Positions 1 to 37,941 of a DNA stretch of 37,941 bases are shown in pieces. This DNA is from Methanomethylovorans sp. (lineage in GTDB: Archaea > Halobacteriota > Methanosarcinia > Methanosarcinales > Methanosarcinaceae): the NCBI GenBank assembly GCA_014361205.1, contig JACIVZ010000008.1, positions 1 to 37,941 on the forward strand. The letters are read 5' to 3'. The translations under genes and the position numbers were made by a program. The notes beneath the pieces are model-generated. The model worked only from the letters and a program-made list of their open reading frames with translations, was not told where the DNA came from and made no database searches. The number at the start of each line of letters is the position of its first letter. Positions within the stretch are counted from its first letter, which is position 1.

Positions 1-27
1 ACCCGGGTTCGAATCCCGGTAGCCGCA
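1..27 (+). tRNA. tRNA 3' end (partial, cut by window edge)
   Basis: Only the T arm and the 3' half of the acceptor stem are present. Bases 3-7 (CCGGG) pair with 15-19 (CCCGG) around the loop TTCGAAT, followed by TAGCCGC (20-26) and discriminator A at 27. No CCA is encoded. The 5' strand of the acceptor should read GCGGCTA. A GCGG start with A73 would suit an archaeal tRNA-Gly, but the anticodon lies outside the window, so the isotype is a guess. A T-rich stretch follows at 38-55. Confidence 0.85.
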
Positions 28-320
28 TGCCTTGTATCATTCTTTTGTTTTGTATTTTAAAATATTTTTCGAAACTATGGCAGGAATATTTTTAAAAGGT
101 TTAAATAAAAAATAGTGTTATTCATTGTAAATAAACTGAAGAGCAACAGGTGTAAAAAGCACTGCATTGAAGCATCTAATTGAAAAGAAACAATACATAG
201 AATTGGTTTGAAGATTATTGATATGCCTGAACAGTAGATGCCATGTTGCATACTATAATATATATAAAGAAAAAATTGAAAACAGCTATAATAAAGAGAG
301 ACTATCTTAACTTCAATAAT

Positions 321-530
321 TCACTTTTTTCCGGGATCTTCAGGTATTTTCTGATCAGGCGTCACACCGTAGAATTTTGTCCTTGCTTTGCCCCAGATAC
401 ACCCTTCTTTGCCGAAGATTTTCAGTTCCAGATTCTGTATAAACTTACAGATGCTGTTACCTGACCTTGCGCCTTTACATATGAGGCAATATTTTTCACA
501 GAATACCGGTGGTTTTTCTTTATCTGAGAT
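321..530 (-). CDS. Small Cys-rich protein, probable ATC start
   Basis: A 69-codon reading frame on the minus strand that looks like a real protein although it has no ATG, GTG or TTG start. It begins with ATC-TCA-GAT-AAA seven bases after a clear GGAGG, where one would expect MSDK. Cysteines lie at residues 11, 15, 18, 28 and 44 in the pattern CEKYCLIC...CK...GC, followed by a basic stretch (WGKARTKFYGVTPD), which suggests a small Fe-S or zinc protein. A TATA-like box (582-592) lies about 55 bases upstream, so it seems to be a single-gene unit. I recognise no named family. The CX3CX2C spacing matches radical SAM enzymes, but the protein is far too short for that fold. Confidence 0.6.
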   Translation of the reverse strand: MSDKEKPPVFCEKYCLICKGARSGNSICKFIQNLELKIFGKEGCIWGKARTKFYGVTPDQKIPEDPGKK

Positions 531-570
531 CTTATTCCCTCCTGAAAATAAAAATACAATTATCTATAGT

Positions 571-606
571 AGACAACTCTCATTTATAAAATATGTCATG
601 TTGTCT
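571..606 (-). promoter_or_regulatory. TATA-like promoter flanked by an inverted repeat
   Basis: On the minus strand TTTTATAAATG (about 582-592) is a good archaeal TATA box for the small Cys-rich gene. It is bracketed by a perfect 7-bp inverted repeat, AGACAAC (571-577) and GTTGTCT (600-606). A repeat placed around the TATA box suggests a repressor or activator site; the binding protein is unknown. Confidence 0.4.
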
Positions 607-616
607 CTAATTAAGA

Positions 617-1135
617 TTATTCTATATCCTTCATGGATACATTACGTAATCTTTCCACTCCGCCTATTTCATCTATAACTTCCGCTACAGCCGGAGGGAC
701 AAGCTGGCGCCATTCATTGCCTTCAATCATCATTTTGCGGATTTCTGTACCTGAATAACCTTTCCTGTTGAACATAGGAGGCTGTCTGACATCAATATTT
801 GCTTCTTTAAAAAGCTGTATTACAAGAGGGTTATTGGAGTATACTACATTAAACGGAGGAGACATGGAAATGATATGAGATACCCATACTGCATTACGCT
901 GCAGATCTTCAATAGGTATTGCATAATGTTTCACATTTGCATCTTCCAGAGCGTGCCGTATCATCAAAACCCGTTCACCTGCGGTAAATGGGTTTTCAGG
1001 ATCATGGCTTTTCTGAGCACTACCAATACCTATTACCACTTCATCCACTTCTTTTGCAATGGAGCAAATGATGGAATAATGGCCAAGATGGAATGGTTGG
1101 AAGCGTCCTATATAGAACGCTCTTTTCATATGCAT
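617..1135 (-). CDS. nadM: Nicotinamide-nucleotide adenylyltransferase (archaeal NadM type)
   Basis: Converts NMN and ATP to NAD+ in the cytoplasm. The N-terminus carries the nucleotidyltransferase signature YIGRFQPFHLGHY, with the HLGH motif that contacts ATP. Further on are GIGSAQKSHDPENPFTAGER and the late SGTEIRKMM motif, in the order expected for archaeal NadM; about 170 residues is the usual length. The frame could open at a TTG (1144), but ATG at 1135 or 1129 gives the usual short N-terminus, and 1135 is used here. It lies 12 bases after fpoF and is probably the last gene of the mer-fpoF transcript. Confidence 0.9.
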   Translation of the reverse strand: MHMKRAFYIGRFQPFHLGHYSIICSIAKEVDEVVIGIGSAQKSHDPENPFTAGERVLMIRHALEDANVKHYAIPIEDLQRNAVWVSHIISMSPPFNVVYSNNPLVIQLFKEANIDVRQPPMFNRKGYSGTEIRKMMIEGNEWRQLVPPAVAEVIDEIGGVERLRNVSMKDIE

Positions 1136-1147
1136 AGATGACAACCG

Positions 1148-2176
1148 TTAACGTATGCCACATTCGTCAAACGAGAATTTTTCACAGACTTCAAGATAGT
1201 GGCCTGAGTTGTTATCGTGTTTTGTTTTTGCAAGTTTCTTTACAAGATCCAATCCTGGAGCAGGATTCTCCATGATTTCCAGCGTATCCTTTACCATATC
1301 GAAGTATTTCTGGCCGGTATCAGTGCGTATGAGCACACAGTTCCAACCGTCAGGAGTGCCCACAGAACCCAGGGATATATCTGCAAATACGGATGTGTAA
1401 TCACAGCAGTGATGACAGGGGTGTCTTGCATGTGGGGCAACTTCAGGGATCTTTACACTATGCTCCTGACCATCTTTCGTATAGCACCAGAACTTTCCTT
1501 TTGCGAAATTCATCTTTACAACATCTTCAATATTAAGCTTCATGATGTCAGGAATTATCTTTTCAGCCATAGTGTCATGGTAGAAGCTTTCCATACAGAT
1601 AAGACCCACTATAAGTACTATCTTGTCATTGACATTCTCAGATATAAGACGAGCTCCGTGAACCTGACATGGAACTCCTACCACAGCTATCTTGTCATAT
1701 TTTTCGAAAGGCTCTTTAAGTGCTTGAAGCACCGAATCATAGGTGTACTTGGTACCGGTTGTCTTATCCACATCTTCGGGTTTTGTCATCAGAATAAGTT
1801 CTGTCTCCCAATTCTCATTTCTGGAAATACCAACAACACAATCTATTTCTCCTTTCCTGAGCAGCTCTTTAAGCATATGGGAAGTGACGCCCCCATCTTG
1901 ACCGGCAATTGTACTCTTTGCACCAAAGAACGATTTCACATTGAAGAATTCATCACTGTAATATCCATCTATTACCGGGCAGACTCTTCCACATGTAAAA
2001 CATCCTTCACATACATTCGGAGCGGCGCCTTTTATGTATAACTCAAGGTTATCAGGGTCACGCACTTCTGCACGTTTGTTAATAATAATGGCACCGGCAG
2101 GGCATACCGATGCGCATGCCCCGCAAGCAGTGCAGACGTCATATTCAATAACTTCTAAGATCTTTGGATGAACCAT
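1148..2176 (-). CDS. fpoF: F420H2 dehydrogenase subunit FpoF (FrhB family)
   Basis: Input module that oxidises reduced F420 and passes electrons to the membrane Fpo complex and methanophenazine. Two [4Fe-4S] motifs stand at the N-terminus: C15-x2-C18-x2-C21-x3-C25 and C56-x2-C59-x2-C62-x3-C66. The FrhB/FpoF flavin and F420-binding domain fills the remaining ~270 residues (GGVTSHML, GTKYTYDS, VVGVPCQVHGAR, HPCHHCCDYTS). Its 342 residues fit FpoF. Position directly after mer is known from Methanosarcina, where fpoF lies apart from the main fpo operon; this decides FpoF over FrhB or a FqoF-like paralogue. A GGGAGG site precedes the ATG at 2176. Confidence 0.92.
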   Translation of the reverse strand: MVHPKILEVIEYDVCTACGACASVCPAGAIIINKRAEVRDPDNLELYIKGAAPNVCEGCFTCGRVCPVIDGYYSDEFFNVKSFFGAKSTIAGQDGGVTSHMLKELLRKGEIDCVVGISRNENWETELILMTKPEDVDKTTGTKYTYDSVLQALKEPFEKYDKIAVVGVPCQVHGARLISENVNDKIVLIVGLICMESFYHDTMAEKIIPDIMKLNIEDVVKMNFAKGKFWCYTKDGQEHSVKIPEVAPHARHPCHHCCDYTSVFADISLGSVGTPDGWNCVLIRTDTGQKYFDMVKDTLEIMENPAPGLDLVKKLAKTKHDNNSGHYLEVCEKFSFDECGIR

Positions 2177-2190
2177 CCAGATCCTCCCAA

Positions 2191-3225
<1,035 letters not shown>

Positions 3226-3563
3226 CTTTGTTGGTTTAGTTACTGCTTTTGTCATTGCATATTACATATTTATTTGTGATGTTCTGCTAATATTGGTATG
3301 TAAACATTTTAAAATCTTACGATTTGTATAGTTTTAATGCAAATTGGCAATTAATTAAAAACTGCAATTAAGAATAAACCTATAATACACCAATACAGAT
3401 ATATTGATTGACATAAAAACATTATTACGTTATAGTAAGTCACTTGGGGGTGAGATGGGGATATCATCACTATGGGGCAACAAAAGAGATATTTGAATAG
3501 TATCATGAATAATAAAGATGTTTCAATTTTTATTGCAAGCTGATAATAATTGAGTGATAAATT
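3226..3563. other. Intergenic region, no convincing gene
   Basis: AT-rich divergent spacer between mer and the first DUF2180 gene. A GC-richer patch at 3447-3480 contains GGGGGTGAG followed by ATG and a 13-codon frame, and an overlapping 28-codon frame with the stretch WGYHHYGATKEIFE. Both are too short to support as genes. Otherwise only TATA-like sequences are seen. Confidence 0.4.
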
Positions 3564-3803
3564 ATGAAATGCTATGAATGTACTAAAAATGAAAAAGAAA
3601 CAGATACAGTCGCTGTTTGCATAATTTGTGGAAGGGGTGTTTGCAAGGATCACCTTGTAAGAGAAGAGACACCAGTTTGGGAAGGAGAATACAGCATCAA
3701 GTTGAGATGTGGCATGGGAGTTGAATGCAAACTGGATGATATTAACCGTTGGAAAAAAGTGCTTTGCATACCATGTCATAAGGCCCTGAAGGAAAACTAC
3801 TAG
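3564..3803 (+). CDS. DUF2180 Cys-rich small protein, copy 1
   Basis: A 79-residue archaeal protein of unknown function starting MKCYEC. Paired cysteines, CYEC (3,6), CIIC (19,22), CKDH (27-30) and a final CIPCH, form a treble-clef or B-box-like zinc-binding pattern. The motif string AVCIICGRGVCKDHLVREE is typical of DUF2180 proteins of methanogens. It is followed, after a few bases, by a second shorter copy, and both lead into the redox cluster. GAGTGAT upstream is a modest ribosome binding site. A regulatory or metal-handling role is inference only. Confidence 0.8.
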   Translation: MKCYECTKNEKETDTVAVCIICGRGVCKDHLVREETPVWEGEYSIKLRCGMGVECKLDDINRWKKVLCIPCHKALKENY

Positions 3804-3814
3804 GTGATATGATG

Positions 3815-4030
3815 ATGAAATGTTACGATTGTATGGAGATGGGAAAAGACTCCACAGCAATATGTGTCTGCATAAGCTGTGGTAAAGGTCTATGCATGGA
3901 TCATACAAAGCAATTGGAAATACCGGTAACTGTAGGAACACCACCAGACTTGAAAAGACTTCCCAATAGCTTACCACGTCTTGTATGTAACTATTGCCTT
4001 AACCAGATTATTGAAGATGGATTTGATTAA
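3815..4030 (+). CDS. DUF2180 Cys-rich small protein, copy 2
   Basis: Paralogue of the preceding gene: MKCYDCMEMGKDSTAICVCISCGKGLCMDH keeps the same Cys/His order, ending in CNYCLNQ. Three ATG codons stand in a row (3809, 3812, 3815). The third is chosen because it gives the family N-terminus MKCY and six bases from AGGTGAT (3802-3808). The pair probably arose by tandem duplication and has diverged strongly outside the cysteines. Confidence 0.78.
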   Translation: MKCYDCMEMGKDSTAICVCISCGKGLCMDHTKQLEIPVTVGTPPDLKRLPNSLPRLVCNYCLNQIIEDGFD

Positions 4031-4058
4031 ATTATAGAAACGAATAGGAGGAAACGGA

Positions 4059-4424
4059 ATGAGCCCGCATAAAGATGTCTTAGAGGATAAAGAACTTGTA
4101 AAATCAATGTCAGAAAAATTGGGTTTTACTCCAGAGATTCTTGAAGTTCTTGGGGAACTCGAACCAGAGTTTTTGACTAAATACAACAGATGTAACCACA
4201 GATTATTGAAAGATGGTGCATTGCCTGCTAAAGTGAAAATACTCATGGCACTGGCAGTTGTTGCCTCGAAACAATGTGAAAAGTGTGTCATCTCTCAGAT
4301 GAAGAGCGCATTGGCTAATGGTGCTACTAAGGAAGAGATTATGGAAACAATGGATGTAATCTCCATCACGTCGGGAGCACCTGCAGTTGCAGCATGCAGG
4401 GATGCATTGAAATTACTTAAATGA
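4059..4424 (+). CDS. Carboxymuconolactone decarboxylase / AhpD-like protein
   Basis: A 121-residue all-helical protein of the CMD family. The core is [28 protein letters not shown], in which the CxxC pair takes the place of the AhpD peroxidase cysteines, followed by the usual hydrophobic helix ([14 protein letters not shown]). Family members reduce peroxides with a thiol partner, but many have unknown substrates. An AGGAGG site lies seven bases before the ATG. Being between the DUF2180 pair and the cytochrome gene it is probably part of the same redox or oxidative-stress group. Confidence 0.85.
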
Positions 4425-4485
4425 TCTTTCCCGGAAAGAATATGTCGTGGCTGACCTTATGTTAAAAGAAACTTACAGGTCAACA

Positions 4486-4513
4486 TTTATATTTATATTC
4501 AATTGTCGGGGGT
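4486..4513 (+). promoter_or_regulatory. TATA-like element before the cytochrome cluster
   Basis: TTTATATTTATATT (4486-4499) precedes GGGGG (4508-4512) and the TTG start at 4518. If this TATA is used, the transcript would begin almost at the start codon and lose the Shine-Dalgarno, so either an upstream promoter or a leaderless transcript is possible. Confidence 0.35.
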
Positions 4514-4517
4514 ATAA

Positions 4518-5937
4518 TTGATCAGATCCTTAAGAACCACATATTCAACATTTTTACTGCTTATTGCCTTGTTTACAACAATGTGTAATGTACTTGCAGC
4601 AACACCTACTGCGTACGGGGAATTATCTTCTGATATGTTCACAGATGGTACAAAATGTGCACAATGTCATGCTATCATTCATAATGAATGGAAAGGTACC
4701 ATGCACTATTATGCTTACGAAGATCCTTTCTATCAGAAAGAGTTTCTGGCTGCAAGCAATGATACAGAAGGTATAGTTGATATATTCTGTTCACGATGCC
4801 ATACACCAATAGGTGTGGTTTCAGGGGAAATTCCTCCAATTGATGGTTCAAATCTCAGTGACATCGCAAGACAGGGGGTACAGTGTGATTTTTGTCATGT
4901 GGTATCTGGCAGCAATGGAACAGGTAATGCACCTTTTGTTGTCAGTCCAGGGAATATAAAGTGGGGTCCTTTCAATGATTCAAAGGCAGCATATCATGAA
5001 TCTGAATATCTTGAACTATATACTAGTTCAGAATATTGTGGCATGTGCCATGAAGTGATACACCCGATTAATGGTCTTGTTATCGATGATACTTACAAAG
5101 TATGGAAGGAAGGGGTCTATGCCGAGGAGGGAGTTGTATGTCAGGATTGTCATATGACTCCAGGTATTACACAATTTGAAGCCAATCCAGGAAGAGCGGC
5201 ATCAGGTGCAAAAAAAAAGAGATCATATCTCCACGCATGATATAGTGGGTGGAAATGCATTTATTACGGGGATTCTTGGAGAGAAAAAATACAGCAAAAT
5301 GGCAGTTGAAAGGCTGCAGAAAGCTGCAACTCTTTCTATTGATGCTCCAACGATAGCTCAAAGAGGAAATAATGTAAGCTTTAATGTCTCTATTACAAAT
5401 TCAGGAGCTGGTCACAAAATACCTACCGGAGTTTCCGAGATCAGACAGATATGGTTAGCTGTAAGTGTAAAGGACCGCAACGGCAACGAAATTTATCATA
5501 CAGGAGATGTTAATGAGAATGGAACTATTGTGAATGCAATGGAAATTTATAACACAATTCTCGGTGATGCTCAGGGAGAGCCCACTTTAAGTTTCTGGCT
5601 TGCTGAGTCGATACTTAAAGACAATAGGATATCCCCCAAAGGAACAGTTTCAGAAAATCATACTTTCATAATACCTGATGAAGTGACATATCCACTTTCA
5701 ATTGAAGCAACCCTTAAATATCGTTCAGCACCACAACATCTCATAGATTATCTCTTTGGAGAGATGGTATATGAAGTACCTGTCATTGACATGACGTATG
5801 TTTCTACAAATGTCTATGAGAATGAGGAAGATGCCTCAAAAGCCATACCCTCTACTCCCGGAGTGGGCGTCTTGGGCTCAATATCCGTCTTGCTGTTTAT
5901 AGCAGAGTATATTGGAAAAAGGAAAAAGATGATTTAA
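4518..5937 (+). pseudogene. Pentaheme c-type cytochrome, frameshifted at an A9 run
   Basis: The first part (4518-5240) has a signal peptide and five heme motifs: CAQCH (C47), CSRCH (C91), CDFCH (C123), CGMCH (C174) and CQDCH (C208). At 5210-5218 nine A residues put the frame out and it stops at 5240. The frame one base later runs on from 5209 to 5937 with HISTHDIVGGNAF, a beta-rich region and a C-terminal membrane helix (GVGVLGSISVLLFIAEY) followed by GKRKKM. Removing one A gives a continuous 472-residue protein, exported and membrane-anchored. M. acetivorans, from memory, has a similar pentaheme cytochrome next to Isf-type flavoproteins. Whether this is a mutation, a sequencing error or slippage cannot be told; the intact downstream frame argues against old decay. 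Confidence 0.82.
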
Positions 5938-5979
5938 ATTATACCGGTTTGTAGAAAATATTTTGAAAGGAGACAGAAT

Positions 5980-6171
5980 ATGCCTGCAAAAGTAAATCCG
6001 AATATATGTGAAGGAATAGGGTCATGCAAAGAAGCTTGCCCGGAGGATGTGTTTGAACTGAAAGATGATGAAAAAGGAAATATTAAATCCGTGGTTAAAA
6101 ATCCTGATAATTGTATAGAATGCGGACTATGTGTAGATGCATGTCCCATGGGGGCAATAACCATCGAATGA
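5980..6171 (+). CDS. Ferredoxin, 7-cysteine type
   Basis: A 63-residue dicluster ferredoxin. The second motif is complete (C45-x2-C48-x2-C51-x3-C55-P). In the first, C10-x5-C16-x3-C20-P, the usual second cysteine is Ile13. By analogy with 7Fe ferredoxins this suggests one [4Fe-4S] and one [3Fe-4S] cluster. A GGAG-containing site (AAAGGAGAC) precedes the ATG. Placed between the cytochrome and the iron-sulfur flavoprotein, it is the likely soluble carrier of this cluster. Confidence 0.9.
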   Translation: MPAKVNPNICEGIGSCKEACPEDVFELKDDEKGNIKSVVKNPDNCIECGLCVDACPMGAITIE

Positions 6172-6207
6172 AGCTTAAATGAATAGAATACACAATGGAG
6201 TGCATTG

Positions 6208-6852
6208 ATGACTGTTGATATGACTATCAGACTGCTTGGAATATCGGGAAGTCCTAGGAAAAAAGCAACTGATTATATAGTAAATGAAGCTCTAAGATAT
6301 GCCCAGGAGAAATTTAACGTTGAAACCGATTATTTCTCTGCAAGTGGAAAAGACTTGAAGTTTTGTATTCACTGCGATTATTGTGTGCGTAAGCAACAAG
6401 GGTGTATCCACAAGGATGATATGGTGGAACTTTATGATAAAATGCTGTGGGCTGATGCCTGGATTATAGGTACTCCGGTCTATCAAGGTACTTTAAGTGC
6501 ACAGACAAAGACTATATTGGACAGATGCAGAGCAGTTGTGGCACGGGATCCGAAAGCTTTCAAAAATAAACTGGGTTCAGCCACTGCAGTGGGAGGCGAT
6601 AGGATAGGTGGGCAGGAACCTGCCATTCAAAGTATACTGAACTTCTATGTGATCAATGAGATGTTACCCATTGCTGGTGGATCCTTTGGTTCAAATCTGG
6701 GGGGCACTTTCTGGTCTCAGGACAAGGGAGCAGAAGGGGTTGCTGAGGACTCAGAGGGTATGCGTAGTCTTTACCGTACTGTAAATAAACTTATAAAGGC
6801 TGCCCAACTGATCAAACAAGCTAAGCTGGAGGGTATGTCATTTGAAGTTTGA
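6208..6852 (+). CDS. Iron-sulfur flavoprotein (Isf, NADPH-dependent FMN reductase family)
   Basis: A flavodoxin-like protein of about 214 residues. LGISGSPRKKATDYIV near the N-terminus binds the FMN phosphate. The compact motif CIHCDYCVRKQQGC (C-x2-C-x2-C-x6-C) is the mark of Isf and holds a [4Fe-4S] cluster. GTPVYQGTLSAQTKTILDR is the second conserved FMN region. Isf of Methanosarcina takes electrons from ferredoxin and reduces oxygen or peroxide. ATG 6208 is preferred to TTG 6205, with GGAG seven bases upstream. Its end overlaps the next gene by 11 bases. Confidence 0.92.
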   Translation: MTVDMTIRLLGISGSPRKKATDYIVNEALRYAQEKFNVETDYFSASGKDLKFCIHCDYCVRKQQGCIHKDDMVELYDKMLWADAWIIGTPVYQGTLSAQTKTILDRCRAVVARDPKAFKNKLGSATAVGGDRIGGQEPAIQSILNFYVINEMLPIAGGSFGSNLGGTFWSQDKGAEGVAEDSEGMRSLYRTVNKLIKAAQLIKQAKLEGMSFEV

Positions 6853-7540
6853 GGAAAAAACCATCGATATTATCAGAAGGACACATGATGTAAAAAGCTT
6901 CAGATTCCGGCGCCCCGCAGGTTTTGATTATAAGCCGGGTCAGTACATACTTGTAAGTCTGAAAGTAGAAGGTGATATGGTTACGAAACCTTTTAGTCTA
7001 TCCAGCAGTCCAACTGAAAAGAATCATATTGAATTTACCAAAAAACTCACAGGTCATCCTTTTTCAAATGTGCTTGATAATATGAAAATCGGGGATTTTG
7101 CGGTCATTAGTGGTCCATTTGGGAAAATGACATTTGAAGGGGAGTATTCAAAAGTAGCATTGCTAAGTGGTGGGATAGGTATAACGCCTATGATCAGTAT
7201 CTGCAAATATTGTACTGATATGCACTCTGATGTTGATATTATGCTAATATACAGTAACAAGACAGAAAACGATCTTGCATTTAAGCAAGAGCTTGATGAG
7301 ATGATGCAGGATAACATCAATTTAAAAGTACTGTACACTTTGACCCGTGCATCAGAGAGTTGGACAGGTTGCCGGGAACGTATATGTGAAAACATGGTGG
7401 TGAGAGCGATACCTGATTACAAGGAAAGATTATTTTTCATATGTGGTCCACCTGCAATGGTCAAATCCATGGAAGATATGCTGACTTCAATGAACATTTC
7501 AGGCGATATGATCAAAAAAGAGTCACTTATTGGTTACTGA
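6842..7540 (+). CDS. FAD/NAD(P)-binding oxidoreductase (ferredoxin-NADP reductase family)
   Basis: A 232-residue flavin reductase. The N-terminal beta barrel carries the FAD motif KPFSLSSSP (RxYS-type), the middle GGIGITPMISI is the nucleotide-binding loop, and FICGPPAMVKSMEDML near the end is the usual NAD(P)-side motif. There is no C-terminal [2Fe-2S] cysteine set, so it is a simple FNR-like module. TTG 6842 is the start, nine bases after GGAGG; the gene overlaps isf. It could link pyridine nucleotides, or another reductant, to the ferredoxin and flavoproteins on either side. Confidence 0.9.
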   Translation: MKFEEKTIDIIRRTHDVKSFRFRRPAGFDYKPGQYILVSLKVEGDMVTKPFSLSSSPTEKNHIEFTKKLTGHPFSNVLDNMKIGDFAVISGPFGKMTFEGEYSKVALLSGGIGITPMISICKYCTDMHSDVDIMLIYSNKTENDLAFKQELDEMMQDNINLKVLYTLTRASESWTGCRERICENMVVRAIPDYKERLFFICGPPAMVKSMEDMLTSMNISGDMIKKESLIGY

Positions 7541-7556
7541 AAAGTTGAGGGTTAAT

Positions 7557-8120
7557 ATGAAAAGGATAGCATGGGGAATAACAGGTTCTGGAGACCTTAT
7601 AAAAGAGACGTATAACGTAATGGTGGATATTAAGAAAAACACAAATGTTGATTTTATGGTTTTTCTTTCCAAAGAAGGTGAAACGGTTATGAAGTGGTAC
7701 AGGATGTGGGAAGACATACAGAGAGATTTTCCTAACTTCAAAACCGATGCTGGACCAAACTCACCTTTCATTGCAGGACCTTTACAGCTTGGATATTATG
7801 ATATGCTAATAATTGCTCCTGCCACAGCCAACACCGTAGCCAAGATAGTGCATGGTATAGCCGACAACCTGGTGACTAATGCAGTTGCTCAAACGGCTAA
7901 AGGTGATACTCCTATCTATATTCTACCGGTAGATAGAAAAAAAGGCACTATTACAACCTATTCCCCCAAGGGAAAAGAAATGAAATTAAAGATGAGAGAT
8001 ATTGACATTGAAAACACACAAAAACTATCCAGAATGGAAAATATTACAGTACTGGAAAGTCCTGAGGATCTGTACAAGATAATAGGTATTTCCAAAGATA
8101 AAATGTTAGATAAAAGTTAA
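7557..8120 (+). CDS. afpA: Archaeoflavoprotein AfpA
   Basis: A 187-residue flavoprotein of the HFCD superfamily, starting MKRIAWGITGSGDLI. The fold signature is the early Gly-rich loop plus LIIAPATANTVAKIVHGIADNLVTNA near residues 80-105, which binds FMN. AfpA of Archaeoglobus was shown to accept electrons from ferredoxin and sits beside an Isf gene; the same arrangement is seen here. A TTG at 7530 is possible, but ATG 7557 with GAGGG five bases ahead gives the family N-terminus. The gene converges with the DUF429 gene and overlaps it by 15 bases. Confidence 0.88.
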   Translation: MKRIAWGITGSGDLIKETYNVMVDIKKNTNVDFMVFLSKEGETVMKWYRMWEDIQRDFPNFKTDAGPNSPFIAGPLQLGYYDMLIIAPATANTVAKIVHGIADNLVTNAVAQTAKGDTPIYILPVDRKKGTITTYSPKGKEMKLKMRDIDIENTQKLSRMENITVLESPEDLYKIIGISKDKMLDKS

Positions 8121-8924
8121 GCCTTCAGTTGTGTAAGGCTCACCTGTTTGAGTTATACTAAATAGACTCGGGATGGCACAGAACACAGAATAGGCTGCAA
8201 TTATGCTGTCCAGAGTATCACCTTCAGTATTCCCAAGGGCTTTCTCTAAAATCTCATTTGGTATATCCAATGCTTTTTTTTCAAGATTGTTCAGAATATA
8301 TTCTCTGGCAGTTTTTTTGTTTTTTTCTTTTCCTTTATATGGTAAATATATTCCTTCTTTTTTCAGGGTAGATGCAGGACATATTTCTACAATCCACGGC
8401 ACATCCGGGCTTAATGGCTGCATGGGGATTATACTGGCAGCACCTGTAAGTACAAGAGGTCTTATGATATGTAATATACCATAATAGGTCTGTTTATACA
8501 ATCTAATATTATATACACAGAAAGGCGCTTTTACTTCTTTATCAGTTAATCTTTTGATCTCTACATTCTCAGAAAGTTTACGGTTTATATTTCTGAAATC
8601 ATCACTACTAGGATAAATCATGGGAAAATTACGAATTAATTCTTCCCAATTATAACCTTTCATAAGCTGAAAGGGAATTCCAAAAGGGAAATCCATTCCA
8701 AAAATAGAATGTTTATTGGAGATTATCAGATGAAACAAAACATTGAGACATTGTTCTCTGCTAAGCTTACCAGAATTCAATTTACTTATGGGGTAACATT
8801 CAAGAATAGATAATCTTGTGCCAGCCACTCGTGCGTGGCTGACCCAAATTTTATTACAGGCAGTCTTTGCACCGCTGAAATCCACACCAAAGATTTCACG
8901 CTGCCCATATGCAGCCGGGGACAT
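8106..8924 (-). CDS. DUF429 family protein (predicted RNase H-fold nuclease)
   Basis: A 272-residue protein beginning with IFGVDFSGAK, the first acidic strand motif of DUF429, followed by FGMDFPFGIPFQL and the late GNTEGDTLDSIIAAYSVF, where acidic residues again line up as expected for an RNase H-like site. Function in the cell is unknown. The gene starts four bases after the ino1 stop codon, without a clear ribosome binding site, so it is probably translated by coupling. Confidence 0.75.
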   Translation of the reverse strand: MSPAAYGQREIFGVDFSGAKTACNKIWVSHARVAGTRLSILECYPISKLNSGKLSREQCLNVLFHLIISNKHSIFGMDFPFGIPFQLMKGYNWEELIRNFPMIYPSSDDFRNINRKLSENVEIKRLTDKEVKAPFCVYNIRLYKQTYYGILHIIRPLVLTGAASIIPMQPLSPDVPWIVEICPASTLKKEGIYLPYKGKEKNKKTAREYILNNLEKKALDIPNEILEKALGNTEGDTLDSIIAAYSVFCAIPSLFSITQTGEPYTTEGLTFI

Positions 8925-8927
8925 ATT

Positions 8928-10031
8928 TTAATTGTCTCTCTTACCAGCTATGAATTCGAGGGTCATATTGTAGGCTTCATCGTCAGTGAACTGTTTAGGC
9001 GGGTGCTTCATAAAATATGCAGATGGTGAATAAAGTATGCCTCCAGTACCTCTGTCCAGAGCAAGCCTGCAGCATCTTATGGCATCAATAACAACACCAG
9101 CAGAATTTGGAGAATCTTCTACTGATAAACGTAATTCGATGTTCATTGGAACATCACCGAAAAGTTTTCCTTCCATTCTGAGGAAGCATACTTTATTATC
9201 GTTCTGCCAGGGTACATAATCACTTGGACCTACATGGATGTTGTCATCATCCAGGCGCTCTCCCACCACTGACTGCACAGCTTCTGTCTTTGATTCTTTC
9301 TTAGAGGCAAGCCTATTACGGTTCAGCATGTTAAGGAAGTCGGTGTTCCCTCCAGTGTTTATTTGATATGTTCTTTCAAGCTTCACACCTCTTTTGCGGA
9401 AAAGGTCAACTAAGGTACGATGGGTAATTGTAGCACCGAGCTGAGCTTTGATATCATCACCAATTATTGGAATACCCTTATCCGCAAAACGTGCAGCCCA
9501 TTCCGGTTTGCTTGCAATGAATACAGGCATGTTGTTAATGAAAGCCACGCCTGCCTCGAGGGCACATTCAGCATAGAACTGGGTGGCAAGCTCTGACCCA
9601 ACAGGCATGTAATTCAAAAGTATCTCAGCACCAGAATCTTTCAATTCTTTTACAACCTGTTCTTTTTCAAATTGTTGTTCCTCTGAGATTATGAACCTAC
9701 GTGAATCGGGATAATCTTTCATATGTTCTGAAACTCCGTCCAGCACCTTTCCCATCTTGACGATCACGCCAGTTCTTGGAATATTGCTACAAAAAACAGT
9801 AGTGCAGTTGGGTAAGGCAAAGATTGCTTCAGATACGTCCTTTCCGACTTTTCTAGCATCAATGTCAAAGGCAGCTACAACTTCGATATCGAAAGGCCGG
9901 TACCCGCCCAGATCCCAGTGCATCAGCCCTATGGCATCCTTTGGAGACTTATTTTTATAATATTCAATACCTTGAATGAGCGAACTGGCACAGTTGCCAA
10001 TCCCGGCAATAGCTATCTTAATTTTGCCCAT
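8928..10031 (-). CDS. ino1: Inositol-1-phosphate synthase
   Basis: Converts glucose-6-phosphate to L-myo-inositol-1-phosphate with NAD+. This feeds archaeal inositol phospholipids and, in some species, inositol-based solutes. The 367-residue sequence opens with IAIAGIGNCASSLIQGIEYY, the Rossmann NAD-binding loop, and has AFDIDARKVGKD, the lysine-bearing GDDIKAQLGATITHR and NTGGNTDFLNML, all typical of the short archaeal/actinobacterial form. GAGGT precedes the ATG at 10031. It is co-transcribed with the DUF429 gene. Confidence 0.93.
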   Translation of the reverse strand: MGKIKIAIAGIGNCASSLIQGIEYYKNKSPKDAIGLMHWDLGGYRPFDIEVVAAFDIDARKVGKDVSEAIFALPNCTTVFCSNIPRTGVIVKMGKVLDGVSEHMKDYPDSRRFIISEEQQFEKEQVVKELKDSGAEILLNYMPVGSELATQFYAECALEAGVAFINNMPVFIASKPEWAARFADKGIPIIGDDIKAQLGATITHRTLVDLFRKRGVKLERTYQINTGGNTDFLNMLNRNRLASKKESKTEAVQSVVGERLDDDNIHVGPSDYVPWQNDNKVCFLRMEGKLFGDVPMNIELRLSVEDSPNSAGVVIDAIRCCRLALDRGTGGILYSPSAYFMKHPPKQFTDDEAYNMTLEFIAGKRDN

Positions 10032-10341
10032 TAGATTACCTCATGATCAAAAGAATTGAAGAATATGATATCATTTAATAAATTTAAACTCCATAATGGA
10101 AACGGGGTAATAAAAAGGTTTCTGAATACATGTATTCATCGGCTTACTTTTCCAGTAATTTGGTATATCTTTATTCATTATTGTATATGTATTCGAAAGT
10201 TATATAATTTGACAGGTTCTAATATCAGCAGGGGGCTTCTGCAAATTTGTCTTCAGTCATGTATATCTTATCTATTTATTGGTATGCATATGGACTTACA
10301 GGCAACAAACTTTGAGATTAATTACATGGAGATGGATTATA
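10032..10341. promoter_or_regulatory. Divergent promoter region, ino1 / rubrerythrin
   Basis: About 310 bases without a gene. On the plus strand GTTATATAATTT (10199-10210) is a TATA-like box that would give the rubrerythrin transcript a leader of about 100 bases. AT-rich sequence near 10060-10090 could serve ino1. I see no clear operator or hairpin. Confidence 0.35.
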
Positions 10342-10833
10342 ATGAAAGATGTATTACAAGAGATATCTGAAGAACTCGATCAACTAAGTACAGTGGAAGA
10401 AGCCATTGATGTGGCTATCAAGCTTGAAGAAGACGGAAGAGCATACTATTTAAATAAAGCAGAAACAATGACAAATCCGGCTGCCCGTGAACTTTATACT
10501 TTTCTTGCAGATGAAGAGAAAAAACACGCTGAAATGCTGAGGAGATTCAAAAATGGTGATAAAACTGTGTCACATGTTGAGCACCATTTTCCAGATTTTA
10601 CCCCTTCACTGACTCAGGAATTCTCAGACAAAAAACTTGAAGAGATAGGGATTCTGCTTGCAGCCCTGCGTTTTGAGTATAAAAGTGAGTATTTCTATAT
10701 GGAACTTGGAAGGAGGGCAACAGATCCAGAACAAAAAGAGTTTTTTGACAACATAGCTGCAGCAGAAAGAGGACATTACAGACTTATATATGAAATGTTA
10801 CAGATTGCTACAGAGTTCAGGATGCAGACATAA
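10342..10833 (+). CDS. Rubrerythrin-like diiron protein without rubredoxin domain
   Basis: A 163-residue ferritin-like four-helix protein. Diiron ligands appear in KLEEDGRAYY (first helix), ADEEKKHAEM (second), EYKSEYFYMELG (third) and AAAERGHYRLIYEM (fourth). The C-terminal rubredoxin domain of true rubrerythrin is absent, so it needs an outside electron donor. Likely a peroxide reductase. ATG 10342 is chosen over an earlier in-frame ATG (10279) because GGAG stands ten bases ahead and the family N-terminus fits. Followed after 12 bases by fprA. Confidence 0.87.
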   Translation: MKDVLQEISEELDQLSTVEEAIDVAIKLEEDGRAYYLNKAETMTNPAARELYTFLADEEKKHAEMLRRFKNGDKTVSHVEHHFPDFTPSLTQEFSDKKLEEIGILLAALRFEYKSEYFYMELGRRATDPEQKEFFDNIAAAERGHYRLIYEMLQIATEFRMQT

Positions 10834-10845
10834 GGGGCGATATTA

Positions 10846-12048
10846 TTGGCAAACGAAATACAACCTGTTAAAATATCCGATGGCATATACTGGGTAGGTG
10901 TTGTTGACTGGAACCTGCGTGATTTTCATGGATATGAGACACCAAAAGGCGGAAGCTACAATGCATATTTGATAGTTGATGAGAAAATAACTCTTATAGA
11001 TACTGTAAAAGCGCCATTTTTTGAAGAAATGCTGGGCAGAATTTCTCAGATAGTGGATCCATCTAAAATAGACTATATAGTATCCAATCATGTAGAAATG
11101 GATCATTCCAGTTCCTTGCCATTTATGATGAATGTAGCTGCGAAAGCAAAAATTGTCTGTTCAGCTAAAGGGAAAAAGGGGTTATTTGAACATTATAGGG
11201 AAATGGGTTTTGAAAACTGGGATATACAGGTTGTGAAAACCGGAGATGAGATAAGCGTTGGAAAAAGGACAATGCAGTTCATTGAAGTGGTGATGCTCCA
11301 CTGGCCAGACAGCATGCACACATACCTTAAGGAAGATTGTATACTCTTCTCTAACGACGCATTTGGACAGCATATAGCCACCTCAGAAAGATTCGAAGAT
11401 CAGGTGGAAGGCGTGATGGAAGATGCAGAGATCTATTATGCCAATATCCTTATGCCATTTGGAAAGCAAGTGCTTGTTTATGCTGAAAAGGTGAAGCAGA
11501 TGGGGCTTAAGTTCAACATGATAGCCCCTGCACATGGAGTTATATGGAGAAAGGAACCTGAAAGAATTATTGAAGCCTATGTTAAATGGGCTAATGCTGA
11601 GGCAAAACCGTCAGTATTGATAGTATATGATACTATGTGGAACAGCACTGAGATAATGGCAAAGGAGATTCTTGAAGGTGTGCAGTCTGCAGGAGTTGAT
11701 GTTAAATTGAGAAACCTGCGAAAGAATGACTGGAGCAAAATAATAAAGGAACTTATGGATGCTTCTGTGGTTGCTATAGGATCACCCACATTAAACAATG
11801 GTATGTTCTTTACGGTTGCAGGGTTTCTTAATTATATGAAAGGTTTACGGCCAAAGGGCAAGAAGTTTTTCGTTTTCGGTTCATATGGCTGGGGCGGTGG
11901 TGCAGTCAAAGGAATTGAAAAAGAACTCACAGAATCAGGTTTTGAAATTGCAGAACCTGGATTTCAGGTAAACTTCAGACCATTTGAAGAGGATAAAGCA
12001 AAGTGCAGGGAGATTGGTAACCGACTTGCATCCCTTGCAAAGAAATAA
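10846..12048 (+). CDS. fprA: Flavodiiron protein FprA (F420H2 oxidase)
   Basis: Reduces oxygen to water, in methanogens with F420H2 as donor. Residues 1-250 form the metallo-beta-lactamase domain with diiron ligands in NHVEMDHSS (H82, E84, D86, H87), later HWPDSMHTY, SNDAFGQH and APAHGVIWR. Residues 255-400 are the flavodoxin domain (VLIVYDTMWNSTEIMA, GSPTLNNGMFF, GSYGWGGG). Size and order are typical. The start is TTG at 10846 with AGGGG eight bases ahead. It follows the rubrerythrin-like gene and precedes an FTR gene, giving an oxygen-defence set. Confidence 0.95.
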   Translation: MANEIQPVKISDGIYWVGVVDWNLRDFHGYETPKGGSYNAYLIVDEKITLIDTVKAPFFEEMLGRISQIVDPSKIDYIVSNHVEMDHSSSLPFMMNVAAKAKIVCSAKGKKGLFEHYREMGFENWDIQVVKTGDEISVGKRTMQFIEVVMLHWPDSMHTYLKEDCILFSNDAFGQHIATSERFEDQVEGVMEDAEIYYANILMPFGKQVLVYAEKVKQMGLKFNMIAPAHGVIWRKEPERIIEAYVKWANAEAKPSVLIVYDTMWNSTEIMAKEILEGVQSAGVDVKLRNLRKNDWSKIIKELMDASVVAIGSPTLNNGMFFTVAGFLNYMKGLRPKGKKFFVFGSYGWGGGAVKGIEKELTESGFEIAEPGFQVNFRPFEEDKAKCREIGNRLASLAKK

Positions 12049-12095
12049 ATTGTAGTGTAAATAATAGTAATTAGTAATAACAAAGGAGTGTTAAC

Positions 12096-12371
12096 GTGAG
12101 ATTCGATACCCCACTTGAAGAGGAGTTTTTTGAAAAGTCCAAGAAGAATGCAATGCTAACAGGCTACAAGCTGAATCCAGACTATGATGTGATAGTTACA
12201 GCTGTGAAAGGAATAGCCAATAATAAAAAACAATATGGAGAATGGTATTGTTTCTGTCAGAAAAGGACTGGCGATAAAGAGGCTGACAAGAAGATAATCT
12301 GTCCATGTGAGGCCAGAAATCGTGATATAGAGATGCGTGGCTCCTGTAAATGTGGGTTATATATAAAATAA
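12096..12371 (+). CDS. Ferredoxin:thioredoxin reductase catalytic chain
   Basis: A 91-residue FTR beta-type protein. The six expected cysteines are present as CFC (52, 54), CPC (69, 71) and CKC (84, 86), which by alignment with the plant/cyanobacterial enzyme give a [4Fe-4S] cluster (52, 69, 71, 84) and the redox disulfide (54, 86). It would pass electrons from ferredoxin to thioredoxin or a similar disulfide protein. No variable (alpha) subunit gene is adjacent, as is usual in archaea. GTG start with AAGGAGT upstream. Confidence 0.9.
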   Translation: MRFDTPLEEEFFEKSKKNAMLTGYKLNPDYDVIVTAVKGIANNKKQYGEWYCFCQKRTGDKEADKKIICPCEARNRDIEMRGSCKCGLYIK

Positions 12372-12502
12372 TATTATATGATATATTTTATGTATTAATT
12401 TTTGTTTTTTGTTCGGGTCTTTTCTTTCAATATAATTCTACTAATAACATTAGCTAATATATGTTAATTATTCATCTGAGTTTGTACAAAGGCCAGCAAA
12501 TA

Positions 12503-12546
12503 CTTATATAGGACGTTACTAAATTCCTTTATTAGTTACGGGGGTT
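12503..12546 (+). promoter_or_regulatory. Promoter and ribosome binding site of the PAS gene
   Basis: CTTATATA (12503-12510) is a clear TATA box with an expected start near 12533, followed by GGGGGTT at 12540-12546. This spacing fits translation from GTG 12554 better than from GTG 12548. Confidence 0.5.
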
Positions 12547-12553
12547 TGTGATA

Positions 12554-13006
12554 GTGGAATATAATGCTGATGAGAATGCATGTAATGTCGGTAGAGAATT
12601 AAATACTGAGGAATTGCTCGATTACCTTGAGAAACAGAAAAATTCATTTCAGAAACTAAAAATTCTGGAATCAATCATCAATAGCAGTCCATTTATCGCT
12701 CTTTCAAGAGATATTCAAAGGGATTTTTCCATTACCTTCATTTCTGAAAATATTTCAAGATTCGGTTACAAAGCAGAAGATTTCGGGTGCAGGATGGCAT
12801 ATGAAGATATCATAAAACCAGATGAACGTGAATATGTGAAGCTGGAATTAATAGAGAACTGCAATGAAGGTAGTAAATGTCTTACACTTAAATACAATAT
12901 TATGACTAAGAACGGAGAGTTAAAGCCAGTAGAAGAAAAAACTTACATCCATCGTGATCTTCAAGGAAATCCCAAATACCTTTATAGCATTGTATTTGAA
13001 AGATAA
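12554..13006 (+). CDS. Stand-alone PAS domain protein
   Basis: About 150 residues: a short charged N-terminal helix (ELLDYLEKQKNSFQKLKILE, possibly coiled coil) and one PAS domain with IINSSPFIALSRD, ITFISENISRFGYKAEDF, YEDIIKPDEREYV and the closing sheet YNIMTKNGELKPVEEKT. No kinase, output or DNA-binding domain follows, so it would act through a partner protein. No heme or flavin ligand can be read with confidence. Two in-frame GTG starts exist (12548, 12554); the second has the better spacing to GGGGG. It is a single gene with its own TATA box. Confidence 0.8.
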   Translation: MEYNADENACNVGRELNTEELLDYLEKQKNSFQKLKILESIINSSPFIALSRDIQRDFSITFISENISRFGYKAEDFGCRMAYEDIIKPDEREYVKLELIENCNEGSKCLTLKYNIMTKNGELKPVEEKTYIHRDLQGNPKYLYSIVFER

Positions 13007-13084
13007 CTAAATATGCCTAAATTGTAAAGTTTGATTTTGTTACAATTACGGCAGTATACTGCAAAAGAGTTGTTGCAGAGGTGA

Positions 13085-13442
13085 GACATCATAGACATAA
13101 CTTTCAGAAAAAAGAGGTCTATATCTGCAAATGGCGAAGCTTCCTTACTCAATACCGCTGTTTTTCTTACAAGATGTAATATTGATGTGAGTTTGGTTAG
13201 TGATTTCTCGATAAGTAGGTTCTATGATACATGAATTGTTGGAATTCAATGGCGTAAATACTGCTAATATCCACAGTATGCTTTCGCTTTGTTATGATAA
13301 CCTTTATATTAATGTAAGTATTAATGAAAGGACGTGGAAATTTATAATTACAGCTGCTGCAATCTTTGGCACTAATGTGCGCACACTTACTGAGAACTAT
13401 AGTTTAATGGATTTTGCATCGAAATTCAAGCAGGGAAAATGA
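13085..13442 (+). pseudogene. Probable relic of a PfkB-type carbohydrate kinase (N-terminal part)
   Basis: Two overlapping frames together read like the first ~110 residues of a PfkB kinase. The frame from 13085 gives GEASLLNTAVFLTRCNIDVS and LVSDFSISRFYD, then stops at 13234. A frame one base later (from 13224) continues MIHELLEFNGVNTANI and CYDNLYINVSINERTWKFI. This follows the family order (G-x-x-x-NTA-x-x-L-x-R-x-x-x-D-V, then I-x-x-L-x-x-x-GVNT). The catalytic C-terminal two thirds is missing; the second frame ends exactly at the ATPase start codon. GAGGTGAG precedes ATC 13088. The alternative is a small separate 72-residue protein at 13224-13442. Confidence 0.4.
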
Positions 13443-16124
13443 ATGCATACTGATGAAGCTTTTTTAAAATATGAGAGTTCTCGGGAAGGTTTGTCAAATG
13501 AAGAAGCCAAAAAAAGGCTTTCAATATACGGACCTAATCAGCTTGAGGAAAAAAACAAGGTAACTCCTTTCAAGGTTTTAATACGACAGCTTTCTAATGT
13601 AATTGTGTGGGTACTGGCTGCAGCAGCAATTATAGCTTTAATGGCTCATGAGGTAATCAATTTCTGGGCTATAAATGTCATAATTCTTTTTGTTATATTG
13701 ATGGGCTTCCTGCAGGAATATAGGGCAGAAAAGGCAATGGAAGCTCTTCGAAAGTTTGTGCAGCCAGTCACAAGGGTACGCAGGAATGGGACACTTAAGG
13801 AAATCTCTTCCATGGATGTAGTACCTGGCGATATACTTGTACTTGAAAGCGGAGACATGGTGCCCGCTGATGCTCTTATTATAGAGATGGTTGGATTGAG
13901 GGTGGAAGAAGCGGCTCTGACTGGAGAAAGCAGGCCGGTAAATAAAGATAAAGATGATTTTATTTATGCAGGCACTCAGGTAGTCCATGGCAAATGTACA
14001 GCACTTGTGACATCCACAGGAATGAAAACAAAACTTGGAGAAATAGCAGGGTTGGTACAGCAGGAAGAGGAAACTACACCTCTGCAGGAAAAAATAGAAA
14101 AACTTGCTCGTACACTTGCTGTTATAGCTTTAACAGCTTCACTTGTTACTTTATTTATGGGTATCTCAAAGGGAGCACCAGTTACAGAGATGCTCTTGAT
14201 AGCTATTGCGCTGGCAGTGGCGGCAGTTCCCGAAGGACTTCCTCTTACAATGACAATCACTCTTGCAAATGGTATGCGTCATATGGCTAAACAGAATGCC
14301 ATAATCAGAAAAATGCTGGGTGTGGAAACACTGGGTTCTGTTACCGTAATCTGTACTGATAAAACAGGAACTCTTACTCGTAACGAGATGGTTGTCAGAA
14401 AGATTGTGTTGCCTGGAAAAGAACTGGATGTTACAGGAGTGGGATATGAACCCATTGGGTCAATCCTTTATGGCAGGACGCCTATTGATGTTGAAAATGA
14501 GAAGGGACTGGAACTGTTGCTCAGAGCCGGTGCTTTGTGTAATAACGCTGCACTGGAAGAATCGAACAACGAATGGAAAGGTGTCGGGGACCCTACGGAA
14601 ATCGCCCTGTTGGTGGCTGCAGCTAAAGCAGGGATATGGAAGCAAGAAATGGACGATGAGCTTCCAAGGTTGCAGGAGGTGATATTTACATCCGAAAGGA
14701 AGATGATGAGCACACTGCACGAGGCGCAGGATCAGGAAATCGCCTTTACAAAAGGTGCTCCGGAAATGGTGCTTGACAGGTGTACGCGCATATATGGTCC
14801 TTCGGGAGTGCGGGCTCTTGCGGAGCAAGACAGAGAGGAGATGCTGGAGAAGAACCGTGAGCTTGCGCAGAGAACATACCGTGTGCTTGCCCTGGCGTAC
14901 AGGTCGCTGAACAGTAAGAGCGAGGAGCTTGAGAAAGATATGATCTTCCTCGGACTTGTGGCTATGCTGGATCCACCCCGTGAAGAAGCAAAAAAAGCAA
15001 TTGAAACCTGTCATAGGGCAGGGATTAAGGTTGTCATGATCACAGGGGACAATCAGGAAACAGCAAAGGCAATTGCCAGGGACATTGGCCTTTCTGATGG
15101 TACTGTGTGCCTGGACAATATAACTGATGAGAAGATAAGGGACATTGTGGCTGACGGCGCCATCACCGGCACTGAACTTGACGAACTGGATGATGAAGAG
15201 TTCAGGAGCGTGGTGGAAGGAATCAACATCTACGCAAGAGCAAGGCCGGAACAGAAGCTCAGGATAATCCGAGCGTTGCAGGAAAAAGGACATGTGGTGG
15301 CTATGACAGGCGATGGGGTCAATGATGCTCCTGCCTTGCGTAAAGCAGACATAGGGGTAGCGATGGGTGTCAAAGGTACGGATGTGGCACGGGAAGCCAG
15401 TGTAATGGTGCTACAGGATGACAACTTTGCAACTATTGTGGAGGCTGTGAAGAGGGGAAGGGGCATATATGCAAACATAGAGAAGTTCACCACGTACCTG
15501 GTATCCCGTAACTTCACGGAGATTATGCTGATCCTTATTGCAATAATCCTTCTGGGTTTCAACTACATACCCTTGCTGGCTCTACAGATCCTTTTTATCA
15601 ATATGTTTAATGAGGTCATACCTGCTATTTCTTTGGGTATGGACCCTATAAGAGATAGCATCATGTACAAAAAACCCCGTGACCCAAAAGAGGAGATATT
15701 GAACAGGAGGAACCTGACACTTGTGATCAGTATAGCACTTACCATGAGCATTATATCGTTCCTCGTGTTCCTTTTGGCTGATCCTTTTGCAGATGTGCAA
15801 AAGGCAAGAACCCTCACTTTTCTGACCATTGTCAGCATGGCACTATTCGTACCTAACGCCTTCAGGTCTCTTGACGAGCCCGCCATAAAGATGGGACTTT
15901 TATCCAACAGACTGATGCTGGGTGGAATGCTCATTACCTTGCTCCTGATCCTATCTGTGGTGTACATACCGCTGTTCCAGCTGGTCTTTGAACTGACTCC
16001 ATTAAGCCTTGAGGATTGGGTGCTGCCTGTGGGAGCTGCTTTCCTGACATTGCTCATAGCCGAGGGCATAAAGCTAGTTGCCAGAGGACGTAAAGAGGAT
16101 GCAGATACAAATATTCAGTGTTGA
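13443..16124 (+). CDS. P-type cation ATPase, P2 (calcium/SERCA-like)
   Basis: An 893-residue membrane pump complete in all core motifs: TGES (160-163, actuator), PEGLP (263-267, M4), phosphorylation site DKTGTLT at Asp306, and the TGDGVNDAP hinge (Asp624, Asp628). An N-terminal cation-ATPase domain and about ten membrane helices are present. In M5, SRNFTE keeps the Asn and Glu of SERCA site residues. In M6, NMFNEVIPAISLG keeps the first Asn but has Asn-Glu where SERCA has Thr-Asp, so calcium is likely but not certain. The 5' end is AT-rich (about 35% GC in the first 60 bases) and the middle much richer (57% at 14761-14820). Confidence 0.93.
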   Translation: MHTDEAFLKYESSREGLSNEEAKKRLSIYGPNQLEEKNKVTPFKVLIRQLSNVIVWVLAAAAIIALMAHEVINFWAINVIILFVILMGFLQEYRAEKAMEALRKFVQPVTRVRRNGTLKEISSMDVVPGDILVLESGDMVPADALIIEMVGLRVEEAALTGESRPVNKDKDDFIYAGTQVVHGKCTALVTSTGMKTKLGEIAGLVQQEEETTPLQEKIEKLARTLAVIALTASLVTLFMGISKGAPVTEMLLIAIALAVAAVPEGLPLTMTITLANGMRHMAKQNAIIRKMLGVETLGSVTVICTDKTGTLTRNEMVVRKIVLPGKELDVTGVGYEPIGSILYGRTPIDVENEKGLELLLRAGALCNNAALEESNNEWKGVGDPTEIALLVAAAKAGIWKQEMDDELPRLQEVIFTSERKMMSTLHEAQDQEIAFTKGAPEMVLDRCTRIYGPSGVRALAEQDREEMLEKNRELAQRTYRVLALAYRSLNSKSEELEKDMIFLGLVAMLDPPREEAKKAIETCHRAGIKVVMITGDNQETAKAIARDIGLSDGTVCLDNITDEKIRDIVADGAITGTELDELDDEEFRSVVEGINIYARARPEQKLRIIRALQEKGHVVAMTGDGVNDAPALRKADIGVAMGVKGTDVAREASVMVLQDDNFATIVEAVKRGRGIYANIEKFTTYLVSRNFTEIMLILIAIILLGFNYIPLLALQILFINMFNEVIPAISLGMDPIRDSIMYKKPRDPKEEILNRRNLTLVISIALTMSIISFLVFLLADPFADVQKARTLTFLTIVSMALFVPNAFRSLDEPAIKMGLLSNRLMLGGMLITLLLILSVVYIPLFQLVFELTPLSLEDWVLPVGAAFLTLLIAEGIKLVARGRKEDADTNIQC

Positions 16125-16162
16125 CCTTCTACGATAACAAGAATTTAAAATAAGATAAAATA

Positions 16163-16198
16163 ATGCATGTGGTCCCTGAGGACCTGTGCATTTCTGTG
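16163..16198. terminator. Hairpin between convergent genes
   Basis: ATGCA (16163-16167) and GGTCC (16171-16175) pair with GGACC (16180-16184) and TGCAT (16187-16191) around a CTGA loop, with a small internal loop between the two stems. It lies between the ATPase and the convergent secreted-protein gene and could end both transcripts. On the plus side TTTCTGT follows, only a weak U-tract. Confidence 0.45.
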
Positions 16199-17032
16199 TC
16201 ACTTCAGTGAACAGGGTACTTTGACATCTAGGTGGATACCATAATAAGCATACTGCGGAACAGTTACTGTAGTGCTGCTACCGGAGATCGTGCCCTTGTA
16301 TGTGGTAAATTTACCTGGGGCAGGATTCTGGGCAGGCGGTACAGCTGCGTATCCCTGAATCTTTAGGTTTTCTTTTACGTCAGCGAAAGATACACCGTTT
16401 TTAAGGTTTATTGTGATAGTCACTTTACCGTTAACAGGCGCCGAGAATGTGGCAGTGCCTACATCTATGGTCTGACCGGCATAGATCTTGACGGTCTTTT
16501 TTGTACCTTCGTATTTAGTATATGTGGCCCAGTTACCCTTGGAAACGTATCTATATACCAGGGGTATATTGCCATTTGCTGCCCAGGCGGTTTCGCCCCT
16601 ATAGCAGATATCATTTTTCTTGTTCACGAAATTTTTGCCAGTAGCACTACGATATGAGGACGATATAGTCACTACATAGAAGCTTGTTGCTGGATAAAGG
16701 CCTCCTGTAAGCTGGCTCCAACCAGATCTTACTTCCTCATACACATAATATTTACCATAATTATCAAACTTAAAACAGTATTTTCCATCCACACCTGTAG
16801 TTGTTTGAGCTAGATAGCCGGGTACGTTAGGGCCCGGGACCGTACCTGCAGGCACTGGCTGGTTAAACAGATATATGGTCCAGCCCGAGACTGGATGTTT
16901 GACAAAGGAGGTACCATCACATACTTCTTCATATTTATATCCGCATATTTCACAAGCACTTGCTACAGACATGCAACATATTATGGCAACTGCTGCAAGC
17001 AAAAAAATCATTATTCTGTCTATTGATCTCAT
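16199..17032 (-). CDS. Secreted protein with SdrD/Cna-B-like beta domain
   Basis: 277 residues with a clear N-terminal signal peptide (about residues 1-26, ending SVASA). Residues ~45-110 resemble an SdrD/Cna-B prealbumin-like domain: SGWTIYLFNQPVPAG, TTTGVDGKYCFKFDNYGKYYVYEE. A second beta-rich region follows, with the stretch VDVGTATFSAPVNGKVTITI-like strands toward the end. Cys27 and Cys30 stand just after the signal cleavage site, with Cys38 and others later. No membrane anchor or sorting signal is visible at the C-terminus. Probably an extracellular surface protein; function unknown. GGAGG eleven bases from the ATG. Confidence 0.7.
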   Translation of the reverse strand: MRSIDRIMIFLLAAVAIICCMSVASACEICGYKYEEVCDGTSFVKHPVSGWTIYLFNQPVPAGTVPGPNVPGYLAQTTTGVDGKYCFKFDNYGKYYVYEEVRSGWSQLTGGLYPATSFYVVTISSSYRSATGKNFVNKKNDICYRGETAWAANGNIPLVYRYVSKGNWATYTKYEGTKKTVKIYAGQTIDVGTATFSAPVNGKVTITINLKNGVSFADVKENLKIQGYAAVPPAQNPAPGKFTTYKGTISGSSTTVTVPQYAYYGIHLDVKVPCSLK

Positions 17033-17813
17033 ATTCCTTCCTCCACTCTCTGACGAACATTATTGATCTGTGAATGGATCTTAGATTGTTCTTTTTAATC
17101 TCTCCTCAAAAACATAGCCCACAAAGAACCGGAAGAACTTGCTTGTGTTTATGATCTGTATGCAGAGACTATCGAACTTCCCCCACAGAAGCTTTTCCGG
17201 CCAGTAAAAAACTAAAATGCTCAAATAGACCCTTAGTCCGATCCGCAAGAGCATCATTAAAAGGGCTTTGCTTTTATTTCAAGGTAGTTTGCTAAAATAT
17301 TTCTTGAAACTGCTATATATAACTACCCAAATAAAATATAAATGCTTTATTTAGTTGAGCCAGATAAAACTTCTTTTTGTGATGGGATATAGTGTTGTTT
17401 TCTGACCTGGACCATAATGTTCTACTGAAAGTGTGGACCCTGAGGAGATACCTCATATAAATCTTTCAGGCTGACTGCTCCTTATATTTTGGGGTGTGTA
17501 CCACCTGGGAAGAGGTATTATGGACAAGAGTTCCGTGAGTTGAAAACAGGGATATTTTTCGGGAAGTAAGGCCTTGATGGTCAGCCTGCGGCTTGCCATG
17601 AACATTAGATCCTTCCTGCTGAAGTTCATTAACTTGACCTTCCTGGTGTTTGTGTCCTTGTGGCCAGATGGTGCAGAGAGCTGCGAAATTGCCGGAACAC
17701 TATAATAAATATATATAAATTTATGAAAATTATAGCCTATAGATTTCATTAATTGTAAAGTTCATACAATATATATATCTGGCCATTAGCATCTATCAGC
17801 AAAGGGTGTTATC
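17033..17813. other. Long intergenic region with coding-like fragments
   Basis: About 780 bases without a convincing gene. One 38-codon stretch on the plus strand (ending near 17214) reads like protein (EPEELACVYDLYAETIELPP, then QKLFRPVKN) but lies between stops with no start. A GC-richer block at about 17460-17700 is open on the minus strand for 98 codons and nearly open on the plus strand, without a recognisable family. TATA-like sequences occur at 17314-17350 and before the subtilase gene. Together these look like gene debris. Confidence 0.4.
17768..17808 (+). promoter_or_regulatory. Subtilase promoter and ribosome binding site
   Basis: AATATATATATCT (17768-17780) is a TATA-type box about 40 bases before the ATG at 17814, and AAAGGGTG (17801-17808) is the ribosome binding site. 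The leader would be very short. Confidence 0.45.
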
Positions 17814-19397
17814 ATGAAAAACCAGAGAAAAACGTTACTAATGATACTAATGATTATGCTTCCCCTGGCGGCACCAGCTGGTGCAGCACAGGAGAATAAA
17901 GAGAAAATTCCTGTTCTGATCAATTTCAAGGACAAGACCGATACGGAACTTATAAAGGCCCATGGCGGCAACGTGAAGCATGAATACAATATCATCCCTG
18001 CTGTGGCTGCAGAACTACCTCCGCAGGCCATCGATGCCCTGTCGAAGAACCCGCAAATAGCTTTCATTGAACCTGACGGCCAGGCACAGATCCTTGCCGA
18101 CCAGATCCCCTGGGGTATTGCCAGGATAGATGCGACCGGAGCTCAGTCCATAGGGATCACCGGCAGCGGTATCAGGGTTGCTGTACTGGATACAGGTATC
18201 GATTACAATCATCCTGACCTTAAGGCGAACTACCTGGGTGGGTATGATTTTGTGAATGCTGACAACGATCCTATGGACGATCACAGCCATGGTACTCATG
18301 TAGCCGGCACGGTTGCTGCTCTTAGCAATGGCATAGGCGTACTGGGAGCTGCGCCACAGGCAGGGCTGTATGCAGTGAAGGTCGCTGACAGCTCAGGATC
18401 ATGTTCATATAGCAATATCATAGCAGGCATTAACTGGGCGGTCAACAACAATGCCAATGTCATTACGATGAGCCTTGGTGGTACATCTTCATCATCCACG
18501 CTCCAGAACGCTTGTAACAATGCCTACAGCAAGGGAGTGGTGCTGGTGGGAGCTGCGGGCAATTCCGGCGGCTCTGTGATCTACCCCGCAGCCTATGATT
18601 CCGTGATAGCTGTGTCTGCAACAGATTCGACCAATACAAAGACATCGTGGTCATGCTATGGTCCACAGGTGGAATTTGCAGCACCAGGAGCCAGTATCAG
18701 ATCTACTCTGCCAGGAGGCCTGTATGGTTCCATGAGCGGTACTAGCATGGCAACCCCGCACGTTACGGGTGCTGTGGCGTTGCTGATGAGCACGGATGTT
18801 GCAGGTACTGTCTATGATACCAACAAGAATGGCAAGTGGGACCCTGCGGAGGTCCGCTCGAGGCTGCAGAGCACGGCAACCGACCTGGGTGCCACCGGCA
18901 GGGACAATTACTACGGATATGGGCTTGTGAACGCCTATGCAGCGGTCAGTGGCCTTAACAGCGCACCGGCGGACCCCACTGAGCCAGTGGTCACACCTCC
19001 TGAACCGTCGCCAACCCCTGAAGAAACTGAGACCGAACCTGTGGTCACACCTCCTGAGCCTTCAACACCTGTTGTGATGTATGTGGGCGAACTGAGCCTG
19101 GAGCAGCAATCCAAAGTGAGCGGCAAGAACACCTTTGGCTGGGCCGTGGCCACAGTAAAGGCAGTGGACGCTGACGGCAAGGCAGTTGCAGGAGCAAATG
19201 TCGCAGGAAGCTGGAGCGGTCTGACAAAAGCATCGGTTTCAGGGACCACAGATGCAAATGGTGTTGTTGTGTTCACATCCGCGCAGGTGAAAAATCCCAG
19301 AGGCACGCTGACATTCACGGTCACGGGCATCACCTGTGACGGATACACATACGACCCAACGCAGAATGTATGCTCTTCAAAAAGCGTGATGTTCTAA
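17814..19397 (+). CDS. Secreted subtilisin-like serine protease (S8)
   Basis: 527 residues. Signal peptide at about 1-25 (LLMILMIMLPLAAPAGA), an I9-type inhibitor propeptide at about 32-100 (IPVLINFKDKTDTELIKAHG), then the catalytic domain with Asp126 (VAVLDTGIDYNHPDL), His159 (HSHGTHVAG), the oxyanion region GAAGNSGG and Ser311 (GTSMATPHVTGA). A Pro/Thr/Glu linker with two PVVTPPEPS repeats (about 390-420) leads to a C-terminal Ig-like domain (SLEQQSKVSGKNTFGWAVAT). That makes it an extracellular protease with a binding or spacing domain. Base composition is clearly GC-richer than the flanks. A strong hairpin terminator follows. Confidence 0.95.
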   Translation: MKNQRKTLLMILMIMLPLAAPAGAAQENKEKIPVLINFKDKTDTELIKAHGGNVKHEYNIIPAVAAELPPQAIDALSKNPQIAFIEPDGQAQILADQIPWGIARIDATGAQSIGITGSGIRVAVLDTGIDYNHPDLKANYLGGYDFVNADNDPMDDHSHGTHVAGTVAALSNGIGVLGAAPQAGLYAVKVADSSGSCSYSNIIAGINWAVNNNANVITMSLGGTSSSSTLQNACNNAYSKGVVLVGAAGNSGGSVIYPAAYDSVIAVSATDSTNTKTSWSCYGPQVEFAAPGASIRSTLPGGLYGSMSGTSMATPHVTGAVALLMSTDVAGTVYDTNKNGKWDPAEVRSRLQSTATDLGATGRDNYYGYGLVNAYAAVSGLNSAPADPTEPVVTPPEPSPTPEETETEPVVTPPEPSTPVVMYVGELSLEQQSKVSGKNTFGWAVATVKAVDADGKAVAGANVAGSWSGLTKASVSGTTDANGVVVFTSAQVKNPRGTLTFTVTGITCDGYTYDPTQNVCSSKSVMF

Positions 19398-19413
19398 GTA
19401 AAAGGATGTGAGG

Positions 19414-19452
19414 ATCGTATCCTGTGCAACCGGGATACGATGATCTGTTTTT
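19414..19452 (+). terminator. Terminator after the subtilase gene
   Basis: A perfect 9-bp stem, ATCGTATCC (19414-19422) with GGATACGAT (19433-19441), a 10-base loop, then TTTTT at 19448-19452. It would serve the subtilase transcript. Confidence 0.65.
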
Positions 19453-19487
19453 ATGCCAGAGGATAAAGGCTTCCTTTAGTCTTATTT

Positions 19488-19931
19488 TTAAGTATTCTCG
19501 TCTTCCTGGCATTTCCTGCAAACGCCACTTAGATTCAGACCCGATGCGCTCACGATGAAATGTGCATCATTGGAAATATTGCTGACCAATTCCGACAGGA
19601 GAGGGTCCTCCCAATCAGTGATGTCACCGCATTTCACACAGATCAGATGTGCATGGGGCTCCAGATTCGGATCGAATCTCGACTGGCCGTCAGGCAGACT
19701 CAGCTCCTGCAGCAAACCAACTTCCTTCAGGACCCTGAGGGTGGCATAGATCGTTGCCAGGCTCACCGTCGGATATGCTCTTCTTATCTCCTGATAGATC
19801 CTCTTAGCCGTCGGATGCTCGCAGTTATTGAGCACATATTTGGCGATGGCCATCCTCTGAGGAGTAACTTTTAAATTGTTTTCCCTGAAAGCAGAAATTA
19901 TTTTTTTATCAATATATTGTGTTTCAGTCAT
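19488..19931 (-). CDS. Fur/PerR-family metalloregulator
   Basis: 147 residues. The winged-helix part has LKVTPQRMAIAKYVLNNCEHPTAKRIYQEI and the recognition helix region YPTVSLATIYATLRVLKEVGLL. The dimerisation and metal part has HAHLICVKCGDITDW and closes with CRKCQ, giving the two CxxC pairs of the structural zinc site. A PerR-like peroxide role is possible given the oxygen-defence genes nearby, but Fur, Zur and PerR cannot be separated by reading. It is divergent from the 20.2 kb secreted-protein gene. Confidence 0.9.
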   Translation of the reverse strand: MTETQYIDKKIISAFRENNLKVTPQRMAIAKYVLNNCEHPTAKRIYQEIRRAYPTVSLATIYATLRVLKEVGLLQELSLPDGQSRFDPNLEPHAHLICVKCGDITDWEDPLLSELVSNISNDAHFIVSASGLNLSGVCRKCQEDENT

Positions 19932-20165
19932 AATTGTTATTAGTTGATAGTTATTCTTAAATAAGATGTTCTCATACTTATAGAGTTAGGGTAAAGCTGA
20001 GGGCTATACTTATTACGAAGATTAGAATATTCATGTTTTTTTGAGAGAGTGGGAAAGCAGAAGATAATTTCAATGGAGATTCGGAAAAAAAGGAAGATTT
20101 AAGTTAGTATGAGTGTCAACACACATACTGATTATTTACAGTTAGGATTAAGTGGAGGTAAAGAT

Positions 20166-21722
20166 ATGAATAAATTGATTGTTACATTGATAGCAATGGG
20201 TTTAGTGTTCGCCCTGCTCCCTGCCATGGGCGGCGCAGAAGTACCAACAATAACGTATACGGAGAATTGGGATGGAAGGGGAACCGATTCTAAACATTGT
20301 GAATATGCTGGTCAAGAGGGACGTCCAGCAACTGGTTGGATCCACTGGGTGTTTAGTACCAAAGGTGAGTCTACGGATGCCGAGCTGATTCTGGGCGGCA
20401 CAGGAAGCGGTACATATGCCCCAGGGAATCCGCCTAATGCCAATATATGGCATTTTTACACACCATACTTTGACCTAAATGGGCTTACTGCCACCATTAA
20501 CCTATACGGTGGAGCACCTGGCTCAGGCGGTGGGCTTGTCATTTCCGATTACTGCCCTGGAGAAAATGGTGGCATAGCAGGTATGCTGCAAGTTACTAAG
20601 ACAGTTGAAACCTCGTACAACCGTACACACAGCTGGTCCATCGACAAGTCTGTGGACACTGACAATGGATTCACCCATGAAGGATACCCCAAGATCTGGC
20701 TGTATACCGACGGAAGTGGTGATGAAAACGCAACCTGGACCGTGGATGTGGCTTATGAGGGCTATACAGACAGTGACTTCATAGTTAAAGGCAATATTAA
20801 CATCACGAACATTGACGACGATCAAACACTTTGGATCCAGAGCATAGAAGATGTGCTGGGAAATGATACAGTAAACATGATAATTCCTGTCTTTGAGGGA
20901 GTTACTTTCCCCTATGAACTCGGACCAGGAGAAAGCCTGAACGGCACTTACTGCCAGTCCCTGGATAGTAAGATGATGGGTGAGAATAATGTGACGGTTA
21001 TTTTCAGTGATGTGGAAGTTCCTGATGAAGTTGTAGAAACTTTGTCAGACAACGTCCCGATTGACTGGGGAGATCCCGAAAACGAGTTCTACAAAACAGT
21101 TACTGTCAAAGACATAAGTGACATCTTTGGCGAAGTGGCGCTTGGCACAGCTACTGCCCCGAACAACGCTCAGTTCACCTACACCAAGGACTTTGCCTGG
21201 GCAGACTACGGCAAGGACAACTGTGGTGATTTCAGTTACGACAACACCGCCACTATAGTTGAGACGGGACAAGAAGCATCTGCCACACTCAAGGTAAATG
21301 TCCAGTGCTACAACTACGAAACAGCCTACGCCAAGGGTGATGACGCGATTTGCTTCATTCCTACCTTTGCCAACTGGGGCTGGACTAACCCAATCGTACC
21401 CGGTGAATATACATGGGATCTCTGGGCAGCTGCAGGGCAGTGCGATACCAGTAAAGGCACCCTGGTCGGTACAGTGACTGTGGTTTATGATGACGATGGC
21501 TACGTGACCGTAACCTATAATGTGGGCTCACCCTACCTGCTTGAGGAAACCCACGTGTATGCAGGAACAACGATGTTCCCGAAGGTGAAGCAAGGCAAAA
21601 ATACTGTCTTTACGGTTGCGCCAGGACTGTACACCAATAATGGTCCGTTTGATGGTAGCCAAGTCTATGTCATCGCACATGCAGTGGTAGGTATTCCTGA
21701 CCCGAACTTTGGTCCGGCATAA
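20166..21722 (+). CDS. Secreted protein of unknown function
   Basis: 518 residues starting MNKLIVTLIAMGLVFALLPA, a standard signal peptide. ATG 20166 is chosen because GGAGG (20154-20158) lies seven bases ahead; an ATG at 20109 in the same frame would add 19 residues before the signal. The mature protein is acidic, rich in Thr, Asn, Asp and aromatic residues and probably all beta. TVETSYNRTHSWSIDKSVDT and the repeated ATWTVDVAYEGY-type strands recall bacterial surface beta domains, but I recognise no named family. There is no C-terminal membrane helix. GC content is higher than average for the window. Confidence 0.72.
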   Translation: MNKLIVTLIAMGLVFALLPAMGGAEVPTITYTENWDGRGTDSKHCEYAGQEGRPATGWIHWVFSTKGESTDAELILGGTGSGTYAPGNPPNANIWHFYTPYFDLNGLTATINLYGGAPGSGGGLVISDYCPGENGGIAGMLQVTKTVETSYNRTHSWSIDKSVDTDNGFTHEGYPKIWLYTDGSGDENATWTVDVAYEGYTDSDFIVKGNINITNIDDDQTLWIQSIEDVLGNDTVNMIIPVFEGVTFPYELGPGESLNGTYCQSLDSKMMGENNVTVIFSDVEVPDEVVETLSDNVPIDWGDPENEFYKTVTVKDISDIFGEVALGTATAPNNAQFTYTKDFAWADYGKDNCGDFSYDNTATIVETGQEASATLKVNVQCYNYETAYAKGDDAICFIPTFANWGWTNPIVPGEYTWDLWAAAGQCDTSKGTLVGTVTVVYDDDGYVTVTYNVGSPYLLEETHVYAGTTMFPKVKQGKNTVFTVAPGLYTNNGPFDGSQVYVIAHAVVGIPDPNFGPA

Positions 21723-21738
21723 TCGACAGATATTTGAA

Positions 21739-21759
21739 CATTCAGCTTTCAGCTGAATG
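21739..21759 (+). repeat. Hairpin after the secreted-protein gene
   Basis: CATTCAGCT (21739-21747) and AGCTGAATG (21751-21759) form a perfect 9-bp stem with the loop TTC. No U-tract follows directly, so it may protect the 3' end rather than terminate. Confidence 0.55.
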
Positions 21760-21770
21760 ATTAAGAAAAT

Positions 21771-21803
21771 CCGGGATGCATCTCTCTCCCGGTATACTTT
21801 TTT
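21771..21803 (+). terminator. Terminator after the secreted-protein gene
   Basis: CCGGGA (21771-21776) pairs with TCCCGG (21787-21792) and is followed within a few bases by TTTTTT (21798-21803). Confidence 0.6.
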
Positions 21804-22121
21804 ATGATGTTTTCCTGTAAAGGTACAGAGAAGAGATGATCTTAAAAAACTTATCATGTTATCATATTGCAGAAGTTTTTTCTTATTGACATGTTGCAAT
21901 GAGAATGTAAAAACATGCGGGCTTCTGCAAAAAAAGGACGTGTTTCTGTTTTTAAGGAGTATGTGAAGCACCTGGCTTCCTGTATTACCCATGACATCTT
22001 TTGTTGGTTGGTTGGTTCTGTACAATTCTGCGATGTCTTAGCAACAGGTTTTTGGTGATAGCTTCACACCAGACTCCTTGTTATAAACAATCGTAATAAC
22101 GTATTTGAATCTTTCTAAATT

Positions 22122-22133
22122 ATGCTATAGCAT
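22122..22133. promoter_or_regulatory. 12-bp palindrome upstream of arsR-family gene
   Basis: ATGCTATAGCAT is a perfect 12-bp palindrome about 70 bases before the regulator start. ArsR proteins bind dyads near their own promoters, so this is a possible autoregulatory site; no second copy was seen. Confidence 0.3.
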
Positions 22134-22204
22134 GCAGGATAACAGTTTTCCTGAAAATTAAGAGTAAAAAGATTATTAAGATATCAGGACATCATTCATT
22201 GATA

Positions 22205-22558
22205 ATGAACGGAAAAGAAAAACATCCGGAGCATGAACCGTATATTCTGCCTGACATAACTCTGCAGAAGGTACATGAAGCCATGCAGGAAGATGTAACT
22301 GGTCTTGTAGAACTGTTCAAGGTGCTTTCAGATCCAGTAAGGATACACATTCTTAAAGCTCTGGAAGTACAGGAACTCTGCGTATGCGTGCTTGTAGAGA
22401 TCACAGACTATAAACATTCTGCATTATCGTACCATCTGAAACTTCTGAAAGAAGAAGGACTCGTGGAATCCACGAGAAACAAAAACTTTCAGATATATTG
22501 CCTCACAGATCTGGGAAGATCCCTCCTGAAAGCAATTAAAAGAGCATTCGATCAGTGA
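22205..22558 (+). CDS. ArsR-family transcriptional regulator
   Basis: 117 residues with a winged helix: [21 protein letters not shown], then [33 protein letters not shown] and NFQIYCLTD for the wing. The ELCVCVL segment matches the ELCVCDL metal-binding helix of ArsR, with both cysteines kept, so it probably senses a thiophilic metal or metalloid. ATG 22205 is used; an in-frame TTG lies at 22199 and no clear ribosome binding site precedes either. It converges with nikR, overlapping by seven bases. No transporter or reductase gene for such a metal is adjacent. Confidence 0.88.
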
Positions 22559-22974
22559 CTTTCTGTAGGCTGTGCAGTGTTTAGTTTCACATACTTCACA
22601 CCTTTGAGGGACATAAGTTTCTCAGTTATCGCTTTGACTTCCTGCCCTTCACCATCGAGGATAATTACTTCAAGACAATTATCATGGTCCAGGTGAATGT
22701 GGATGGAGGTCTTAATCAGAGCAGAGTAATCATGCTGTATCTCAGTAAGGGAGCTGGTAAGCCCGCGTTTGGTATGATCGTAGATCAGTGTGATGGTGGC
22801 AACACGCCTGCCCTTCACATCACTCATCCATTCATAATGCGTTATATAGCTCCTGATGGCATCACGTATACCCTCTGAACGTGATGAATACCCTCTTTGC
22901 TCAATTATACTATCAAATTTCGTAAGAAGGTTCTCAGGCAGAGAAACGCCAATTCTCATCAATTCTTGTTCCAT
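22552..22974 (-). CDS. nikR: NikR-type nickel-responsive regulator
   Basis: 140 residues. The ribbon-helix-helix at the N-terminus ([34 protein letters not shown]) binds DNA and the C-terminal ACT-like domain binds nickel. All four nickel ligands are present: His81, His92, His94 and Cys100, at the E. coli NikR spacing. Nickel matters in a methanogen for F430, hydrogenase and CODH. No nickel transporter is beside it, so the targets lie elsewhere. Confidence 0.93.
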
Positions 22975-23132
22975 TGAATCACCCGTAGATAAGACATATA
23001 CATAATAGATATAAATCTACTTAATGAAATCAAAGAATAATAACATTTTGTATGTTTCAATAATCTGTTTATTAAGACGAAAAGTACTAATATGAGAAAA
23101 TATAATAAAAAGGACTTCAATAGAGGAATGTT

Positions 23133-23846
23133 ATGAAAGGCGAATTACTATATTCAGGAAAAGCAAAAAACATATACAGGACCGAGGACCCTTCAAAGTA
23201 CATATCCGAGTTCAGGGACAGCCTTACTGCCTTCGACGGCAAGAAGAAGAGCGAAGCCTCAAAAAAAGGATATTATAACGCCCAGATCTCAAAAAAGCTC
23301 TTCGAGCTATTGGAAAGTAAGGGTATCAGGACCCACTACATCAGGATGCTGTCAGACACTGAGATGCTTGTGGAAGCTGTGGACATCATTAAAATAGAGG
23401 TCATACCCCGTAACATCGCTGCAGGTTCTATCACGCGCAAATATCCTATCAAAGAGGGCACAGTGTTCAAAAAGCCTGTCATCGTCATGGACTACAAGAG
23501 CGATGAGTACGGCGATCCCATGCTTAACGAAGATATCGCAGTAGCCCTGGGGGTTGCCACATACGAAGAAATAGCCATTATCCGCCAGATTGCCCTCAAG
23601 GTCAATGAAATCCTCATCCAGTATCTTGATGAGCGTGGGATAGCCCTGCCGGACTTCAAGCTGGAGTTTGGGAGAAAGGATGGACAGATCCTGGTGGCAG
23701 ATGAAATCTCCTGTGATACATGTCGTTTCTGGGATAAGGAGACAGGAAGGTCTATGGATAAAGATATCTTCCGCTTCGATAAAGGAGACCTTACAAAAGC
23801 ATATGAAGAAGTAGCAAAACGTATCGTTCCAGAGATATTCCACTGA
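23133..23846 (+). CDS. purC: SAICAR synthetase (purine biosynthesis)
   Basis: Joins CAIR and aspartate with ATP to give SAICAR. The 237 residues hold [41 protein letters not shown]-type signature ([22 protein letters not shown]) and [15 protein letters not shown] with the catalytic acidic residues. Length matches the bacterial-type PurC. An AGAGGA site precedes the ATG. The next gene starts 20 bases later, so they may be co-transcribed. Confidence 0.96.
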
Positions 23847-23865
23847 GCCATCAGGGAGATACATC

Positions 23866-25359
23866 ATGCAAAAATATGATGTTATAATTGTTGGTGCAGG
23901 TGTTACGGGACTGCTTTCAGCTTTAGTGCTTTCAAAGCACGGAAAAAAAGTACTGATACTGGAAAAAAACAAATATGTAGGAGGAAATTGCAATAGTTAT
24001 GAAGTGGATGGGTTCCAGGTGGATACTGGCCCACATGCAATCACTCACCTTCTCGAAGGTCCACTAAAAAGAATCATGGAAAGCTATTTTGACTATTTAC
24101 CAGTTTTTGAGGACTACGGAGACTATTTCATACGCACCCACAAACGTATAGTGAAAGTACCTTCTAATATAAAGGAATTCGTAACATTTGATGTACTTCC
24201 AAAGATGGACAGACTGTTGCTTAGTCAGGCTATCACTAAAGCTCTTACCTACACCACCTTTGGCATGGATCTGTCAAAACAATCTGTATATGATTTTCTT
24301 CCCAAGAACCTCTCTAAAGATACTTATGAATTTGCTGATGCTATCTCCTATTTTCTTTCAGGCAAGGACATGAAATACACATCAGCACAGAGAGTACTTG
24401 AAGGAAGTGCCTTCTTAAGAGATAGTGTCGATCCGGACCAATTAGAAAATATTCTCAAAACAGATGATAACAGCTCTGATTCTAATGAAGATGATAATGA
24501 AGATAAAGTATTGCAGAATCTTATTCCTTTTAACCTGCATACCTCACTTCAAACCCGTCTGAACAAAGTATCACACCCCCTTACAACTCTGGGGAGGCTT
24601 GCCACTAATAAGGTCAGTTATTCACAAGGCTATCCACGTAAAGGTCTTAAATCCCTGCTTAATGCCATACTTTACTCACTGCCCAAAACAGTTGAGATAA
24701 TGGTGGAAAATCCGGTCCGCAAAATATTAGTGGAGGATGGAGTGGCAAAGGGTGTAATAGCAGATGACATTTACCTCGCAGATTTAGTTATTCATACAGG
24801 TTTTGCAAAGGATCTTCCCAGGCTTATTGATGACCTGCCCTCTTCTTATGTCAAAGAACTTGAAGGTATAGTACAGACAAAGAGTCTTACTATCTGGCTT
24901 GGGCTTGATACAACCATGGAAGCCTTCAATTATATAGGTTCAGAGATCTGGTTCAAAGAAAAACCATACTGGGCAATGCCTATAAGCAACTACGACTCAT
25001 CCCTTGCACCTGAAGGTAAACAACTTGTAGGTTTCAGTTTTATCGTGGATCAGGACAAAGGTGAAAGATCTGAGATCAAAAAAGCGTATGAAACCATATA
25101 CAATGCTATTCCAAATATAGAGGACCACGTGGAGATGAAGCACGAGCAGATTATAATTCCTGAAAAAGCTGCTGTTACCATTAATGGTAATTTTGCAGAT
25201 ATCAGAACACCTGTCAGGAATCTGTATCTCGCAGGAACTGATACAGACAGGCGTAGTATGGGCATTACAAGGGCAGCATATTCGGTTATAGAAATGTTGC
25301 GGATACTAACTACAGATGGTAATCTTCACAGGAGAGGAGAAAAGAACTCATCTCCTTAA
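23866..25359 (+). CDS. FAD-dependent desaturase/isomerase-like protein (CrtI/COG1233 type)
   Basis: 497 residues. The N-terminal VIIVGAGVTGLLSALVLSKHG and, about 20 residues on, VLILEKNKYVGGNCNSY form the FAD-binding Rossmann motif, and the C-terminal NLYLAGTDTDRRSMGITRA is the second FAD contact of phytoene desaturase/amine oxidase-like proteins. Archaeal relatives act in carotenoid or isoprenoid lipid reduction, but the substrate cannot be read here. An acidic run near residues 200-212 (DDNSSDSNEDDNEDK) looks like a flexible insertion. AGGGAGAT precedes the ATG; probably follows purC in one transcript. Confidence 0.82.
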   Translation: MQKYDVIIVGAGVTGLLSALVLSKHGKKVLILEKNKYVGGNCNSYEVDGFQVDTGPHAITHLLEGPLKRIMESYFDYLPVFEDYGDYFIRTHKRIVKVPSNIKEFVTFDVLPKMDRLLLSQAITKALTYTTFGMDLSKQSVYDFLPKNLSKDTYEFADAISYFLSGKDMKYTSAQRVLEGSAFLRDSVDPDQLENILKTDDNSSDSNEDDNEDKVLQNLIPFNLHTSLQTRLNKVSHPLTTLGRLATNKVSYSQGYPRKGLKSLLNAILYSLPKTVEIMVENPVRKILVEDGVAKGVIADDIYLADLVIHTGFAKDLPRLIDDLPSSYVKELEGIVQTKSLTIWLGLDTTMEAFNYIGSEIWFKEKPYWAMPISNYDSSLAPEGKQLVGFSFIVDQDKGERSEIKKAYETIYNAIPNIEDHVEMKHEQIIIPEKAAVTINGNFADIRTPVRNLYLAGTDTDRRSMGITRAAYSVIEMLRILTTDGNLHRRGEKNSSP

Positions 25360-26040
25360 TATCATTGTCCTCAACCTGTCAGCAGCACTTTCTGTACGGT
25401 CAGCAATCCGACCAATGTTCTTTGCAAGCTCCACAAAATAATAAACATCTCCATCCCCAAGTAAATCTCCCTTTTCAAATATCTTCTTCATAAGATTTTT
25501 TTCTATAATATCTACCCTGTGTTCCATTTCTTCCACTTTGGTAACAAGTTCAAGGGTATCATGCACGTCTTTCTTACCAAAAGAAGACTCAAGAAGTTCG
25601 CTAAGAGTATTTACCAGAAGTTCATACATTTCCACCGTTTCAAGAGTTCTTGACATTAGTTCACGGAATCCTTCTTCAATTTCTTTTGGCACATTACAAT
25701 TTCTCAGTGTAAGCCAGTAAGCTGCATCCTGACATTCATCAGAAATAGAATCCTGCGGTTTGAGAAAATTAAGAAGGTCATCTGCATGTACTGGCAACAT
25801 TATGGAAGAAGAAAGTTCAGATCTTATAGTTTGCTTAATTACGTCTGCCTCGTGTTCAAGTGCATCAATTTCATTATTAAGCTTTATCACGGTGGCCATA
25901 TCACAGGCAAAGTATGCAGAAATTTCCTCATTCAATTTGCGTACAGCATCTCCTGCTTTAATAGCATGCATGTGCAGAGGCCTGAAAGGAGATTTTGCAA
26001 AAATATTGAGTACAGAGCGTATATATTCTCTCTTTGTCAA
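25348..26040 (-). CDS. PhoU-like phosphate transport regulator (DUF47)
   Basis: 230 residues, all helical, of the DUF47/TIGR00153 family. Acidic motifs such as EIDALEHEADVIKQTIR and KVEEMEHRVDIIEKNLM correspond to the metal-cluster helices of PhoU-like proteins. It overlaps the end of the pit gene by four bases, and such pairs regulate low-affinity phosphate uptake. It also converges with the CrtI-like gene by 12 bases. Confidence 0.9.
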   Translation of the reverse strand: MTKREYIRSVLNIFAKSPFRPLHMHAIKAGDAVRKLNEEISAYFACDMATVIKLNNEIDALEHEADVIKQTIRSELSSSIMLPVHADDLLNFLKPQDSISDECQDAAYWLTLRNCNVPKEIEEGFRELMSRTLETVEMYELLVNTLSELLESSFGKKDVHDTLELVTKVEEMEHRVDIIEKNLMKKIFEKGDLLGDGDVYYFVELAKNIGRIADRTESAADRLRTMILRR

Positions 26041-27074
26041 ATTCCTATCCCCATGAGTCCGGTAAATATTAAAGCTGATGTCACAGCTGCTACAGGTACT
26101 GTGATTATCCAGGATATTACTATCTTTCCGATAACACTTAAATCAACCGCTGCAAGACCACCTGCAAGACCAACGCCTATAACGGAGCCAACAAGGGTAT
26201 GGGTAGTTGAAATTGGCAGTGAACTATAACTATGCAGCACTACCACAGAAGCAGTGGCAAACTCTGCACAGAACCCTCTTGTGGGAGTAAGTTCAGTTAT
26301 TCTGTTTCCTATAGTTTGTATTACTTTATATCCCCATGTCGCAAGTCCAAGTACCATGCCAAACCCCCCAGTAACCATAATCCATGTAGGAATTTGTACA
26401 CCATCCATACCAAGTACATTAAGTCCTGCATATAAAGGCCCTATTGCATTTGCAACATCGTTGGAACCATGGGCAAATGCCATGTAGCACGCTGTCATTG
26501 TCTGAAGGTATATGAATTTTTTTTCAATGGAAAAAGGTTTTTCAGTGCGTTGCAGGATAAAATGAGAAACAAGCATAAAGAGGATATACGCGATAAGAGC
26601 ACCGAGTAATGGTGAAATCAGCCAACTTGCCACTATTTTAAATAAGACTTCCCAATGTATCTCACTATAAGATATTATTCCATGATATGCTGACACAAGT
26701 CCAAATCCAAGAACTGAGCCTACTATGGAGTGAGTAGTTGAAACCGGAAGATTGTAAAACGTAGCAAGTGTGATCCAGAACCCTGCAGCAAGGATTGCTG
26801 CGAGCATGCCGATCACTACAAGATGAGGATCGACCGTTTTAATGTGCTCCACAGGTACAATACCTTTAGCAAGGGTCGAAGTAACACGTTTTCCAAAGAA
26901 TACAGCACCAAAGAACTCAAATGCACCCGCAATAATAATCACCTGTTTTAATGAAAGAGCTCCACTGCCAACTGAAGTTCCCATGGCATTTGCAAGGTCA
27001 TTGGCTCCTATATTCCATGCCATATATAATCCTGCAGCTACAAGGGCTATCACAAAAGGATTAAAAATATCCAT
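26037..27074 (-). CDS. pit: PiT-family inorganic phosphate transporter
   Basis: 345 residues, about ten membrane helices, in two repeated halves. Each half has the family signature: NIGANDLANAMGTSVGSGAL at residues ~21-40 and HGSNDVANAIGPLYAG in the second. PVSTTHSIVGSVLGFG and PISTTHTLVGSVIGVG repeat the same pattern later. Phosphate enters by symport with a cation. AGGAGG lies upstream of the ATG and the DUF47 gene overlaps its end. Confidence 0.95.
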   Translation of the reverse strand: MDIFNPFVIALVAAGLYMAWNIGANDLANAMGTSVGSGALSLKQVIIIAGAFEFFGAVFFGKRVTSTLAKGIVPVEHIKTVDPHLVVIGMLAAILAAGFWITLATFYNLPVSTTHSIVGSVLGFGLVSAYHGIISYSEIHWEVLFKIVASWLISPLLGALIAYILFMLVSHFILQRTEKPFSIEKKFIYLQTMTACYMAFAHGSNDVANAIGPLYAGLNVLGMDGVQIPTWIMVTGGFGMVLGLATWGYKVIQTIGNRITELTPTRGFCAEFATASVVVLHSYSSLPISTTHTLVGSVIGVGLAGGLAAVDLSVIGKIVISWIITVPVAAVTSALIFTGLMGIGI

Positions 27075-27143
27075 TAAGAAATGTCCTCCTATTAACTATG
27101 TGGAGAATTTAGTAAGATATAGATAAATGTAGGTACAATAGTC

Positions 27144-27166
27144 TATATACTTCTATATAGTATATA
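27144..27166 (-). promoter_or_regulatory. Inverted repeat in the pit promoter region
   Basis: TATATAC (27144-27150) and GTATATA (27160-27166) form a perfect 7-bp dyad with a nine-base spacer about 70-90 bases before the pit start. Because it is AT-rich it could partly be a TATA box; placement suggests a phosphate-responsive operator, which is inference. Confidence 0.35.
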
Positions 27167-27169
27167 CAC

Positions 27170-28393
27170 TTAATAAAACAAATCAAGAGTTTTTTGGGAT
27201 TTAAGCTCATTGATCAGGCGTGCTTTCGGTTTCCATGCTTCCATGGGAGTTTTAAGCCTTGAGGACATATCCAACAAAGCAGAATCAATACTTTCAAACC
27301 TCTGGGGAGAATTATGTAATGCATTACGAGTCGCTTCCCTTACGACCCATACGCCCAGAGGTGCCCAGTATTCAGGTCTGATCTCTCTGATAATGAATAC
27401 TGAAGCTTGTCTTTTTATGCTGTTAAGATATTCAAGTACTCCAAGACGTGCTGCATAATATCCACCTGCAAGAGTGGAATACTTTTTTTTACCATCAATA
27501 CCCTCACTATCACTGCCTATCCATGCAGATTCACCCGACCATACTGCACGAGGCATCCATATCTCTATAAGTTCATAGGAAAAAATTCGTGGAATAAGAA
27601 GTATTTCAAAATGATTTCCAAAAGCTCCTCCGCTAAATAGGGTTATATGACTGATTTGAGAATGATCGCGTACTTTATTTAACAATTCTTTGCCTAACAT
27701 ATCGTCAACAGCAGTTATTGACCAGCGTGTAGGCACCAACTTACGTTCCTTTCCAAGAAGGCCAATAGAAAGCAGCCGAGTTATGTGTTCTTGGGATATA
27801 TTGGCACAACTAAGCTCTACAATTGCATCCTTTGCCAGTATATCATCATCATAGACCAGATAATCTACTTTTTTTGGGACATCCGGGTTCTCTGTTATGT
27901 CAAGATCCTTAAGCTCACCTGAAGGACCCATCGGACTGAGTACACTGTCAAATTTTAATCTGTTGGTAAGTGGTTTATTAAACCAGGCTTCTGTATCCAC
28001 TGGAGTTCTGGAAAGAGCCAATTCCTGAGATTTCAGTAACAAAGGGTCCTTTGGGTTGGAAGCATCATGTACATTCATACGAGCCCCTGCCCTCACAAGC
28101 CTTGAACGTGCTCTAATTATTGAAGGAATATCCATGCTAAGCAATTTCTTAGGGTCCTCCAGCAAAGACGACTCTTCTCCTGTCATATCAGGAGGCACCA
28201 TGGGACCTGACATCACTGAAGGATATTCGTGTCTGCCAATGAAAACTGAAGGAGGAGAGGCACCAAACACAGAAGTTGTACCTTTATTTACTGTTACACA
28301 TGACTCTATGGAGCGGAACTTCTCAAGTATGGGACATGCAGGACGCCCGCAAAAACCCCTGCCCTTGCACAGTACACATTGATTATGGCTCAA
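27170..28393 (-). CDS. Nre family DNA repair protein with PCNA-binding tail
   Basis: 407 residues of the archaeal Nre (DUF650/DUF651) family, reported in haloarchaea to act in DNA repair with PCNA. The N-terminus has cysteines at 6, 9, 15 and 20 (CVLCKGRGFCGRPACP), a zinc-finger or possible Fe-S motif. The conserved core includes GRHEYPSVMSGPMVPP and LSPMGPSGELK. The last eight residues, QKTLDLFY, are a PIP box (Q-x-x-L-x-x-F-Y). TTG start, overlapping the stop of the regulator gene by two bases (TTGA), so it belongs to the isc operon. Confidence 0.88.
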   Translation of the reverse strand: MSHNQCVLCKGRGFCGRPACPILEKFRSIESCVTVNKGTTSVFGASPPSVFIGRHEYPSVMSGPMVPPDMTGEESSLLEDPKKLLSMDIPSIIRARSRLVRAGARMNVHDASNPKDPLLLKSQELALSRTPVDTEAWFNKPLTNRLKFDSVLSPMGPSGELKDLDITENPDVPKKVDYLVYDDDILAKDAIVELSCANISQEHITRLLSIGLLGKERKLVPTRWSITAVDDMLGKELLNKVRDHSQISHITLFSGGAFGNHFEILLIPRIFSYELIEIWMPRAVWSGESAWIGSDSEGIDGKKKYSTLAGGYYAARLGVLEYLNSIKRQASVFIIREIRPEYWAPLGVWVVREATRNALHNSPQRFESIDSALLDMSSRLKTPMEAWKPKARLINELKSQKTLDLFY

Positions 28394-28767
28394 ATCTGCT
28401 CTTTATCTCCACATAGACTACATGATACTGCTTCTGGTAAATTTTTATAGAACCAGCCAGAACGCTGTACATACCTGCAGATATTGCACATACCTTCTAT
28501 CTGTTCTTTTTGATCAATCTCCTTAAGAAGTCTGGCAGAGAATTTTCTTATTTCTCTATGTACATCTTCTGAAAAATCAACTTCAGCTCCCCTCTTTTCA
28601 CTCATATACTGTGATACAGCAGCCCTTGAAAGGCAGAGTATCTCAGCGATCTCCTGCTGAGTACATCTATGTTCAGAGAAAAGCACACGTGCTATTTCTG
28701 CCCTTATGGCTGGAAGGACTTTTTGCACCATTATCTCGCAGGTAGTTTTCAAAAAACCGTTCTCCAT
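28390..28767 (-). CDS. HTH transcriptional regulator with paired cysteines (COG2522-like)
   Basis: About 125 residues. The helix-turn-helix is CTQQEIAEILCLSRAAVSQYMSEKRG. The C-terminal part has CNIC and CSLC pairs, able to hold zinc or an Fe-S cluster. ATG 28767 is used because it gives a family-like N-terminus (ENGFLKTTCEIMVQKVLPAI) and starts one base after the iscU stop; the frame opens earlier inside iscU (28806). Being in the isc operon, it is a fair candidate for an Fe-S or iron sensor controlling that operon; this is inference. Confidence 0.78.
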   Translation of the reverse strand: MENGFLKTTCEIMVQKVLPAIRAEIARVLFSEHRCTQQEIAEILCLSRAAVSQYMSEKRGAEVDFSEDVHREIRKFSARLLKEIDQKEQIEGMCNICRYVQRSGWFYKNLPEAVSCSLCGDKEQI

Positions 28768-28768
28768 A

Positions 28769-29140
28769 TCAAACTTTATTTTTTTTCTGATAATCTTCAA
28801 TGGCAACCCTTAATGTATCAGGAGCAAAATTTGAACAATCCATCTTACCAGGCGGGAGACCTCCCAAGGCTTCAGCCACATCTTCCTTTGTGATGTGCAT
28901 GGCTTCTTCAATTGTTCTACCTTTTGCCATCTGTGTTACCATACTTGAAGTGGCTATAGCTGCAGCACACCCAAAGGCTTTGAACTTCACATCTTCCAGT
29001 ATGCCATTTTTAACTTTAATGTAGATAGTTATCACATCACCATCAGCAGGATTTCCCAGCTGTCCCACTCCATCTGCATTCTCAATGATACCTACATTTT
29101 TAGGATTAGTGAATTCTTCAAGAAGTTTTTTACTATACAT
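28769..29140 (-). CDS. iscU: Fe-S cluster scaffold IscU (first Cys replaced by Asp)
   Basis: 123 residues with the IscU fold: MYSKKLLEEFTNPKNVG, FGCAAAIATSSM with Cys58 and KMDCSNFAPDTLR with Cys102. The first of the three usual cysteines, in GNPxCGD, is Asp33 here (GNPADGD). The later Asp of that motif (Asp35) is kept. It would take sulfur from IscS and build clusters, but with an Asp in place of one cysteine ligand. Its ATG overlaps the iscS stop by one base. Confidence 0.93.
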   Translation of the reverse strand: MYSKKLLEEFTNPKNVGIIENADGVGQLGNPADGDVITIYIKVKNGILEDVKFKAFGCAAAIATSSMVTQMAKGRTIEEAMHITKEDVAEALGGLPPGKMDCSNFAPDTLRVAIEDYQKKNKV

Positions 29141-30303
29141 TAGATATCCTCTCCAAAAGGAGACATCTGGCGTAATTTAATAACTGCTTCTTCCAGAAGA
29201 TCAACTACAATATCTACTTCTTCCATTGTATTCTCTTTTCCCAGTGTAAACCTCAGTGAACCATGAATGTAATCAACACCAGGATCAATGGCTGAAAGTA
29301 CATGAGAAGCTTTCTGGGACTTAGAAGAACATGCAGAACCAGTAGAAACTGCGACACCTTTCATGTCCAATAACATAAGTAAAGATTCGCCTTCTACATA
29401 CTTGAAACTCATGTTTACGTTATTTGGAAGGCGTTTTTTTTCGTGACCGTTAAGCTTTGCATGAGGTATTTTGCCGCAGATCTTTTTAATCATGGAATCA
29501 CGCAGATGCTCCATGTGTCTTGAATCATGCTCCAGATTTTCATGGGCAATTGACATAGCCTTTGCGAACCCCACAATTCCTGGAATATTCTCAGTACCAG
29601 GGCGAAGCCCACGTTCATGTCCTCCTCCCTGTAAAAGAGGGAGAATATTGATACCATCACGCATGTAAAGGGCACCCACACCTTTAGGACCATATATCTT
29701 ATGTGAAGAAATGGATAACATATCCACCCCTAATTCATTAACATCAGTAGGTATCTTGCCCACAGACTGGACTGCATCAGTATGCAGAATTATTCCTTTC
29801 CCTTCAATCAGTTTACTGATTTCTGTTATCGGTTGTATGGTACCAATTTCATTATTCGCATGCATTATACTTATGAGAATTGTTTCTTCTTTTATGGAAT
29901 CTTCAAGGAATTGCAAATCAACGATACCATCTCTATCCACCGGCACATAGGTTACTTCAAATCCCTCTTTTTCGAGTTGTTCACAGGTGCGCAATACGGC
30001 AGGATGTTCTATAACGGAAGTTATTATATGTCTTCCTTTTGAAGAACACATATAGGCTGCCCCTTTTATAGCCATGTTGTCCGATTCAGTTCCACCTGAT
30101 GTAAAAATTATTTCTGTAGGCTGCGCACCTAATGTTTGTGCTACTTGTTCACGGGATAGACTAAGCGCTTCTGAAGCTTCCTGACCATAAGAATGTAAAC
30201 TTGAAGCATTTCCAAATTTTTCAGCAAAATAAGGAAGCATTGCTTCCAAAACTTTGGGATCAACATGTGTTGTAGCACTGTGATCCATATATATGCGCTT
30301 CAT
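29140..30303 (-). CDS. iscS: Cysteine desulfurase IscS/NifS
   Basis: 387 residues, PLP enzyme that removes sulfur from cysteine. Visible are MDHSATTHVDPKVLEAM, the PLP region HANNEIGTIQPI and HTDAVQSVG, the Schiff-base Lys202 (SSHKIYGPKG) and the sulfur-carrying Cys325 in STGSACSSK. All catalytic residues are present, unlike some archaeal relatives that lack the lysine. AGGTGA stands four bases before the ATG. First gene of the iscS-iscU-regulator-Nre operon. Confidence 0.96.
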   Translation of the reverse strand: MKRIYMDHSATTHVDPKVLEAMLPYFAEKFGNASSLHSYGQEASEALSLSREQVAQTLGAQPTEIIFTSGGTESDNMAIKGAAYMCSSKGRHIITSVIEHPAVLRTCEQLEKEGFEVTYVPVDRDGIVDLQFLEDSIKEETILISIMHANNEIGTIQPITEISKLIEGKGIILHTDAVQSVGKIPTDVNELGVDMLSISSHKIYGPKGVGALYMRDGINILPLLQGGGHERGLRPGTENIPGIVGFAKAMSIAHENLEHDSRHMEHLRDSMIKKICGKIPHAKLNGHEKKRLPNNVNMSFKYVEGESLLMLLDMKGVAVSTGSACSSKSQKASHVLSAIDPGVDYIHGSLRFTLGKENTMEEVDIVVDLLEEAVIKLRQMSPFGEDI

Positions 30304-30320
30304 GCTTCACCTTGCTGTTA

Positions 30321-30352
30321 GTAAAGGAAATATATACCTTTACTTAAAGGTA
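30321..30352 (-). promoter_or_regulatory. TAAAGG half-site array over the isc promoter
   Basis: TACCTTTA (30335-30342) and TAAAGGTA (30345-30352) form a perfect 8-bp dyad with a two-base spacer. A third half-site, GTAAAGG (30321-30327), forms a second dyad with the same CCTTTAC (30337-30343). The TATATA sequence of the likely isc promoter lies between them, so a protein bound here would block it. Confidence 0.55.
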
Positions 30353-30405
30353 TGCCAATCATTTTTTAAAGATTGATTTATCTATAGGGGGATATAAAAT
30401 GTTTT

Positions 30406-30714
30406 TTAATCTTTGATTTGATCAGGAGAAAAACCTCTTTCAATAAGGACCTCTTTCATTCGAGCCAGATGGTTGCCCTGCAACTCAACAGCATTATCTC
30501 TTACAGTACCGCCACAAGCGAACTTGGATTTAAGATAGGTTGATAGTTCGTGAAGGTCGATTTCATGCGCATCAAAACCTTCTATAACTGTTACCTCTTT
30601 TCCATATCTTCTTCTGTTGACCTTCACAGTAATTCTTTGTTGCTCTTTTGCTACTTCTTCGCAGATGCACAATTCCTTCGGCAATCCGCATACTGGGCAC
30701 ATCTCTGAACTCAT
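30406..30714 (-). CDS. Translation initiation factor aIF1 (SUI1)
   Basis: 102 residues. The N-terminus has a small Cys cluster ([13 protein letters not shown]) and the rest is the SUI1 domain: [43 protein letters not shown] and a final IERGF helix. It acts in start codon selection by the small ribosomal subunit. GGAGG lies 12 bases before the ATG. Confidence 0.95.
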
Positions 30715-30761
30715 CTATTGATATTTCCTCCGAAATTATTAGCCATTTGACCATAAACTAT

Positions 30762-30790
30762 ACTTAAATAGTCGTATAAAATAAACAGCG
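30762..30790 (+). promoter_or_regulatory. Promoter of the DUF192 gene, probably leaderless
   Basis: ACTTAAATAG (30762-30771) is a TATA-like box about 25 bases before the ATG at 30791, and there is no ribosome binding site. This spacing predicts a leaderless transcript. Confidence 0.4.
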
Positions 30791-31144
30791 ATGATATTAA
30801 AACCTAATGGTGAATTACTCGCATCTGACGTTGAATTTGCAGAAGGTATTATCTCTCAAACAAGGGGATTAATGTTTCGAAAAAGTATTGCAGAAAAATA
30901 TGCACTTGTTTTCATATTGTCCACTCCGAAATCTGTTTCTGTACACATGTTTTTTGTATTTTTTCCAATAGATGTACTTTTTCTGGATTCAGAAAAAAAA
31001 ATACTTAAAACTGCACGATTAAAACCATGGATTGGATTGGCAAGATCCCCTGAAAATACCAAGTATATTATTGAAATGCATGTTGGATCCATAGAACGTC
31101 ACAGATTGGTTGCCGGTGAATACTTAAAGATAGATTGTTCATGA
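30791..31144 (+). CDS. DUF192 protein
   Basis: 117 residues of the DUF192 family. Signature blocks are ISQTRGLMFRKSI, then ALVFILSTPKSVSVHMFFVFFPIDVLFLDSEKKI and the closing IEMHVGSIERHRLVAGEYLKI. The fold is a small beta barrel, often found as secreted or membrane-linked protein in bacteria, but no signal peptide is seen here. Function unknown. Divergent from aIF1. Confidence 0.88.
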   Translation: MILKPNGELLASDVEFAEGIISQTRGLMFRKSIAEKYALVFILSTPKSVSVHMFFVFFPIDVLFLDSEKKILKTARLKPWIGLARSPENTKYIIEMHVGSIERHRLVAGEYLKIDCS

Positions 31145-31340
31145 TGTATTCATAATTCCCATTATTGTGGCATTGAAGCAACATCTATGGACATATGAGA
31201 TTTTATAGAAGATACACACATGTTTTGGAACTTAGTAATGTCAAATTTATGAATGTCAAAATCGCATCAATAAATGATGAAGTCAGTTTCATAAATTTCA
31301 AACAACCACTTAATTACATATCGGTCGTAACTTTTTCTAA

Positions 31341-32180
31341 TCATCTCAACCCCTCAAGTCTTTTCTGGTAAAACAGATACTGCTGTGCATAACCACAGTA
31401 CTTTCCAAAGTATAACCTTCCCCATTTACCTATTTTATTTTTTGTCATACCCTCTTTGAAGAACTCATGGTCTCCATAGTAGTTCTTTATCACTTTTTCT
31501 ACATGTGTATCCACCGGGAAAGCCTCTGTTTTCCCGAAAGCAAAAAGAAGTATGCAATCAGCAACCTTTTCCCCTATGCCATCCATCGTCATAAGTTTCT
31601 TTTTAGCTGCTTCATAATCAAGTTCAAAAAGTTCATTCAGATCAATGTCTCCATCTATTATTTGTATTGCTGCCTTTCTTATACGATTCGTTCTGAACCC
31701 CAGCTTGCAGTCACAAAGGTCAGACTCACATGCCATTGCTAAAGCAGCAGGTTGTGGAAAACTATAATGTTCCTCATCAATTTTCTTACCAAAAAGGCGG
31801 GATAGTTTTAAAATACCTTTCTTTATATTGGGAATACTCCAGGCTGTGGCAAGAAGGTATGATATCAAGCATTCCCACGGCTCCTGTCGTATCAGGCGCA
31901 TACCTCGGTAACTGCGAATAGCCTCATTCATATATTTATCTTTATTTACTGTTGTCAGTATACAGTCAAGATTATCATCAAACCGGAAGTAGCTACGGAA
32001 AAATGCAGGAGATAATCGAGAATCAATGTATACCAGACCAGTTTTCACGTCTTGCCAGGCACGCACTACATCTCCTTGTACAACGCCTGTCCATACATTA
32101 TCTGCCTTGTCCCATCTGAAGACCTGTCCACAATCCAAAGTATAGTCAAGATTGAAATTATCGCACTGAAGAGTGTAGAT
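31341..32180 (-). CDS. ogg: 8-oxoguanine DNA glycosylase, OGG1 type
   Basis: Removes 8-oxoguanine from DNA. From the 5' end: LDYTLDCGQVFRWDK, a beta domain, then the helix-hairpin-helix GPD core with MDGIGEKVADCILLFAFG (catalytic Lys) and AFPVDTHVEKV (catalytic Asp), close to human OGG1 GVGTKVADC and PVDVH. The first TTG (32138) would cut off the conserved DNFNLDYTLDCGQ start. Reading in frame back to ATC 32180 restores it, seven bases after GAGG. Only the TGA of the preceding kinase (32190-32192), in the same frame, limits it further upstream. Confidence 0.87.
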   Translation of the reverse strand: MYTLQCDNFNLDYTLDCGQVFRWDKADNVWTGVVQGDVVRAWQDVKTGLVYIDSRLSPAFFRSYFRFDDNLDCILTTVNKDKYMNEAIRSYRGMRLIRQEPWECLISYLLATAWSIPNIKKGILKLSRLFGKKIDEEHYSFPQPAALAMACESDLCDCKLGFRTNRIRKAAIQIIDGDIDLNELFELDYEAAKKKLMTMDGIGEKVADCILLFAFGKTEAFPVDTHVEKVIKNYYGDHEFFKEGMTKNKIGKWGRLYFGKYCGYAQQYLFYQKRLEGLR

Positions 32181-32189
32181 CTTCTCACC

Positions 32190-33524
32190 TCACCTTTTTC
32201 TAATTTCCAATTCCCTGAGAAATATTGAAGCTGTTACTGTATCACCCAGACCTACAGTAGAAACCGGATTGTCGCTGAGCAGGGTAGGCATAATGCAGAT
32301 CTGGTAACCATTATATATGCCAGCTACACCACGTTCAAAACTAATGGTTGCTGCCGTTTCAATGAAACGTTGCATCTGAGCTTTTCCAAATTCACTTTCC
32401 TTAAGAGTTGAAGATATTAATTCTAATTTATTTCTTTCATAAAGTTTACCTGTAGATGCAAATATACCGGCACAAGCAACACCAAAACCCATTGCTTTCA
32501 ATTGTTCTTCAGGTTTCAGGTCAGGCTGTTTGGATATACTTAGGATATATTCTCTGGTATGAACTATCATTTTCTTAAGTCCAGAAGTCAGTAGACTACG
32601 CATTGAGGCTTCAATTATGGAAAAAATATCCATCTGTAATATTTTAGATGTACTGATTTCATGCAAGGGCATAAGCATGGTAAGTTCATCTTCATTCATA
32701 CCTATTGAATCCACAAGAGGTGCAATCATAGAAAAAACCTCTAAAGCGATGTATTTTTTAGTAAAATGACCAAATTCAACATGTATTGACATTTCCTCAT
32801 TCATAGATCCCCATTTTTGTATTTGCTTAATTGCCTGTTTAAGCTTGCTTAGATACGTTGAACCATCAGGATATTTTTCAAGCATCATATGAAAACCTGA
32901 TATCAACAGCCCGTCCATTTCACCTGCATGCTGGATTACATAATTCTCAAAATGTGGACTCAATGAAAGTGACATGTTCAAAAGGTCATAAGTGGCAATG
33001 AACCGGTTTTCCCGGGGAACTGTAAACCCGAAGTCTTCAAGTTCTACTTTCTCCCCTTTTTTGAAGTCGAACACAAAATGTATGTTCTCCTCTTCATCGC
33101 TGTTTTTCTGAGATTTTGAGTCATGGCCCGGAATTAAAATTGCCTTTTTTGAAAAAAAAGAAAGCAGTTTTTCTGTAGGTTTCACAACATTGGGTACAAC
33201 AAGGTCCGCTCCCATTTCAGAAAGAACATTGGCCATTATACCCATATTGCCACCAATTCTCAATTTTGACCTGTGGCTAAAGTGGTCTTTCAGATATTTG
33301 AATACTTTAGGTTCGTTAATAAGCCATTCTGCACCAATGCCTTCTTTCATACACAGAATAAGCCCCGAAAGGAAATCAGAATTTGAATTAATAATACCGG
33401 GAGGATTTTTCAGTTTTTGAATTATTTCTGCAGTATTCATCGAAGCAAACATAGCTGATACTTCTGTGCCACTGATAGAATACAAGGCATCTATATTGGC
33501 GTTATATGCACAGAGTATTTTCAT
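32190..33524 (-). CDS. ADP-dependent sugar kinase (glucokinase/phosphofructokinase family), copy 2
   Basis: About 444 residues of the ADP-GK/ADP-PFK family, a ribokinase-like fold. MKILCAYNANIDALYSI opens it, RIGGNMGIMANVLSEMGAD is the sugar-binding glycine block, HVEFGHF the HxE motif, SIGMNEDEL the NxxE-type Mg site, and VSTVGLGDTVTASIF the catalytic GxGD. All catalytic motifs are kept, although it is well diverged and shorter than its neighbour. ATG 33524 has GGAG six bases ahead; an ATG at 33536 directly follows the upstream stop. Glucokinase and phosphofructokinase cannot be separated by reading. Confidence 0.85.
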   Translation of the reverse strand: MKILCAYNANIDALYSISGTEVSAMFASMNTAEIIQKLKNPPGIINSNSDFLSGLILCMKEGIGAEWLINEPKVFKYLKDHFSHRSKLRIGGNMGIMANVLSEMGADLVVPNVVKPTEKLLSFFSKKAILIPGHDSKSQKNSDEEENIHFVFDFKKGEKVELEDFGFTVPRENRFIATYDLLNMSLSLSPHFENYVIQHAGEMDGLLISGFHMMLEKYPDGSTYLSKLKQAIKQIQKWGSMNEEMSIHVEFGHFTKKYIALEVFSMIAPLVDSIGMNEDELTMLMPLHEISTSKILQMDIFSIIEASMRSLLTSGLKKMIVHTREYILSISKQPDLKPEEQLKAMGFGVACAGIFASTGKLYERNKLELISSTLKESEFGKAQMQRFIETAATISFERGVAGIYNGYQICIMPTLLSDNPVSTVGLGDTVTASIFLRELEIRKR

Positions 33525-33536
33525 CAGAAACTCCAT

Positions 33537-35015
33537 TCAATTATCTATCTGCTTTTTTCTCAGCATAGCAAGAATTGCCGCAAAGGCGCCAGCTGAAATT
33601 GTGTCACCAATTCCAACTGTACCCACCGGATCCTGAACAACTTTTGTAGGGATAACTATGAGGTCGTGGTTAATTGCACATATGCAACCATCCTCAAACT
33701 CTGTTCCTGTGCATACATCTCTTCTTACGAGATATTTTTCTAGTTGTTCAAGGTCATCATGTCCTCTTTCTGATATTGGAACTTTAAGGGCTGTCTGTCC
33801 ATCTTTAAGACTGCCTATGTCACCATGCAGCGCCTGTGCCGCAGCAAGAGTTGCTGAGAACATTAAAGCGTCTCTGTGCTCTTCTACTGTCAAAGGAAAA
33901 TCTCTTGAAGCTACACAAATATAGAAACCCAATGAGTGTACATGCACTCTTTCAAGCTTAAGCTCACATAAAAGCTTAACAGCACCTTCATATAATGCAG
34001 AAATACTGTTCTCACCTTTGCTGATAACAGCATATGCCAGTTCCTCATGGCCCAGAACATTCAGAGCATTAGCTACCTCTATGGTATCTAATCCCAAAGA
34101 AGAAACATGCTTATACACAATATCTTTAAGAATTGCTTTTCTGATGACTTTGTTCTGAATAGAGGTAAACTCCACATGTATGCGCATGTTAGGATTACCT
34201 TCCTTTAGCCTTTCGATAACTTTTACTGCTCTTTTGACATAATGCCTGTAAGTGGTTCCATCCTCATATTCTTCCTTTATCATCTGATAACCTGAAAGAA
34301 TAGCACCATCGATCATTCCATTCATCTTTGACAGGTGCTCATATAGATCTTCACTCATATCTATGCGCACCCATGTGGGTCTTGAAGAAATGATTAGTCT
34401 ATTATCTCTGGGAACTTCAAATACCTCTTCAGCTAATTCAAACTTTGTACCTTTTGAAAATTCAAGTATCCAGTTAACTTTGGGCTTTTGGTAACTATCA
34501 TAAGCTTCACTTGGATGTTTGAACTTAAGCACACCATCTTCAATCACAGGATATTTGATGTTTGCAGTATCTACAAAATATTCTGCCTGTTCTTTAGAAA
34601 GCCATGGGACATATACTATAACATTATTGATTCCCAGATTTGCAAGCAGGTTAGAAATTATACCTGCCTGTCCTCCCATACGGGCTTTATCAAAAACCAA
34701 GTTATCCATGAGCCACTTGTGGATCTCCGTCGTGTATGTGGGAACTTCGGCAGCTTTCCCATCCCTCATGGCTATCACAAGCCTTGCTACAAGATCCACG
34801 GGATCTTGAATCTCACGAGGATATTCTGTAACTCTTTGCTGAACTGACTTTTTTCCCACGGTGGAAATAAGTTTATGAATATCCTTCTCTTTCACATGCT
34901 TGATAGCATCTACATTGCAATTATATGCAACAAAAATACCTCTTATACCAGTAAGTATCTTGCTTATGTTGTAATATGCTATTGAATAACGTTTTTCCCA
35001 TTCATTAATGTTCAT
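33537..35015 (-). CDS. ADP-dependent phosphofructokinase/glucokinase, copy 1
   Basis: About 492 residues, the usual length for archaeal ADP-dependent PFK. GIFVAYNCNVDAIKHV at the N-terminus, RMGGQAGIISNLLANLGINNV, RIHVEFTSIQNK (HxE), SLGLDTIEVANAL in the NxxE position (Asp for Asn) and VGTVGIGDTISAGAFA with the catalytic Asp. It phosphorylates fructose-6-phosphate or glucose with ADP. ATG 35015 is chosen for GAAGGG upstream; the frame is open to 35066, overlapping argJ. Its stop is directly followed by the start of the second kinase. Confidence 0.92.
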   Translation of the reverse strand: MNINEWEKRYSIAYYNISKILTGIRGIFVAYNCNVDAIKHVKEKDIHKLISTVGKKSVQQRVTEYPREIQDPVDLVARLVIAMRDGKAAEVPTYTTEIHKWLMDNLVFDKARMGGQAGIISNLLANLGINNVIVYVPWLSKEQAEYFVDTANIKYPVIEDGVLKFKHPSEAYDSYQKPKVNWILEFSKGTKFELAEEVFEVPRDNRLIISSRPTWVRIDMSEDLYEHLSKMNGMIDGAILSGYQMIKEEYEDGTTYRHYVKRAVKVIERLKEGNPNMRIHVEFTSIQNKVIRKAILKDIVYKHVSSLGLDTIEVANALNVLGHEELAYAVISKGENSISALYEGAVKLLCELKLERVHVHSLGFYICVASRDFPLTVEEHRDALMFSATLAAAQALHGDIGSLKDGQTALKVPISERGHDDLEQLEKYLVRRDVCTGTEFEDGCICAINHDLIVIPTKVVQDPVGTVGIGDTISAGAFAAILAMLRKKQIDN

Positions 35016-35046
35016 CCCTTCACCCATTATAAAAATAAATGCTATA

Positions 35047-36231
35047 TTATGTTGTATATTCAGCATTTATGCGTACATAATCATAAGTAAGATCACAGCC
35101 CCAGGCAGTGGCACTACTTTGTCCCAGCCCAAGGTCTACAATGATATCTACCTTTGATTCACCCATTATTTTTCCAAGCAGTGAAAGAACATGATCATCG
35201 GTTGCAAGTATTTTTCCTTTGTTAACCAGCTGTATCATATTTTTACCATCTGAGAAGGTAAGTGATAGCTTTTGCTGATCCACTTCTGCACCTGAATAGC
35301 CAACGGCTGCAATGACTCGTCCCCAGTTTGGATCTTTTCCAAATATCGCTGTCTTTACAAGTGGAGAACGTACTATGGCTTTTGCTGCAAGACGTGCATC
35401 TTCGTCATATAAGGCACCTGTTACCTTTGCTTCTATGAGCCTTGTAGCTCCTTCCCCATCTGAAGCAATCATTTTTCCAAGTTCGATCAGCACATAGTCA
35501 AGTCCCTGCTGGAATTCTTCAATCAATGGCTGAATTCCACTTTCTCCTGTTGCTGTCAAAAGCACCATGTCATTTGTGCTTGTATCGCCATCTACTACAA
35601 CCATATTGAAGCTTTTATTCACCGCGTTTGTAAGGCATTCATGTAGTAATTCTTGTGCAATAATGGCATCAGTATAAGCAAAACATAGCATTGTGCCCAT
35701 TTTAGGCTCGATCATCCCTGCACCTTTGGCAATCGCTCCTATACGAATACCACTGTCAAGCTCAACAGCAATTTCTTTCATTTTTTTATCAGTGGTCATT
35801 ATAGCCTTTGCTGCAGCATGGCTTCCTTCATTATCTGCTTTTAATGAATCTATTACCTTTGGAAGATTTGAAGTTATCCATTCCATATTCAGTGGTCTCC
35901 CGATAACACCAGTAGAAGCTACTGCTACATATTCGGGATTTATTGACAATGCATCTGCTAACATGCAGGCCATTTTTCTTGCATCTTCAACTCCTTGTTC
36001 ACCGGTAAAAGCATTTGCATTTCCACTATTGACTATCAAAGCACTGAGTTTTCCATGTTTTTTTATATGTTCTCTCGTAACAATCAGTGGAGCTGCAATT
36101 ACCTTGTTCATGGTAAACATTCCAGCTGCATTGCCTTCTGCCACTATTACTCCAAGTCCCATCTTACCGGATTTGATACCCCACGCTTTAACACCCTTTA
36201 CGGCACATATGCCCCCATCAATTGCTTTCAT
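35047..36231 (-). CDS. argJ: Glutamate N-acetyltransferase / ornithine acetyltransferase ArgJ
   Basis: 394 residues. Recycles the acetyl group from N-acetylornithine to glutamate in arginine synthesis, and may also make acetylglutamate. Self-cleavage happens at the nucleophile Thr180 in KGAGMIEPKMGTML; the residue before is Gly where most members have Ala. VVDGDTSTNDM and the late KDPNWGRVIAAVGYSGA are family blocks. It overlaps the CBS gene by four bases (ATGA). Confidence 0.94.
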   Translation of the reverse strand: MKAIDGGICAVKGVKAWGIKSGKMGLGVIVAEGNAAGMFTMNKVIAAPLIVTREHIKKHGKLSALIVNSGNANAFTGEQGVEDARKMACMLADALSINPEYVAVASTGVIGRPLNMEWITSNLPKVIDSLKADNEGSHAAAKAIMTTDKKMKEIAVELDSGIRIGAIAKGAGMIEPKMGTMLCFAYTDAIIAQELLHECLTNAVNKSFNMVVVDGDTSTNDMVLLTATGESGIQPLIEEFQQGLDYVLIELGKMIASDGEGATRLIEAKVTGALYDEDARLAAKAIVRSPLVKTAIFGKDPNWGRVIAAVGYSGAEVDQQKLSLTFSDGKNMIQLVNKGKILATDDHVLSLLGKIMGESKVDIIVDLGLGQSSATAWGCDLTYDYVRINAEYTT

Positions 36232-36701
36232 TGTTCTGCATCCCTTCCGAGTCCTTTTATGATGTCACCACGAGTGATAATCCCTACAAGTATATCATCT
36301 TTTACAACAGGAAGACGGTTTATCTTGTGTTTTGTTATGAGCTTGACGGCATCATAGATGCTTTTTTCAGGTGATATAACATGCACTTTCTTTTGCATTA
36401 TCTCACTGACAGGTTTTGATCCGATATCATTAAGCATATGCTTTGTTTCTTCCCAGTTCAGAAGTTCACGTAAAGGGATTTCTATAATTTCGAATGGACT
36501 GGGCAGCCACAAACCACCATGTTCCGGAACTTCCAGCAATTTCAGCAGATCAGCTTCAGAAACTATACCAACAACCCTGCCATCTTCTACTACCGGAAGA
36601 CCGCTTATGTTATGTTTTTTAAGTAGCTGAGAGGCTTCACTTATAGTTGTTTGAGGGTTGCATACAATTACATCAGTATTCATTATATCTTTTACTTGCA
36701 T
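36228..36701 (-). CDS. Two-CBS-domain protein
   Basis: About 157 residues, two CBS domains and little else. The first begins MQVKDIMNTDVIVCNPQTTI and has NISGLPVVEDGRVVGIVSEADLLKLL; the second has VSEIMQKKVHVISPEKSIYDAV and KINRLPVVKDDILVGIITRGDII. CBS pairs bind adenine nucleotides or S-adenosylmethionine. Located between argC and argJ, it may sense energy state for this operon, which is inference. ATG 36701 is used; an in-frame start further out (36782) would run into argC. Confidence 0.87.
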   Translation of the reverse strand: MQVKDIMNTDVIVCNPQTTISEASQLLKKHNISGLPVVEDGRVVGIVSEADLLKLLEVPEHGGLWLPSPFEIIEIPLRELLNWEETKHMLNDIGSKPVSEIMQKKVHVISPEKSIYDAVKLITKHKINRLPVVKDDILVGIITRGDIIKGLGRDAEQ

Positions 36702-36732
36702 TGCATTACACCAACTGATTAAGATAAAAAGA

Positions 36733-37746
36733 TTAAGGCGCCATACCTGGTATCCATAGACCCATAGTCTCATCCATCCCACACATAATATTCATATTCT
36801 GGATAGCCTGTCCAGAAGCACCTTTTACAAGATTGTCAATGGCTGAGATAACAACTATCCGATTATTATATGAATCCACCTCAAAACCAATATCACAGAA
36901 ATTGGAACCTTTTACTGCAGTAAGAGAAGGAATGCCATCCACCACTCTGACAAATGGCTTGTCCTGATACATTTCAGAATACAGATCCATTACATCGTAT
37001 TTTGTGAGTTTGCTTTTGGTAAAGATATGAGCTGTAGTAAGTATACCTCTTACAGAGGGAATTATATGCGGAGTGAAACTGATCTTTGTAAGAGAACTAT
37101 CCAGACGCTGTAACTCCTGGGTGAACTCTGCCATGTGACGATGAGTTGTTAGCTTGTAAGGCTGCACATTTTCAGCCATATTTGGGTAATGAGAGGCTTC
37201 ACTTGGCTCAATACCAGCACCTGACACACCTGTCTTTGAGTCGAATACTACACTATCTATCATCGAAACATGTGCAAGGGGAGCGGCTGCAAGGATAGCA
37301 CCTGTGGGAAAACATCCGGGATTGGCTACGAGTTTCTCATATTTTATTTCAGGATGAAGTTCTGGAATCCCGTAAACCACCTTACGTGGGTCCAAATGCT
37401 TGATACCATAAACTTTTTCAAAAACATTTGTTTCAAGTCTATAATCAGCACTTAAGTCAATTACCTTTAGTTTGCCGTCAAAAAGTTTTGGGACTATTTC
37501 CATGGAAGTTCCATGGGGTACAGCTACAAAGACCACATCACATCTATTTTTTATTTCCTGAGGGTCAGGATTTTCGAACTCGAGATCCATCATATCTTTA
37601 AGGTGTTTATGTACTGCAGATACTTTTTTGCCAGTTAGCTTGCGGGATGTTGCAAGTTCTATCTTTGCTTCAGGATGATTGAGCAACAAACGCATTAGCT
37701 CACCGCCAGTATAGCCGGATGCACCGATAATTCCTATGTCAAGCAT
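36733..37746 (-). CDS. argC: N-acetyl-gamma-glutamyl-phosphate reductase ArgC
   Basis: About 337 residues. NADPH-dependent reduction in arginine synthesis. IGIIGASGYTGGELMRLL is the NADP-binding loop; VANPGCFPTGAI holds the catalytic cysteine; GVSGAGIEPSEASHYPNMAENVQPYKL and FTPHIIPSVRGI are typical of the short archaeal/bacterial enzyme. ATG 37746 gives the usual N-terminus, with an in-frame GTG at 37755. It heads the argC-CBS-argJ-kinase-kinase-ogg gene string. Confidence 0.95.
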   Translation of the reverse strand: MLDIGIIGASGYTGGELMRLLLNHPEAKIELATSRKLTGKKVSAVHKHLKDMMDLEFENPDPQEIKNRCDVVFVAVPHGTSMEIVPKLFDGKLKVIDLSADYRLETNVFEKVYGIKHLDPRKVVYGIPELHPEIKYEKLVANPGCFPTGAILAAAPLAHVSMIDSVVFDSKTGVSGAGIEPSEASHYPNMAENVQPYKLTTHRHMAEFTQELQRLDSSLTKISFTPHIIPSVRGILTTAHIFTKSKLTKYDVMDLYSEMYQDKPFVRVVDGIPSLTAVKGSNFCDIGFEVDSYNNRIVVISAIDNLVKGASGQAIQNMNIMCGMDETMGLWIPGMAP

Positions 37747-37755
37747 GATACTCAC

Positions 37756-37941
37756 TTTATATATAAGATTGAATTTTGAGAAATATTATTTAATGTTTTT
37801 GAACTAATAAAAGTGTTTGTAATAAAAGTGTTTGTAAATTAAAATTTTTGTATCACTAAGAACAATGTCAGAATCTGTTTACTTCCAAGAATATAAATAA
37901 TTCAAACGAAGGCTTTGTAGAAAACCTACTTTTAATTTTAT
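37756..37941. other. AT-rich region upstream of argC
   Basis: Contains a short direct repeat, AAAAGTGTTTGTAA, at 37809-37822 and 37824-37837, and TATA-like sequence near 37755-37790. No gene is seen before the window edge. Confidence 0.4.

Follow-up and report, generated by a model that had tools for sequence, protein, structure and literature searches.

Gene content of the locus

The window, by which we mean the whole 37,941-nucleotide stretch of Methanomethylovorans DNA that was analyzed, carries a gene cluster at positions 3564 to 8120. All eight genes that a sequence-only reading had placed there were found, except that the cytochrome is split over two frames rather than forming a single open reading frame (ORF). 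The extent given for the cluster needs amending, since the conserved neighborhood continues beyond it to genes for rubrerythrin, FpaA, and a ferredoxin:thioredoxin reductase-like protein.

3446..3466, + strand: genus-specific conserved sequence GGGGGTGAGATGGGG, ~100 bp upstream of the first gene
3564..3803, + strand: DUF2180a, small putative metal-binding protein with CxxC/CxxCGxGxC..H/CxxC
3809..4030, + strand: DUF2180b, paralogue of DUF2180a
4059..4424, + strand: AhpD/CMD-family protein
4518..5240, + strand: pentaheme cytochrome, heme-binding part, with signal peptide and five CXXCH; frame 1, ends at the frameshift
5209..5217, + strand: A9 run, site of the one-base frameshift; A8 in relatives
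5212..5937, + strand: pentaheme cytochrome, C-terminal part, in the shifted frame, with GAGHKIPTG motif, Ig-like domain, and hydrophobic tail
5980..6171, + strand: 2[4Fe-4S] ferredoxin, 63 aa
6208..6852, + strand: iron-sulfur flavoprotein, Isf type, motif CIHCDYCVRKQQGC
6842..7540, + strand: FNR-like FAD/NAD(P) reductase without a 2Fe-2S domain
7557..8120, + strand: AfpA archaeoflavoprotein (TIGR02699)
10339..10833, + strand: rubrerythrin-family ferritin-like protein, downstream arm of the neighborhood
10846..12048, + strand: FpaA/FprA, flavodiiron protein of the F420H2 oxidase type, downstream arm
12096..12371, + strand: ferredoxin:thioredoxin reductase beta-like protein, downstream arm

The genes of the cluster are separated by gaps of 5 to 93 bp, and those for Isf and the FNR-like protein share 11 bp, in keeping with the tight spacing and overlap originally described. 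The DUF2180 pair matches PF09947 with 76 and 75 bits (cutoff, 22), the CMD/AhpD-like profile score is 67.7 bits, and AfpA scores 269 bits against the curated TIGR02699 cutoff of 192. Isf is an FMN_red protein with a compact cysteine motif of the Isf type; the pattern CX2CX2CX4-7C, which we take to be the defining cluster motif of Isf, was found in the Isf proteins of the loci listed. The AhpD-like protein retains the CxxC that, together with a His, presumably forms the catalytic residues of AhpD. Because the position of this His is occupied by Gln in all loci, peroxidase activity is doubtful; the protein is probably a thiol/peroxide helper. The DUF2180 pair is probably a cysteine-rich metal-binding regulator or assembly protein; no fold matched its predicted model (pLDDT, 69.7) significantly, the matches being weak ones to zinc fingers, and DUF2180 is not mentioned in the literature searched. 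The upstream sequence GGGGGTGAGATGGGG occurs with 0 to 2 mismatches across same-genus genomes, was not found in other genera, and is possibly a leader or a Shine-Dalgarno sequence plus a mini-ORF.

The pentaheme cytochrome and its frameshift

The cytochrome ORF that starts at 4518 loses its frame after AAAAAAAAA, at about 5209 to 5217, and the remainder continues in the next frame to 5937. The A run is one base longer in the window (A9) than in relatives (A8), and two same-genus relatives with A8 have a single intact cytochrome ORF of ~470 aa. Because the homologues in ~100 relatives are nearly all intact, the extra A in the window reflects either a mistake in sequencing or a mutation of very recent origin. 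Programmed frameshifting was ruled out for the cytochrome, since relatives carry either A8 or another sequence with an open frame. It is also unlikely that the window cytochrome is a pseudogene with a true frameshift and that only the cytoplasmic module works here. The extra A does disrupt the cytochrome frame, and one genome has a mere remnant of the cytochrome while the rest of its cluster is intact, but assembly errors in homopolymer length are common, the low level of non-synonymous change in both cytochrome halves indicates purifying selection, and the cytochrome gene is present without the frameshift in 5 of 5 same-genus genomes searched.

Read across the two frames, the signal peptide, the five CXXCH motifs, and the hydrophobic tail point to an exported heme protein with a membrane anchor, as originally proposed. 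Five CXXCH motifs are present in 84 of 84 aligned cytochromes, in which four other His residues are invariant and His236 is nearly, not fully, conserved (for five hemes). Relatives in the PHC family have been described with a pentacoordinated, potentially catalytic heme. The cluster cytochrome shares five CXXCH, a GHxxPxG motif, and a C-terminal Ig-like domain with this family (ExtKL, Gsu2801, Thermochromatium tepidum cytochrome c552, PDB 5ZE8, and MccSep, PDB 9WT8, for which no paper was found in the literature searched), and its signal peptide is likewise as in ExtKL and c552. It matches 5ZE8 best in both sequence and fold; because the heme half was modeled poorly by AlphaFold (AF2; mean pLDDT, 47.8), the Foldseek match serves only to back up the sequence match. 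Unlike the PHC family, the cluster cytochrome has Val after GHxxPxG, with no Sec or Cys, and a C-terminal hydrophobic, often PGF-type tail, and against the ExtKL equivalog NF040886 the cytochromes reach 28 to 65 bits, below the 250-bit cutoff. PGF occurs in 64 of the 84 tails, and PF18204 matches the tails at two loci; the tail in the window has PGV and is not recognized as PGF-CTERM, and an archaeosortase is present in the window's own genome. Like MmcA and the Methanosarcina extracellular electron-transfer cytochromes, the cluster cytochrome is an exported multiheme c-type protein, but it has five hemes, compared to seven in MmcA, and is not beside Rnf. A nanowire role was set aside, as the predicted membrane tail and membership in the pentaheme, not the tetraheme, group would speak against it.

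Conservation of the neighborhood

Among the 66 cytochrome loci with enough flanking sequence, the genes for DUF2180a, DUF2180b, AhpD, and Isf lie on the same strand and within 5 kb of the cytochrome in 63, and that for AfpA does so in 60, while FpaA lies no more than 9 kb away in 56 of 65 loci. This conservation of gene order is far above chance. Thus, the DUF2180 and AhpD genes, whose membership the sequence-only reading had left to be checked, do travel with the cluster. Other genera have inserted genes within the cluster, namely those for superoxide reductase (SOR), classical rubrerythrin, and desulforedoxin, and in family f5 the FpaA gene adjoins the cytochrome. Neither SOR nor classical rubrerythrin is in the cluster in the window's genus; within the window's own genome, classical rubrerythrin was not found and there is only a distant SOR-like match elsewhere. 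The cytochrome is dispensable, in that some genomes without it retain the cytoplasmic genes, with Isf-AfpA-rubrerythrin kept at the locus. In each of the 12 Methanosarcina-like genomes that lack the cytochrome, AhpD and SOR are missing from this locus along with it.

We also found that in the archaeal families f10 and f12, which lie outside the order, the cytochrome directly precedes SOR in 13 of 14 loci, and peroxiredoxin, catalase, ferritin, and FpaA-like genes are nearby in most. Antioxidant neighbors are present in two separate archaeal groups. Because no antioxidant link was seen for the distant homologues of family f9 (24 to 28% identity), the link is confined to the closer clade. Two of these observations are new, namely the pairing of the cytochrome with SOR across families and the retention or loss of AhpD-SOR-cytochrome as one block. 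Shared position with no shared function, with order kept by a slowly rearranging stretch beside mer and fpoF, would fit the equal conservation of methanogenesis and NAD genes (mer, fpoF, and an NMNAT-like gene) alongside the cluster, but it is very improbable, given that the inserted genes are themselves antioxidant, that three genes are missing together, and that the cytochrome is again paired with SOR in other families, where the surrounding genes are entirely different.

Similar groupings had been noted for Methanosarcina, and a matching neighborhood is indeed present in M. acetivorans. The window cluster is the counterpart of M. acetivorans MA4664/MA3734-3743, which PMC3729527, citing Lessner and Ferry 2007, describes as a putative operon for oxidative stress. 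Orthologous genes for DUF2180a, DUF2180b, AhpD, the pentaheme cytochrome, Isf, AfpA, rubrerythrin, and FpaA are common to both, in identical order and beside mer. Compared to the M. acetivorans operon, the window has a ferredoxin and an FNR-like gene in addition, but neither SOR nor the desulforedoxin ORF; it also has a frameshifted cytochrome and carries opposite-strand DUF429 and MIPS-like genes between AfpA and rubrerythrin. Its rubrerythrin and FpaA genes lie 2.2 kb downstream, past these two genes, and are not contiguous in one transcription unit. The redox regulator that has been tested, MaMsvR, fails to bind the promoters in M. acetivorans. The F420H2 oxidase system, as named by a title in PMC3729527, combines F420H2 oxidase with rubrerythrin/rubredoxin-type genes, as in the window, and, as far as that title describes it, is without the cytochrome, Isf, AfpA, and DUF2180.

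Probable oxygen defense and the rival of extracellular electron exchange

We consider it likely that this set of genes serves as a defense module against oxygen and ROS. Oxygen and peroxide removal was among the functions originally proposed, and every neighborhood test supports it. In the mechanism that we infer, ferredoxin and, probably, NAD(P)H would supply electrons in the cytoplasm, and ferredoxin, Isf, the FNR-like protein, and AfpA would relay them to enzymes that reduce O2, H2O2, and superoxide. The terminal reductases would be Isf itself, rubrerythrin, and F420H2-fed FpaA, with SOR, desulforedoxin, and classical rubrerythrin as extra reductases in other genera. The exported cytochrome, tethered by its tail to the outside of the membrane, would be fed by a membrane pool (methanophenazine or other cytochromes), not directly by the cytoplasmic carriers, and would most likely remove O2, superoxide, or peroxide or drain electrons to prevent their leak to O2. 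The small number of invariant His residues besides those of the five CXXCH, and the pentacoordinated heme described for PHC relatives, would fit such a role. Several findings weigh against the oxygen defense reading, namely the failure of MaMsvR to bind, the Gln in AhpD, the absence of SOR and classical rubrerythrin from the cluster in the window's genus, and the MA3739 transcript increases with AQDS and in DIET described below, which an electron-transfer protein might show.

It appears improbable that the set is instead an extracellular electron-transfer system, in which minerals, partners, or electrodes would give electrons to the cytochrome or take them from it, and ferredoxin and NAD(P)H would be linked to this exchange by the cytoplasmic carriers. 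In favor of this reading, the cytochrome is an exported, anchored protein whose family includes ExtKL and has kinship with the extracellular cytochrome nanowires of archaea. In addition, transcripts of MA3739, the probable orthologue of the cluster cytochrome as judged by gene order and heme count, are 4.1-fold more abundant with AQDS, higher in DIET, and increased by 80% when MmcA is absent. However, deletion of MA3739, which encodes the only five-heme cytochrome of M. acetivorans, left AQDS reduction and Fe(0) electron uptake unaffected (PMC6703419), and the same null effect is reported for uptake from Geobacter, with an earlier DIET study in agreement (PMC10989991). Hydropathy analysis found a membrane segment in no cluster protein other than the cytochrome, so no conduit joining cytoplasmic ferredoxin to the surface is encoded with it, and the conserved neighbors are SOR, catalase, rubrerythrin, and FpaA. 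Thus, the outside electron exchange that the sequence-only reading had suggested is not supported, and the surface cytochrome is more likely to be part of oxygen defense than a wire for outside electron exchange.

Within the oxygen defense module, we tentatively propose, as a possibility short of an even chance, that the cytochrome is a surface-anchored superoxide, peroxide, or O2 reductase (or oxidase), the extracytoplasmic partner of cytoplasmic SOR, and that AhpD-SOR-cytochrome is a mobile oxygen-defense unit of anaerobes. Its hosts would be methanogens and other archaea of the phylum, the latter probably methane oxidizers. If true, a detoxifying function would replace the assumed electron-wire role of the pentaheme ExtKL/c552 family. 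Methanogens and related archaea are increasingly found at sites exposed to oxygen, and a conserved cluster in which an exported multiheme cytochrome accompanies cytoplasmic O2/ROS reductases points to the handling of oxidants outside the cell too. Caution is also warranted before each multiheme cytochrome in these archaea is taken for an extracellular electron-transfer protein, and MA3739, whose deletion has given no phenotype in assays so far, gains a specific, testable candidate function.

Gene content and neighbors of the cluster

The cluster contains eight genes on the + strand, separated by gaps of 5 to 93 bp except for an 11-bp overlap between the Isf (iron-sulfur flavoprotein) and FNR-like genes, in agreement with the gene set, spacing, and overlap described in the sequence-only reading.

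Genes of the cluster and the opposite-strand pair that follows it
3564-3803, +, DUF2180a
3809-4030, +, DUF2180b
4059-4424, +, AhpD/CMD-family gene
4518-5937, +, pentaheme cytochrome, split over two frames
5980-6171, +, 2[4Fe-4S] ferredoxin
6208-6852, +, Isf-type flavoprotein
6842-7540, +, FNR-like reductase
7557-8120, +, AfpA
8106-8924 and 8928-10031, -, DUF429-like gene and myo-inositol-phosphate synthase, between AfpA and rubrerythrin

Upstream, on the opposite strand, are genes for a luciferase-fold F420-dependent reductase (probably mer), an FrhB/FpoF-type protein, and an NMNAT-like protein. Beyond the minus-strand pair lie genes for a rubrerythrin-family protein, FpaA (an F420H2-oxidase-type flavodiiron protein), and a ferredoxin:thioredoxin-reductase-like protein. 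Most genera have the minus-strand pair at this position; Methanosarcina does not, and its Isf-AfpA-rubrerythrin-FpaA run is uninterrupted. About 100 bp 5' of DUF2180a is GGGGGTGAGATGGGG (3446-3466), which has 0 to 2 mismatches in genomes of the same genus, was not found outside them, and could be a ribosome-binding site and the start of a short leader ORF.

Both DUF2180 copies keep the motifs CxxC, CxxCGxGxC..H, and CxxC, enough for two putative metal sites. A structure-model search gave no significant fold match for DUF2180, and our guess is a redox-sensing regulator or metal-site protein. The AhpD-like protein and its relatives have Gln at the catalytic-His position in all loci and therefore may lack peroxidase activity.

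Association with oxygen and superoxide defense genes

We fetched more than 100 neighborhoods, mapped the window proteins onto them by tblastn, and counted over the 66 loci that matched the cytochrome strongly and had sufficient flanking sequence (65 for 9-kb counts). The DUF2180 and AhpD genes, whose link to the cluster had been left as a question, do travel with it: DUF2180a, DUF2180b, AhpD, and Isf are on the same strand and within 5 kb of the cytochrome gene in 63 of 66 loci. By the same measure, AfpA is present in 60, FNR in 49, ferredoxin in 35, superoxide reductase (SOR) in 17, and classical rubrerythrin in 15. Within 9 kb, FpaA is found in 56/65 loci and rubrerythrin in 55/65. All three loci lacking AhpD are from archaeal family f5, and there an FpaA homologue adjoins the cytochrome gene on the opposite strand.

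Other genera carry additional antioxidant genes inside the cluster. SOR (PF01880, 109 bits) lies between AhpD and the cytochrome in Methanosarcina-type and some other genomes, and classical rubrerythrin with a rubredoxin domain lies between FNR and AfpA in several genera. A desulforedoxin-like ORF of 37 to 55 amino acids (PF06397, 54 to 72 bits in the three tested) precedes DUF2180a in 28 of 75 distinct upstream regions. In Methanosarcina acetivorans, whose locus we take to be L160 because the gene order agrees, this ORF is probably MA4664.

A phylum-wide search added two further families with close cytochrome homologues (44 to 50% identity), f10 and f12, which we guess to be ANME-1-like. The cytochrome gene is immediately 5' of SOR in 13 of 14 f10/f12 loci (12 genomes in all) and about 2.3 kb upstream of it in the other. 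Most of these 13 loci continue with peroxiredoxin, catalase, ferritin, and FpaA-like genes; where the contig extends far enough, an EncFtn/rubrerythrin-like gene precedes the cytochrome. We did not find this cross-family pairing in the papers searched. In one genome, G218, the cytochrome-SOR cluster is present three times, each copy on its own contig (L264, L265, and L266); L266 and locus L268, from a different genome, appear nearly identical, so there may have been cross-contamination and independent cases are somewhat fewer than counted. In the neighborhoods examined for distant homologues (24 to 28% identity) in family f9, there was no SOR or antioxidant link.

The cytochrome is optional, and the cytoplasmic core is not. 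Genome G018 (L169) has rubrerythrin-FpaA-FTR-DUF2180a-DUF2180b-AhpD-ferredoxin-Isf-FNR-rubrerythrin-AfpA; the cytochrome is likewise absent from the G024 locus (L172), and genome searches found no match elsewhere in either. In 14 further genomes, picked for having no intact cytochrome gene (G135 retains a remnant), Isf and AfpA are kept with rubrerythrin close by in all 14. AhpD and SOR are also missing at the locus in all 12 Methanosarcina-like genomes among them, while the cytochrome-bearing Methanosarcina-like loci displayed for comparison have both; thus, AhpD-SOR-cytochrome behaves as a unit. Family f2, which named relatives identify as ANME-2, has this unit alone (L218 and L226).

Proposed function of the module

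AfpA is reduced by ferredoxin. Isf reportedly reacts with O2 and H2O2 (Cruz and Ferry 2006). The M. acetivorans counterpart is called a putative oxidative-stress operon in a passage of PMC3729527 citing Lessner and Ferry 2007. Its five-heme cytochrome, MA3739, is upregulated with AQDS and during DIET, and its deletion leaves AQDS reduction and Fe(0) uptake unaltered (PMC6703419, PMC8546582, PMC10989991), as well as uptake from Geobacter, according to a statement in the Fe(0) paper (PMC10989991). Together, these points argue for a reading in which the cytoplasmic carriers would pass electrons to O2/ROS reductases and the anchored cytochrome would act on the cell outside. Of the two roles originally proposed, oxygen or peroxide removal is favored by the neighborhoods, while outside electron exchange is disfavored by the MA3739 deletion. 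The function read here is better supported than the one first proposed.

Type and reading frame of the cytochrome

On sequence grounds, we assign the window cytochrome to the pentaheme cytochrome (PHC) group. Its best PDB profile match is Thermochromatium tepidum c552 (5ZE8, E 4.7e-13), also ranked first by Foldseek with a weak model as query, followed by a weaker match to the selenoprotein MccSep (9WT8/9WT9). The best NCBIfam relative, ExtKL, scores at most 65 bits, far under its 250-bit cutoff. A paper on cable bacteria from 2025 treats ExtKL and Gsu2801 together as PHC, points to a structural homology with c552 and with the archaeal nanowire AvECN, and places PHC among potentially catalytic cytochromes with a pentacoordinated heme (PMC11976967). 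In 84 aligned proteins, His beyond CXXCH is invariant only at 63, 160, 240, and 299, and His236 is retained by 96% of the near group, some proteins having another residue at this position, so one open heme is possible. A PGF-like tail is found in 64 of the 84 (PGV in the window protein), and the matching archaeosortase is present in its own genome.

The signal peptide and all five CXXCH motifs are in an ORF ending at 5240, and the next frame carries the remainder, open as far as 5937, with the switch at AAAAAAAAA (5209-5217). Two loci of the same genus (L144 and L145) have GGTGCAAAAAAAAGAG, with eight A, at this site and a single frame. An order-wide search found the homologue in about 100 genomes, nearly all close ones having one open frame of about 460 to 500 amino acids. 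Non-synonymous divergence stays low both before and after the break (pN of 0.08 to 0.13 upstream and 0.13 to 0.17 downstream, versus pS of 0.56 to 0.75), so the frameshift is either very recent or an assembly error. Genome G017 has a second cytochrome copy (G017:C4 1749-3040), likewise split over two frames. In the Methanococcoides seepicolus cytochrome (L050 4596-5498, probably genome G120), residue 301 is followed by an in-frame stop, the only break in the match; the G120 stop is TAG in the order-wide search, possibly a pyrrolysine codon or a mutation.
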